Part shown: positions 1 through 53,484 of the stretch, one piece after another
Position numbering within the stretch: position 1 is the first letter of the stretch
Layout: each line of letters starts with the position of its first letter
Source of the DNA: Pseudohongiella sp.
Lineage (GTDB): Bacteria; Pseudomonadota; Gammaproteobacteria; Pseudomonadales; Pseudohongiellaceae
Length of the DNA: 53,484 nt
NCBI GenBank assembly: GCA_030696315.1
Contig: JAUYSM010000047.1
Span: 1-53,484 of the forward strand
Direction of reading: 5' to 3'
Program-made: the position numbers and the translations under genes
The notes under the pieces: model-generated
The model's database searches: none
Told to the model about the DNA's origin: nothing
Seen by the model: only the letters and a program-made list of their open reading frames with translations

Positions 1-1352
1 CCCATGGTATAGGGATAGGGATAAAACAACTGCAAGGTCTGGCCACCTGCGCTGGTGATGACGGGCTGAATCGAATCCTGTCTTGCCTGCTCTTCTGTTT
101 TGAGCTGTACCCGAATCTCCTGGTCGAGTCCTGGCCGCGAGGTAAAGTTGGTGGCGTAAGCAACAAACCCTTCTTTGCGAATTTCGATACGTTGTGTGGC
201 TGCAATCAGTTCCAGGGTTTGGTTGGCCGCACCCTTGAGCTCGCCATCTACATACAATTCAGCATCCGCCGGCTCAGCAATAACGCGCACCAGGCTGGTC
301 ACAGGATCCAGTGCAACCGTAATGTCCTGCCCTTGCTCTGCTGTGGTTCTGATCGTGCGCGCGGCCGTATTAAAACCAGTGCGGAATAATCGAACATCAT
401 GCGCCTGATCTGGAGGCAAGGACACTTCGAGGGGCGTCTGGCCCCGGAATTCACCGTTGATAGTGACATTGGCATTGCCGGGAATTGAACGGATAAACAC
501 CAGACCGTCGGCCGCCTCAAGTGTGACATCCGGCACAAGGATGTCAGCACCGGCACTCACCTGCAAATCATCCTGCCAGGCTTTGTATCCGCTGCGTTTT
601 AAGGTGATGTCGTAGGCGCCTTGCAACAACTCAATCTGCGCAGGGGTGACACCCAGTACTTCACCATTAGCGATGATGTCTGCACCGACAGGCAGGGTGT
701 TAAAACTGACACTTGCCCAGGCTGGTGATAGCGCGACATCAATTGACTGTTGTTGCAGACGCCCCGCAACGTCAATGCTGTTGGCAAAGTCGAGATAGCG
801 TTGCTGTTGCACCTGCAGGTTATAGGTGCCGGGTGGAATTTCAACATCGGTTAAGGGGCTTATACCCAGATCCACACCATCCAGTAACACACGTGCTCCG
901 GTAATCGGCACGCCGTCTTCGCCCAGCACCTGCACACTGACCAGTCCGGGTCTTGGTTGCAATTCAACCGGATGCGTCTGTGCCTGCTCAGTACCCACAC
1001 GTATGTCGACACGGGTCTCGAAATAACCCGGCGCACTGACCTGCACCTGATAGTCGCCTGAGCGCATCAAATACCGCGGGCCGACTTGCACAGCAATTCC
1101 ACTGACAATATCGACCATCGCATCGGGCGGATTAACCTCAATAAACACCGAGCGTGCAGTCAATACAAACCAGGCCGGTAAACTGACAAGCAACACAGCG
1201 GCACCAATCACAAAGTGATACCAGCGTACCGCCAGCTTGATCCGTTTTTGAGGCGGCGGCGGGGGTGAGAAATCTACCGGCGTAATACTGTCTATCTCAT
1301 CCGGAGACGCGATCATGCCTGTCTGTTCAGGTTTGTATGAATTGTCCTGCAT
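1..1352 (-). CDS. PEGA-repeat membrane protein, C-terminus beyond window
   Basis: Open reading frame on the minus strand that begins at 1352, five bases after the upstream gene's stop codon, and is still open at the left edge (about 450 residues visible). Residues 1-45 are hydrophilic with a run of prolines, residues about 46-64 form one transmembrane segment, and the rest is a series of about five beta-rich PEGA-type repeats of about 70 residues, each ending in patterns such as LxPGxYxLxV plus a GY/GF turn. PEGA repeats are usually surface or periplasmic modules. The last visible residues (FYPYPYTMG) resemble the opening of formylglycine-generating-enzyme/SUMF1-like domains, which often follow PEGA repeats; that is an inference because the domain itself lies outside the window. 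An internal ATG at 1316 is an alternative start. It is the last visible gene of a five-gene minus-strand operon. Confidence 0.8.
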   Translation of the reverse strand, partial: MQDNSYKPEQTGMIASPDEIDSITPVDFSPPPPPQKRIKLAVRWYHFVIGAAVLLVSLPAWFVLTARSVFIEVNPPDAMVDIVSGIAVQVGPRYLMRSGDYQVQVSAPGYFETRVDIRVGTEQAQTHPVELQPRPGLVSVQVLGEDGVPITGARVLLDGVDLGISPLTDVEIPPGTYNLQVQQQRYLDFANSIDVAGRLQQQSIDVALSPAWASVSFNTLPVGADIIANGEVLGVTPAQIELLQGAYDITLKRSGYKAWQDDLQVSAGADILVPDVTLEAADGLVFIRSIPGNANVTINGEFRGQTPLEVSLPPDQAHDVRLFRTGFNTAARTIRTTAEQGQDITVALDPVTSLVRVIAEPADAELYVDGELKGAANQTLELIAATQRIEIRKEGFVAYATNFTSRPGLDQEIRVQLKTEEQARQDSIQPVITSAGGQTLQLFYPYPYTM

Positions 1353-1356
1353 GGAA

Positions 1357-2853
1357 TCAGCGCCTGTCGACTGCAGCTACTTGCTCGTTGCACGAGATGG
1401 TCAAAGAATTGAGTTGCTGGCCAAACCCTACAACAAACTCCTCCCGAACATCGCGGAACCCGGGTCGGGTGCCCACCGCGACATAACGACCGGGTTTCAG
1501 CTGTAGGGTTGTTTCTGTAAAACTGCCGAGCCGGCCAACCTGGAAAATGGTCACGTCGGTTGCATTATTGGACACCAGCGTCAACTGCACAGGTATTTGC
1601 ATATCCTGAAGCAGCTGCTCTGTGCGCGTGATCTGACTTTGCAGTCTTGGGCCGAGCGACATTTGTGTATCTTGCTCAAGATCCCTGGCGAGGTCAGTTG
1701 CGATTTTTAACACCGCATTAGCCTCATCAAACGCGGCGCTCTCAGACAAACGCAGCGGGTTGTTGAGATTCAATTCAAGCAGCTCATCAAGTTGCACACG
1801 TCGCGCAGAGTAATCACGGCCCTCCTGAGCAAACACCAGATTATTATCTAACGCGAGAATGGCATCGTAGGCTGCAATAGCTTCTTGCCATTGTTCGGCA
1901 CTTTCCAGCGCCAGTGCGCGGGTGCGCTGCGTTTCAATCGCCTTCAGTGTCAGTTCCGTGCGGGTCTGGTCGATGGCTTCCTGAGCCTGCTGATTGCCCG
2001 GTTTGATTTGTAAAGCCTGCTCAAACGCAACAATCGCCTGATCTGATTGCGACTGCTGTAGCAGCGCGAAACCCTCGGACATTGCCTGCGTAAAGCGTGC
2101 ATCAATCTGCAATTGCGCGTTACGTGCCATCAGTTCACTGATACGCGGATGATTACTATCCAGCGCAGAGGCCTGCTCGATTAATGCGCGCCCTTCTGCG
2201 ATCTGTCCGCTGTTTTGTAATTCATCCCCTTCTGTTAACAGCCGTTCAACCTCGTCGAGTACCTGCGCTCGGCGCATGCCATCGTCTGCCGCAGCACTGG
2301 TCAGATCAATCTGTGCTGCCAGCGAAAAACTTTCCAAGGCAGTGGCGGCGTCAGAGGCCAGCAGTGCGGCTTCACCTGCCGTCATCAAGCGCTGAAATTC
2401 CTGCGGGCGTAGCGCCTGGAGTTGCGCAAGCGCCTGGTCACTTTGCTGGTACGCTAAGGTTGCTTCCGCAAAGTTGGCTACCCGGTAAAATTCATCACCG
2501 CGACGCGCACTGGCCACCGCGGCATCATAGTCCTCAGCAGCCCATGCGGAGACGTTGGTTACCTGCAGATCCGTCTGACGCTCCAGCAGACTGGCCAGTG
2601 CATCCTGCGCCTCGCGGCGTTGACGAGCGATTTGTGCTTCTTCAAAAGGCGACAACGCAGGCCCAGTCGGCTGGGTCGGGGCTGAAACGGCCGGCGTTTC
2701 GATAACAGGCTGGGCGACTCTCGGTGTCAGCGGTAGCTCGTACTGCTGGACGACATTCGGCAGCACAAAGATGACTGCCAGCGCCAGCAGTACCAGCGCA
2801 GCCAGCGCGACCCAGATCCAGGCCGATATTTTTTCGTTCCCTGCGGCCTGCAT
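1357..2853 (-). CDS. Membrane-anchored TPR protein with PEGA-like C-terminus
   Basis: 498 residues if translation starts at the ATG at 2853, which overlaps the stop codon of the upstream lipoprotein gene (TGATG); an upstream ATG at 2904 would add 17 residues that lie inside that gene. One N-terminal transmembrane segment spans about residues 11-31. Residues about 55-420 are almost entirely helical and Ala/Gln/Glu-rich with spacing typical of tetratricopeptide repeats (for example SDQAIVAFEQALQIKPGN). The last about 65 residues turn to beta structure with a PEGA-like pattern (LKPGRYVAVGTRPGF). TPRs are protein-protein interaction scaffolds, so this is probably an inner-membrane anchored adaptor facing the periplasm. 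Function unknown; tight coupling to the lipoprotein and PEGA genes suggests one complex. Confidence 0.82.
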   Translation of the reverse strand: MQAAGNEKISAWIWVALAALVLLALAVIFVLPNVVQQYELPLTPRVAQPVIETPAVSAPTQPTGPALSPFEEAQIARQRREAQDALASLLERQTDLQVTNVSAWAAEDYDAAVASARRGDEFYRVANFAEATLAYQQSDQALAQLQALRPQEFQRLMTAGEAALLASDAATALESFSLAAQIDLTSAAADDGMRRAQVLDEVERLLTEGDELQNSGQIAEGRALIEQASALDSNHPRISELMARNAQLQIDARFTQAMSEGFALLQQSQSDQAIVAFEQALQIKPGNQQAQEAIDQTRTELTLKAIETQRTRALALESAEQWQEAIAAYDAILALDNNLVFAQEGRDYSARRVQLDELLELNLNNPLRLSESAAFDEANAVLKIATDLARDLEQDTQMSLGPRLQSQITRTEQLLQDMQIPVQLTLVSNNATDVTIFQVGRLGSFTETTLQLKPGRYVAVGTRPGFRDVREEFVVGFGQQLNSLTISCNEQVAAVDRR

Positions 2854-4049
2854 CAGAGCCCACCCGTTTCCGTCAGGTAGATTTCCATCAGGATGTCTCG
2901 CCATTGTTGATACTGCTCTTCAACAGTGCCGGTGAGCATGATTTGACGATCATCCAGTTCAATCACTTTAGGCGCGACCTCAGCCTCGAGAGAGGCGCTC
3001 AGCTCGCTTAACGCGGCAATGTGCATTTGCGCCTGCTGCGAGCGCTCAAAACCACTGCGTACCAGATACGCGCCAGCGGCGACGCCCGTAATGCCAGCCA
3101 TCTGTGCGCCAGCATTGTTTTGTCCAACGGCGGCTATACCGCCGGCGATTGCTGCCGCGCCCGTGATGAAGCGTCGGCGCGCAGAGCGCTCAGCTTCCTC
3201 AAGGGCCATGGTCTCGGTAAAACTCTGCTCACGCCACGCGTCATACGGGCCACGCATCTGCCGAGCGTAGGTTGCGTAATAATCCTGCACAGTGTCCACA
3301 AACAGGTTGTCCCGCTCTCGGATGTCGAGAATACGGATCAGCGCGGGATCATTTTCGGCAGGCAAACGCGTCAGCGTTGTGATGCCACGTTGATTTTTGG
3401 TCAAGTAACTGCCAAATATCTCGGGAGCAAAATTAGCTGCAAACTGCAGCTCTGATACGGTCCGGATAGTCCGTATCTGGTCGTCGCTCATTGAGCCTTG
3501 CCGAAACGCCAGCAGGTCGTTGGCAATGTTGTTGTAAATCACCTGGAATGGGTCGTGCGACTGGCGCTGAGTCAGATCATAGTTGTATTGGCTGATGTGC
3601 TCTTCATACTCGCGGGTGTACCAGAGCATGCCAGTCGAGTCGGTTACCGTCACTTTTATGATCATGCCTTCGCCATTCGATAACAGTATCTGACCATCCA
3701 GATAAACATCCATCGTGGTGGTTGGCGCAGGCAGCACGCGGACGACACCCCAGTTTCCTGAGCGCTGCAGTGTTTCTGCCATCAAATAGGGAGCATACCG
3801 GGATTCGGCTCTACGGATCTCCGGATTGGTACGATCCAAATCGTCTTCATCAATTTCATCGATGCCCGGATCGAACACCCGTATACCAACATCCAGTAAC
3901 AAAGCGTCGTCCATAGGGACGTCGCCCTGAACTATCGGCACAAACTGCGTCGATTTTACGGATGTCGTGGCGCAAGCAGCCAATGACATCAACAGCACAA
4001 CGCTGAAAACATGCAAAGGTTTAAAAAACTGCCTCATCAATAGCGTCAT
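2853..4049 (-). CDS. Lipoprotein of unknown function, 398 aa
   Basis: Start chosen at the ATG at 4049, ten bases after the stop of the preceding gene and preceded by GGTGG; the longer frame from 4130 would overlap that gene. Residues 1-25 form a lipoprotein signal peptide with lipobox LAAC (Cys26), predicting a lipid-anchored envelope protein. Residues about 45-220 are a mixed alpha/beta region with the pattern LDGQILLSNGEGMIIKV, which I cannot assign to a named family. Towards the C-terminus there is a Gly/Ala-rich hydrophobic stretch (ITGAAAIAGGIAAVG and on) resembling glycine-zipper segments, followed by a helical tail. It shares 1-4 base junctions with its neighbours, so is part of the same translational unit. 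Product of this family is unknown to me. Confidence 0.82.
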   Translation of the reverse strand: MTLLMRQFFKPLHVFSVVLLMSLAACATTSVKSTQFVPIVQGDVPMDDALLLDVGIRVFDPGIDEIDEDDLDRTNPEIRRAESRYAPYLMAETLQRSGNWGVVRVLPAPTTTMDVYLDGQILLSNGEGMIIKVTVTDSTGMLWYTREYEEHISQYNYDLTQRQSHDPFQVIYNNIANDLLAFRQGSMSDDQIRTIRTVSELQFAANFAPEIFGSYLTKNQRGITTLTRLPAENDPALIRILDIRERDNLFVDTVQDYYATYARQMRGPYDAWREQSFTETMALEEAERSARRRFITGAAAIAGGIAAVGQNNAGAQMAGITGVAAGAYLVRSGFERSQQAQMHIAALSELSASLEAEVAPKVIELDDRQIMLTGTVEEQYQQWRDILMEIYLTETGGL

Positions 4050-4059
4050 ATCAACCACC

Positions 4060-5454
4060 TTACTGCAAAAGCCCTGTGTAACGACGGTATTCATCCCAAA
4101 GTCTTTCGCGCAACTCTGGATCAGGTTCATTCATGGCTGCTTCGCGAATTTGACGCGCAACAACATCATCGTTATCTCCGCCGGGAATATCCTCTGGAAC
4201 TGGATAAGCACCTTCCGCCGGAGCGGACGGCCCACCCTGACGACCACCCATCGAGCCACCGGAGCCGCCACTTTGTGGACCTTGACCTGCTGTGCCCGTG
4301 CTGGCAATCACGCCGCCAGGAAATCCACCCTGTTCGCCTTGACCTCCCTCGCCTTGACCCTGGCCTGGAAACTCCACACCAGGCATGCCACCTGCCCCGG
4401 CTTGTTCATTGTAAAGACCGGCAGGATCACTACCAACTTCGTTACTCTGTCGTTGGGCTCGGCTGCGCTCAGCCAGAATGATGCCATCAAAATCCTCGTA
4501 GCCTCGCCCAAGAGCGCCGTCCAACACCGCTACGCGATCGCGAGCGGTCATCACGCCACCACCAATACCGCCGGGCATGCCTGAACCAGCGCCCGGCATC
4601 CCCCCAGGAATTCCGCCAGTGCCTGTCCCTGGAAAACCACCTGTTCCCGTGCCTGGGTCCGTTCCTGTACCACTGCCGGCACCGGTACCTGGCATCACAC
4701 CTCCTACCGGCATGCCCGCGACGCTGATACCACCGCTGCCAACTGTCACGCCACCTGCACTCACGCTGACGCCGTCGCTGCCCACTGTCACACCACCGGC
4801 GCTGACGCTGGCGTTTATGCCACCATCTCCGTTGCCGGATGCTGTGGACTGGGACCCACCGCTATTGCTTGTGCCAGCTGTTGAGCCGCTTGAGCTGGCC
4901 GATCCTTGGGCGCCTGCGCCTGGCATGGTGCTGTCACCCGGCAGACTGCCAGATCCCGGCGTGGCTGGTCGGCCTGAGCCGGCGCTGCCTGGCATCACGT
5001 CACCAAGCGCACCGGCGGCACCGGACGAAGAGCTCGCGCCCGCGGTGCTGCTGCTTCCAGAAGATGTGCTGCGCCCGCTGGAAAAATCCGGCAAGCCCGG
5101 CATAGACGCCGACGCTCCAGACTGCCGAGCTCCAGGAGACGGCATCGAGGGCATGCTACCCGACGAACCCGACGATCCTGCTGAAGAGCTGGATGCTGTT
5201 GAGCTTGATGATGACGACGAACTAGACGACGAACTCGATGAAGACGAACTAGATGTAGACGAACTAGATGAAGACGAACTAGATGAAGACGAGCTGGAGC
5301 TTGACGAGGGCGAAGGCATCGACGGCATGGATGATGACGGCATCGACGGCATTTGTGGCATGCTCGACTGCGTTTGCTGGGTTGTCTCACACGCGCTCAG
5401 CAATGCGGCCGACAGCCCCATGGCAATAACCAGACGGTGTTGCAACAGTTTCAT
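4060..5454 (-). CDS. Poly-Ser and Gly-rich low-complexity lipoprotein
   Basis: 464 residues, started by ATG at 5454 with GGAG thirteen bases upstream. Signal peptide with lipobox LSAC (Cys22). Then MPSMPS-type repeats (residues 32-48), a nearly pure serine tract (about 48-91), Ser/Gly/Thr-rich linker, a duplicated VSAGGVTVGS unit (about residues 215-245), a Gly/Pro-rich stretch with repeated PGTG and GGMPG, and finally a charged helical C-terminus (about residues 425-464) that looks folded. The central 200 residues would be disordered and could span part of the periplasm or cell surface. Part of the serine tract is encoded by a 15-bp tandem repeat. The opposite strand is open over most of the gene only because of this biased composition. 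Function unknown. Confidence 0.8.
   Translation of the reverse strand: MKLLQHRLVIAMGLSAALLSACETTQQTQSSMPQMPSMPSSSMPSMPSPSSSSSSSSSSSSSSSSSTSSSSSSSSSSSSSSSSSSTASSSSAGSSGSSGSMPSMPSPGARQSGASASMPGLPDFSSGRSTSSGSSSTAGASSSSGAAGALGDVMPGSAGSGRPATPGSGSLPGDSTMPGAGAQGSASSSGSTAGTSNSGGSQSTASGNGDGGINASVSAGGVTVGSDGVSVSAGGVTVGSGGISVAGMPVGGVMPGTGAGSGTGTDPGTGTGGFPGTGTGGIPGGMPGAGSGMPGGIGGGVMTARDRVAVLDGALGRGYEDFDGIILAERSRAQRQSNEVGSDPAGLYNEQAGAGGMPGVEFPGQGQGEGGQGEQGGFPGGVIASTGTAGQGPQSGGSGGSMGGRQGGPSAPAEGAYPVPEDIPGGDNDDVVARQIREAAMNEPDPELRERLWDEYRRYTGLLQ
5210..5299 (-). repeat. 15-bp minisatellite coding for serine tract
   Basis: Six consecutive 15-bp units on the plus strand with core GAAGACGAACTAGAT: 5210-5224 (diverged), 5225-5239, 5240-5254, 5255-5269 (one change, GTA for GAA), 5270-5284 and 5285-5299 (diverged). 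Read on the minus strand each unit gives five serine codons (mostly TCG, TCT, TCA and AGT/AGC). Because the period is a multiple of three, gain or loss of units would lengthen or shorten the serine linker without breaking the frame. The edge units are more diverged than the inner ones, the usual sign of slippage-driven turnover. Confidence 0.85.
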
Positions 5455-5524
5455 TTTCTCTTACTCCATCTGCCCAAGGCAGATCGGTGATGATGTCTGA
5501 TGATCAGACAAGTTGGCTGAACCA

Positions 5525-6955
5525 TTATTGCGCTTCATTTAACGCAGATTCAATGCCACCCGTTTCATTGTCCAGTGATTCTACGGATTCAGCATCCGTT
5601 TCCGTTTCAGTGCTATTGCCCGCGATACGATCAGGATCATAGGGAAAACGATACACGAGCCCCCGGGTAATATCAGGTGTCCCTTCTTTCAGGGCCGGCC
5701 TGAGCACACTTCCACGAAGCGCCATGACCATGTCGCGCCTGACGTATTCGTTGATTTCAGTCGAGGCCTCTAGCACCTCAACGTTAGTTGTCCGGCCATT
5801 ACGGGTCAAATCAAAGCGCATCGTTACCCACGGCCAGACACGTCGCTCCTCAGAACGCATTGGTCTTGAGGATGAAAACGCACTTGCCATGGCTGGTGCA
5901 CCACTCGAGGCTAGTTCGGAAGTTGGTTCTGGTTGCATAAAATTTTCAAAACTTGGAATCAATACCATGCGATCAAACACGTCCGTCTTCAGGGCATCGT
6001 CCTCATCTGCCAGTATTTCCCAGGCCTGCTTATAGATCATTTCAGCGCCTTGCCGCCGATCAAACAGCAAATTCCAGTCAGCCATGTCCAGCACTGCCTC
6101 GGCATGCAATTTACGCATTTCCCGTTGAATCGATGAGCCTGGTGTTGACTCCTCTACCCGACGTGCTCTCATGCTAATGACTTGATTCAGAACATACTCA
6201 CCCTGCAGGAAAGGATTGTTGTGATGTCGATAGTCGCCATCAGTAATTCTCTCTATCCAGTCATCATCAACCTTGCGCGTTTTGGCATAGAGCGTTTCCG
6301 GGCGGCTCTGGACAGCGGTGCGATGCATCAACCATGAGAGGTAAGCGAGTCTGTGCAGATAATGTTCACGCGGATATTTCTCTGGTTCAGCTTGCGCATC
6401 CACCAGACTTAATGCGGCACTGTACAGGCGGTACGCGTCAATCAAACGCGTTGCGGGCAGATCGCCACGGCGGTCGGCAAACGCGTCCAGATGCCACTCG
6501 GCGTAACTCAGCAATGCCGGTATCAACTCGGGATTGTCTATTCCAAGACTGCGGCTGTGAATATAGAAGTGGTATTGCTCCAGGCTGTCAGCTTCCTGCC
6601 ACTCATTCATGGCCAAATGGCTGGCAACCTGCATTTTGATTGCCGGCGCTTGCTGCAGGCTGAACAGTCCGTTATTGACACGGCTGATGTGTACTGCGCG
6701 CTCAAGCATGGCCAAGGCTTCAGAATGGTTATTGTCTGCCTGCATCAGCCTGGCCAGACTGATCATCGACTCGGCGATCATGGGATGCCAGGTATCCCCC
6801 CTGGATTCCAGCTCAGCGACTGCTTTTTCGAGTTGTTGCCTGTCCAGCCCAATGTCAGCGGTAGTCTGAGCGCTGACCCATAAGGGCATCAGCAACCCGG
6901 GGGTGATCAAACCCAGCGTCAGCAAAACATGCCGCGCGGCATTCAGGCTGTTCAT
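5525..6955 (-). CDS. Exported TPR protein with TonB-like C-terminal domain
   Basis: 476 residues from the ATG at 6955, which has CAGGGG eight bases upstream and is followed directly by a cleavable signal peptide (residues 1-30, ending VSAQ); a longer frame from 7051 uses TTG and lacks these signals. Mature residues about 35-330 are helical with TPR-like repeats (for example MISLARLMQADNNHSEALAML). Residues about 366-434 match the C-terminal fold of TonB-like energy transducers, with the pattern WPWVTMRFDLTRNGR, a conserved region ending LRPALKEG. The acidic tail is probably disordered. No TonB transmembrane anchor or Pro-rich spacer is present, so it is not a canonical TonB. First gene of the five-gene envelope operon; 70 bases separate it from the poly-Ser lipoprotein gene. 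Confidence 0.82.
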   Translation of the reverse strand: MNSLNAARHVLLTLGLITPGLLMPLWVSAQTTADIGLDRQQLEKAVAELESRGDTWHPMIAESMISLARLMQADNNHSEALAMLERAVHISRVNNGLFSLQQAPAIKMQVASHLAMNEWQEADSLEQYHFYIHSRSLGIDNPELIPALLSYAEWHLDAFADRRGDLPATRLIDAYRLYSAALSLVDAQAEPEKYPREHYLHRLAYLSWLMHRTAVQSRPETLYAKTRKVDDDWIERITDGDYRHHNNPFLQGEYVLNQVISMRARRVEESTPGSSIQREMRKLHAEAVLDMADWNLLFDRRQGAEMIYKQAWEILADEDDALKTDVFDRMVLIPSFENFMQPEPTSELASSGAPAMASAFSSSRPMRSEERRVWPWVTMRFDLTRNGRTTNVEVLEASTEINEYVRRDMVMALRGSVLRPALKEGTPDITRGLVYRFPYDPDRIAGNSTETETDAESVESLDNETGGIESALNEAQ

Positions 6956-6997
6956 GACCCCTGGCTTGAAAAATGCCACTAACGCGCCTGATACACT

Positions 6998-7011
6998 GTT
7001 GCTTAAGCAAC
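6998..7011. promoter_or_regulatory. 14-bp perfect palindrome in operon leader
   Basis: GTTGCTTAAGCAAC is a perfect 14-bp palindrome lying between the proposed promoter of the envelope operon and its first start codon. It could be a regulator operator in the leader, but a palindrome of this length is expected a few times by chance in a window of this size. Confidence 0.2.
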
Positions 7012-7099
7012 TTCGTAAACACATACGGGGCTCTCCGGTGTGGAAGACCAACTCTATATCGCGCTGAAGTTTTTTCCTATCTCATTTATATGACAGACT

Positions 7100-7128
7100 A
7101 TCGTAAGAAAAGTACCGGCACTTGCCAA
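7100..7128 (-). promoter_or_regulatory. Sigma-70-like promoter of the envelope operon
   Basis: On the minus strand TTGGCA (7128-7123; 5/6 match to the -35 consensus) is followed after exactly 17 bases by TACGAT (7105-7100; 4/6 match to -10). Transcription would start near 7093, giving a leader of about 138 bases before the start codon at 6955. It faces away from mutM. Confidence 0.4.
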
Positions 7129-7190
7129 AATTTATTTCGTCAGACCTCAATATCCAGCAATTTTTCACGCAACAACAGAGTAAATAGTCC

Positions 7191-8006
7191 ATGCCGGAAT
7201 TGCCAGAAGTAGAAACCAGTCGTCGTGGTATTGACCCCTATCTGTGCGGCAAAACCGTGCTGAAAACCCATGTACGTCAAACACAGTTACGCTGGCCGGT
7301 ATCAAGCCAGATCATCTCGGAGCTGGCTGGGCAAACGATCACTCATACCGGTCGGCGTGGTAAATACCTGTTGCTGTTTACGCAACAAGGTTGTGTGATC
7401 ATTCATTTGGGCATGTCGGGCAGTGTGCGTATTGTTGACAGCAGCCTCGCCATCGGCAAACACGACCATGTCGATATTGTGATGAGCGATGGTGTGATTC
7501 TGCGTTACCACGACCCGCGACGGTTTGGATGTCTGTTGTGGTCTGAACTGCCGGTCGAGCAGCACACGCTGCTCAGGTCACTCGGCCCGGAGCCTTTGAC
7601 GGACGAATTTACCGGGCGCTACTTGTTTGAGCGCAGTCGCGGCCGCAAGGTGCCGATAAAGTCTTTTGTAATGGATAGTCATGTGGTGGTAGGCGTGGGC
7701 AACATATACGCCAATGAAGCCTTGTTTATGACGGGCATTCTGCCGCAAACGGAAGCTGGCAAATTGACGGTAGAGCGTTATGACCGCTTGGTTGGCTGTA
7801 TCAAGCAGGTCATCAGTAACGCCATCACCGTCGGCGGCACCACACTGAGGGATTTTGTTGGTGGCGACGGTAAGCCGGGATATTTCCAGCAGTCGCTGCT
7901 GGTGTACGGGCGCGCCGAGCAGCCTTGTAAACAATGCGGAACCCTGCTGGTCGAAATCCGCCAGACCCAGCGCAGCTCTGTGTACTGCCCACTCTGTCAG
8001 GTCTGA
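7191..8006 (+). CDS. mutM: Formamidopyrimidine-DNA glycosylase
   Basis: 271 residues, the usual size of MutM/Fpg. It removes oxidised purines such as 8-oxoguanine from DNA and cuts the resulting abasic site. The N-terminus [13 protein letters not shown] carries catalytic Pro2 and Glu3; the central domain contains the [12 protein letters not shown] helix-two-turn-helix region; the C-terminus has the zinc finger CKQC...CPLC that contacts DNA. It is divergent from the envelope operon and its last ten bases overlap the 3' end of coaD on the opposite strand, so the two transcripts collide tail to tail with no room for a separate terminator. Confidence 0.97.
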
Positions 8007-8482
8007 GCGGCCAACTGCTCGCGTATGGCTTCTGCAACCAGAGGGTGCACAAATCGCGAAATATCGCCGCCATAGGAAGCAATTTCACGCACCAGTGTTG
8101 AAGATATATAAGAAAGATGTTCGTCAGGCGCCAGAAAAATGGTCTCGATGCCAGGATCCAGGGCTCGGTTCATGCCAACCAACTGGAATTCATATTCGAA
8201 GTCAGCCACCGTTCTTAGCCCGCGCAAGATCACATCGGCACCTCGTTGCCGCACAAAATCGATCAGCAGCGTGTCAAACGAGCAGACCTCTACGTTATCG
8301 AGGTGCGCCAACACCTTTCTGGCTAACTCAACACGCTTCTCTGTGGCAGGCGTATTAGCTTTCTGTTTGTTGACGCCGATGGCAACAATGACGTGATCAA
8401 ACAACTTGGATGCGCGCTGCACCAGATCGGTATGGCCATTGGTGATGGGGTTGAACGTGCCCGGGTAAACCGCTGTTTTCAT
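7997..8482 (-). CDS. coaD: Phosphopantetheine adenylyltransferase
   Basis: 161 residues, matching the CoaD family. It transfers AMP from ATP to 4'-phosphopantetheine, the penultimate step of coenzyme A synthesis. The nucleotidyltransferase motif [12 protein letters not shown] is at residues 6-17 and the ISSTLVR motif near residues 127-133; the sequence [14 protein letters not shown] is also characteristic. It lies downstream of rsmD and yheT on the same strand, a neighbourhood common in Gammaproteobacteria (rsmD-coaD), and 64 bases follow the yheT stop. Its 3' end overlaps that of mutM. Confidence 0.97.
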
Positions 8483-8546
8483 AAGTCTGGGTTCGTCGCT
8501 GATGTTATTTATTGTTTACACTACACCACCGCTTCATGCCTGTCAG

Positions 8547-9572
8547 CTAAATGCTGTGCTCGATGTGGTGCCGGATGAAGTGCACGATACGACGCTCAAG
8601 CCAATGCCGCTGACCGCGGGCGACAAACCCCACATGTCCACCTTCGTTGAGCACTTCGACATAAATGCTGGCACCGCTCTCATTTGCCAGCGGCAAGGCT
8701 TCTTCCGGAATGATGGGGTCGTTGCGACCGTGCACAAGCAATACCGGCACCTGCACTGCGGGCAAAAACTGACGACTGCTGCAGCGTTCGTAGTAGTCCT
8801 CTGCGCTGCTAAAACCATGCAGTGGCGCGGTAACCGCATCATCAAAATCCCATAAAGTTTTGACCGATTGTAGCGAGCCCAGCGCGTTGATGATCTGCAA
8901 TTGATCGTCGTAACCACTGTGCTCGAAGTGTTGTCGCTTTGCTTCAAGATCACGACGCAGCCGATTTAAAAAGTAGCGCCCATACCAATAGGCCACACCG
9001 TTGTTCATGCGCCCGCAACACAGCGCCAGCAAAAACGGGTTTGAGACACTGACCCCCGCCAACACCCTGTTTTTATGAGCAGTCTCACTTAACCACTTGA
9101 CGAGCACATTCGCTCCCAGTGAGTAACCAATCACAACAAGTTTTTGGTCTGGCGGCATTTCAAGCATAAGAGCGCTGATTACCTGCTCAACATCGTGAGA
9201 ACATCCTGAGTGGTAAGCCACGGCGCTGCGGTTAAATTCACCGCTGCATCCGCGAAGATTCATCGCCACACTCTCGAACCCTTGTGCTGACAACTCATGC
9301 TGCATGGCAATCATGTAAGGCGAGTCTGCACTTCCCGCAAGCCCATGCAACAGGAACACCAAGGGCTTTTGGCTGCCTGCTGTGCGTGCGGCTGAGGTTT
9401 CAAAATCAACATCAATAAAGTCGCCGTCGCTCAGACCTATCCGGCGCCGATGTCGCAACAATTGTGGACTTGTCTGAAGTTTGCGCCAAACCGTCTGCAG
9501 GTGTCCCCCTGGCATCCACCATGGGGCAACAAAAGGCTCCCCAAAACTGAGGTCGGTGTTCAGGCGGTTCAT
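8547..9572 (-). CDS. yheT: YheT-family alpha/beta hydrolase
   Basis: 341 residues. The N-terminal signature WWMPGGHLQTVWRKL is diagnostic of the YheT/ABHD1-3 family of alpha/beta hydrolases. The nucleophile elbow is GYSLGANV (Ser near residue 150), the acid is probably Asp in HGRNDPIIP and the histidine lies in EGGHVGFV. Members are thought to be esterases or lipases with poorly known substrates. Its start codon overlaps the rsmD stop (ATGA), so the two are translationally coupled; here it sits between rsmD and coaD. Confidence 0.93.
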   Translation of the reverse strand: MNRLNTDLSFGEPFVAPWWMPGGHLQTVWRKLQTSPQLLRHRRRIGLSDGDFIDVDFETSAARTAGSQKPLVFLLHGLAGSADSPYMIAMQHELSAQGFESVAMNLRGCSGEFNRSAVAYHSGCSHDVEQVISALMLEMPPDQKLVVIGYSLGANVLVKWLSETAHKNRVLAGVSVSNPFLLALCCGRMNNGVAYWYGRYFLNRLRRDLEAKRQHFEHSGYDDQLQIINALGSLQSVKTLWDFDDAVTAPLHGFSSAEDYYERCSSRQFLPAVQVPVLLVHGRNDPIIPEEALPLANESGASIYVEVLNEGGHVGFVARGQRHWLERRIVHFIRHHIEHSI

Positions 9573-10204
9573 GCTTCACTCTCTTGGCGTTCATAGAGAC
9601 CATAACAGACCGCGCCGGCCTTGCCCTGTTTACGCAGCGCCCAATTGCCAGGAAACTCGCCGCTTTCACTGCCTTGAGGCAAGGCTTGGCCTGATTCGAG
9701 GTAAATATGGGCATGCGGTTTTAACAAACCACTGGCCTCTAATGCCACACAATCACTGCGCAGGACATCAGAAGCAAAAGGTGGATCCATAAAAACCAGG
9801 CCATAGCGCGTGAATGGCACATCCGTTCGCGTCTCTGCCCTGCTTAACTGCCGGGTCTTGATAAATTGCTGCGCGGTGCCTGTGTAAACGCTGCCTTGAG
9901 CACTCTGCAACACTGTCAGGTGCGAGTTGATCGCAGCGGCGGCCTGCGCGGAGGAATCTACAAACATCACATGCCGCGCGCCACGCGACAAGGCTTCCAG
10001 ACCGCAGGCGCCGCTGCCGGCATACAAATCCAGACAATCCTCGTCCAGCGTGAGTCCTTGTAGCCAGTTAAACAGCGTCTCTCTGACACGGTCCGGCGTA
10101 GGGCGCAAACCCGGCACATCTGGAAAACGCAATTTACGCCCACGCCAGTAACCTCCAATAATGCGCAAGGTATTCTGCTGACCTGTTGGTTTTTTGCCAC
10201 TCAT
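9569..10204 (-). CDS. rsmD: 16S rRNA (guanine966-N2)-methyltransferase
   Basis: 211 residues from the ATG at 10204, which has AGGG about ten bases upstream; a longer frame from a TTG at 10258 is less likely. Uses S-adenosylmethionine to methylate G966 of 16S rRNA. Seen: LRIIGGYWRGRKL at the N-terminus, the arginine-rich RPTPDRVRETLFNWL substrate region, SAM-binding LYAGSGACGLEALSRGA, and the catalytic MDPPF motif. Divergent from ftsY, as in many Gammaproteobacteria, with 226 bases between the two start codons. Confidence 0.95.
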   Translation of the reverse strand: MSGKKPTGQQNTLRIIGGYWRGRKLRFPDVPGLRPTPDRVRETLFNWLQGLTLDEDCLDLYAGSGACGLEALSRGARHVMFVDSSAQAAAAINSHLTVLQSAQGSVYTGTAQQFIKTRQLSRAETRTDVPFTRYGLVFMDPPFASDVLRSDCVALEASGLLKPHAHIYLESGQALPQGSESGEFPGNWALRKQGKAGAVCYGLYERQESEA

Positions 10205-10364
10205 GAAATGAACCCTGCTGTCAGGCGTTTGTGATTGCTCAACGGTTTGTTTCTGCAATTACTGTATAAGACTAAAAGTCGGGAATTGTACGTTGCCATC
10301 ACCCGTTTTGGCAGGCGCAATTTATCCGGATAACAGAGTTTGTTTTTTTGGGCCCGAGCGAGTC

Positions 10365-10394
10365 ATGACGTGTTGCCTGTCAGAATGCTAGACT
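10365..10394 (+). promoter_or_regulatory. Possible ftsY promoter
   Basis: ATGACG (10365-10370) and TAGACT (10389-10394) are separated by 18 bases, and the second box is preceded by TGC, giving an extended -10. Match is moderate. Transcription would start near 10401, 30 bases before the ftsY start codon. Confidence 0.3.
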
Positions 10395-10430
10395 GTGCGC
10401 CCTGATTTGCCAGACTGCGGATAACTTTTA

Positions 10431-11624
10431 ATGTTCAGCTTTCTCAAAAAACGTCAAAACAATGCACCTGATCAAGGCAGCGAGCCGATCCCGGCGACGC
10501 AGTCGATTGCTGAGCCGGTGGCTCCCACTGTTGAGTCTGCAGACCCGGTTTCTCATGATGTTGTTACGAAAGTCGATGATTTTGCCCATGACACCTCTGT
10601 TAACGACGCCCTTGTTGATCGCACGCCCGTTGATCTTCCCCCCGTTGATGAAGTCTCAGTCGCCTCAGCGGAGACAAAGCCGCCTCTTGGGTTCTTCAGC
10701 AGACTGAAGCAGGGGCTTAGCCGCACACGCGAAAATCTTGCCGAAGGTCTTGGTGCATTGCTTAAGGGCCGAAAGACGATCGATGCCGCATTGCTAGAAG
10801 AGATTGAAATGCAATTGCTCAGCGCGGATGTCGGCATTGAGGCCACCGACCAGGTAATCGCCTCATTGACCGCCCGACTCAAGCGCAAACAGCTCACCGA
10901 TGCCGACGCTTTAATGACGCAACTGCAAGCCGAACTGCGCGAGCTGTTGACCCCTTGTAGCGTGCCCTTGGTAATTGACACTGCACGCAAACCCTACGTC
11001 ATCCTGGTAGTGGGCGTTAACGGGGTGGGTAAAACCACCACGATTGGCAAGCTGGCCCGACGCTTCCAGAATCAGAAGTTAAAGGTCATGCTGGCGGCCG
11101 GTGACACGTTCCGGGCAGCCGCGGTTGAGCAATTGCAGGCATGGGGCGATCGCAACCAGGTGCCCGTGGTTGCACAGGCATCTGGCGCAGACAGCGCGTC
11201 TGTCATTTTTGATGCCTATCAATCTGCCAAGGCAAAAGGCGTGGATGTGTTAATCGCGGACACCGCCGGACGCCTGCACAACAAGTCCAACCTGATGCAA
11301 GAGCTCGAAAAAATTGTGCGGGTGCTAAAAAAACTCGATGACAGCCTGCCGCATGAAGTCATGCTGGTATTGGATGCAACAACCGGGCAGAACGCGCTCA
11401 ATCAGGCTCAAAGTTTTAACAAAGCCGTTAACCTGACCGGTTTGTGCCTGACCAAACTGGATGGCACGGCTAAGGGCGGGATGGTCTTCGCAATCGCTAA
11501 AGCACTGGCGCTACCCATCCGATTTATAGGCATCGGTGAACAAGCTGAGGATTTGCGACCCTTTAATGCCGATGACTTTGTTGCCGCGCTGTTTGGCCAA
11601 TCCTCCAACAAAAACGCACCATGA
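10431..11624 (+). CDS. ftsY: Signal recognition particle receptor FtsY
   Basis: 397 residues. Docks SRP-ribosome complexes at the inner membrane through GTP-dependent pairing with Ffh. Residues 1-85 are the acidic, low-complexity A domain; the N domain covers about 88-180; the G domain carries the P-loop GVNGVGKT (195-202), GDTFRAAA (224-231), DTAGR (277-281) and TKLDGTAKGG (341-350). First gene of ftsY-ftsE-ftsX; its stop overlaps the ftsE start (ATGA). Confidence 0.97.
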   Translation: MFSFLKKRQNNAPDQGSEPIPATQSIAEPVAPTVESADPVSHDVVTKVDDFAHDTSVNDALVDRTPVDLPPVDEVSVASAETKPPLGFFSRLKQGLSRTRENLAEGLGALLKGRKTIDAALLEEIEMQLLSADVGIEATDQVIASLTARLKRKQLTDADALMTQLQAELRELLTPCSVPLVIDTARKPYVILVVGVNGVGKTTTIGKLARRFQNQKLKVMLAAGDTFRAAAVEQLQAWGDRNQVPVVAQASGADSASVIFDAYQSAKAKGVDVLIADTAGRLHNKSNLMQELEKIVRVLKKLDDSLPHEVMLVLDATTGQNALNQAQSFNKAVNLTGLCLTKLDGTAKGGMVFAIAKALALPIRFIGIGEQAEDLRPFNADDFVAALFGQSSNKNAP

Positions 11625-12325
11625 TTCGTTTTGATGAGGTCAGCAAGCGTTATGGCAATGGCCATCAAGCACTGAAACAGGTTTCATTTGAACTTGATCA
11701 AGGGGCCATGGCGTTCTTGACCGGCCGCTCTGGCGCGGGAAAAAGCACCCTGCTAAAGCTGATCATGCTGACCGAGCGGCCCGACCAGGGACAGATCGTA
11801 GTAGGCGCACGCAACATTCTGCGCCTGTCTTCCGCTCAAATTCCGTTTTATCGTCGCCGTATTGGTGTGGTCTTTCAGGATCACCAGTTACTTTACGACC
11901 GCAGCGTCTTCGACAATGTGATGCTGCCTTTACGTATTGATGCCTATGACAAACACGAAGCTGCACGGCGAGTGCGCGCAGCCCTGGATAAAGTCGGCCT
12001 GCTCAACAAAGAAAAGATGAACCCCATTACCTTGTCGGGAGGCGAACAGCAACGTGTGGGTATCGCGCGCGCGGTGGTGAATCGGCCTCAGATTCTGTTA
12101 GCAGACGAGCCTACAGGCAATCTTGATCCAGAGTTAGCGGCAGAGATCATGCTGCTGTTCGAGCAGTTTAATCAGGTGGGCGTTTCCATGTTGATCGCCA
12201 GTCACGATCTGTCACTGATAACTCGCCTGCGCCATCGCATTTTGACATTGGACCAGGGCGTGCTGGTCAAGGATGAGATGCATCCGAGTCGTCGGGACAC
12301 ACCCAGCCGCGGAGCAGACGCCTGA
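11621..12325 (+). CDS. ftsE: Cell division ATP-binding protein FtsE
   Basis: 234 residues. ATPase of the FtsEX complex, which couples the divisome to periplasmic amidase activation. Walker A GRSGAGKS (35-42), signature LSGGEQQR (138-145), Walker B/DEPT (162-165) and the switch histidine in IASHDLS are all intact. Overlaps ftsY by four bases and ftsX by one base (TGATG), so the three are translationally coupled. Confidence 0.97.
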   Translation: MIRFDEVSKRYGNGHQALKQVSFELDQGAMAFLTGRSGAGKSTLLKLIMLTERPDQGQIVVGARNILRLSSAQIPFYRRRIGVVFQDHQLLYDRSVFDNVMLPLRIDAYDKHEAARRVRAALDKVGLLNKEKMNPITLSGGEQQRVGIARAVVNRPQILLADEPTGNLDPELAAEIMLLFEQFNQVGVSMLIASHDLSLITRLRHRILTLDQGVLVKDEMHPSRRDTPSRGADA

Positions 12326-13317
12326 TGTCCAGCTCATCGCGACCTAATCCCTCTGCGGGAAAAAACACGCCTAATCGCAAGACTGGCGCCAAGCGTGACC
12401 GTTCGTCCCGCCAAAAGCTGGCCGGCTGGCTGGAGCAACATGTCGAAGCGTGCGCAGATGCGCTGCAAAGCTTGCGAACACAAGCACTTAATACATTCAT
12501 GAGCCTGGTGGTTGTCGCGATTGCATTGCTGCTGCCGGCCTTGGTGTACGTTGCTGGCAAAAACATGGCCCAGTTTGGCGACAGTCTGCAAAATACCAAC
12601 CGAATCAGCTTCTACCTAGAGGCTGACATCACCGCGGATTCCGTGCAAACCCTGCAACAGGCCATGCAAAATCACCCGCTTATCGACCGCGTAGAGTTTG
12701 TATCCTCGCAACAGGCGGCAGCCGACTTTACCACCTGGTCAGGGCTGGGGGACGTCATTAGCAGCCTGGGTAATAATCCACTGCCTGCCAGTCTCGAGGT
12801 ACACCCAAACAATATGCTTGCCGAGACGGCGCTTCAAATTCGTGATGCCTTTGCGGCTTCGCAAGGCGTTGAGCAAGTTGTGATGGATACCGCCTGGATT
12901 GAACGACTGGAGAGTTTGATGCGCCTGACCGACCGCATGGTCTTTGCGCTGATACTAGTGTTGTCGTTGGCCGTCCTGTTTATCATCGGGAATGCCATTC
13001 GCACCCATATCGCCGGACGCAGTGCCGAGATTCGCGTAATGACACTGATCGGTGCCACCCGTTCGTTTATCGCGCGGCCGTTTTTATACAGCGGCGCTTT
13101 GCAAGGCATGTTTGGCGCAGCACTGGCATGGATATTTTTGCAGGGTTTGCTGAGCGTATTTCGAGGTCCCGCACACAACTTGCTGGCCTTTTACGGAGAC
13201 CAGTATCAGTTTATTGGAATGGACTTGGTCAGCAGCCTGCTGTTGGTCGCAGGCGGGATGATTTTGGGCTGGATTGGCGCCGGTTTATCCGTATCACGGC
13301 ATCTCAACCAGTATTGA
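12325..13317 (+). CDS. ftsX: Cell division protein FtsX
   Basis: 330 residues. Membrane partner of FtsE. About 55 basic N-terminal cytoplasmic residues are followed by a first transmembrane helix (about 55-78), a periplasmic domain (about 80-190) and three more helices (about 195-217, 243-270 and 295-322), the standard FtsX topology. The periplasmic loop is where the amidase activator EnvC binds in other species. Last gene of the ftsYEX group; rpoH follows after about 210 bases. Confidence 0.95.
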   Translation: MSSSSRPNPSAGKNTPNRKTGAKRDRSSRQKLAGWLEQHVEACADALQSLRTQALNTFMSLVVVAIALLLPALVYVAGKNMAQFGDSLQNTNRISFYLEADITADSVQTLQQAMQNHPLIDRVEFVSSQQAAADFTTWSGLGDVISSLGNNPLPASLEVHPNNMLAETALQIRDAFAASQGVEQVVMDTAWIERLESLMRLTDRMVFALILVLSLAVLFIIGNAIRTHIAGRSAEIRVMTLIGATRSFIARPFLYSGALQGMFGAALAWIFLQGLLSVFRGPAHNLLAFYGDQYQFIGMDLVSSLLLVAGGMILGWIGAGLSVSRHLNQY

Positions 13318-13531
13318 TTCCAGGATAATTTTTTATCCCATGCACTTGAAACCGCAGAAAGCCACCACAATGTGGACTTATTACGTTGACTCAAGATGCG
13401 TCAAGCTTAGTGATACCCATGACTGGACACAGACCATCACTCATGTAATAAATGGTGGTAGACTACGGTCTCTTTGAACAACATTGGATTAACAGGGCCT
13501 TGTGAGCAAGGTTCCTGAATTGAGAGGACTT

Positions 13532-14410
13532 ATGAGCGTTGCAACCATGATGACAGGAAAGAGCTTGCAGCTTGCCGGCCCGTCAGTTCCGGGTCGCGAT
13601 TTATCTGCTTATATCACATCAGTGAACAGTATCGCTGTGCTGACTGCGGAACAAGAGCGCGAACTGGCCAACCGCTACTTCCATGAGGAAGATCTGGAAG
13701 CGGCTCGCCAACTGGTTCTGGCTCATCTGCGTTTTGTTGTGCACCTGGCGCGCAGTTACTCAGGTTACGGGCTTTCACAGTCCGATCTGATCCAGGAAGG
13801 TAACGTTGGCCTGATGAAGGCGGTGAAGCGCTTTAACCCGGATATGGGTGTGCGCTTGGTGTCGTTTGCGGTGCATTGGATCAAAGCTGAGATTCACGAG
13901 TTCATCCTGCGCAACTGGCGCATCGTCAAAATCGCTACAACCAAAGCCCAGCGCAAATTGTTCTTTAACCTGCGCAGCTCCAAAAAGAGCCTCGGCTGGT
14001 TAAATAATGACGAAGCGCAGGCCATGGCGGACGATCTTGGCGTCGATACGGTTGTGGTGCGTCAGATGGAAGGTCGTATGGCCTCCTACGATATGGCCTT
14101 TGATGCCGACGCTGATGCCGATGACGAAGAAGCCTATCTGGCACCGGCCTACTTTCTTGAAGATAACAACTCTGACATGGCGCGAGACATCGAAGAGACT
14201 GAATGGGAAGAAAATCAGACTAGCAATCTGCATATGGCCATGAGCCAACTTGATGAACGCAGCCGGGATATTATCAACAGCCGCTGGCTGGCTGATGAGA
14301 AAGCCACTCTGCATGATCTTGCGGCGAAATATAATGTATCCGCTGAACGTATTCGGCAGTTGGAACAGAACGCCATGAATAAGGTCAAGGGAGCCATTCT
14401 CGCTGCATGA
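13532..14410 (+). CDS. rpoH: RNA polymerase heat-shock sigma factor RpoH
   Basis: 292 residues from the ATG at 13532, preceded by GAGAGGA; a GTG at 13502 would add ten residues. Sigma-32 directs transcription of heat-shock genes. Region 2 contains [20 protein letters not shown] and the core-binding/-10 segment ending [18 protein letters not shown]; the RpoH box [10 protein letters not shown] follows; region 4 ends with [17 protein letters not shown], a -35-binding helix-turn-helix. Between the two lies a typical acidic linker. The location directly after ftsX is conserved in Gammaproteobacteria. A strong terminator follows. Confidence 0.97.
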
Positions 14411-14436
14411 CGGGCACGCCGGAAAATCCTCTCACC

Positions 14437-14468
14437 AAAAGCCGCTGTCTCTGGCAGCGGCTTTTTTA
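14437..14468 (+). terminator. Rho-independent terminator of rpoH
   Basis: AAAAGCCGCTG (14437-14447), a seven-base loop, and CAGCGGCTTTT (14455-14465) form an eleven-pair stem that runs into a T tract (TTTTTTATT). It begins 27 bases after the rpoH stop codon. Confidence 0.92.
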
Positions 14469-14520
14469 TTACAGCACCGCCCATTAAGATTTCAAACACA
14501 CAATCGTTCAGGAGTCTGTT

Positions 14521-14901
14521 ATGCCCATGCTGATTATCGGGATTGCTGCCATCAATGGCCTTTTGGCCGTTGCACTGGGCGCGTTTGCGGCACACGGACT
14601 CAAAGCCCGCCTCGCACCTGACATGCTGGCGATTTTCCAGACCGGTGTTCAATACCAGATGTATCACGCGCTTGCGATGTTCGGCGTTGGATTATTGTGC
14701 ATGCAAATCAGCGACTCCGCCCTGTTGCGCGCCAGCGCCTGGTCATTCCTGGTCGGGATTATCATCTTCTCCGGCAGTTTGTATATTCTCAGCCTGAGCG
14801 GGATTCGCTGGCTGGGCGCAATTACCCCAATAGGCGGTGTCGGGTTTATCCTGGGCTGGATATTACTGGCAGCAGCCATGTTTTTTGGTCGCAGCGCCTG
14901 A
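14521..14901 (+). CDS. DUF423 inner-membrane protein
   Basis: 126 residues with four predicted transmembrane helices and the DUF423 (YgdD-like) N-terminus ALGAFAAHGLK followed by FQTGVQYQMYHALAM, both hallmarks of the family. Preceded by AGGAGT, seven bases before the ATG. Function of DUF423 proteins is not established. It lies between rpoH and thiS; 30 bases separate it from thiS. Confidence 0.92.
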   Translation: MPMLIIGIAAINGLLAVALGAFAAHGLKARLAPDMLAIFQTGVQYQMYHALAMFGVGLLCMQISDSALLRASAWSFLVGIIIFSGSLYILSLSGIRWLGAITPIGGVGFILGWILLAAAMFFGRSA

Positions 14902-14931
14902 GCCTGTCAACTTCAGCGAAGGTAAAACAAA

Positions 14932-15135
14932 TTGATCACCGTTTACGTCAATGGCAATCCGGTCGAACTGCCGGAACACAGCACCATTCTGAATCTGCTG
15001 GAGCAGCTCGACATGACACAAGGCCGTCTTGCCGTTGAGTTGAACGCTGGTATTGTGCCCCGCAGCCAGCACAGCAGCACGCCGCTCAACAACGGCGATA
15101 TTCTTGAGATAGTTCACGCCATCGGCGGCGGCTAG
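14932..15135 (+). CDS. thiS: Sulfur carrier protein ThiS
   Basis: 67 residues with a TTG start (GAAGGT nine bases upstream). Ubiquitin-like fold protein whose C-terminal Gly-Gly (here AIGGG) is adenylated and converted to a thiocarboxylate that supplies sulfur for the thiazole ring of thiamine. The sequence VNGNPVELPEHSTI and NNGDILEIVHAIGGG are typical. Followed after 27 bases by thiG; the partner adenylyltransferase ThiF is not in the window. Confidence 0.95.
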   Translation: MITVYVNGNPVELPEHSTILNLLEQLDMTQGRLAVELNAGIVPRSQHSSTPLNNGDILEIVHAIGGG

Positions 15136-15162
15136 ATTTGACTGACAAACAGGAAACGTTTT

Positions 15163-15972
15163 ATGGGTAACAAGAATGTCGAGACTCCAGCAATCAACAA
15201 ACCCTTGGTACTTGCCGGCAAGACCTACGAGTCACGGTTAATTATTGGTAGCGGCAAGTATCGCGATTTCCAACAAAACCTGGACGCCCTGGTAGCAAGT
15301 GGCGCACAGATGATTACCGTGGCCATTCGCCGGGTAAACCTGGGACAAAATAAGGGCGAGCCCAATTTGCTGGACGTGATTTCTCCGGAAAAATATACCA
15401 TTCTGCCCAACACCGCCGGCTGCTATACCGCTGCCGATGCCGTTCGTACCTGCCGGATGGCGCGTGAGTTACTGGACGGACATAAGCTGGTCAAACTTGA
15501 GGTACTGGGCGATCAGAAGACCCTGTATCCGAATGTGACTGAAACACTCATTGCGGCCGAACAGTTGGTAGCCGATGGATTTGATGTCATGGTGTATACC
15601 AGCGACGACCCCCTGATTGCCAAGCGGCTTGAAGAAATCGGCTGTATTGCCGTGATGCCATTGGGCGCCCCGATCGGGTCAGGGCTGGGCATACGCAACC
15701 CCTACAATATCCGGCTGATTCTGGAAAACGCCACCGTCCCCATTATTGTGGATGCTGGCGTAGGCACGGCCTCTGACGCAACTATCGCAATGGAACTCGG
15801 GTGTGACGGCGTGTTGATGAATACCGCCATTGCTGAGGCTCGAGATCCGGTACTCATGGCCTCTGCCATGCAAAAAGCCGTGGCCAGTGGCCGGGAGGCA
15901 TGGTTGGCTGGCCGTATGCCGCGCAAACTTTACGCCAGCGCATCGTCTCCCATTGATGGCACATTTTTTTAG
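15163..15972 (+). CDS. thiG: Thiazole synthase ThiG
   Basis: 269 residues. Condenses 1-deoxyxylulose 5-phosphate, a glycine imine and ThiS-thiocarboxylate into the thiamine thiazole. Seen: [13 protein letters not shown] near the N-terminus, the Schiff-base lysine region [17 protein letters not shown], and the phosphate-binding glycine-rich segments [15 protein letters not shown] and [18 protein letters not shown] precedes the ATG. Co-transcribed with thiS. Confidence 0.97.
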
Positions 15973-15996
15973 ATACCTGGCGCAAGAGCTCTTTTT

Positions 15997-16740
15997 ATGG
16001 AAAACAACATCACGCATGACGCAGGCGATGCAACGTCAGCAGACTCTGCAGCACACGCACCCGTTCGCCGCCCATTGCGTAGTTACGTCATCCGCAGTGG
16101 CCGCCAGACCGTTGCACAACAGGAGGCGATCGAAAAACACTGGTCAACGTATGTCATTGAAGACCACCTGTCACCACTGAATGCTGAGGTTGTGTTTGGC
16201 CGTCACGCACCACTGGTGCTTGAAATTGGCTTTGGTATGGGCGACTCCCTCGCTGAAATGGCCATCAACAATCCCGACAAAAACTATATTGGTATCGAAG
16301 TCCATCGCGCGGGCGTGGGCAAGCTGATCAATTACATTGAAAGCAGCAAACTCAGCAACCTGAGGATATATTGCTTTGACGCGGTAGAAATTCTGGCCAA
16401 GTGCATCCCGGACCACTCGCTGGATTTGGTTCAGATCTTTTTCCCGGATCCCTGGCATAAGAAGAAACACCAGAAACGGCGCCTGATTCAAACCGCGTTT
16501 GTGCAGGATTTGTTAAAAAAGCTGAAACCGGGCGGACGAATCCATTTGGCCACCGACTGGCAACATTACGCAGAACAGATGATGGACGTGCTCAGCTGTA
16601 TTGATTTACTTAGCAATACCGCCGGGAAGGGTCAGTACGCACAGAATACCGGCCGACCAGAGACCAAGTTCGAGCGGCGCGGAAACCGGCTTGGCCACGG
16701 CGTCTGGGATCTGATGTTTGAGCTTGTCGTCCCTGACTGA
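15997..16740 (+). CDS. trmB: tRNA (guanine46-N7)-methyltransferase
   Basis: 247 residues. SAM-dependent enzyme forming m7G46 in tRNA variable loops. Contains SAM-binding EIGFGMGDSLAEMA, the family motif FFPDPWHKKKHQKRRL and LATDWQHYAEQM, and the C-terminal GRPETKFERRG. The first about 35 residues are poorly conserved in the family, so the exact start is less certain. The order thiG-trmB is standard in Gammaproteobacteria. Confidence 0.96.
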   Translation: MENNITHDAGDATSADSAAHAPVRRPLRSYVIRSGRQTVAQQEAIEKHWSTYVIEDHLSPLNAEVVFGRHAPLVLEIGFGMGDSLAEMAINNPDKNYIGIEVHRAGVGKLINYIESSKLSNLRIYCFDAVEILAKCIPDHSLDLVQIFFPDPWHKKKHQKRRLIQTAFVQDLLKKLKPGGRIHLATDWQHYAEQMMDVLSCIDLLSNTAGKGQYAQNTGRPETKFERRGNRLGHGVWDLMFELVVPD

Positions 16741-16844
16741 CAACTCATCCCGGTCAAAGTGGCAATGACTGTCTGGCTGGGTTATGCTCCTGCGGCAAGA
16801 AAACAAGAAGCGCGCTTGCCGAACACACAGGAGCTCCGAAAGTA

Positions 16845-18089
16845 ATGTTCACCCAGGTTCTATCCCGGAAATCCACACAAGCTGATCAGGTCGGTCACCC
16901 AGTCCGCCGCTGGTTCGGCATGGGCCTGCTGGCAATGTCGAGCATTCTGCTCGGCGCCTGTGGCGTTGATGAACTGCCCGAGAACCCGCCTGCTGGGCAA
17001 CTCAATCTGCCGCGCACCATCGCCTGGTCTGCTTATCCAACGGGGACCGGTGGTTATAGCCAGGCCGTCGCGATCGGCAACATTCTGCAGCGACAATATG
17101 GCGTAAACCTGCGCGTGGTGCCCGGTCGAAATGATGTGTCCCGTCTCGCCACCTTGCGCGCAAACCGCGTACACATGTCAGCCGGCGGCTCTGAAGCGGT
17201 ATATGCTCAGGAAGGTATCCTTAATTTCGCCGCACGCATCTGGGGCCCGCAACCAATCCGCGCCCTGATGTCCAACTTCTCTACCAGCTGCTCGTTCAGT
17301 TTTGCCACGGCTGCTGACGCCGATATCCGCACAGTCGACGATATGCGCGGCAAACGCCTGACGTTTGTGCAAGGTGCTCCCTCACTGAATAACGCCTCTA
17401 CCGCCTTGTTGGCCTATGCCAATCTGACTTGGGATGATGTCGAGATTGTTGAGGTTGGCGGTTATAACGCCTCCATCGATGCGGTCATCAACAACCGTGC
17501 CGATGTGGCAGGAGGTGCCTGCAACTCACCTCCGTTTATGCGCCTGGACTCCTCTCCGCGCGGCCTGCATTGGGTTGAATTCCCGCATGACGACCCGGAA
17601 GCCATCAAACGTGTTCGCGACCGTTTACCGTGGTATGTCCCCCACGTTGCGACCGAAGGTCCAGCCATTGATGTCAATACAGGTGTGCGGGTATTCACTT
17701 CCGCCTACCCATTGCTGGTGGCCATGGACACGGCTGAGGAAGATACGGTCTATGGGCTGACCAAAGTGATTGCCATGCACTACGATGACTACAAAAGCTC
17801 GGCGCCTGGCGCTAACGGCTGGTTGATAATGGGGCAACAACTGGAAAATGCATTTATTCCTTATCACGAAGGTGCGATTCGCTACTTCAAGGAGATTGGT
17901 ATCTGGACGCCAGAGGCCGAAGCCAAGCAACAGGAAAACCTCAATCGCCAACGGGTACTGATGGAGGCTTGGCAAGCCTACTGGCCTGGAGCATCAGAGG
18001 ACCGGGCAACATTTGAGCAAGGCTGGCTGGCATTCAGAGAACAGGCCCTTGAAGCGCAAGGTCTGATTACACTGTCTGAAACCCAGTAA
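16845..18089 (+). CDS. TAXI-family TRAP transporter substrate-binding lipoprotein
   Basis: 414 residues. The N-terminal 38 residues include a basic region, a hydrophobic stretch and lipobox LGAC, predicting a lipid-anchored periplasmic protein. The segment WSAYPTGTGGYSQAVAIGNIL followed by VVPGRNDVSRLATLRANRV is the TAXI (TRAP-associated extracytoplasmic immunogenic) family signature. TAXI proteins deliver dicarboxylates, glutamate or similar acids to a TRAP permease; the substrate cannot be read from sequence. The fused permease gene follows after 28 bases, so the two form one transporter. Confidence 0.92.
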   Translation: MFTQVLSRKSTQADQVGHPVRRWFGMGLLAMSSILLGACGVDELPENPPAGQLNLPRTIAWSAYPTGTGGYSQAVAIGNILQRQYGVNLRVVPGRNDVSRLATLRANRVHMSAGGSEAVYAQEGILNFAARIWGPQPIRALMSNFSTSCSFSFATAADADIRTVDDMRGKRLTFVQGAPSLNNASTALLAYANLTWDDVEIVEVGGYNASIDAVINNRADVAGGACNSPPFMRLDSSPRGLHWVEFPHDDPEAIKRVRDRLPWYVPHVATEGPAIDVNTGVRVFTSAYPLLVAMDTAEEDTVYGLTKVIAMHYDDYKSSAPGANGWLIMGQQLENAFIPYHEGAIRYFKEIGIWTPEAEAKQQENLNRQRVLMEAWQAYWPGASEDRATFEQGWLAFREQALEAQGLITLSETQ

Positions 18090-18117
18090 CGTATAACTCC
18101 AACAAAGACGACAACTC

Positions 18118-20130
18118 ATGAGCAACAGCATCATTCCGCCTATCGCACCGCCAGACGAGAACAAGGACGATTCCGAACTGCCCGCCATTGGTCGTTATCG
18201 GCAGCTGGCCATAAAGTGGCGTGCAACCATGGCCATTCTGACGGCTGCGGCGACCTTTCTTGCTATCAATCAGATTTTTGCGCTCGGCTTTTTTATGAAC
18301 ATCACTATGCTGGACGGCAGGTATCTATACCTGATCACCGGCATTATGTTGATCATGGTGTTCATCACGTTCCCATCGCATCACAGCAACATTAACTATG
18401 TACCTTGGTACGACAAAGTGGTCATGCTGATTATTGCCGGCATATTCAGCTATTTTGCCTACAATGCGGACTTGATCATTCTGGATGCCTGGGAGTACGC
18501 GGCGCCGCCCCTTGGTATTGCACTGGCCCTGGTGACGTGGGCAATTATTCTGGAAGCGGGTCGCCGGGCTGGCGGATGGCCCATCTTTTTTATTGTTTTA
18601 GTGTTGTCGTTATACCCCATTTATGCCGACAAAATGCCTGACGTCGTGGCAGGTATCGGCATGCCTATCCATGACGTCGCCATCTTCCACGTACTGGGAG
18701 AAGAGAGCCTGTTTGGTGTCGCGCTGAACTCGTTTGCCATGCTGGTTTTCGGTTTTATTCTGTTTGGCGTGGCTCTACAACATACCGGTGGCGGACCGTT
18801 TTTCATCAATCTGGCATTTGCAATGCTGGGCCACAAACGTGGCGGTGCTGCCAAAGTTGCCGTGTTTTCAAGCGGATTGATGGGTTCAATGAGCGGCGGG
18901 CCTATCACCAACGTGCTGACCACCGGCCCACTGTCCATTCCTGCCATGCGTCGCACCGGCTTCTCACGTGGTTATGCCGCCGGCGTAGAGGCTTGTGCAT
19001 CAACGGGAGGCGTGATGATGCCTCCCATCATGGGGGCCACCGCCTTTGTAATGGCCAGTTTTCTGGGCATCAGTTATGTCACGATCGCCGTCGCTGCCAT
19101 TGTCCCGTCATTCCTGTATTTTTTTGGTTTGTACATGCAGATTGACGCCTACTCTGCGCGTCATGGTCTAAAAGGATTACCCAAAGAAGAACTCCCGAGA
19201 CTGGGACAGGTCTTTAAAGAAGGTTGGTATTTTATAGCCGTGTTTGCATTACTGACATTTATGCTGGTGTACATGCAGCGCGAGGCCACCGCACCTTTTA
19301 TCGCGACCGGCTTTTTGTTGATCGTCAATCAATTCACCAAACATCGCATGAACCTGGAAAAATTCATGCTGATGGTCGCCGGGACAGGCCGCTTAATGGC
19401 TGAGCTGGCGGGTATTCTGGCGGCGATCGGATTGATTGTGGGTTCTTTGGCAGTGACCGGCATGGCGGGCACATTAGCCAACGATCTGCTGTATCTGGCA
19501 GGTGACAATGTGCTAGTCCTACTGTTTATGGGCGCCGCCACCAGCTTTGTGCTGGGCATTGGCATGACGGTGACCGCAGCCTACATATTCCTGGCAATTG
19601 TGTTGGCACCGGCATTGATCAGTGCCGGTCTCGATCCTCTGGCGTCCCACATGTTTATCATGTACTGGGGCATGCTGAGTTTTATTACGCCTCCCGTGGC
19701 ACTTGCCGCGTTTGCTGCTGCCTCAGTGGCTCAGGTCTCCCCGATGCGAGCAGGGTGGGAAGCCATGCGCCTTGGCACCATCATTTATTTTATTCCGTTC
19801 TTTTTTGTCTTGAATCCTGCCTTGTTACTGCAAGGTGGATTCGGCGAAGTGTTTTTGATGATCAGCACCGCATTGCTGGGAGTGGTCATCATTTCAGCAG
19901 GACTACAGGGTTACCTGATTGGATTCGGCAGGCTGGGTGAAGGCAAACCGGGTCTGTTCCCACGCACCTGCCTGACCTTGTCAGGTCTGGTATTGGCGGC
20001 ACCGTCAGGTGGGCTGTTAGGGCTGAGTCTAATTTTGCTGTTATCCGTCAGCGGCGGTTTGTTTGCTGCGGGCATCCTGTTTACGCTCTGGCAACGCAAG
20101 CAATTAGCCACCACACGGCAGGCTGCCTGA
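18118..20130 (+). CDS. TRAP transporter fused 4TM/12TM permease (DctQM-type)
   Basis: 670 residues, almost wholly hydrophobic with about 16-18 predicted membrane helices. The first about 180 residues correspond to the small (Q) subunit and the rest to the large (M) subunit, including SGSMSGGPITNVLTTGPLSIP-like sequences (residues about 259-280) and the GVMMPPIMGATAFVMA segment, both typical of fused TRAP permeases. These are sodium-coupled secondary transporters that take substrate from the TAXI protein encoded just upstream. Ends 18 bases from the oppositely oriented YgjP gene. Confidence 0.93.
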   Translation: MSNSIIPPIAPPDENKDDSELPAIGRYRQLAIKWRATMAILTAAATFLAINQIFALGFFMNITMLDGRYLYLITGIMLIMVFITFPSHHSNINYVPWYDKVVMLIIAGIFSYFAYNADLIILDAWEYAAPPLGIALALVTWAIILEAGRRAGGWPIFFIVLVLSLYPIYADKMPDVVAGIGMPIHDVAIFHVLGEESLFGVALNSFAMLVFGFILFGVALQHTGGGPFFINLAFAMLGHKRGGAAKVAVFSSGLMGSMSGGPITNVLTTGPLSIPAMRRTGFSRGYAAGVEACASTGGVMMPPIMGATAFVMASFLGISYVTIAVAAIVPSFLYFFGLYMQIDAYSARHGLKGLPKEELPRLGQVFKEGWYFIAVFALLTFMLVYMQREATAPFIATGFLLIVNQFTKHRMNLEKFMLMVAGTGRLMAELAGILAAIGLIVGSLAVTGMAGTLANDLLYLAGDNVLVLLFMGAATSFVLGIGMTVTAAYIFLAIVLAPALISAGLDPLASHMFIMYWGMLSFITPPVALAAFAAASVAQVSPMRAGWEAMRLGTIIYFIPFFFVLNPALLLQGGFGEVFLMISTALLGVVIISAGLQGYLIGFGRLGEGKPGLFPRTCLTLSGLVLAAPSGGLLGLSLILLLSVSGGLFAAGILFTLWQRKQLATTRQAA

Positions 20131-20148
20131 CCAAGATGAGCACCTGAC

Positions 20149-20874
20149 TCAAAACCAGAGTTGGTGCTCATGTTGCTTTAACCAGCCAACATAACGCTGG
20201 TAGTCCGGACAGACACGCGCAACACTCTGCCAATACTGTGGCGAGTGGTTCATGTGCAGCAGATGACAGACTTCATGGCAGATCATGTAATCAATTACCC
20301 CATCTGGCGCTAACATGATCAGCCAATTGTACTGAATGATGCCTTTTGCCGTGCAATGTCCCCACTTACTGCGTGTTTTTCTAAACACTACGCCAGCCAG
20401 TTTGTTATTCACACCCAGATAGTCTGCCAGCGCTCGTGTGCGGGCTGGCAACCAGTTTTTGGCCTGAGCCAGCAACCAGTTTTTGAGCACCTGTTCTGCT
20501 TTAACGGGTGTCATCGCCGGGCCGCGAATAATCATGCGGGCAGGCTCGATGATAACGGCGGGCTGTGGCGCATTTTCAAGGCAGATACTTAAGGTTCTCG
20601 CCTTGTAATGTATATGCCCACCATCATGCAAAGACAGGCGCTCAGCGGCTCGTTTTAATCTCTCTTCCAGCTTGCGCGTCAGCCAGCGCTGATGTTTATC
20701 CAAAAAACGTAAAACATCACTTGTTGACGTGTGAAGCGGGGCGCGCACTTCTACGCGATCGTGGCGGACATGCAGCGCCAGGGTCTTGCGTTTGCTTCGG
20801 TGCAGTTGGCAGACCACCTGCAATCCTTCCACGTCTAAGGTTTCCAGTTCTGGATAATGTTTTCCAAACAGCAT
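20149..20874 (-). CDS. YgjP-type M48-like metallohydrolase (DUF45)
   Basis: 241 residues. Carries the DUF45/YgjP signature RSKWGHCTAKGIIQYNW (about 168-184) and the zinc site HEVCHLLHMNH (His200, Glu201, His204, His210). E. coli YgjP has been reported to act on nucleoside triphosphates (UTP), but family members are usually annotated only as metal-dependent hydrolases; no substrate can be assigned here. It is convergent with the TRAP permease and divergent from the HIT gene. Confidence 0.9.
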   Translation of the reverse strand: MLFGKHYPELETLDVEGLQVVCQLHRSKRKTLALHVRHDRVEVRAPLHTSTSDVLRFLDKHQRWLTRKLEERLKRAAERLSLHDGGHIHYKARTLSICLENAPQPAVIIEPARMIIRGPAMTPVKAEQVLKNWLLAQAKNWLPARTRALADYLGVNNKLAGVVFRKTRSKWGHCTAKGIIQYNWLIMLAPDGVIDYMICHEVCHLLHMNHSPQYWQSVARVCPDYQRYVGWLKQHEHQLWF

Positions 20875-21018
20875 GTGCTAAACCCGGTTACGGTACTGCC
20901 ATTATCCAATTGCGCTTGCAGATCAGCGCGCTGGCAGGTCGGTTGGACTGTATCATGATTTGCCGCATAATAGCGCCCCAGGCAATTCACCCACTACCCG
21001 CGCAGGAGCATACCCCCG

Positions 21019-21450
21019 ATGAGCAGCCTTTTTACCCGCATCCGCGCAGGCGAATTGCCAGGACATATCGTTTGGGATGATGAACACTGTTTTGCAATTT
21101 TAACCCTCAAGCCCATTCGCGAAGGTCATGTGTTGCTTATCCCTCGCGATGAAGTGGATCACTGGTACGACATGGAGCCAACGCTGAATGCGCATGTGTT
21201 TGACGTTGCACGCACCTTGTCACAAACAATCAAACGGCTGTTTCCCTGTGAGAAAGTGGGCATGATGATCGCTGGCCTGGAAGTGCGTCACGCACATCTG
21301 CACTTGATTCCGATCACGGCAATAGCTGACCTTAATTTTTCACTGGCTCAAGATCGTGATGACGCCCTACAAGCTGAAACCGCACGCAGCATTCGTCATG
21401 CGTTGCGCGAGTCTGGTCACACTGCGGTGCCTGCCGAGTCACACAAATGA
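21019..21450 (+). CDS. HIT-family nucleotide hydrolase
   Basis: 143 residues with the histidine triad HAHLHLIP (His91, His93, His95) and the N-terminal TRIRAGELPGHIVW typical of bacterial HIT proteins. Such proteins hydrolyse nucleotide phosphoramidates or dinucleotides. Its stop codon overlaps the cmoA start (ATGA), placing it first in a HIT-cmoA-cmoB operon. Confidence 0.92.
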   Translation: MSSLFTRIRAGELPGHIVWDDEHCFAILTLKPIREGHVLLIPRDEVDHWYDMEPTLNAHVFDVARTLSQTIKRLFPCEKVGMMIAGLEVRHAHLHLIPITAIADLNFSLAQDRDDALQAETARSIRHALRESGHTAVPAESHK

Positions 21451-22175
21451 AAACCGATACCATTTTTGCGGCCCCACAATCGCGCTCGGACTTTGTGTTT
21501 GATGACAAAGTGGCGTCCGTATTCAGTGACATGATTAATCGATCAGTCCCGGGATATGCCACGATACTGTCAATGATTGGCGTGCTTGCTGCGCGCTTTT
21601 GTGTACCCGGCACACGCATTTACGACCTCGGCAGCTCCTTGGGTGGTGCCAGCCTTGCCATGGCGCATCAAATTGCCCACCGGGATTATGAACTGCTGGC
21701 CATCGACAACTCATCCGCCATGACCACCCGGCTGGAGTCTTTGTTGTCATTGCCAGAACACCAGGCGCTGCCAATTACCGTCAGCTGCGCAGATATCTGT
21801 GACATCGATATCAGCAATGCCACTGTTGTGGTGCTCAACTTTACGCTGCAGTTTATTGCACCAGATCGACGCGATGCCTTGATAAAGACGATTGCTGATG
21901 GTTTGCGCCCTGGTGGCATATTGATCCTGTCGGAGAAGATACGCTTCCCGGCGGAACCTCTGAATGATCTGTTTATTGATCTGTACCATGAGTTTAAACA
22001 GGCGCAGGGCTACTCGGCTCTGGAAGTCGCACAAAAACGCGCCGCGCTGGAAAATGTGCTTATTCCTGAAACAATCGACGCGCATAAACAACGTCTGCAC
22101 ACCGCGGGTTTTAGCAGTTGCGATGTCTGGTTTCAGTGCTTCAATTTCTGCTCTATGGTGGCCGTACGCTCATGA
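21447..22175 (+). CDS. cmoA: Carboxy-S-adenosyl-L-methionine synthase
   Basis: 242 residues, the normal CmoA size. Makes carboxy-SAM from SAM and prephenate, for the wobble-uridine modification cmo5U34 in tRNA. Seen: N-terminal DFVFDDKVASVFSDMINRSVPGY-type opening (in part), SAM-binding YDLGSSLGGASLAMA, NFTLQFI and the LSEKIRF motif. Overlaps the HIT gene and cmoB by four bases each. Confidence 0.95.
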   Translation: MKTDTIFAAPQSRSDFVFDDKVASVFSDMINRSVPGYATILSMIGVLAARFCVPGTRIYDLGSSLGGASLAMAHQIAHRDYELLAIDNSSAMTTRLESLLSLPEHQALPITVSCADICDIDISNATVVVLNFTLQFIAPDRRDALIKTIADGLRPGGILILSEKIRFPAEPLNDLFIDLYHEFKQAQGYSALEVAQKRAALENVLIPETIDAHKQRLHTAGFSSCDVWFQCFNFCSMVAVRS

Positions 22176-23143
22176 GAGATCGCGACGCTCATCTTCGCTT
22201 ACAGGCTTTGCTGCGTGGCACAGCCATGGAAGCGATGGCAGATTATGCCAGCGACAAGTACTTGTATTCCCGCAAACACGGATTAACAGACCGCTGGCTG
22301 GATATGTTTGATGCGTTACCGGATGTTGTTGCGGGCAGCATCGATCTGAAAACATGTGTGCGCATCGGCAGCGCCTCTGATTGCACGCCAGAACAACTCG
22401 CAGCAATTGATGCTGCCGCGCGCAGCCAGATCCCCTGGCGCAAAGGACCTTGGTCTGTTTTTGGTGTTGAAATAGATAGCGAATGGCGATCCGATATGAA
22501 ATGGGATCGTTTGCTACCTCACATAGAATCGCTACAAGGCCGACGGGTACTGGATGTCGGTAGCGGCAATGCTTACCATTGTTACCGGGCTTTGGGTGAA
22601 GGTGCCAGATATGTGCTGGGTGTTGACCCGCATCTGGCCTACTTTTTTCAATTCAGATTTATTCAACATTTTTTGCGGCAGTATCCGGTTTTTGTATTGC
22701 CGGTGACTCTGGATGAGTTTCCAGATGCGGTCGCACAGTTTGACACCGTGTTCTCAATGGGTGTGTTGTATCATCGCAAATCACCGCTTGATCATCTATT
22801 CCAATTGTTGGGCTGTTTGCGCTCTGGCGGTCAATTGATTCTGGAAACATTGGTTGTAGATGGCCCTGAAGGTTATGCGTTAACGCCGCCGGATCGATAT
22901 TGCAGAATGAATAATGTGTGGTTTCTGCCGTCTGTTGCGACAACAGAATCGTGGTTGCACCGCTGCGGATTCCGGAATGTCCGTACTGTTGATATCAACG
23001 CTACCGGTGCTGAAGAGCAGCGAACCACTCCATGGATGCCGTTCCAATCGCTGATCGACGGGCTTGATCCGCACGATCAAAGCCTGAGCATTGAAGGCCT
23101 CCCCGGCCCTAAACGCGCGTTAATTATTGCCGAAGCACCTTAA
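22172..23143 (+). CDS. cmoB: tRNA U34 carboxymethyltransferase
   Basis: 323 residues from the ATG at 22172, which overlaps the cmoA stop (ATGA); this is exactly the usual CmoB length, whereas the longer frame from 22118 lies inside cmoA. Transfers the carboxymethyl group of carboxy-SAM to 5-hydroxyuridine at tRNA position 34. Seen: RKGPWSVFGVEIDSEWRSD, SAM-site DVGSGNAYHCYRALGEGA, the family motif YFFQFRFIQHFL, and FSMGVLYHRKSPLDHL. Confidence 0.97.
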   Translation: MRDRDAHLRLQALLRGTAMEAMADYASDKYLYSRKHGLTDRWLDMFDALPDVVAGSIDLKTCVRIGSASDCTPEQLAAIDAAARSQIPWRKGPWSVFGVEIDSEWRSDMKWDRLLPHIESLQGRRVLDVGSGNAYHCYRALGEGARYVLGVDPHLAYFFQFRFIQHFLRQYPVFVLPVTLDEFPDAVAQFDTVFSMGVLYHRKSPLDHLFQLLGCLRSGGQLILETLVVDGPEGYALTPPDRYCRMNNVWFLPSVATTESWLHRCGFRNVRTVDINATGAEEQRTTPWMPFQSLIDGLDPHDQSLSIEGLPGPKRALIIAEAP

Positions 23144-23286
23144 TCGCGCGGCACAATGAGTGGGACCTTGCGCCTGAACTTTGTGTTGACCTGTCCTGCA
23201 ATACTGGTTCACTATAGATCGCGGTAACTGGGGTCAACTGTAATTCATAACAAAAATACCAATTACAAAAACAAGGAACTCCGTCT

Positions 23287-24258
23287 ATGGCCAGACCACT
23301 ACGCATAGAATATCCGGACGCGTATTACCATGTCTCCAATACTGCATTGGAGGGGCAAAAGGTTTTCCCGTCGGCCAGATATTACGAGGCTTTTCTACAA
23401 GCTCTGGATGAAACCTGTGGCCGTCTTAATGTTCAGGTTTATGCCTATTCACTTCTGAAAGATCAGTACCACCTGCTGGTAAAAACGCCGGAAGCCAACC
23501 TGAGCCGATTTATGCGGCAAATTGATGGCATCTATACGCAGTATTACCAACGCCTGAAAAAATCTGAAGGCTCGCTGTTCCGTGGCCGATACAAAGCCGT
23601 GCTGGTGCAGGCTGACAAATACCTGCTCCCACTATCCCGTTTTATACACTTGGGCGTTCGAAAACAGGATCTGGACAAGCATGTCTGGTCCAGTTACGCG
23701 GCATACACAAACCAGACCAAATCTCCTGTTTGGCTGGTACGTGACGAAGCGCTGGGTATGCTGGAAGGACCCGCTGGCAAACGCTTTCAACGTTATGTTG
23801 ACTACGTTGCGCTCGGTGTTGACGATGAGATGGCGCATTTTTACGGAAAAAAGAATCTGTCGTCAGTTATGGGTGACGAAAAGTTCCGCAAATTTGCTGC
23901 GGGAAAACGCTCGGCCACCAAAGTCCGTGGTGTTTCACGAGGCGCACACGCCAAATGGCGTCCGTCATGTAAGGACATTGTGTCTGCGGTAGCGACCCAG
24001 TTCAAAGTGAGCGAGGAAAGTATCTATCAAGCTGCGCGCGGGCCTGGATCAAAAAATGTGCCGCGCTGGGTAGCCATGTATCTGTGCCAGGAACTGTCGG
24101 CATCGACCTTGCAGGCCATTGCCAAGCTGTTCCACCTCAAGCGTTATGGCACGGTGTCGACTACCGTTGGCAAATTGAAAAAAGAGCTGCTGATCGATGC
24201 AAAGTTAGCAACTGTAGTACAAAAACTTGCAAAAGCGCTGAGCAAGCAAAAGGCATAA
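23287..24258 (+). CDS. REP-type Y1 transposase-like protein, altered HUH motif
   Basis: 323 residues. Residues 1-140 match the Y1 transposase (REP-associated tyrosine transposase) family: MARPLRIEYPDAYYHVSN, and FMRQIDGIYTQYYQ with the probable nucleophile Tyr83. In active members the metal site is His-hydrophobic-His (typically NHYHLL); here residues 60-62 read Gln-Tyr-His (KDQYHLL), the first histidine being changed by a single-base difference. Residues about 235-312 resemble the DnaA C-terminal DNA-binding domain (VPRWVAMYLCQELSASTLQ), a known partner domain in this family. AAGGAACT precedes the ATG. No terminal inverted repeats or REP clusters were seen nearby. It could be inactive as a nuclease or kept for DNA binding. 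Confidence 0.85.
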   Translation: MARPLRIEYPDAYYHVSNTALEGQKVFPSARYYEAFLQALDETCGRLNVQVYAYSLLKDQYHLLVKTPEANLSRFMRQIDGIYTQYYQRLKKSEGSLFRGRYKAVLVQADKYLLPLSRFIHLGVRKQDLDKHVWSSYAAYTNQTKSPVWLVRDEALGMLEGPAGKRFQRYVDYVALGVDDEMAHFYGKKNLSSVMGDEKFRKFAAGKRSATKVRGVSRGAHAKWRPSCKDIVSAVATQFKVSEESIYQAARGPGSKNVPRWVAMYLCQELSASTLQAIAKLFHLKRYGTVSTTVGKLKKELLIDAKLATVVQKLAKALSKQKA

Positions 24259-24284
24259 ACAGCTCTCAGAGTGCCCAACAAAAA

Positions 24285-24322
24285 CACCCGGTACGATTTT
24301 CATCATACCGGGTGCTTTTTTA
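24285..24322. terminator. Bidirectional terminator between transposase gene and rpmG
   Basis: CACCCGGTA (24285-24293) and TACCGGGTG (24306-24314) form a nine-pair stem, followed by CTTTTTTA on the plus strand and by a T-rich run (TTTTTG) on the minus strand. It can therefore end the transposase transcript and the rpmB-rpmG transcript. Confidence 0.88.
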
Positions 24323-24375
24323 TGTCCTGAAACCCATCAGTCAGCCGGGGCCACCTTGGAGGGCAGCCGGCACAA

Positions 24376-24531
24376 TTACTTGATTTTGGCTTCTTTGTAC
24401 ATCACGTGCTTGCGAACAACGGGATCGTATTTTTTGATCTCCATTTTGTCCGGAGTAGTACGCTTGTTTTTGTCAGTTGTGTAGAAGTGACCGGTGCCTG
24501 CTGAGGAAACCAGTTTGATTTTATCGCGCAT
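24376..24531 (-). CDS. rpmG: 50S ribosomal protein L33
   Basis: 51 residues, [14 protein letters not shown]...YKEAKIK, very close to E. coli L33 in length and sequence. It lacks the CxxC pairs of zinc-binding L33, so it is the zinc-independent form. Located 31 bases after rpmB on the same strand, the usual rpmB-rpmG operon. Confidence 0.97.
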
Positions 24532-24562
24532 CGCTGCTTACCACCTGAATCTGGGTTAGAAA

Positions 24563-24799
24563 TTAGATTTTTACGCCGCTGGCGCGAATATCAGCTAATA
24601 CAGCATCAATGCCGCGTTTATCGATCGTGCGCATGCCTCTGGTAGACAATTTCAACGAAATAAAACGGTTCTCTGATTGAACCCAGAAACGGTGTGTCTG
24701 GATGTTTGGCAGAAAACGACGACGCGTTTTATTGTTTGCGTGTGAAACGTTATTACCAGAAAGCGGCTTCTTGCCGGTTACCATACATACTTTTGACAT
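24563..24799 (-). CDS. rpmB: 50S ribosomal protein L28
   Basis: 78 residues, the standard length. Starts [17 protein letters not shown] and contains [13 protein letters not shown] and [13 protein letters not shown], all family hallmarks. First gene of rpmB-rpmG, read from the promoter at 24940-24968. Confidence 0.97.
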
Positions 24800-24939
24800 G
24801 ACCTAGCCTCGTTACCAAACCGTGCTCTATTTAACACGTGTCTGAAAAAACCCGTGCTTTGGAAAATCCCGCTATAAAACACGCTTGAATGGACAGAAGA
24901 GACGACCAGTACCGGCATGCCTTAAAATTTGAGCTGCGT

Positions 24940-24968
24940 TTTATACCAAAACGGCTTGCTTAAGGCAA
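24940..24968 (-). promoter_or_regulatory. Promoter of rpmB-rpmG
   Basis: Minus strand TTGCCT (24968-24963; 4/6) and TATAAA (24945-24940; 5/6) separated by exactly 17 bases, with TGG just before the -10 box (extended -10). Start of transcription near 24933, leader about 134 bases. Confidence 0.55.
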
Positions 24969-24984
24969 ACAGTTTTCTTGAAAT

Positions 24985-25001
24985 CACGGCATTTGGCCGT
25001 G
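24985..25001 (-). terminator. Short hairpin after radC
   Basis: CACGGC and GCCGTG can pair (six pairs) with a five-base loop, 12 bases past the radC stop codon. There is only a weak T-rich stretch (ATTTC) after it, so termination here is uncertain; it also lies just upstream of the rpmB promoter. Confidence 0.35.
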
Positions 25002-25012
25002 TTTCTGCATTT

Positions 25013-25687
25013 TTATAGCAATCCTCGCTCCGCAAACGACACCACGTCCGAGCGACCCACCACCACGTGATCCAGCACTCTGACATCGATTGTGTTTAGC
25101 GCGGTCTTCAGCCGCTGAGTAATCGCAATGTCAGCCTGGCTGGGCTCTGCCAGCCCAGAAGGGTGATTATGCGCAAATATCACGGCTGCAGCATTGTTAT
25201 GCAGACAACGTTTCACAACCTCCCGGGGATACACAGCGGCACCATCTATGGTGCCTTGAAACAACTCCTCCATCGCAGTCACCCTGTGTTGATTGTCCAG
25301 ATACAAACAAGCAAACACCTCATGGGAGTAGTCACGCATGCGCGCCCTCAGATAGTCCCGTGTCAAGTCAGAATTGGTCAATGCATCTGACTCAGCAAGG
25401 CGCTCACTCATATACCGCCGCGCCAGCTCCAGAACCGCCTGAAATTGCACGTATTTGCCTGGCCCAAGACCGTCCCGGCGGCAGAAATCCTCGAGTGACG
25501 CCCTCAGAATGCTGGTTAATGACCCAAAATCAATCAGCAGATCTCGCGCCAAATCCAGCGCATTGCGGCCGGGGATACCCGTGCGTAAAAACACCGCCAG
25601 CAGCTCTGCATCAGACAGAAACGCCGGGCCATGCTGCAACAGCTTTTCCCTGGGTCTTTCATTTTCAGGCCAATGTTTGATTGTCAT
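25013..25687 (-). CDS. radC: RadC-family JAB/MPN domain protein
   Basis: 224 residues. N-terminal helix-hairpin-helix region with [20 protein letters not shown] and [15 protein letters not shown], then a JAB metalloprotease-like domain with [14 protein letters not shown] (zinc-type His-x-His...Ser...Asp). Despite the name, a direct repair role for RadC is doubtful in the literature; the biochemical activity is unknown. Divergent from coaBC, as in Pseudomonas and E. coli. Confidence 0.95.
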
Positions 25688-25831
25688 TTTGTTCCCTCCC
25701 TGGAACCAGAACCTCTTACCTTATAGCAGCTCTGCCACTCAGCTGCCTTGCTGCATGCACCTGCCCCTGCTTAAAATGCGGTAAGCTTGGCCAAATCGGT
25801 CAATCAACGACCTCCACCTGGAATACTCTTT

Positions 25832-27061
25832 ATGTCGTTCAACAAGCTTGCCACTCTGGCCAACAAGCGGATTCTGCTGGGAATGACGGGAGGTATCGCT
25901 GCCTATAAATGCGCTGAACTGACCCGCCTGCTGATCAAGGCCGGGGCTGATGTGCGTGTGGTAATGACCAAAGCGGCGATGGAATTCATCACGCCTCTTA
26001 CCATGCAGGCGCTTTCCGGCAATCGGGTACATCACGAGCTGTTGGACGCAGATGCTGAAGCGGGTATGGGCCATATTGAGTTGGCGCGGTGGCCTGACCT
26101 GATCCTGGTAGCGCCTGCCAGCGCAGATTTTCTGGCTCGAATGGCCAGCGGTCACGCCGGTGACCTGCTCACCACCTTGTTGCTGGCCAGTAAAGCGCCT
26201 GTTGCACTTGCCCCCGCCATGAATCAGGGCATGTGGCTGAATGCCGCGACCCAAGCGAATCTCGATACATTAAAATCTCGCGGCTGCACCATCATGGGAC
26301 CCGACAGCGGCTCACAGGCATGTGGTGATGTGGGGCCGGGCCGCATGCTTGAACCTGCTGACCTGGCAGAAGCGTGTGCTGAGTTGTTTGCGCCCGGCTG
26401 GTTGACCGGGTTGCGCATCATGATCACTGCAGGTCCCACGCGTGAGCCTATTGATCCGGTTCGTTATATCAGCAACCACAGCTCCGGCAAGATGGGGTAT
26501 GCCTTGGCGGCAGAAGCAGCAGCTGCCGGTGCGCTGGTATCCCTTATCAGCGGCCCGGTCAACCTCGCCGTCCCCGATCGAGTACATGCCGTGCACGTCA
26601 TTACGGCGCGTGAAATGCTTGATGCCTGTCTGGGAGGCATTGATGGGCAGGATGTGTTTGTGGGCGTGGCTGCTGTCGCTGATTACCGTCCTGCCGAAGT
26701 TGTATCACACAAGATCAAAAAGTCTGCCGATACCATGCAACTGTCTTTAATCAGAAACCCCGATATCATCGGAACACTGGCGGCGCGATCACCGCGCCCT
26801 CTGATGGTGGGTTTTGCGGCGGAAACAGACAATGTCACTGCCTATGGTGAGGACAAACTCACACGCAAAGGCCTGGATTTGTTGTTTGCAAATGAGGCCA
26901 CCAGCACTTTTGGAAGCGAGTCCATCAGTGCAACAGCGTTATGGCACGGAACTGAATCGGATCAGATCATGTCAAACGTGTTAGGACCAGCAGGAAAAAA
27001 TCTGGTTGCCCGACAAATGCTGCGCTTGATTCACACAAAATGGCTCGCAGCTCAACAATAA
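25832..27061 (+). CDS. coaBC: Bifunctional phosphopantothenoylcysteine decarboxylase/synthetase
   Basis: 409 residues from the ATG at 25832; a TTG at 25787 would add 15 residues. N-terminal CoaC flavoprotein half: GMTGGIAAYKCAEL, catalytic-histidine region GMGHIELARW, APAMNQGMW and the Cys of GSQACGDVGPGRM. C-terminal CoaB half: GPTREPIDPVRYISNHSSGKMGYALA (in part) and NEATSTFGS-like end. Makes 4'-phosphopantetheine from phosphopantothenate and cysteine in CoA synthesis; coaD of the same pathway is at 8 kb. Only 12 bases separate it from algC; dut, usually between them in Pseudomonas-like genomes, is missing. Confidence 0.96.
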   Translation: MSFNKLATLANKRILLGMTGGIAAYKCAELTRLLIKAGADVRVVMTKAAMEFITPLTMQALSGNRVHHELLDADAEAGMGHIELARWPDLILVAPASADFLARMASGHAGDLLTTLLLASKAPVALAPAMNQGMWLNAATQANLDTLKSRGCTIMGPDSGSQACGDVGPGRMLEPADLAEACAELFAPGWLTGLRIMITAGPTREPIDPVRYISNHSSGKMGYALAAEAAAAGALVSLISGPVNLAVPDRVHAVHVITAREMLDACLGGIDGQDVFVGVAAVADYRPAEVVSHKIKKSADTMQLSLIRNPDIIGTLAARSPRPLMVGFAAETDNVTAYGEDKLTRKGLDLLFANEATSTFGSESISATALWHGTESDQIMSNVLGPAGKNLVARQMLRLIHTKWLAAQQ

Positions 27062-27073
27062 GGCGCGGAAGCC

Positions 27074-28492
27074 ATGACAAGCGTTCAACACTCTGATGAT
27101 CTCTTACCCCGATCAATGTTCAGGGCTTATGACATTCGCGGCATCGCCGGGCGCGATCTCACAACAACAAGTGCCCATCTACTGGGTCGCTCGATTGCCA
27201 AACTTGCCATCTCAGACGGACTCAATCGCGTGCTTTTTGCGGCAGATGGGCGACTGTCCAGCCCAGCGCTTGGTGCGGCATTAAAAGACGGCATCCTGAG
27301 CGAAGGCTGCAATGTTGTAGATCTGGGTCTGGTTCCAACGCCATTGCTGTACTTTGCGACACATACCACAGACATGGATTTTGGTGTCATGTTGACCGCC
27401 AGCCATAATCCGGCTGACTACAACGGTATCAAGATTGTCCGTCAACGCCACTGTCTGACCCCCGAAGAAATCCAGGATCTTAGACGGCAGGCGCTTCTGC
27501 TGTCCGAAACAGCATCTGGTAGCAATACAGCTGATGCCAGAGGTCATATCAGCCATCTCGATATTGCACCCGCCTACCTGGCACGTGTCACCGGCGATAT
27601 CAAACTGCAGCGTCCGCTCAAGGTGGTGGTCGATTGCGGCAATGCTGTGCCTGGTCTGATTGCACCTGATTTGCTGACCGCGCTGGGTTGTGAAGTGACC
27701 GCACTGTTCTGCGAGGTTGATGGCAATTTCCCCAATCACCACCCGGACCCTACCGTAAACGATAACTTAAAGTCACTGATCAGCGCCGTTAAAAGCTCAA
27801 ACGCAGATCTGGGCGTCGGTTTTGATGGTGATGGTGATCGTGTTGTGATGATCACCAACAAAGGCAATGTGATTGATACCGATCGTTTGATGATGCTGTT
27901 TGTGCGCGATATCGTGCCACGCTACCAACATCCCAAAGTCGTATTCGACGTCAAATGCAGCAATCTGCTTGCGGGCGAAATTGCTGCCAGCGGCGGCCAG
28001 GCCGTCATGAGCCGTAGCGGTCACTCATTTATGAAACAACAAATGCAAGACAGCGGTGCGGTGTTGGGAGGGGAGTTCTCGGCGCATATTTTTATCAAAG
28101 ACCGCTGGTATGGCTACGATGATGGTCTTTATGTCGCGGCAAGGTTTCTGGAGATTCTCGCGTGTAGCAGCAGCACCTCGGAACAAATGTTACGCTCACT
28201 ACCCGGCAGCATTGTCACACCAGAGTTGCGCATTGAAGTCGCCGAGGAACGCAAATTTGAGCTGATGGAGAGACTGGTACGACTGGTGGATTTCCCGCTC
28301 GCAACCGTCAATTGTCTGGACGGCATACGTGCTGACTTCACAGATGGCTGGGGCCTGATCCGCGCCTCTAACACCACTCCCGCATTGCTCCTGCGTTTTG
28401 AGGCCGTCAGTCGACAGTCTTTGCAACACATCCAGGAGGCTTTCCGGCGTTTATTGCAGCAGGTCGATCCAACGCTGGATTTTGCCTGCTGA
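27074..28492 (+). CDS. algC: Phosphomannomutase/phosphoglucomutase AlgC-type
   Basis: 472 residues. Interconverts hexose 1- and 6-phosphates for LPS, exopolysaccharide and nucleotide-sugar synthesis. Seen: FRAYDIRG at the N-terminus, phosphoserine loop TASHNPADYNGIK, metal loop GFDGDGDRV, sugar-specificity loop GGEFSAHIF and phosphate-binding RASNTTPAL near the end. This is the short form without the N-terminal membrane segment found in some AlgC proteins. Its stop codon lies within a 15-bp tandem duplication. Confidence 0.95.
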   Translation: MTSVQHSDDLLPRSMFRAYDIRGIAGRDLTTTSAHLLGRSIAKLAISDGLNRVLFAADGRLSSPALGAALKDGILSEGCNVVDLGLVPTPLLYFATHTTDMDFGVMLTASHNPADYNGIKIVRQRHCLTPEEIQDLRRQALLLSETASGSNTADARGHISHLDIAPAYLARVTGDIKLQRPLKVVVDCGNAVPGLIAPDLLTALGCEVTALFCEVDGNFPNHHPDPTVNDNLKSLISAVKSSNADLGVGFDGDGDRVVMITNKGNVIDTDRLMMLFVRDIVPRYQHPKVVFDVKCSNLLAGEIAASGGQAVMSRSGHSFMKQQMQDSGAVLGGEFSAHIFIKDRWYGYDDGLYVAARFLEILACSSSTSEQMLRSLPGSIVTPELRIEVAEERKFELMERLVRLVDFPLATVNCLDGIRADFTDGWGLIRASNTTPALLLRFEAVSRQSLQHIQEAFRRLLQQVDPTLDFAC

Positions 28493-28513
28493 TCCTTGGC
28501 CTGCTGATCCTTG
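28484..28513. repeat. Perfect 15-bp tandem duplication at the algC stop
   Basis: GCCTGCTGATCCTTG occurs twice in a row (28484-28498 and 28499-28513). The first copy contains the last two sense codons (Ala, Cys) and the TGA of algC; the second copy carries the same ending untranslated. It looks like a recent replication-slippage event. Confidence 0.9.
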
Positions 28514-28518
28514 CGTTT

Positions 28519-29493
<975 letters not shown>

Positions 29494-29494
<1 letters not shown>

Positions 29495-30165
29495 TGAATA
29501 ACGATGACATGTCTCAGGAATTTGATGATCACGCCCACCCGCGTGCCAGTCGCTCGGACAAAAAAACCTCTCGTAAAGAGCATATCCTGCAGGCACTGGC
29601 GCACATGCTGGAATCTGGCCCTGGAGAGCGCATCACAACAGCCGCTTTAGCCCGGGAAGTCGGCGTGTCTGAAGCGGCGCTCTATCGTCATTTCCCCAGC
29701 AAAGCGCGTATGTTTGAGGGATTGATCAAATTTATTGAAGATACTTTATTTGTGCGTATCACCCGCATATTACAAGATGATTTCAGTACGCTTGAGCGTT
29801 GTGAAAAAATTCTGACGCTGCTGCTGACCTTTGCAGAAAAAAATCCGGGCATGACGCGATTGATGACAGGTGATGCGCTGGCCGGAGAAACCGAGCGTTT
29901 GCGAGTCCGGATTGGCCAATTGTTTGATCGACTTGAATCGCAACTCAAACAAGTATTGCGAGAAGCGCCATTGCGAGAAAGCCTGAAACCAGCCATCTCT
30001 CCTGCGGTATTGGCAGGTTTGTTACTTGCGTGTGTTGAAGGGCGGTTGATGCAGTTTGTGCGCAGTGAATTCAAGCGCGTGCCCACTGAAAACTGGGAAG
30101 AACAATGGCGTTATCTGGCGCAGAATCTGTTAGTCCCCTACACGGAAACATCGCCATACGCCTGA
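29494..30165 (+). CDS. slmA: Nucleoid occlusion factor SlmA (TetR family)
   Basis: 223 residues from the ATG overlapping the argB stop (TGATG); another ATG at 29509 is possible. TetR-type helix-turn-helix at about residues 45-75 ([24 protein letters not shown], in part) followed by [20 protein letters not shown], closely matching SlmA. SlmA binds specific chromosomal sites and blocks FtsZ assembly over the nucleoid. The N-terminal about 25 residues form a disordered extension slightly longer than in E. coli (198 residues). Its stop codon is inside a long hairpin shared with the convergent pyrE. Confidence 0.93.
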
Positions 30166-30193
30166 GCTGGAGAGAGCGATCTCTTTCCAGCTC
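30164..30193. terminator. Hairpin between convergent slmA and pyrE
   Basis: GAGCTGGAGAGAG (30164-30176), loop CGAT, CTCTTTCCAGCTC (30181-30193) make a 13-pair stem with a single G-T pair. It overlaps the slmA stop codon and ends 11 bases before the pyrE stop. No T tract follows on either strand, so it may act as a Rho-linked or 3'-end-stabilising element instead of a classic terminator. Confidence 0.55.
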
Positions 30194-30204
30194 ACGCGTT
30201 GGTC

Positions 30205-30858
30205 CTACACGCCGTATCGCTGACGGTATTCACGGATCGGGTGTAAAAACTCCTTAAGATGTTCATCCTGCTGCATCTTCAGGTAATCAATAATCTGCGT
30301 CATGGAAATCAGACTCAGTACCGGTATCCGGTACTGCTTTTCGATTTCCTGAATGGCCGACAAATCACCGGTGCCGCGTTCTTGACGATCCAACGCTACC
30401 ATTATGCCCACGGGTGACGCGTATACCTTACGTAGCATTTCCATGACCTCACGTATCGCCGTGCCGGCAGTGATGACGTCATCCACTATCAATACTCGCC
30501 CCTGTAATGGCGCGCCGACAGTCAATCCACCTTCCCCATGATCCTTTACCTCCTTGCGATTAAAACAATAAGGTTTGTTCATGTTCTGCTCGGTCGCCAG
30601 CGCTGCCGCTGTCACCGATACCAGTGGAATGCCTTTGTAAGCTGGCCCAAATAACATATCAAAGTTCAGCCCTGAATTTTTAATGGCCGTTGCATAACAA
30701 CTGCCAATAAAGGCCAAGGCTTCACCAGTATTAAACAGCCCTGCATTAAAAAAGTAGGGACTGACCCGGCCGGACTTCAGCGTAAATTCACCAAAACACA
30801 AAATACGGTGTTGTACGCAATACTCGATGAACTTCAATTGATGCGCTTGTAAACTCAT
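30205..30858 (-). CDS. pyrE: Orotate phosphoribosyltransferase
   Basis: 217 residues. Forms orotidine 5'-phosphate from orotate and PRPP in pyrimidine synthesis. Contains the PRPP motif VLIVDDVITAGTA, GPAYKGIPL and YCFNRKEVKDHGEGG (catalytic lysine loop). A strong GGGGGGAGGG precedes the ATG. Downstream of rph on the same strand (52 bases apart), the rph-pyrE order known from E. coli, where the intergenic attenuator responds to UTP. Confidence 0.97.
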   Translation of the reverse strand: MSLQAHQLKFIEYCVQHRILCFGEFTLKSGRVSPYFFNAGLFNTGEALAFIGSCYATAIKNSGLNFDMLFGPAYKGIPLVSVTAAALATEQNMNKPYCFNRKEVKDHGEGGLTVGAPLQGRVLIVDDVITAGTAIREVMEMLRKVYASPVGIMVALDRQERGTGDLSAIQEIEKQYRIPVLSLISMTQIIDYLKMQQDEHLKEFLHPIREYRQRYGV

Positions 30859-30890
30859 ATTGTTACCCTCCCCCCTTCGCTGTTCTCCGA

Positions 30891-30914
30891 GTGAGTGACA
30901 ACACGTCCACTCAC
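30891..30914 (-). promoter_or_regulatory. Hairpin spanning the rph stop, upstream of pyrE
   Basis: On the minus strand GTGAGTG (30914... side) and CACTCAC can pair over seven bases with a ten-base loop; the stem includes the rph TGA (30913-30911). It sits where E. coli has its pyrE attenuator but there is no T tract after it (TCGG follows), so UTP-controlled attenuation is not supported by sequence alone. Confidence 0.35.
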
Positions 30915-31666
30915 ATCAGGCCCAGCGCCTGTTTTTGTTTGACAATCAATTCAGCAATACCGGCTTGAGCCAGCTCAATCATTTGCTGCAACTGTGCAAA
31001 ATCATAGTCGCCGTCTTCTGCCGTTCCCTGTACTTCAATAAAACGTCCGGCTTCGTTCATTACAACATTCATATCGGTGTCAGCCGTGGAATCTTCAGCA
31101 TAATCCAGATCCAGCACCGGCAGGCCCTTGTACATACCCACCGATACAGAACCTATCAGTTGCTTCACCGGGTTGGCTGCTACCATGCCACGCGACAACA
31201 TCACGGTTACCGCGTCATACAACGCGACACAGCCACCTGTGATTGAGGCTGTACGAGTGCCGCCATCAGCTTGAATCACATCACAATCCAGTTTGATGGT
31301 GTTCTCGCCCAGTAATTTCATATCCAACGCTGCCCGCAGGGATCGGCCGATCAAGCGCTGTATTTCAAGTGTGCGTCCGCCTTGTTTGCCTCGTGACGCT
31401 TCCCTGTCCATGCGCGTGCCCGTGGAGCGTGGCAACATGCCGTATTCCGCGGTGACCCAGCCGGTACCTGTGCCTTTCAAAAAGCGAGGCACAGAATCTT
31501 CTACCGTTGCAGTGCAGATTACCTTGGTATCGCCAAATTCCACCAAAACTGAACCCTCAGCATGTTTTGTGTAGTGGCGAGTCAGTTTGATCTCTCGCAA
31601 CTGATGGGGCAGGCGCAGACTTGGGCGGATAATTGTAGAAGGGTTTTGTGTACTGGAATCGTGCAT
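30911..31666 (-). CDS. rph: Ribonuclease PH
   Basis: 251 residues from the ATG at 31666 (AGAGGT just upstream); the frame is open to 31831 but that extension overlaps the divergent yicC start region. Phosphorolytic 3'-5' exonuclease that trims tRNA 3' ends. Seen: [39 protein letters not shown] (in part), [14 protein letters not shown], and the phosphate-binding R in [16 protein letters not shown]. The frame is intact, unlike the broken rph of E. coli K-12. Confidence 0.96.
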
Positions 31667-31817
31667 GGAACCTCTGTAGACAGTGTTATGAATTAGTCTT
31701 GATTGATGTAGCGCAGGATTATCCTGTATTCGCCCGGCAATTTCATCAAGGGCGCACCTGTGTTGACCGAATCGGTTACACTTCAGGCTGAAAAACATAA
31801 TAACGGGAGGGAGTTTG

Positions 31818-32684
31818 ATGGTATCCAGCATGACGGCCTTTGCTCGAAAGCAAAAAGAATTTGATTGGGGAACAATGAGTTGGGAAATCAGATCGGTAAA
31901 TCATCGTTTTCTGGAACCTGGTATTCGGGTGCCAGACAGCTTGCGCATCGTAGAACCTGTTGTCAGGGATTTGCTGCGCAAACGTTTCACGCGCGGCAAG
32001 ATCGATATTCAACTGCGTATACAGGGCAAAATTGATCAAGGCAGCAGTCAGGCGCTAAACACCGATCTGGTTAAAAAACTGGGTGCGCTCAGCCAACAGG
32101 TGCTGACACTGTGTCCAGAGACCCACCCGCTGCGCGTGTCCGATGTGTTGCGCTGGCCCGGTGTGCTGGAAGAATCCGGACCTGACGATGAAAGTCTGCA
32201 ACAAGACGCTTTGGCGCTGCTGGATGACACGCTCTCTGAATTTGCCGAGTCCCGTCAGCGCGAAGGCGAAGAGCTCAGTCAATTGATCCGTCAAAGGCTG
32301 CAAACCATTCGCGAGATTGTGTTGGCTATCCGTGAGCGATTACCTGATATTCTTGCTCGTCAGCAAGAGAACATCCGCTTGCGCCTTGAGGCATTCAAGC
32401 TGGAATTGGACCCGAATCGTCTGGAACAGGAAATGGTGTTGCTGGCCAATAAATCCGATGTGGACGAAGAACTGGATCGTTTGTTGACACACCTGACAGA
32501 AGTTGAACGGGTACTAAAAACCAATGAACCTGTTGGCCGACGCCTGGATTTTTTGATGCAGGAACTCAATCGCGAGGCCAATACCCTGTCCTCAAAATCG
32601 ATTGTGGCGGAAACCACGCTGAACGCAGTAGAGTTGAAAGTGCTGATTGAGCAAATGCGCGAGCAGATTCAGAATATTGAGTAG
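31818..32684 (+). CDS. yicC: YicC-family endoribonuclease
   Basis: 288 residues from the ATG at 31818 with GGGAGGGAG upstream. N-terminal YicC domain [12 protein letters not shown]...[12 protein letters not shown], and C-terminal DUF1732 domain ending [24 protein letters not shown] (in part). YicC of E. coli has been reported as an endoribonuclease acting on small RNAs. Divergent from rph, the usual arrangement. A hydrolase gene follows after only 16 bases. Confidence 0.95.
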
Positions 32685-32700
32685 TTAAGCAGGAGGATAT

Positions 32701-33555
32701 GTGTCAGCACCCGGAACCTTGTCGAAATCCCTGATGTTTGCGGGATTGTTATCCGTCAGCACCACGCTTTTTGCTGCTGAAAATACCATTGCGTACCCGG
32801 CTGTTGAGTCGGTCGTGCCGTTCAGCAGCGTCACCGCTTTAAATTATGCAACCCCGGCAGCGATGATCCCCTATGGGAGCGACCTGCTGCAGTTCGGATT
32901 GTTGTGGCTGCCGCCCTCTGAGCGTCGCCCACCCGCACAAATTGTGCTCATTCATGGCGGTTGCTGGTTAAATGCTTACGACATACAGCATACCTACGCC
33001 TTGAGCACCGCCCTGGCGCAGGCGGGTTACGCAGTGTGGTCGCTGGAGTACCGCCGAACCGGTGACAATGGCGGCGGTTGGCCATGGACTTTTGAAGACA
33101 TTAAAGCTGGCATAGCGCACGTACATCCGACTGAGAATTTTGTGGAAATGCCAACCATTGTGATGGGTCATTCCGCCGGAGGACACCTCGCATTGCTGGC
33201 GGGCGCGCTGGATTCACAACTTAAAGGTGTGGTCGGATTAGGCGCAATTACCGATATCGTTAAATACTCTCAAGGCGAAGGCAGCTGCCAAAGCGCCGCC
33301 CAACAGTTTATGGGGGGGACTTTTGAGAACCGGACTAACGACTATCATGCCGCCAACCCGGTAGGAAAAACGCCCCACCCAAACACCGTGCTGTTGCACG
33401 GCAGCGCAGACGAAATTGTCCCTATCGAGCAATCAGCCATTGCAGGTGCCAAAACCGTGATTGTGGAAGGTGCAGGACATTTTGACTGGACACACCCCGG
33501 CTCTGAAGCGTTTCAGGTGCTGCTGCAAACACTGGAAGACATGCTACAGCCATGA
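32701..33555 (+). CDS. Exported alpha/beta hydrolase, kynurenine formamidase-like
   Basis: 284 residues with a GTG start preceded by AGGAGG. Residues 1-25 look like a signal peptide (SLMFAGLLSVSTTLFAAE), so the enzyme is probably periplasmic. The oxyanion motif HGGCW (85-89) and nucleophile GHSAGG (Ser158) are those of the BD-FAE/hormone-sensitive-lipase group that includes kynurenine formamidases; Asp237 (GSADEIVP) and His260 (GAGHFDW) complete a catalytic triad. The stop overlaps the kynureninase start by four bases, so hydrolysis of N-formylkynurenine is an attractive role, but export would be unusual for that step. General esterase or peptidase activity is the alternative. Confidence 0.85.
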   Translation: MSAPGTLSKSLMFAGLLSVSTTLFAAENTIAYPAVESVVPFSSVTALNYATPAAMIPYGSDLLQFGLLWLPPSERRPPAQIVLIHGGCWLNAYDIQHTYALSTALAQAGYAVWSLEYRRTGDNGGGWPWTFEDIKAGIAHVHPTENFVEMPTIVMGHSAGGHLALLAGALDSQLKGVVGLGAITDIVKYSQGEGSCQSAAQQFMGGTFENRTNDYHAANPVGKTPHPNTVLLHGSADEIVPIEQSAIAGAKTVIVEGAGHFDWTHPGSEAFQVLLQTLEDMLQP

Positions 33556-34796
33556 ATCCCGTCACACTGACAGATGTTCAGGCCCTCGACTTAGCTGATC
33601 CGTTGGCGCGCAAACGCGCAGAGTTTGATCTGCCTGAGCACATCATTTATCTGGATGGCAATTCGCTGGGTTGCTTGCCCAGCGCTGTCCGGACACGAGT
33701 CACTGAAGTTATTGATCAGCAATGGGGAACTGATCTGATCAAAAGCTGGAATACTCATGGCTGGATCGATCTACCCGTTGTCACCGGTGAAAAGATTGCC
33801 CGACTCATTGGTGCGGCCCCTGGTCAGGTAATCTGTTGCGATTCTATCTCGGTGAATCTGTTCAAGCTGCTGAGTGCCGCCTTGGGTTTGCAGCCTGGAC
33901 GCACCGTGGTGTTGTCTCAAGACGACAACTTCCCGACCGATCTTTATATGGTGCAGGGTTTGTCTGATCTGCTGGGCTCACATCGCTGCCGGCTGTTGAC
34001 CGTTTGTGCCGAAGATCTTGAACGTCAGCTGAGCAGCGACGTCGCGGTGCTGATGCTGACCCATGTGAATTTTCGAAGCGGCTACATTCACGATATGCAG
34101 CGCATAACAGAACTCGCTCACAGCAAAGGCATACTGGTGATCTGGGATCTCGCACACAGCGCCGGGGTACTGCCCTTGCAGCTGGATCAATGCCAGGTGG
34201 ATTTTGCGGTCGGTTGCACCTATAAGTATCTGAATGCGGGGCCTGGGGCACCGGCATTTTTATACGTGGCCAAGCGGCATTTATCCCATGTAAATCAAGC
34301 ACTGTGCGGCTGGATGGGTCACCAGTCCCCCTTCCAGTTTTCATCTGAATACGAAGGTGCTCCAGGCATTGAAAAGTTTCTGACCGGCACACCCCCAGTT
34401 ATCTCTATGAGTGCATTGGATGCCGCACTCGATGTGTTTGACAAGGTAGATTTGCTGGAGGTCCGCCACAAAACCAAACGCCTGACTGACTTGTTTATCA
34501 CGTTGGCCGCGCAGACTCCCGCGCTCGACGTTCTGTCTTTGGCATCCCCCACAGACGCAGACCAGCGCGGTGCACAGTTGGCATGGCGCCATGCCAACGC
34601 GTATGCAATTTGTCAGGCGCTGATTGCCGAAGGTGTGATTGGTGACTTCAGAGCACCCGACATCCTACGACTAGGTTTCAGCCCACTGTACCTGCGTTAT
34701 GAAGACGTCTGGCACAGCGTCAAGGTGCTGGCAACTATCATGGAAACCGGACGCTGGCAGAATAAAAAATTCAGCCAGACGTCCAAGGTTACCTGA
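33552..34796 (+). CDS. kynU: Kynureninase
   Basis: 414 residues. PLP-dependent enzyme cleaving kynurenine to anthranilate and alanine. Seen: LDGNSLGCLP and WGTDLIKSWNTHGW near the N-terminus, WDLAHSAGVLPL, and the PLP lysine motif GCTYKYLNAGPGAP (Lys225). The start overlaps the preceding hydrolase gene. Tryptophan 2,3-dioxygenase is not in the window. Its TGA is directly adjacent to the stop codon of sqr on the other strand. Confidence 0.95.
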   Translation: MNPVTLTDVQALDLADPLARKRAEFDLPEHIIYLDGNSLGCLPSAVRTRVTEVIDQQWGTDLIKSWNTHGWIDLPVVTGEKIARLIGAAPGQVICCDSISVNLFKLLSAALGLQPGRTVVLSQDDNFPTDLYMVQGLSDLLGSHRCRLLTVCAEDLERQLSSDVAVLMLTHVNFRSGYIHDMQRITELAHSKGILVIWDLAHSAGVLPLQLDQCQVDFAVGCTYKYLNAGPGAPAFLYVAKRHLSHVNQALCGWMGHQSPFQFSSEYEGAPGIEKFLTGTPPVISMSALDAALDVFDKVDLLEVRHKTKRLTDLFITLAAQTPALDVLSLASPTDADQRGAQLAWRHANAYAICQALIAEGVIGDFRAPDILRLGFSPLYLRYEDVWHSVKVLATIMETGRWQNKKFSQTSKVT

Positions 34797-36512
34797 CTAG
34801 GCAATCTTACGGACTGGTTTCACCAGCAACTCATGCCCTTTGAGCATACCGTGCCAATACAGCGGCGGCAGCATGCTCTTTTTCATATGCCACGCCAAAG
34901 ACGTAGCATGTGTACCATTCAATACCCAATTCGGCAGACTGGGTGCCAGCTTTCCACCATAAGCAAATTCAGCGAGCACAATTTTGCCGCGTTCAACGGT
35001 CAAAGGACATGACCCATAACCGTCATATTGGTACTCTTGGGGTAGGCCTTTAATATCGTTGATGATATTAGCAGCTACCACTGGCACCTGCTTACGTACA
35101 GCGGCCGCCGTTTTGGCATTGGGCGTATTGGTCGCATCGCCCAGCCCCCAGATATTGCTATAGCGCTTGTGTTGCAGCGTCACTGGGTCTACATCAACCC
35201 AACCAGCAGCATCCGCCAACGGGCTGTTCCGGATAAAGTCAGGTGCTGACTGCGGTGGGCAGACATGTATCATATCAAACGCTTGTTTGATCTGAGTCGT
35301 CATGCCATTTGCGTCAGTTTTTTCAAACCAGGCAGTCTTTTTATCGCCGTCCACCTTTACCAATCGGTGCATAAAGTTGAGCTCAGCCTTGTATTTATCC
35401 ATATAGGATTGCAAGGCCGGCACGTAGTCCTTAACACCAAAAAGTACTGCACCTGCGTTAAAAAATTTGATCTGAATGTCTTGCAACACATGTTGCTGCA
35501 ACCAGTGATCCGCAGACAGATACAACGCTTTCTGAGGAGCACCGGCACATTTGATGGGCATAGGTGGCTGAGTGAATACAGCCACACCTTGCTTGAGATT
35601 CTGGACCAGCTCCCACGTGTAAGGAGCGAGATCCGCACGGTAGTTGGACGTAACGCCGTTTTTCCCGAGCGACTCCGTCAAACCCTCTATCGCGGACCAG
35701 TTCAACTTGATGCCGGGACAGACAATCATTCTTTTGTAATGAATTCGGCTGCCGTCACTCAGTACCAACGCATTGTTGTCAGGCTCAAAACGCTCCGCAG
35801 CCGCTTGTATCCAGGTCACACCTTGCGGAATCAATGTTGCCATGCTGCGCTTATTCTGCTCAGACTTGAAGATACCGCCGCCTACCATGGTAAAACCGGG
35901 CTGGTAGTAGTGCGTCTCCGCAGGATCAATCAGCGCTATACGCAGGTATTTGTCCCTTGCCAGCAAACTGGATGCTACCGAAACACCTGATGCACCAGCA
36001 CCCACAATCACAACTTGAAATGACGTTTCATGAGCGCCCGCATCAATGCCCTTGGACATACCAGGTTGCATTGGCGACGGCGCAGTTAGCAACTTGATAT
36101 TTGCCGCATTTTTGGTCTTGAACTCGTTGAAATCAAAGCCTGCAACTGTTGCTGCAGCCACACAGTCATCCACAGAAATGCCTTCTGCGATACGCGCTAA
36201 TGACCACAATGTCATCGAGCGTTGACCCGATCGGCAATAAGCCAATACCGGGCCTGGCGCGTTATCACAGATATCTTTAAACGCACGCACATCAGAGACA
36301 GACAAGGACTCCTGGGTAACAGGCAGGTAGTGCAGTTTTATACCTTGATCACTCGCGCTTTCCAGAATTTCAGAGAATACGGGTTGCTTGTCTTCTCCGT
36401 CGGGGCGGTTGCAGATGATTGTTGTGAAACCACTGGCTACCAGACTGTGCACATCCGCTGCGCACAGCTGGTCAGACACAGAAAAAGAACTATTAATTTT
36501 TTTGATATTCAT
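34797..36512 (-). CDS. sqr: DUF442/rhodanese-like domain fused to sulfide:quinone oxidoreductase
   Basis: 571 residues, two domains. Residues 1-140 form a DUF442 (TIGR01244-type) domain with loop YCRSGQRS (Cys93), a CX4R loop like rhodaneses. Residues 165-571 match type II SQR (human SQOR type): FAD site VVIVGAGASG (168-176), KCAGAPQK with redox Cys322, GWVDVDPVTLQHKRY, and GLGDATNTPNAKTAAA. SQR oxidises sulfide to persulfide and reduces quinone at the inner membrane. In human SQOR the GD motif is followed by the second redox cysteine (GDCTN); here it is Ala460, while Cys265 (VCPGIKLNW) is an extra candidate. Last gene of the FisR-type operon. Such fusions are often labelled protein tyrosine phosphatase/FAD oxidoreductase. 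Confidence 0.9.
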   Translation of the reverse strand: MNIKKINSSFSVSDQLCAADVHSLVASGFTTIICNRPDGEDKQPVFSEILESASDQGIKLHYLPVTQESLSVSDVRAFKDICDNAPGPVLAYCRSGQRSMTLWSLARIAEGISVDDCVAAATVAGFDFNEFKTKNAANIKLLTAPSPMQPGMSKGIDAGAHETSFQVVIVGAGASGVSVASSLLARDKYLRIALIDPAETHYYQPGFTMVGGGIFKSEQNKRSMATLIPQGVTWIQAAAERFEPDNNALVLSDGSRIHYKRMIVCPGIKLNWSAIEGLTESLGKNGVTSNYRADLAPYTWELVQNLKQGVAVFTQPPMPIKCAGAPQKALYLSADHWLQQHVLQDIQIKFFNAGAVLFGVKDYVPALQSYMDKYKAELNFMHRLVKVDGDKKTAWFEKTDANGMTTQIKQAFDMIHVCPPQSAPDFIRNSPLADAAGWVDVDPVTLQHKRYSNIWGLGDATNTPNAKTAAAVRKQVPVVAANIINDIKGLPQEYQYDGYGSCPLTVERGKIVLAEFAYGGKLAPSLPNWVLNGTHATSLAWHMKKSMLPPLYWHGMLKGHELLVKPVRKIA

Positions 36513-36545
36513 TACTTTCTCCCGCAGCTTAATAGTTAATGTCTC

Positions 36546-37418
36546 TTAAAGTGCGTTAATTGGCACCTTCAGGTAAACCATGCCATTGTCATCTGAGGGC
36601 GGAAAGTGGCCAGCGCGCATATTCACCTGCAACGAAGGCAGTATCAGTACCGGCATATCGAGCGTAGCGTCACGCGCTTCACGCATCGCAACAAATTCGT
36701 CTTCTGAAATACCATCGCGAACATGAATGTTTTCGTTGCGTTCGGCAGCAACAGTTGTCTCATACTCTACCTCCCGACCATTCGGTTGGTAGTCGTGGCA
36801 CATGAACAGTCTTGTTTCACCAGGAAGGCTCAGCACTTTCTTGATCGACTGATAAAGAACCCGTGTGTTCCCTCCGGGAAAGTCCGCCCGCGCTGTGCCA
36901 CCATCAGGCATAAACAAGGTGTCACCTACAAATGCGGCATCGCCGATGAGGTGAGTCATGCAAGCTGGTGTATGCCCGGGTGTATGAATGGCAGTAGCCG
37001 TCAGACTTCCTATCTTATAAGTGTCACCATCATTGAACAATTGGTCAAACTGTGATCCATCACGCTGGAACTCTGGACCAGCATTAAACACTTGCCCGAA
37101 AACAGTCTGTACGGTTGTGATATGGGCTCCTATTCCTACTTTCCCACCCAGCTTTTCTTTGAGGTAGGGTGCTGCGGAAAGGTGATCTGCATGCACATGG
37201 GTTTCAATGATCCATTGAAGATCCAGATGATTACGTTTGATGAACTCGATTATCTCATCCGCACTGGTGTAACTCGTACGACCAGAGTTGTAATCAAGAT
37301 TCAGGACCGAATCAATGATGGCGCAGGCATTTGACTGCGGATCTTTGACAACATAGGAGAACGTGCTGGTCTGCTTGTCGTAAAAGGTTGAAACTTGTGG
37401 TTTTTGAGTATTGCTCAT
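36546..37418 (-). CDS. pdo: Persulfide dioxygenase, type II (Blh-like MBL fold)
   Basis: 290 residues from the ATG at 37418 with GGAG ten bases upstream; an ATG at 37457 is possible. Metallo-beta-lactamase fold with THVHADHLS (His74, His76, Asp78, His79), PGHTPAC, GDTLFMPDGGTARADFPGG and the late histidine in MCHDYQPNG. Iron-dependent persulfide dioxygenases oxidise glutathione persulfide to sulfite. The GTARADFPGG region and C-terminal PSLQVNMRAG are those of the type II (Blh) enzymes. In Blh proteins the DUF442 domain is fused to this enzyme; here it is on SQR, encoded 33 bases downstream. Confidence 0.93.
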   Translation of the reverse strand: MSNTQKPQVSTFYDKQTSTFSYVVKDPQSNACAIIDSVLNLDYNSGRTSYTSADEIIEFIKRNHLDLQWIIETHVHADHLSAAPYLKEKLGGKVGIGAHITTVQTVFGQVFNAGPEFQRDGSQFDQLFNDGDTYKIGSLTATAIHTPGHTPACMTHLIGDAAFVGDTLFMPDGGTARADFPGGNTRVLYQSIKKVLSLPGETRLFMCHDYQPNGREVEYETTVAAERNENIHVRDGISEDEFVAMREARDATLDMPVLILPSLQVNMRAGHFPPSDDNGMVYLKVPINAL

Positions 37419-37449
37419 AATGTCATTGCTCCTCTGTATCTCAGTGTGA

Positions 37450-38445
37450 TTATTCATAACTCAGTGTGGTGATCTTGCCGCGGAAAATTCTGTACACAAA
37501 AAACGTATATATAATAATTGCAGGTAGAACGACGGCTGTTCCCCAGAAAGTGAACAGCAATGAGTCCGTGCTTGAGGCGGATTCCCATATGGTCATTCGG
37601 CCAATAATGATGTCCGGAAGAATGCTGTACGCAAGACCAAGTGCTGCCAGCACACACAGCGCGATCAGGCCTGCGAACAACAACCATTCGCGACCATTTC
37701 GCAACACTTTCTGATCAGACAAAAGCCATAAAAGTCCTGCATAGATTGCAGCGCTCAGCAAGGGAATAGGGATCAGCTTCAGACCGTCAGGAAAACTGAA
37801 CCACTTGTCAGCAATTGTCTGACTGACCAAAGGAGTAGCAATTGACACCAGCAACAAAGCAAATCCCATCGGTAAAATGGCTTTTTTGGCCCAGCCTAAA
37901 GCCTTTGAAAACAACTCGCCTTCGGTCTTGATCAGTAGCCAGGCGGCTCCCAGAAGTATGTACAACGCAGGTAGCGTAATTGCGATCAGAATTGAAAACA
38001 GGTTACTGATTGCTGAGTTGCCCAGCCCGGTGATGTAGGTGCCCAGCATCCAACCTTGTGCCGACGCCATGACCAGCGATCCACCTGAGAATATGGCATT
38101 CCACATTTGTTTATGGTCGGCAACTGCTTTAGCTCTGAAGTCAAACGCAATCCCGCGCATCATCAAGCCCATCAACATCACTGTCACGGGGATATACATA
38201 GCAGTCAGGATGTCACCATGAGCTTTCGGAAAGGCAATCAGCAGTATGCCCACGCCGAGTACTATCCACGTTTCATTGGCGTCCCAGAACGGCCCGATAG
38301 ACGCGATCATCTGGTCTTTCTCTGGCTCAGACGCAAACGGCAGTAATAGGCCGATGCCAAGATCGTAGCCGTCCAGAATCACGTAGATCAGCAGCGCCAG
38401 TCCCATTGCACTTGCAAAAAACAAGGGTAGCCAGAATTCCAACAT
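37450..38445 (-). CDS. cydB: Cytochrome bd-type quinol oxidase subunit II
   Basis: 331 residues from the ATG at 38445, one base after the cydA stop, with GGAG nine bases upstream; a longer frame from 38478 lies inside cydA. Eight to nine hydrophobic helices; N-terminal FFASAMGLALLIYVILDGYDLGIG is the CydB signature, followed by IGPFWDANETWIV. Subunit II supports haem binding by subunit I. No cydX-like small gene fits in the 31 bases before pdo. Part of the sulfide operon, not next to cydCD assembly genes. Confidence 0.95.
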   Translation of the reverse strand: MLEFWLPLFFASAMGLALLIYVILDGYDLGIGLLLPFASEPEKDQMIASIGPFWDANETWIVLGVGILLIAFPKAHGDILTAMYIPVTVMLMGLMMRGIAFDFRAKAVADHKQMWNAIFSGGSLVMASAQGWMLGTYITGLGNSAISNLFSILIAITLPALYILLGAAWLLIKTEGELFSKALGWAKKAILPMGFALLLVSIATPLVSQTIADKWFSFPDGLKLIPIPLLSAAIYAGLLWLLSDQKVLRNGREWLLFAGLIALCVLAALGLAYSILPDIIIGRMTIWESASSTDSLLFTFWGTAVVLPAIIIYTFFVYRIFRGKITTLSYE

Positions 38446-38446
38446 G

Positions 38447-39826
38447 TTACGCTCCTCGCTGTTGAGGGTTATTGTCACCAGCGACTGTAAATTGCTTTAG
38501 CCCTGCAACCAGAGAGGCTGCCGGCTTTGTAGAGAGATACCGTAGAGTGGCGATGTAAGACACCAGTACAAAAATGTACAGCGCCATGTAGCCCGTAAAT
38601 GAACCCAGCATCACTCCTGTACTATGATCGGCAACAACGTCTTCGGCTTTGAGCAGCCCTTGAACTATCCATGGCTGTCGTCCAATTTCAGTAACGTACC
38701 AGCCTGCAAGCACCGCAACCCAACCTGAAAATGTCATCCACGATGCTGCATTCAGCAACCATGGGCCAGGTTTTTGTTTTAACTTGAATAGCTGCCATAC
38801 AGCCCACCAACTGATCAGTATCATCAGCATGCCAATCGCTACCATAATACGGAACGACCAGAACACAATGGCCACAGGAGGGTGTTCGCCTTCGAACTCA
38901 TTGAGTCCCCGGATCTCGCCGTCCAGTGTATGGGTAAGCACCAGGCTGGCAGCATAAGGAATCTGCACTGCGTATTTAGTAGTGCGGGTCTCCTCATCGG
39001 GAAAACCAAACAGCGTGAATGGCACATGTGTTTCTGTGTGCCAGATGCCTTCGATTGCCGCAATCTTGGCCGGCTGATGTTCCATGGTGTTTAATCCGTG
39101 CAGGTCACCAACAAAGACTTGCAAGGGGGCAAGGAGCGCTGCGATAACAGCCACCGATTTAAAAACTTTTGTTGTTGCGGGGCCGTCGACCTTTTGTTTC
39201 ATGCGCCAGGCGCTTATTCCCATAACCAGGAATGCGGCGGTCAACATGGAAGCAATCAACATGTGGGCAAGCCGATATGGAAATGACGGATTGAAGATGA
39301 CTGCCATCCAGCTATCCACAAAAAATACGCCATCTCTGATGACGTAACCAGTCGGTGTTTGCATCCAGGAGTTCAGACTCAGAATCCAGAACGCTGACAG
39401 GGTAGTACCAAAAGCGACCAGAGCGCACGCGAGCAAGTGGGTGGCGTTGGAAACACGATTTTTCCCAAACAGCATGACCCCCAGGAAAGTCGCTTCCAGG
39501 AAAAAGGCGGTTAGCACTTCATAACCCAGCAAAGGCCCGGAAATATTTCCGGTTCGTTCCATAAAACCTGGCCAATTGGTGCCAAACTGAAAGCTCATTG
39601 TTATGCCTGATACCACACCAATTGCAAAGCTTAGAGCAAATATTTTTACCCAGAAATGGTAGGCGTTTTCCCAGTGTGTATCTTTGGTGAGTGTGTAGCG
39701 CATGCGGAAGAACAGCAGAATCCAGCCCAGGCCGATGGTAATTGACGGGAAAAGGATATGAAAACTTATGTTTGCGGCGAACTGTGCACGCGCAAGAACA
39801 AACGGGTCGAAATCCATCATGATCAT
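38447..39826 (-). CDS. cydA: Cytochrome bd-type quinol oxidase subunit I, CIO-like
   Basis: 459 residues. Binds three haems and oxidises quinol while reducing oxygen to water. Seen: ARAQFAANISFHILFPSITIG (haem b595 ligand His), GLNTMEHQPAKIAAIEG, the late GRQPW motif, and nine or so membrane helices. The loop between helices VI and VII (Q-loop) is short, as in the cyanide-insensitive oxidase CioA of Pseudomonas, instead of the long E. coli type. Such oxidases tolerate sulfide and cyanide, which suits a place in a sulfide-oxidation operon (inference). Several in-frame ATGs cluster at the start (39826, 39820, 39817). Confidence 0.95.
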   Translation of the reverse strand: MIMMDFDPFVLARAQFAANISFHILFPSITIGLGWILLFFRMRYTLTKDTHWENAYHFWVKIFALSFAIGVVSGITMSFQFGTNWPGFMERTGNISGPLLGYEVLTAFFLEATFLGVMLFGKNRVSNATHLLACALVAFGTTLSAFWILSLNSWMQTPTGYVIRDGVFFVDSWMAVIFNPSFPYRLAHMLIASMLTAAFLVMGISAWRMKQKVDGPATTKVFKSVAVIAALLAPLQVFVGDLHGLNTMEHQPAKIAAIEGIWHTETHVPFTLFGFPDEETRTTKYAVQIPYAASLVLTHTLDGEIRGLNEFEGEHPPVAIVFWSFRIMVAIGMLMILISWWAVWQLFKLKQKPGPWLLNAASWMTFSGWVAVLAGWYVTEIGRQPWIVQGLLKAEDVVADHSTGVMLGSFTGYMALYIFVLVSYIATLRYLSTKPAASLVAGLKQFTVAGDNNPQQRGA

Positions 39827-39889
39827 TGGCCTGAAGACGCGAAAAAAATGGAAGTCCCGACAATTGACGAGACTTCCTCAAAACCTTCC

Positions 39890-40528
39890 TTACAGGGACT
39901 TCTTGCAGAAGTAATAGTCAGTACATTCGTACTCACCTGACGTCATCCTGCGGGTAGCCTCGGCAACAGTTTTGGCGGGAGGCACGATCACCTTGTCGCC
40001 AGGCTGCCAACCTTCCGGGGTTGCCACACTATGTTTGTCGCTGGTTTGCAGGGCTGCCAACAAACGCAGGAACTCTGCGATCGACCTGCCGTTGGTCATC
40101 GGGTAATACACCATTGCCCGCAGCTTGCCTTCGGGATCGATCAGAAACGTTGCTCGTACCGCTGATGTATCAGAGGCACCCTCATGGATCATGCCATACG
40201 CTCTTGCTACATCCATTTTCAAGTCATCGATGATTGGGAACGGAATATCCACACCAAATTTTTCTTTGATGTTGAGCACCCAGGCAATGTGAGAGTGAGT
40301 ACTGTCAATGGACAACCCCAGCAACTCTGCATCCAGTTTTGCAAAATCAGGTGCGGCTTTGGCAAATGCCATGAACTCCGTCGTGCACACCGGGGTAAAA
40401 TCCGCCGGGTGAGAAAACAGCACTAACCACTTGCCACGGTAGTCGCTGAGCGACTTGACACCATGTGTTGTAGGCGCAGTAAAGTCTGGTGCTGCTTCGT
40501 TCAATCTGGGCAATCCGATTGTGCTCAT
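39890..40528 (-). CDS. Prx6-type peroxiredoxin
   Basis: 212 residues. Peroxidatic site HPADFTPVCTTEF with Cys47, and RATFLIDPEGKLRAM, are typical of the 1-Cys/Prx6 group. Two further cysteines lie at the end (YECTDYYFCKK), as in thioredoxin-independent archaeal-type members, where they serve as resolving cysteines. Likely reduces peroxides and could act on per- or polysulfides. AAGAGGA precedes the ATG. It is the first gene after the sigma-54 promoter at 40580-40595 and so is expected to be co-induced with cydAB, pdo and sqr. Confidence 0.93.
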   Translation of the reverse strand: MSTIGLPRLNEAAPDFTAPTTHGVKSLSDYRGKWLVLFSHPADFTPVCTTEFMAFAKAAPDFAKLDAELLGLSIDSTHSHIAWVLNIKEKFGVDIPFPIIDDLKMDVARAYGMIHEGASDTSAVRATFLIDPEGKLRAMVYYPMTNGRSIAEFLRLLAALQTSDKHSVATPEGWQPGDKVIVPPAKTVAEATRRMTSGEYECTDYYFCKKSL

Positions 40529-40579
40529 AGATTTATCCTCTTAAAATCAGTTTATTAATACAAATCACAGTATGTGTTT

Positions 40580-40595
40580 TGCAGATACCGTGCCA
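40580..40595 (-). promoter_or_regulatory. Sigma-54 (RpoN) promoter of prx-cydAB-pdo-sqr
   Basis: Minus strand TGGCACGGTATCTGCA agrees with consensus TGGCACG-N4-TTGCW except for one base, and GG and GC are separated by exactly ten bases. The start would be near 40569, giving a 41-base leader to the peroxiredoxin ATG. The divergent gene encodes the sigma-54 activator this promoter would need. Confidence 0.85.
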
Positions 40596-40702
40596 CACAT
40601 AGGTCTGGACAGCACATTATTTGCAAGCAAATGATATTTAATAATAAATTCGGTATAGCGTGAGCTAAGCTAAGTCCAGAAAGACTTTTTCCTGACCTAG
40701 AA

Positions 40703-40729
40703 TTGACATGTTCGACAAAATGATTGTCA
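40703..40729. promoter_or_regulatory. Candidate FisR upstream activator site and fisR -35 region
   Basis: Contains the perfect dyad GACAA-N5-TTGTC (40714-40728) nested in a wider TTGACA...TTGTCA arrangement, with a further TTCGACA half-site. It lies about 135-160 bases upstream of the predicted sigma-54 transcription start, the usual distance for an enhancer-binding protein. The leftmost TTGACA (40703-40708) could also be the -35 box of fisR, which would give autoregulation; its -10 box (TCATAT, 18-base spacer) is weak. Confidence 0.45.
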
Positions 40730-40757
40730 TATATGGCAATCTTTAGGAGTAAGAACC

Positions 40758-42062
40758 ATGCAACTGATTGCCTCGGACAAACACGCAGATCTTGCCGCTA
40801 TCCTGGACGGCTTTGATGTGCCAGCAATTCTGGTCAGCGCTGATTACTTGATACTGGCAACCAATCGCAACTACCGTGAAGCGTTTGGGGACATCGAACA
40901 CCTGACGTCACCTCGTTGTTACGGTGTCTCTCATGGCTTTGATGTGCCCTGCGACCAAGCAGGCGAAAGCTGTCCTTTAAGTGCCGCGCGCGAATCTGGC
41001 AATAAAGAACGAGTCCTCCACATTCACCAGACCCCACGTGGCCGGGAACACGTTGATGTTGAGATGCTGCCGATTAAAGCAGCAGATGGCACGCTGAAGT
41101 ACTTTGTTGAGCTGTTGAAACACGTACCGGTCGCCAGCGCCGAGATCAGTGATGTCGACATGGTGGGCAGCAGCCCCGCCTTTAATGCCATGCTGGAAAA
41201 CATCACGCGGGTTGGTCCGACCGATGCGTCTGTCTTGTTGCTGGGTGAATCTGGCACCGGTAAAGAATTGGCGGCGCTTGCCATCCACCAGGCAAGCAAG
41301 CGCAGTCAGGCAGCCATGGTGACACTCGAGTGCTCCGGTCTGACTGATACCCTGTTCGAAAGTGAGTTGTTCGGTCATGTCAAAGGCGCATTTACCGGCG
41401 CCGTGTTCAATTCGCCTGGCTTGATCGAGGCTGCAGATGGCGGCACCTTATTCCTGGATGAAATTGGTGATGTGCCCATGCAAATGCAAGTCAAACTCTT
41501 GCGCCTGATCGAAACCGGCACCTATCGACCAGTTGGCAGTCGCGAAAGCAAACGCGCTGATTTTCGTCTTGTTTGTGCGACACACAAAAATATTCTGGAT
41601 ATGGTGAATAATGGACTGTTTCGACAGGATCTGTACTACCGTATCAATGTATTCCCAATCCACATGCCTTCACTGCTTGAACGTATCTCCGACATTCCCC
41701 TGCTGGCAAACTCGATCGTACAAAAGCTTGATCGTAGCGGCAGGCACATACTGACCGACTCAGCCATACGTGAATTAAAAAAGCTATCCTTCGCGGGGAA
41801 CATTCGAGAGTTGCGCAATATACTCGCGCGCGCCTTAGTCTTGACGAATACCCACGTCATTGATGGCAAAGTGATCAGGCAATGTCTTTCAATCGATCCA
41901 CATAATCTGCCGCCCGCTGACTCTGAGCCGGTCGACCTTAAGACCAATGAAACACTTTACCTTCAAAAACTGTTGGCCCGCTGCAACGGTGACAAAAACA
42001 AAGCTGCCGCAATTGCAGGCATCAGTGCTCGTTCACTTTACAGAAAACTGGGCGAGGAATAA
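40758..42062 (+). CDS. fisR: Sigma-54-dependent persulfide-responsive activator FisR
   Basis: 434 residues. The N-terminal sensor domain (1-125, PAS-like) has Cys54, Cys65 and Cys72 ([21 protein letters not shown]); FisR of Cupriavidus senses persulfide through three cysteines with the same 11/7 spacing (positions 53, 64, 71 as I recall). AAA+ domain: Walker A GESGTGKE (163-170), sigma-54 contact GAFTGA (210-215), Walker [12 protein letters not shown] (228-238). C-terminal Fis-type helix-turn-helix [25 protein letters not shown] precedes the ATG. Divergent from the sulfide operon whose sigma-54 promoter it probably activates. Confidence 0.92.
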
Positions 42063-42073
42063 TGCATTGCTAG

Positions 42074-42092
42074 TCACCCGGCCAGCGGGTGA
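42074..42092 (+). terminator. Weak hairpin after fisR
   Basis: TCACCCG and CGGGTGA pair over seven bases with loop GCCAG, eleven bases after the fisR stop. No T tract follows, so its role as terminator between fisR and the convergent small gene is uncertain. Confidence 0.35.
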
Positions 42093-42109
42093 ATAGCCAG
42101 GCATGCCTC

Positions 42110-42253
42110 TTACTTGTCAGTCACTTTGGTCATTTGTTTGCCGCAGCAAATTTCCGAATGCGCCATCTTGTCTCCGCAAGGGCAACCCTTAGTGTAAACA
42201 AGCTCTGCTTTGCAGGATTCACATACATAACGTTCGCCAACTTCTCGTGACAT
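42110..42253 (-). CDS. Small Cys-rich zinc-ribbon/desulforedoxin-like protein
   Basis: 47 residues: MSREVGERYVCESCKAELV begins the protein, with Cys11/Cys14 as a CxxC knuckle, then CPC (Cys24, Cys26) and adjacent CC (Cys36, Cys37) in SEICCGKQM. The ERYVCESC...CCGKQM frame resembles desulforedoxin/rubredoxin-like metal knuckles. GAGG lies ten bases before the ATG. It is convergent with fisR, 48 bases away. Function is unknown; a redox or metal-binding role next to sulfide genes is only suggested by position. Confidence 0.75.
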   Translation of the reverse strand: MSREVGERYVCESCKAELVYTKGCPCGDKMAHSEICCGKQMTKVTDK

Positions 42254-42440
42254 GATTACTAACCTCGTTTTTCTTTATCAGAATTATTTTCAATCTACGT
42301 CAAACAAATAGCTAATTCCCGAAAAAATCATCATTGACGCGATTGTTTACCTGTTTTTCCTGTGCTCATATTCAGTGCTACCTAAGCTCATACAAATACG
42401 TTACACAACTTTAGACTAAGCGAGGCTCTTCAAATATTTA

Positions 42441-42454
42441 ATGATATAAATCAA
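42441..42454. promoter_or_regulatory. Possible FNR/Anr box
   Basis: ATGATATAAATCAA matches TTGAT-N4-ATCAA at nine of ten positions. It lies 22 bases before the start of the HMA-TauE gene, too close for a standard class II activator site, so it would be repressive or accidental in an AT-rich stretch. The rest of 42254-42475 (222 bases, AT-rich) shows no gene. Confidence 0.25.
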
Positions 42455-42475
42455 TAAACGCTCAAGGAAAACCCT

Positions 42476-43459
42476 ATGTCAGCAAAAACCGCGTTGATTA
42501 ATGTCAGTGGCATGCACTGCACTGGCTGTGAGACTACCATTGCGCGAGCCATCTCTGAGTTGCCTGGCGTACAGACAGTTACTGCAAGCTATCCAAAGTC
42601 AGAAGTCACGGTGACATTTGATTCCAATAGGGTTGACGAAAGCGCAATTTCATCGGCTATCACCGCAGCAGGATATACCGTAACAAAAACCCCGGCACCA
42701 AAAAGCACGTTACCTGCGTGGTTAATCTTTGCGGCACTATTGATTGTTATAGGCAGTGTAGTTTTCTGGGGCAGAAGTCAAATGCCGGGTGTCATGCAAC
42801 AACTGAATGCGCAGATGAGTTATGCGCTGTTGTTTACAATTGGGGTGCTGACCGGATTCCACTGCATTGGCATGTGCGGTAGTTTTGTAGTGAATTACGC
42901 GAGGGCTTGCGAAACACGGGCACAGGCTGTTCGAGCGCATTTTGCTTATGGCAGCGGTAAAACGCTCTCCTACGTCATGATAGGAGCAGGGTTTGGTTTA
43001 TTGGGCGCGCTGATCACCATCACACCGCAGATGCGCGGCATCGCGGCATTGCTCGCCGGTGTTTTCCTGTTGCTGTTTGGACTAAAAATGCTGAACGTGT
43101 GGCCCGCGCTGCGTCGCCTGAATATTCGTTTGCCTGCTGCATTTACGCGAGAAGTGGCCAGCGAAATCCATCAGCGAAAACACCCGTTTGTTATTGGACT
43201 GCTCAATGGCCTGTTGCTTGGTTGTGGTCCTTTGCAGGCGATGTACATCATGGCCGCAGGCACAGGCGACCCTGTGCAAGGTGGTTTTCTGCTGTTCTTT
43301 TTTGGTCTTGGTACCTTACCGCCTTTGCTCGGGTATGGGTTTTTCGCAAATGTGTTGTCCGCCAAAGCCGTTGGTGAAATGGTAAGAGTGTCTGGCATCT
43401 TGGTGATTGCTATGGGAATAATGATGGCGCAACGCGGTATTGGATTCTTGAGCATGTAA
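42476..43459 (+). CDS. HMA domain fused to TauE/SafE-like membrane protein
   Basis: 327 residues. Residues 1-72 are a heavy-metal-associated domain with metal site GMHCTGC. Residues about 80-327 form a six- to seven-helix domain of the sulfite exporter TauE/SafE (DsbD/UreH-like) group, with GFHCIGMCGSFVVNYARAC and GLLNGLLLGCGPLQAMY, both Cys/His-bearing helices. Related proteins are encoded near cytochrome cbb3 oxidase maturation genes in Pseudomonas, and the cargo is suspected to be copper. AAGGAAA precedes the ATG. The helicase gene begins eight bases downstream. Confidence 0.88.
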   Translation: MSAKTALINVSGMHCTGCETTIARAISELPGVQTVTASYPKSEVTVTFDSNRVDESAISSAITAAGYTVTKTPAPKSTLPAWLIFAALLIVIGSVVFWGRSQMPGVMQQLNAQMSYALLFTIGVLTGFHCIGMCGSFVVNYARACETRAQAVRAHFAYGSGKTLSYVMIGAGFGLLGALITITPQMRGIAALLAGVFLLLFGLKMLNVWPALRRLNIRLPAAFTREVASEIHQRKHPFVIGLLNGLLLGCGPLQAMYIMAAGTGDPVQGGFLLFFFGLGTLPPLLGYGFFANVLSAKAVGEMVRVSGILVIAMGIMMAQRGIGFLSM

Positions 43460-43467
43460 ATATTTTG

Positions 43468-46400
43468 ATGCTCGACTTGCCGCATACTCGCCAGCCATCT
43501 ATGCTCGCGGGTTCGACGAGTTTCCGGAATCCACAAGCGCCAGTGATCAAATTCTCCATAAAAGACATTATTTACATGGCAGGCCCTGCCACCTTTAAGC
43601 GTGGTGAAGCGTACTTTCAGCAAAACCGCGTGCGCCTGATCAGTCCCGACCCCACCGCTGATCGGGTAAACGCGGAAGTACAGGGTACTGAGCGCGTACC
43701 GTATCAAGTAGTCATTTATGCGGCCAATAACATGTTGTCCGCAGATTGCAGCTGCCCGGTTGGGTTTGACTGTAAACATGGCGTCGCGACCGCGCTCAAG
43801 TGGCAGTCGTTTCTAGAGAATGACCGCCGCTCAGTAAAACCGCCCGATGTTCAGGATGACCGGTCTCTCAAACTTAAGAACTGGCTGGCACGCATTCCCA
43901 CAAATCGCTTACGTCAAAATACCTTGGCCACCGGCACGCACTACCTGCTTTACACCCTCGACACTGACGTTTCAGAGCTTTCCGGCGTTGATGCGCAGTC
44001 GCAGGAGGTTCGTGTCACTCTGCAAAAGGCCTACCTGAAAGCGAACGGAGACTGGAGTCAGTTTCATAACTTTCTACCAGATTTTTACAGCCTGAGCTGG
44101 AATGCACCCGCATTTTTGAAAGACGAAGACAAAGCGATTCTGAATCTGCTGCGCGGCCTGCAAACACAAAAAAGTTTCCACTTGGTTGGAGAGCCTGGTG
44201 CTCTGGCATTACAACATATGTTGGCTACCCACCGTTTGCGACTGGCCAGCACTGGAAAAACGGTCAGTGCAGCACCACCGGCGACGGTCGAATGGCGCTG
44301 GCAACAAACGCCCGGCCAACATCAACTGACGGCTCAATTGCCAGGCGTCACGCACTGGCGCCTGATCGCTGTTGATCCTCCCTGCTTTCTTGATGAAAGT
44401 GCCAGCAAACTTGGCGAAATCCAGAACCCACTGAGCGGCGCTCAGATTGCCTATTTGATGAATATGCCGCCGGTGCTGACTGCTGACATGAAACAGGCGG
44501 CCATACTGCTGCGCCAGCGCCTGAGCCGCGAGCAACTGCCTTTGCCCGTGGAACCGGAAGTGATTACCAGCAATACCCCCACTGCATGTTTATATATGCT
44601 CAGTGCGATCGCCCCAGAGGGTCTTCGTTTACCGGCGCTTCAGCTACATTTTGATTACGGCGGATTGCCTGTCTATCTGAGAGACCCCGCTGACGCCCAG
44701 GGCGAAATACTCCGGGAACACAAAGGGCGACACTATCGGATTCAGCGCAACTTACGGTTGGAAGAAGAATTCTGCGCCACCTTGCATAGCCTGCAACTGG
44801 TGCAGCGTTATGAATTGGGCAAATGGCAGGATGTCTGGGTGCCTGCTCACAACACAGACAAACACTTGCTGGCAATCTGGCAGAAAATCGTGGATGAGCA
44901 TTTGCCATTGCTGCAGCAACAAGGTTGGAAGTTAGAGATAGATTCTGAATACTCGCTTGCCATTGACGAGGCTGTCTTTGATGTCAATGTCAGTGACAGC
45001 GCATCGGATAACGCAGACGACAATGGTGGACAATGGTTCGACTTTGCCCTCTCCCTGCATGCCGGCGGAGAAAATCTGCCAACAGTGGATGCCGTAGAAG
45101 CATGGCTTGAAGCAGACACGCCTGATGAATTGCTGATGGCAATTGACGGCAAGTGGTTGCGTGTAGACACCCGCCCTCTCCACACCTTACGCGGCCTTAT
45201 TCTGGAACTGTTCAGCCGTAAACAACTCGACAAACCTGTGCGCTTACCTGCATTTCAGGCAGCGCTTTTGCAGGATATGCCGACACTTGATGATCGCAAG
45301 GCCCCGCTGACGCGTGCCTTGATGAAACAGCTGCAAGACTTCAAAGGCTTGATCAGCATCGAGCCGCCTGTAGGTCTGCTGGCGGAATTGAGGCCTTATC
45401 AACAGGATGGTTTAAACTGGCTGGCATTTCTTCAACGCTTTGGTTTTGGAGGAATCCTGGCAGATGACATGGGTTTGGGCAAAACACTGCAAACCCTGGC
45501 GTTGCTGCTGCATCTGAAAAACAAAGGTCAACTCAACAAACCGGTGCTGGTTGTGTGCCCTACCAGTTTGACCAGCAACTGGTTGCATGAGGCGATGCGT
45601 TTTACGCCACAATTGCGCACCTGCCTGATTCAAGGCTCAAAACGTAAGCATATTTTTGGACAGATAAAAGACAGCGATCTGGTTATCACCACATACCCGC
45701 TGCTGCCAAGAGACATCAAAAGTTATGCGGATCATAGCTTCAGCATGCTGATCCTGGACGAAGCGCAGTTGATCAAAAATCCAAATACGCGCATTGCAAG
45801 CGATGTGCGCACCATTAAGTGTGACACCCGGCTTTGTTTGAGCGGAACACCCCTTGAGAACCATTTGGGTGAGTTGTGGGCCTTGATGGATTTTGCATTG
45901 CCTGGTCTGCTCGGTGGCCGCAAGACATTCAACAAGCACTATCGAACCGCCATCGAAGATCAGCGCGATCATGATCGCCAGCGCGAACTTGCCCGACGCA
46001 TCGCTCCGTTTATGCTGCGCCGCACCAAAGCTGATGTAGTGCAGGATCTGCCACCCAAAACGGAGATCGTGCAATACGTAGAGCTGGAAGGAAAGCAGCG
46101 CACACTGTACGAAAGCATCCGCATCAGCATGGAGAAACGCATTCGCGATCTGATTGCGCAAAAGGGCATGGCGCGCAGTCACATCGAATTTCTGGATGCC
46201 TTGTTGAAACTCAGACAGGCGTGTATTGATCCGCGCCTTGTAAAACTGGAAAAGGCCGCTGATATTGTTGAGAGCGCCAAACTCAACTGGCTGTCTGAAA
46301 ATATTCCCTTGTTACTGGAAGAAGGCCGTCATATTTTATTATTTTCCCAATTCACTGAAGTGCTTGGACTGATAGAACAGCTACTTGAAGAACAGCGCAT

Positions 46401-46776
46401 CACATACGTCAAACTCACCGGGCAAACCCGGAACCGGCAGCAAGTTATCGAACAGTTTCAGAGTGGTGAGGTAAAAGTGTTTCTGGTCAGCTTAAAAGCG
46501 GGTGGCAGCGGACTCAATCTGACCGCGGCTGATGTTGTTATCCATGTTGACCCTTGGTGGAATCCGGCCGTGGAAAATCAAGCGACTGACCGCGCCTACC
46601 GAATTGGTCAGGATAAGCCCGTGTTTGTGTACAAGCTGGTGGCGGCGAATACCATCGAGGAGCGCATTCAGCAAATGCAAAAACAAAAGCAGGCACTGGC
46701 TGACTCATTGTTCAGTGATACCGGCGCAGTCGGATTGCCAATGGAGAAAGAGGCCTTGTTGGAACTGCTGGCATAA
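43468..46776 (+). CDS. SWIM-domain SNF2/DEAD-box helicase
   Basis: 1102 residues from the ATG at 43468 (an ATG at 43501 is an alternative). N-terminal SWIM zinc finger ADCSCPVGFDCKHGVA (Cys94, Cys96, Cys102, His104), an about 500-residue middle region, then the SNF2 ATPase: Walker A ADDMGLGKT (about 662), DEAQ box LILDEAQLI (about 763), LSGTPLENHLGELW, and motif V/VI FLVSLKAGGSGLNLT and DRAYRIGQ. SNF2 enzymes translocate on DNA and remodel protein-DNA complexes; bacterial versions (RapA, HepA-like) act on RNA polymerase or repair. No restriction or defence partner genes flank it, so a phage-defence role is not supported. Confidence 0.93.
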   Translation: MLDLPHTRQPSMLAGSTSFRNPQAPVIKFSIKDIIYMAGPATFKRGEAYFQQNRVRLISPDPTADRVNAEVQGTERVPYQVVIYAANNMLSADCSCPVGFDCKHGVATALKWQSFLENDRRSVKPPDVQDDRSLKLKNWLARIPTNRLRQNTLATGTHYLLYTLDTDVSELSGVDAQSQEVRVTLQKAYLKANGDWSQFHNFLPDFYSLSWNAPAFLKDEDKAILNLLRGLQTQKSFHLVGEPGALALQHMLATHRLRLASTGKTVSAAPPATVEWRWQQTPGQHQLTAQLPGVTHWRLIAVDPPCFLDESASKLGEIQNPLSGAQIAYLMNMPPVLTADMKQAAILLRQRLSREQLPLPVEPEVITSNTPTACLYMLSAIAPEGLRLPALQLHFDYGGLPVYLRDPADAQGEILREHKGRHYRIQRNLRLEEEFCATLHSLQLVQRYELGKWQDVWVPAHNTDKHLLAIWQKIVDEHLPLLQQQGWKLEIDSEYSLAIDEAVFDVNVSDSASDNADDNGGQWFDFALSLHAGGENLPTVDAVEAWLEADTPDELLMAIDGKWLRVDTRPLHTLRGLILELFSRKQLDKPVRLPAFQAALLQDMPTLDDRKAPLTRALMKQLQDFKGLISIEPPVGLLAELRPYQQDGLNWLAFLQRFGFGGILADDMGLGKTLQTLALLLHLKNKGQLNKPVLVVCPTSLTSNWLHEAMRFTPQLRTCLIQGSKRKHIFGQIKDSDLVITTYPLLPRDIKSYADHSFSMLILDEAQLIKNPNTRIASDVRTIKCDTRLCLSGTPLENHLGELWALMDFALPGLLGGRKTFNKHYRTAIEDQRDHDRQRELARRIAPFMLRRTKADVVQDLPPKTEIVQYVELEGKQRTLYESIRISMEKRIRDLIAQKGMARSHIEFLDALLKLRQACIDPRLVKLEKAADIVESAKLNWLSENIPLLLEEGRHILLFSQFTEVLGLIEQLLEEQRITYVKLTGQTRNRQQVIEQFQSGEVKVFLVSLKAGGSGLNLTAADVVIHVDPWWNPAVENQATDRAYRIGQDKPVFVYKLVAANTIEERIQQMQKQKQALADSLFSDTGAVGLPMEKEALLELLA

Positions 46777-46819
46777 CACGCCATGACTTGCACTGGCAGC
46801 CCCTTAAGAAACAGCGCTG

Positions 46820-47521
46820 CTAGGCAGTGCGCATAGCAGCAATAAAGCGCTCGGATTCAGCAATCGCTTCCTGCATGGCGTCCAGCAAACGCCCGACATC
46901 TGCGTTGATGGTGTCCAACTCGCCACGCAGTGACGCAATCGCGCGGGCGTTCAGGTTGTGCTTGAGGTACAACACATTGTCACGCAGATTGTTGAGCACG
47001 GGATCCAACGTACTTTCGGCGCGCCGCATGGATTGAATCAAACGCGCATAACGCTGCCGGGTTGCAGTCAGTTGTTGCTCGCTGTCCCGTCGCAAAGTCT
47101 GATTGGTATACAGCGCCAGCTCACCATCCCATTCGTCGAACAGGTCATCCGCGACACTTTCTACCGCGCGAATCCGATTGCGAATGGTCTCAGCGGCAGT
47201 TTCACTGTCTTCAAATTCGCGGTTCAGCCGATCGTAGATCTGCTGCAGCTCTGCGCCATCAAAATTGACGACGCTCCTGAATTGTTCAAGCGCATCCTTG
47301 AATTGCTGCTGGCCATCCTGCTGAGCAAGCTGTGCGTCTTCAATGCGATCGACAAGAATGTCGCGTTTGTGAACGCCAAACTGCTCCATCGTGCCGTAAT
47401 AGGCACTTGAACACGCGCTCATGAGCAATATAGAGCACACAATGGCCATCGCAAATGACCTGGATGAATGCCCTCGATGGGCGTTGTTTGCCTGATACGT
47501 CTGCTTAACAGGGCTGCTCAA
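46820..47521 (-). CDS. DUF2959 lipoprotein
   Basis: 233 residues. About 35 residues precede and include a lipobox MSAC (Cys37), so it is a lipid-anchored envelope protein. The rest is almost entirely helical and coiled-coil-like, with YYGTMEQFGVHKRDILVDRI directly after the anchor, which is the DUF2959 signature. Function of the family is unknown. It converges on the helicase gene with 43 bases between stops and diverges from copZ. Confidence 0.9.
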   Translation of the reverse strand: MSSPVKQTYQANNAHRGHSSRSFAMAIVCSILLMSACSSAYYGTMEQFGVHKRDILVDRIEDAQLAQQDGQQQFKDALEQFRSVVNFDGAELQQIYDRLNREFEDSETAAETIRNRIRAVESVADDLFDEWDGELALYTNQTLRRDSEQQLTATRQRYARLIQSMRRAESTLDPVLNNLRDNVLYLKHNLNARAIASLRGELDTINADVGRLLDAMQEAIAESERFIAAMRTA

Positions 47522-47698
47522 CGGCGTTGTCCTTTCATGGCGTGTACAATCCTCTTGGCTTGGACCGTGTTTTGACAGTCGAAGCTCAGTTTAAACTCAA
47601 TTCATTGACGGTCAACAACAAATAGGCATTCTCCACTTGACCTAACCGGGGGCTGCGAGTGCAAACTCAAGACTGATGTTTTCAGGATCAGGAGTGAA

Positions 47699-47896
47699 AT
47701 GATGTTAAAAATGACCATACCATCCATGAGTTGCGGCCACTGTGTAAAGTCCATCACTGAAACGGTTCAACAACTTGATGCCAATGCCGTTGTTGAGGCA
47801 AACACTGACAGCAAGCAAGTCAGCGTAAGCTCCTCGGCGTCAGATGCGGCAGTCATCGACGCATTGACAGAGGCCGGATATCCGCCGGCTTCTTGA
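47699..47896 (+). CDS. copZ: CopZ-like copper chaperone (HMA protein)
   Basis: 65 residues, one heavy-metal-associated domain with metal site SMSCGHC (Cys at positions 12 and 15). Carries Cu(I) in the cytoplasm and hands it to the P-type ATPase. AGGAGTGAA precedes the ATG. The copA start is nine bases after its stop. Upstream, TTGACC (47638-47643) followed by a 19-base spacer resembles MerR/CueR-type promoters, but no clear dyad operator is present. Confidence 0.9.
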   Translation: MMLKMTIPSMSCGHCVKSITETVQQLDANAVVEANTDSKQVSVSSSASDAAVIDALTEAGYPPAS

Positions 47897-47905
47897 TTGA
47901 CTCTT

Positions 47906-50359
47906 ATGGACAAAAAACAGACTTTACAGGTTCCGGTTACTGCCATGAGTTGTGCTTCCTGCGTCAGGCGGGTGGAGCAGGCTTTGTTAAAAGTGCCCGG
48001 TGTTGAAGGCGCAGCTGTTAACCTTGCCAATGAAAAAGCAGACCTCATTCTATCTGCCGAGGTGACCGCTTCAGACCTGGTGCAGGCTCTGGACAAAGCC
48101 GGTTATCCGGCTCGCACTGAACAAATTGAACTGTCCGTGTCGGGTATGAGTTGCGCGTCCTGTATTGCTCGTATTGAGAAAGCCATGCTGACCATTCCCG
48201 GCATGGTCAGCGCTCAGGTCAATCTTGCCAGTGAACACGTGCATGCCAATTTTATTGCTGGCACGGTCACACCAGCCCAACTGATCAAAACAATTCAGCA
48301 AGCGGGTTATGACGCCACCTTGTTGACCGAAAATCACGAAGAAGAGCACACACGGAAGGCCCGCGAACTAAAGGACTTACAAAGTTCCCTGCTGCTCGCT
48401 GCCGTACTGACACTGCCGGTCTTTGTATTGGAAATGGGTGCGCATCTCATTCTGGAGTTCCATCACTGGATCATGGCAAATATCGGGCAGACACAAAGCT
48501 GGATCATACAGTTTGTGTTGAGTTCAGCGGTGTTGTTTGGCCCGGGCCGCAGGTTTATCAGCAAAGGCTTGCCAGCATTGTGGCGACGCGCACCGGATAT
48601 GAATTCTCTGGTCGCTATTGGCGCGTTGTCTGCGTGGGGCTACTCTGTGGTTGCCACCTTTGCGGGCAGCTGGTTACCGGCAGGGAATCAGTATGTGTAC
48701 TACGAAGCCGCGGCGGTGATTGTGACACTGATTTTGCTGGGTCGCTTTCTGGAAGCACGCGCCAAAGGCCATACCGGTGATGCCATTCAGAAACTGCTGG
48801 GAATGCAGGCCAAGACAGCACGTCTGGAGAGAAATGGTGAAATCATTGAGGTCGCGATCGATACGCTGCAGATCGGTGACATTCTGCATGTTCGGCCGGG
48901 AGAGCGGATTGCAGTTGATGGCCGGGTGATCGCGGGCAGCAGTTTTGTTGATGAATCCATGCTGACCGGAGAAGCCTTACCTGTTGAGCGCAAACCGGAT
49001 GACATGGTCGTAGGCGGCACTTTGAACAAACAGGGTGCATTGACTATTTGTGTCAACAAGATTGGCAAAGACACCGTTCTTGCCCGCATCATTCAAATGG
49101 TAGAACAGGCACAAAGTGCCAAGTTACCCATTCAAGCCTTAGTCGACAAGGTTACGTCCGTATTTGTACCGATTGTGATGACGCTGGCATTGATCACTGT
49201 ACTGGTCTGGTTGGTTTTTGGTCCACAGCCTGCACTGAGTTTTGCGTTGGTGAATGGCGTTGCCGTACTGATCATTGCATGTCCCTGCGCCATGGGTCTG
49301 GCAACACCCACATCGATCATGGTCGGCACGGGACGCGCTGCCGAACTGGGCGTTCTGTTCCGCAAGGGACAAGCACTGCAGACACTGCGTGATGCGTGTG
49401 TTATTGCGCTGGATAAAACTGGCACTCTCACCAACGGAAAACCTGAACTGACCGATTTTGTGCTCCAGAATGGTTTTGACGCAGATGACACATTGTCCTT
49501 GCTGGCCTCCGTTGAGCAGTCCTCAGAGCATCCAATTGCAGAGGCGATTGTACGTGCGGCTCAAAGCCGGCAGTTGCCACTGTACCCTATCGAAAAATTC
49601 TCAGCCGTTGCTGGCATGGGCGTCAGGGCCAGCGTCCGCGGTCACACTATTTTTGTTGGCGCTGACCGCTATATGCTGCAACAAGGCGCGTCCCTGAACG
49701 GTGTTGAAACATTGAGTGCCGCGCTGGCAGAGCTTGGCAAAACACCTCTGTATGCCATGATCGACGGGCAACTGGCCGCTGTTATTGCCGTCGCGGATAC
49801 CATCAAAGAAGGCACTCCCGCTGCTATCCAGGCGTTTCATGCGCTGGGTTTAAAAGTTGCCATGATTACGGGTGACAATCATAAAACTGCGCGCGCAATT
49901 GCCAAACAGCTCGGCATTGATGAAGTTGTTGGTGAAGTATTGCCACAAGGCAAAGTCGAGGCGGTCCGCACTTTGCGAAAACGCTTTGGAAATGTCGCGT
50001 TTGTAGGCGACGGCATCAATGATGCACCCGCATTGGCTGAAGCCGATACGGGGATAGCTGTGGGAACTGGCACCGATATCGCCATTGAGTCTGCCGATGT
50101 TGTGCTGATGGGAGGTGATCTGAATGGCGTGGTCAACGCGCTGGCCATCAGTAAAGCCACCATCCGCAATATCCGGCAAAATTTGTTCTGGGCGTTTGCC
50201 TACAATGTCGCCCTGATTCCGGTTGCAGCGGGTGTTTTATACCCTTTGAACGGCACCCTGCTGTCACCCATGCTGGCAGCAGGTGCTATGGCGATGTCCA
50301 GCATTTTTGTGCTTGGCAATGCATTACGACTGAGAACTTTTACAGCCCCGTCTGCCTGA
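47906..50359 (+). CDS. copA: Cu(I)-exporting P1B-type ATPase
   Basis: 817 residues from the ATG at 47906. Two N-terminal HMA domains (AMSCASC and GMSCASC), eight membrane helices, TGEALPVER actuator loop, transmembrane metal site [12 protein letters not shown], phosphorylation site [16 protein letters not shown] nucleotide-binding motif and [14 protein letters not shown]. The late YNVALIP and MAMSS helices identify the copper (P1B-1) subgroup. Pumps Cu(I) to the periplasm. Co-transcribed with copZ; its last 20 bases overlap the end of alkB on the other strand. Confidence 0.97.
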
Positions 50360-50996
50360 AGGTGATATTGATACGTACAGGCCCCGTCAAGGCATGGCTG
50401 TCTGCTTTGATCGGCGCTACCCCATGAAATCGCAAACGATCCTGCCCACCCCACACCACGGCGTCTCCGTGCTTTAACAAAAACCGCCTTGGTTTGTCCG
50501 TACGCTGTAAACCACCCCAAATAAACGTTGCCGGAATCCCCAGAGAAAACGACACAATAGGCGCGGTAAGGTTCCGCTCATCACGATCCTGATGCAGCCC
50601 CATCCTGGCACCAACCTCGTATCGATTGATCAAGCAAACCGTTGGCTGAAAGTCACTGTATCCGGCCAGTTCTGCGGCCTGTTGAGCACGGTCAAGCAAG
50701 AGCGCTGGCATGGACGGCCAAGGCTTTCCGGAGAGCGGGTCTTCTGCCTGATAACGATAACCTGCGTGGTCAGAGACCCAACCCAGCCGACCGCAATTGC
50801 TCATCGCAACCGACATTTTTTGACCGCCAGGTGTCGTCAGATGTCGGAACGGTGCCAGCGCGGTCACCTGCGCGACTGCAGACAACACGGCGATGGCATC
50901 CTGCACGAGAAACCCGCCCAGGTAACTTGAGCCGGGCCCTATCGCCAGCACGTCTTCTTGCCGTACCTTGTCACTTTGAAAAAGATCTGTTTCCAT
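50340..50996 (-). CDS. alkB: AlkB-type DNA dealkylation dioxygenase
   Basis: 218 residues from the ATG at 50996, matching the about 216 residues of E. coli AlkB; the frame is open to 51110 but that would be unusually long. Iron/2-oxoglutarate dioxygenase that repairs 1-methyladenine and 3-methylcytosine. Iron site HQDRDE and the later FHGV histidine, with RINITFR supplying the 2-oxoglutarate arginines; [16 protein letters not shown] and [15 protein letters not shown] are family motifs. Ends inside copA. Confidence 0.96.
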
Positions 50997-51159
50997 AGCA
51001 GGCAAGCATAGCTGATCACCACAAACCAGCGTATAACAATTGTTATCGTGGTCAACGGCTCTTCTTGATCCCCCGCTCAACATCAAAGTAGTATCGTGTG
51101 CGTCAATCAAGTCTCTTTTTTACTCATAGCACTCTGATGTGGGAGCAAGTTGTCTGCCC

Positions 51160-52305
51160 ATGAGCAATGCTCTCGTTTTGCAATCTGTCCCGTCGGATGC
51201 CGCAGAGACTGCGGACGACCACAGCCTGTGGCCACGTCTATTGCTGAATGGTGAGTGGACGCTGCAAAAGTACCAGCGCTTATTGAAACAGGTCTCCGTT
51301 CCCTCGCAAAAGCCCCGATCTCTGGATGCCAGTGGGCTCGTTGCGATTGATACCGCCGGCGCAACCTTGCTGGTGGATTTGCTGGGGCCAGACACCTTGG
51401 CCGATATTGTTGAGCGCGCAACAGGATTGTCACCCGAGTGGAAAGCTTTGCTGCTGGCAGTCGCAACGTCCATGCGCGGCCAGGAACCCCCGAACGCACC
51501 AAAACAACGCTGGGGAGATGGGCTGGAAGCGCTGGGCACGCTGACGGTTAGCGGCTGGCGGCAACTGAGCCAATTTTTTGCATTCACTGGCCTGACCATC
51601 ACAACACTGTTGTCGCTTGTGGTGCGCCCTTGGCGATGGCGCTGGACGGCTCTGGTTGCGCAGATGCAGCAAGCAGGGCTCAACGCAGTCCCCATCGTTG
51701 CACTATTGAATTTTCTGGTCGGTGCCGTGGTTGCGTTTCTCGGTGCCACGGTATTGGCACAGTTTGGTGCGACCATTTATACCGTTGATCTGGTTGCTTA
51801 CGCATTTATGCGTGAACTGGGCGTGTTGCTTGCTGCAATTTTGTTGGCCGGCCGCACTGCCAGTGCATTTACCGCTCAAATCGGCTCCATGAAAGTCAAT
51901 GAGGAACTGGACGCCTTAAAAGTACAGGGACTCAGCGCAATCGAATTGCTTGTTATCCCGAGAATACTGGCATTGGTGATTACCCTGCCTATTCTCGGTT
52001 TTATCGCCATCCTTTCCGGAATTGCCGGCGGCGCGATGGTGGCGGTATTGTCGCTGAACATCAGCCTGACGCAATTTATCGGCATCGTTCAGCAAGTGCC
52101 GCTGCTGCACTTATGGTTGGGTTTAGGCAAAGCACCGGTATTTGCGGTATTGATCGCGCTGATTGGCTGCCTCGAAGGCTTCAAGGTCAGCGGCAGCGCA
52201 CAATCCGTGGGCGAGCGGACTACGGCCAGTGTGGTTCAATGTATTTTTGTTGTGATTCTGCTCGACGCTGTCGCCGCACTTTTTTATATGGAGATGGACT
52301 GGTAA
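51160..52305 (+). CDS. MCE transporter permease (MlaE family) with N-terminal STAS domain
   Basis: 381 residues from the ATG at 51160 (GGGAG upstream; a longer frame from 51139 is possible). Residues 1-85 resemble a STAS domain (LDASGLVAIDTAGATLLVDLL), and the rest is the MlaE/YrbE permease with FLVGAVVAFLGATVLAQFG and AGRTASAFTAQIGSMKVNEELDAL. Classical Mla systems encode STAS as a separate small protein (MlaB); here it is fused. Moves lipids between inner membrane and periplasmic MCE assemblies. TAATG overlap with the ATPase gene. Confidence 0.92.
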   Translation: MSNALVLQSVPSDAAETADDHSLWPRLLLNGEWTLQKYQRLLKQVSVPSQKPRSLDASGLVAIDTAGATLLVDLLGPDTLADIVERATGLSPEWKALLLAVATSMRGQEPPNAPKQRWGDGLEALGTLTVSGWRQLSQFFAFTGLTITTLLSLVVRPWRWRWTALVAQMQQAGLNAVPIVALLNFLVGAVVAFLGATVLAQFGATIYTVDLVAYAFMRELGVLLAAILLAGRTASAFTAQIGSMKVNEELDALKVQGLSAIELLVIPRILALVITLPILGFIAILSGIAGGAMVAVLSLNISLTQFIGIVQQVPLLHLWLGLGKAPVFAVLIALIGCLEGFKVSGSAQSVGERTTASVVQCIFVVILLDAVAALFYMEMDW

Positions 52306-53090
52306 TGTCAGTTGACCCCGCCATCATTCAGGTTCGCGATCTGTGTAACACCTTCGGAAGCAACACTGTTCACAAAGATCTTGATCTGGACGTGCTGCAT
52401 GGAGAAATTCTGGGTGTTGTGGGAGGCTCGGGTACCGGAAAATCTGTGTTACTGCGGTCAATTGTGGGTTTACTGCGCCCAACATCCGGCGAAGTACAGG
52501 TGTTCGGAAAAAATATGCTGTCACTCAATAGCCGGGATCGGTCTGCCATGGAGCGCCGCTTTGGTGTACTGTTTCAGCAAGGCGCACTGTTTTCCTCACT
52601 GACCGTGCTTGAAAATATTGCGTTACCGCTCATAGAGCACGTGGGATTAAGCAGAGCGCAAGCCAACGATATCGCGCGCGTTAAGCTCGCCCTGACCGGG
52701 CTGCCGGCAAACGCAGGACATTTGTATCCGTCCAAGCTGTCAGGCGGCATGATAAAACGTGCAGCGCTGGCCAGAGCTTTAGCGCTGGATCCGGAAATTC
52801 TGTTTCTTGATGAACCTACCGCTGGATTGGACCCGATTGGCGCAGCAGCGTTTGACCAGCTTCTGCTGACATTAAGAGATGCGTTTAAACTGACCGTGTT
52901 TCTGGTCACGCATGATCTGGACACGCTATATGCTGCCTGCGATCGGGTAGCGGTGTTATCGCAAAAAAAAGTATTGATTGTCGATACACTCGAGACTGTT
53001 GCCGCGGATCCTGATCCATGGATTCAATCTTACTTCCACGGCCCGCGAGGACGCGCTGCAGTGGCATCAGCGAATGCATCTTTAACCTGA
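52305..53090 (+). CDS. MCE transporter ATP-binding protein (MlaF family)
   Basis: 261 residues from the ATG at 52305, overlapping the permease stop by one base; the longer open frame from 52113 lies inside the permease. Walker A GGSGTGKS, Q-loop FQQGALFSSLTV (characteristic of MlaF), signature LSGGMIKRAALARAL, Walker B FLDEPTAGLDP and switch THDLDTL are intact. Drives the lipid transporter encoded with the genes on either side. Confidence 0.95.
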   Translation: MSVDPAIIQVRDLCNTFGSNTVHKDLDLDVLHGEILGVVGGSGTGKSVLLRSIVGLLRPTSGEVQVFGKNMLSLNSRDRSAMERRFGVLFQQGALFSSLTVLENIALPLIEHVGLSRAQANDIARVKLALTGLPANAGHLYPSKLSGGMIKRAALARALALDPEILFLDEPTAGLDPIGAAAFDQLLLTLRDAFKLTVFLVTHDLDTLYAACDRVAVLSQKKVLIVDTLETVAADPDPWIQSYFHGPRGRAAVASANASLT

Positions 53091-53121
53091 ATATTCCCGG
53101 TTTATAACGGACACTGAAATA

Positions 53122-53484
53122 ATGGAAACCAGAGCTCATCATATTCTGATTGGATTATTCACAGCATTGGCGGGCGCCGGCCTGATGCTGTTTGTGATGT
53201 GGAAGTCCCAATCTGTAGCTGATAGTGAAATGAAACATTACGACATTCTTTTTCGTGAAGCAGTGTCGGGCCTCAGCGTTGGCAGCCTTGTCCAGTACAG
53301 TGGTATCCGGGTGGGCGATGTAGAACGATTGACACTGGATCCCCAGGATCCAAGACTGGTCTGGGCACGGGTACGCGTCGCGGGCGATACCCCGGTCAAA
53401 GTTGACACCAGCGCGCGATTGGCACTGCTCAACATTACCGGTGCGTCGGGAATAGAACTGAGTCAGGGTACGCCGCAAAGTCCG
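53122..53484 (+). CDS. MlaD/MCE-domain protein, N-terminal part
   Basis: 121 residues visible, open at the right edge. Residues about 7-26 are a signal anchor (ILIGLFTALAGAGLMLFVMW) and residues about 40-121 are the start of an MCE domain (FREAVSGLSVGSLVQYSGIRVGDV). MCE proteins form hexameric rings that carry phospholipids in the periplasm. Third gene of the permease-ATPase-MCE cluster; a lipoprotein partner would be expected further right (inference). Confidence 0.9.
   Translation, partial: METRAHHILIGLFTALAGAGLMLFVMWKSQSVADSEMKHYDILFREAVSGLSVGSLVQYSGIRVGDVERLTLDPQDPRLVWARVRVAGDTPVKVDTSARLALLNITGASGIELSQGTPQSP

Follow-up and report, generated by a model that had tools for sequence, protein, structure and literature searches.

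Sulfide raises the expression of bd oxidases in several bacteria, and the locus described here, part of a window of 53,484 nucleotides (the whole stretch of DNA analysed) from a bacterium of the Pseudohongiella group, raises the question whether a FisR-type sensor may place such an oxidase under persulfide control together with the genes that remove sulfide. The view that FisR controls cydAB together with pdo and sqr is supported by a conserved order of the genes, by sigma-54 sites and by pairs of palindromes upstream, and we put the probability that the locus acts as a persulfide-triggered respiratory switch at roughly 0.8. With sensor, likely binding sites and oxidase in one place, it would provide a directly testable circuit in which sulfide removal is coupled to sulfide-resistant respiration.

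Genes of the locus and their products

All six genes of the original prediction, i.e. prx, cydAB, pdo and sqr with a divergent activator, are open frames in the window, with fisR on the forward strand and prx-cydA-cydB-pdo-sqr on the reverse (Table 1). A prx gene between fisR and cydA is found, among the loci read, here and in L035 and L191 only.

Table 1. Features of the fisR-cydAB locus, with positions in the window
Feature	Position	Strand	Description
fisR	40758..42062	+	sigma-54 activator: sensor domain with C54/C65/C72, AAA+ domain, Fis-type HTH; Pfam Sigma54_activat 9.4e-64, HTH_8 3.1e-6
Palindrome TTGCCATATATGACAA	40724..40739	.	likely FisR upstream activating site 1 (predicted); 12/12 against TTGYCA-N4-TGRCAA
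Palindrome TTGTCGAACATGTCAA	40703..40718	.	likely FisR upstream activating site 2 (predicted); 10/12 match; 21 bp from site 1
Sigma-54 -24/-12 promoter TGGCACGGTATCTGCA	40580..40595	-	before prx; sole match without mismatch in the window
prx	39890..40528	-	1-Cys-type (Prx6-like) peroxiredoxin; AhpC-TSA 3.1e-36, 1-cysPrx_C 5.6e-15
Intrinsic-terminator-like hairpin, then ATTTTTTT	39850..39877	-	10 pairs and T-run, between prx and cydA
cydA	38447..39826	-	bd oxidase subunit I, short Q-loop; Cyt_bd_oxida_I 2.7e-160
cydB	37450..38445	-	bd oxidase subunit II; Cyt_bd_oxida_II 7.5e-77
pdo	36546..37418	-	persulfide dioxygenase, MBL fold; nearest solved chains 4efz, 4ysk, 9g8t, E <1e-113
sqr	34797..36512	-	fusion of a DUF442 sulfurtransferase domain (aa 3-132) with a sulfide:quinone oxidoreductase resembling human SQOR (aa 165-560)

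An addition to what had been predicted is the N-terminal domain of the sqr product, which matches BLH_phosphatase (9.8e-22) and TIGR01244 (4.9e-34). Its C-terminal part matches SQOR (6mp5, 6.2e-92), and the cysteine motifs KCAGAPQK and SCPL line up, so that the FAD fold and the two redox cysteines, whose roles we take to be those in human SQOR, are both present by alignment. The pdo product can be aligned to the dioxygenase half of Blh. When aligned with E. coli CydA, the cydA product has no counterpart of the segment at about 315-377, and as this stretch after about residue 314 is missing, the Q-loop is short, just as the original prediction had it. H23, H188, M328, K254, E259, E103 and E111 have their counterparts in E. 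coli CydA and show no variation in our alignment (A1); presumably they serve as haem ligands and quinol site, which, together with the lack of a long insert, places the protein among short-Q-loop cytochromes bd. As for the regulator, profile search finds sensor, AAA+ domain and Fis-type HTH in FisR, whose gene is divergent from a promoter of the pdo/sqr genes that is predicted from sequence to depend on sigma-54; RpoN is encoded in the genome. The sensor cysteines have the expected spacing (CX10CX6C) and all three are kept in 53 of 53 aligned homologues; FisR sensing by three cysteines is described in the available part of PMC9774590.

Promoter, palindromes and read-through

A search of the whole window with the pattern TGGCAC-N5-YTGCW bears out the sigma-54 site in that its only exact match lies before prx; at up to one mismatch there are 12 matches vs 8.17 expected, so one-mismatch sites are not above chance. 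The two palindromes upstream of this promoter jointly score 22/24, a value reached by 0 of 100 shuffles, and ahead of cydA, pdo and sqr the window shows neither a palindrome pair nor a good sigma-54 site. Across loci, a sigma-54 score of at least 9/11 occurs in 13 of 14 fisR-cydAB and 10 of 12 fisR|pdo loci, in 5 of 30 cydA upstream regions not directly behind fisR and, as score 9, in 53 of 1400 shuffled regions (this comparison leaves aside L065, L071 and the more distant L078-L094).

Palindrome pairs scoring at least 20/24 are present in 14 of 15 divergent gaps, most of which had also served to derive the motif. Because of this, less circular support comes from class-level loci, from second pairs before pdo and from internal controls. 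Such second pairs are seen in L041-L044, the four loci of the order whose cydB-pdo gap is long, and in 0 of 9 internal controls. L041 and L042 are near-identical, and the four loci amount to three lineages. Since L041-L044 have one palindrome pair and sigma-54-like site for cydAB and another for pdo-sqr (with the -12 GC of the second promoters replaced by GT or GA), cydAB looks like a direct FisR target.

At L052 the gene order is present and the palindrome pair unclear (17/24, reached by 6 of 100 shuffles), and in Spongiibacter thalassae the sigma-54 site of cydA (L195) scores 10/11, with neither a palindrome pair nor an adjoining FisR. Scanning the window's own genome for single palindromes in order to define the regulon was given up as too unspecific (44 + 56 matches, control 5 + 10). 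Likewise rejected as FisR-controlled was an unlinked cydA in G040 (L053), which has one 10/12 half and a sigma-54 score of 9/11 but a pair of 15/24 that 50 of 100 shuffles reach.

The original proposal that a single sigma-54 operon follows the promoter has to be qualified in the light of the terminator-like hairpin between prx and cydA (z -3.61; 11 hairpin and T-run sites found in the scan vs 7.8 in shuffles), with no second palindrome pair or good sigma-54 site behind it. The prx-cydA gap has a hairpin and T-run in all three prx-bearing loci read (the window, L035 and L191), which suggests that read-through from prx into cydAB is attenuated. The same recurrence, with a stem of unrelated sequence in L035, would suit a scenario where FisR strongly drives prx only, the hairpin ends the transcript and cydAB-pdo-sqr is expressed mainly from a non-sigma-54 promoter of its own (oxygen-responsive, for example, and inside prx). 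To our minds, this is unlikely: a simple scan for one promoter type found no sigma-70-like site on the operon strand in 39850-40528, loci lacking prx have cydAB straight behind the FisR promoter, and G044, a genome of the same genus that has no CydA match at 1e-60, carries fisR-pdo-sqr with pdo-sqr directly behind that promoter.

Recurrence and origin of the linkage

The gene order of the original prediction recurs. Zhongshania aquimaris (L194), a culturable strain, is one carrier of the unit. Our order-level survey searched 194 genomes, 34 of them FisR-bearing, and found fisR|(prx)cydAB-pdo-sqr in 12 of the 34, a reordered pdo-sqr-sulP-cydAB in two, cydAB of a different, long-Q-loop kind with a divergent FisR-like gene in five and pdo(-sqr) at the fisR locus without cydAB in another 12; the other three are G074, with a CydA-like gene 7.5 kb from FisR, and G031 and G118, which are cut by contig ends. 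At class level, FisR-like three-cysteine genes are divergent from long-Q-loop cydAB in 7 of 29 loci; among long-Q-loop loci the palindrome pair is not above shuffles in 5 of 12, and at L303, L306 and L318 an intervening gene may lie between FisR and cydA as the gap exceeds 1 kb. A scan of genome contigs gave at least 80 cydA loci, and 6 of the 80 listed have FisR, PDO or SQR nearby.

FisR-like genes that adjoin cydAB at loci without pdo or sqr, and the presence of Prx within the unit, could be taken to mean that the FisR-family protein senses another signal (thiol-reactive or oxidant) and that the pathway forms part of a broader redox response. We find this distinctly improbable given the invariance of the three cysteines among the 53 homologues and given that pdo is found at the FisR locus in 26 (12 + 2 + 12) of the order's 34 FisR genomes.

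The oxidase had also been called dedicated. While cydAB does lie within the sulfide locus, this term is too strong because its CydA is the only one found in the genome and because G183, of the same genus, has kept a close cydAB with no match for FisR or SQR (PDO lay outside that genome-wide search); the 12 FisR genomes without cydAB at the locus point the same way. An independent origin of the short-Q-loop linkage was considered and dropped: all linked rows as one clade were rejected, yet that test is unfair since single losses break the clade. In a fairer AU test that joins window lineage and main clade, groups chosen after the trees had been seen, one origin with later losses is not rejected (p 0.17 for CydAB, 0.054 for FisR), and so we do not claim repeated gain within the short-Q-loop type. 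For L052, the FisR tree rejects joining to the main clade (p 0.0018) and to the window lineage (p 0.0091); the CydAB tree does not reject joining (p 0.40). We give least credence to a neighbourhood by mere descent or hitch-hiking, with cydAB a general low-oxygen or stress oxidase beside sulfide genes, a scenario that the sole CydA, the many same-clade cydAB standing alone and the single origin with losses left standing by the AU test may favour but that sits poorly with the three arrangements seen and the FisR-like genes next to another bd family, with separate FisR-type promoters for cydAB and pdo-sqr and with a Moraxellaceae MAG in which a comparable set of genes surrounds one of the ArsR family.

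Proposed circuit and known systems

Our preferred reading, then, is the persulfide-triggered switch, in which persulfide or polysulfide arising from sulfide would modify the three FisR cysteines and FisR, bound to the two palindromes, would activate sigma-54 RNA polymerase ahead of prx, yielding much prx transcript and, where transcription passes the hairpin, cydAB-pdo-sqr as well. SQR would oxidise sulfide into the quinone pool, its fused sulfurtransferase domain may transfer the sulfane sulfur to glutathione or another thiol, and PDO would turn the persulfide into sulfite. The copper-free bd oxidase would pass electrons from quinol to oxygen under conditions in which haem-copper oxidases are blocked by sulfide, and Prx may remove peroxide or persulfide. 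By analogy with P. aeruginosa CIO and E. coli bd, we infer that this bd oxidase is sulfide-tolerant.

Beyond this locus, we consider it fairly probable, albeit less so than the switch itself, that in Gammaproteobacteria FisR-family persulfide sensors generally tie bd respiration to sulfide at the level of transcription, having taken over at least two kinds of bd oxidase (cydAB of the short-Q-loop type with pdo-sqr, and cydAB of the long-Q-loop type alone) via tandem palindromes and a sigma-54 promoter, with two separate FisR promoters for oxidase and sulfide oxidation in some lineages. If true, then together with YgaV in E. coli this would mean that bd control by sulfide sensors arose in more than one sensor family. 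The candidate FisR motif may be used to seek the same link elsewhere.

The FisR regulon described in Cupriavidus pinatubonensis JMP134 (Li 2017) reportedly lacks a bd oxidase, unlike the locus here. What the two share is the three-cysteine sensor and sigma-54 activation of sulfide-oxidising genes, according to the part of PMC9774590 available. In Acinetobacter baumannii, too, pdo and sqr lie in an operon that is predicted to depend on sigma-54 and is divergent from fisR, and FisR is required for sulfide induction of pdo1-sqr-tauE; cydAB rises with sulfide as well, but from a separate locus (A1S_1433-1434) for which the available text names no sensor and reports no FisR control (PMC7315123), whereas in the window the FisR promoter and pdo-sqr have cydAB between them. 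The bd-type CIO of Pseudomonas aeruginosa, similar in its sulfide-insensitive respiration (up to 320 uM) and modest sulfide induction (cioA up about two-fold with NaHS), differs in that a FisR/pdo link was neither sought nor reported in the accessible portion of that study, where "sqr" has 0 occurrences (PMC10968556). The bigR-blh systems of Xylella and Agrobacterium likewise place a DUF442 sulfurtransferase and a dioxygenase under a sulfide sensor, yet there DUF442 is fused to the dioxygenase rather than to SQR and the regulator is not FisR, as far as the available text of PMC5823870 goes. Finally, E. coli YgaV is a sulfide-responsive regulator that controls cydAB transcription, much as we propose for FisR, but it is of the SqrR/BigR type rather than a FisR-type sigma-54 activator, acts on cydAB among a broad set and, in the available parts of both papers, comes with no cydAB-pdo-sqr unit (PMC9774250, PMC11858517). 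Sulfide-sensor control of cydAB as such is already known from YgaV; the new element is the FisR-cydAB unit.

Gene cluster and control region

Leftward of the divergent fisR the window carries prx-cydA-cydB-pdo-sqr, with successive gaps of 63, 1, 31 and 33 bases (see table). The arrangement is real and conserved, and the reading that best explains it, to which we give a probability of about 0.8, is that persulfide would act through FisR and sigma-54 on sulfide oxidation together with a bd oxidase. Window CydA aligns with both halves of E. coli CydA but has no counterpart to the stretch that follows residue ~314, which bears out the short Q-loop of the original prediction. The window SQR is by sequence of the human SQOR kind (6mp5, 6.2e-92). 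The host genome has RpoN, one FisR N-domain match, two SQR matches, one CydA match and three matches to the COX1 family, which can include NO reductases.

Features of the window and of related loci
Feature	Location	Description
sqr	window 34797-36512 (-)	SQR with N-terminal DUF442/TIGR01244 sulfurtransferase domain
pdo		MBL-fold persulfide dioxygenase; by sequence closest to 4efz and 4ysk
cydA, cydB		bd oxidase subunits I and II
Hairpin between prx and cydA	window 39850-39877	hairpin, then ATTTTTTT, on the operon strand
prx		1-Cys-type peroxiredoxin
Sigma-54 site	window 40580-40595	exact match
fisR		sigma-54 activator family
Small ORF downstream of fisR	window 42110-42253 (-)	47 aa, cysteine-rich; resembles small metal-binding protein
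ORF downstream of fisR	window 42476-43459 (+)	HMA domain fused to DsbD-like membrane domain; adjoins fisR in L191 too
sqr of same-genus genome G044	L171:9256-10967	two overlapping pieces; possibly frameshift or split gene
ORF in cydB-pdo interval	L044:11591-11872	CsoR/CstR-like repressor (Pfam Trns_repr_metal); possible second persulfide sensor in the cluster
Moraxellaceae MAG locus	L263:4024-12345	ArsR-family gene between sqr-prx and pdo-sulP-(Tll0287-like)-cydAB

The sigma-54 promoter predicted before the unit is borne out at sequence level by the only exact site in the window, upstream of which lie two palindromes (TTGYCA-N4-TGRCAA) spaced 21 bp. Sites scoring at least 9/11 precede 13/14 fisR-cydAB loci of the order (exception L048) and 10/12 loci with fisR divergent from pdo, against 5/30 cydA upstreams not directly behind fisR (L036, L050, L053, L074, L075), where the 30 also count L048 and L051 cydA; among shuffled regions 53/1400 reach 9 and 11/1400 reach 10. 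The palindrome pair reaches at least 20/24 in 14/15 divergent gaps (12 order-level and three named loci; L052 alone fails, at 17/24) with a shuffle maximum of 19, scores that are partly circular as the motif was derived from most of these gaps. It never exceeds 16 in nine internal control regions or before three cydA genes without adjacent fisR, one of which (Spongiibacter thalassae, L195) has a sigma-54 site of 10/11. Upstream of window cydA, pdo and sqr we found neither the pair nor a good sigma-54 site.

One transcript or two

The original prediction of one operon is qualified by the terminator-like hairpin between prx and cydA, which folds better than 200/200 shuffles (z -3.61). A scan for terminator-like sites (11 versus 7.8 in shuffles) is by itself not decisive. 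All three loci read with prx inside the unit have such a hairpin: that of L191 beats 199/200 shuffles (z -3.59), and L035 has one whose stem is unrelated and whose T-run is longer. The simplest reading of these sequences is partial termination, which would yield more prx and, via read-through, less cydAB-pdo-sqr.

In the four order-level loci with a long cydB-pdo gap (L041-L044; three lineages, since L041 and L042 are near-identical) pdo is preceded by a sigma-54-like site, weaker than the first, and by a second palindrome pair scoring 20-22/24, and in L041 a GC-rich hairpin and T-run, read by eye, lie immediately 3' of cydB. Here cydAB and pdo-sqr seem to form two separate FisR transcription units.

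Distribution and history of the linkage

In the order, 194 genomes were searched: CydA is present in 102 (E 1e-60), the FisR N-domain in 34 (E 1e-10) and matches to the fused SQR query in 65 (E 1e-60); 60 CydA loci among these matches were read as 8-20 kb stretches. The predicted gene order, with or without prx, recurs in 12/34 FisR genomes, one of which (G192) has a CsoR-like ORF between cydB and pdo. In two others (G135, G159) fisR is divergent from pdo-sqr-sulP-cydAB (SulP by Pfam in L048), in 12 from pdo(-sqr) without cydAB there (G134 has no SQR match), and in five a fisR-like gene is divergent from long-Q-loop cydAB (G156, G177, G126, G173, G035); three are other or cut (G031, G074, G118). 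A bd oxidase thus lies inside or beside the FisR locus in 19/34 genomes, where random placement (arithmetic for a 4 Mb genome) predicts well under one.

In the class sample the FisR N-domain occurs in 66/369 genomes (1e-12), two of them from the order. Among the best 29 loci outside the order (20 as 7.6-20 kb stretches, nine with 1.5 kb flanks only), seven have a fisR-like gene divergent from long-Q-loop cydAB across 0.4-1.6 kb (over 1 kb in L303, L306 and L318), and L310 has fisR then pdo-cydA-cydB, with divergent pdo-sqr. All three FisR cysteines are retained in 53/53 aligned proteins, an alignment that leaves out the cut FisR of G118 and the nine short-flank loci.

CydA of the long-Q-loop linkage belongs to a different family (about 40% identity), which is why this linkage looks like a separate recruitment. 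Of 12 such loci, six have a palindrome pair that outscores every one of 200 shuffles and a seventh has one that outscores 199; the remaining five show no pair above shuffles. In distant FisR-like loci (L303, L304, L307-L309, L314-L317, L320) the best pairs lie 30-33 bp apart, versus 21-22, or roughly one extra helical turn, in a scan permitting spacings of 20-23 and 29-34 only.

In CydA/CydAB and FisR trees the window lineage falls apart from the main, Spongiibacteraceae-like linked clade; a fair test of one origin for both gave no rejection (p 0.17 for CydAB, 0.054 for FisR). The FisR-cydAB linkage is not fixed: of two same-genus genomes, G044 keeps fisR-pdo-sqr without prx-cydAB, and G183 keeps cydAB with neither a FisR nor an SQR match.

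FisR, PDO or SQR lies close by in at least six CydA loci from named genomes (80 among the matches listed). Nearest among those matches is a Pseudohongiella MAG (CydA 94% identical), which places the window in Pseudohongiella or close to it. These loci comprise fisR divergent from prx-cydA up to a contig end (Pseudohongiella MAG), fisR divergent from cydAB-pdo-sqr (Zhongshania aquimaris; Cellvibrionales UBA4495), cydAB-pdo-sulfurtransferase-sulP without adjacent FisR (Spongiibacter thalassae) and cydA accompanied by prx, pdo and a gene of MarR type (Burkholderiales MAG). In the Moraxellaceae MAG comparable genes surround a regulator of a different class, the ArsR-family gene, which is possibly BigR/SqrR-like.

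Comparison with known systems

Control of bd oxidase by a sulfide sensor is not a new idea, since E. coli cydAB transcription is under the sulfide-responsive YgaV (excerpts of PMC9774250, PMC11858517). What may be new is the FisR version of it and the joint unit: the unit is absent from excerpts of PMC5823870, PMC8148161, PMC9774590, PMC12856154 and PMC9405070, and no title or abstract describing fisR-cydAB-pdo-sqr was found among the open-licence papers listed, where absence, mostly from titles and abstracts, is a weak sign. The P. aeruginosa CIO is sulfide-insensitive and cioA induction is about two-fold, as excerpted from PMC10968556. The DUF442 sulfurtransferase is joined to SQR in the window and to the dioxygenase in Blh, different partners within one pathway. 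In A. baumannii the FisR operon is pdo1-sqr-tauE-(homoserine dehydrogenase), and cydAB, induced from another locus, is tied to SQR solely via the quinone pool (PMC7315123, in part), whereas in the window cydAB lies within the fisR-divergent unit. The known FisR regulon would thereby be widened, rather than a new kind of system added.
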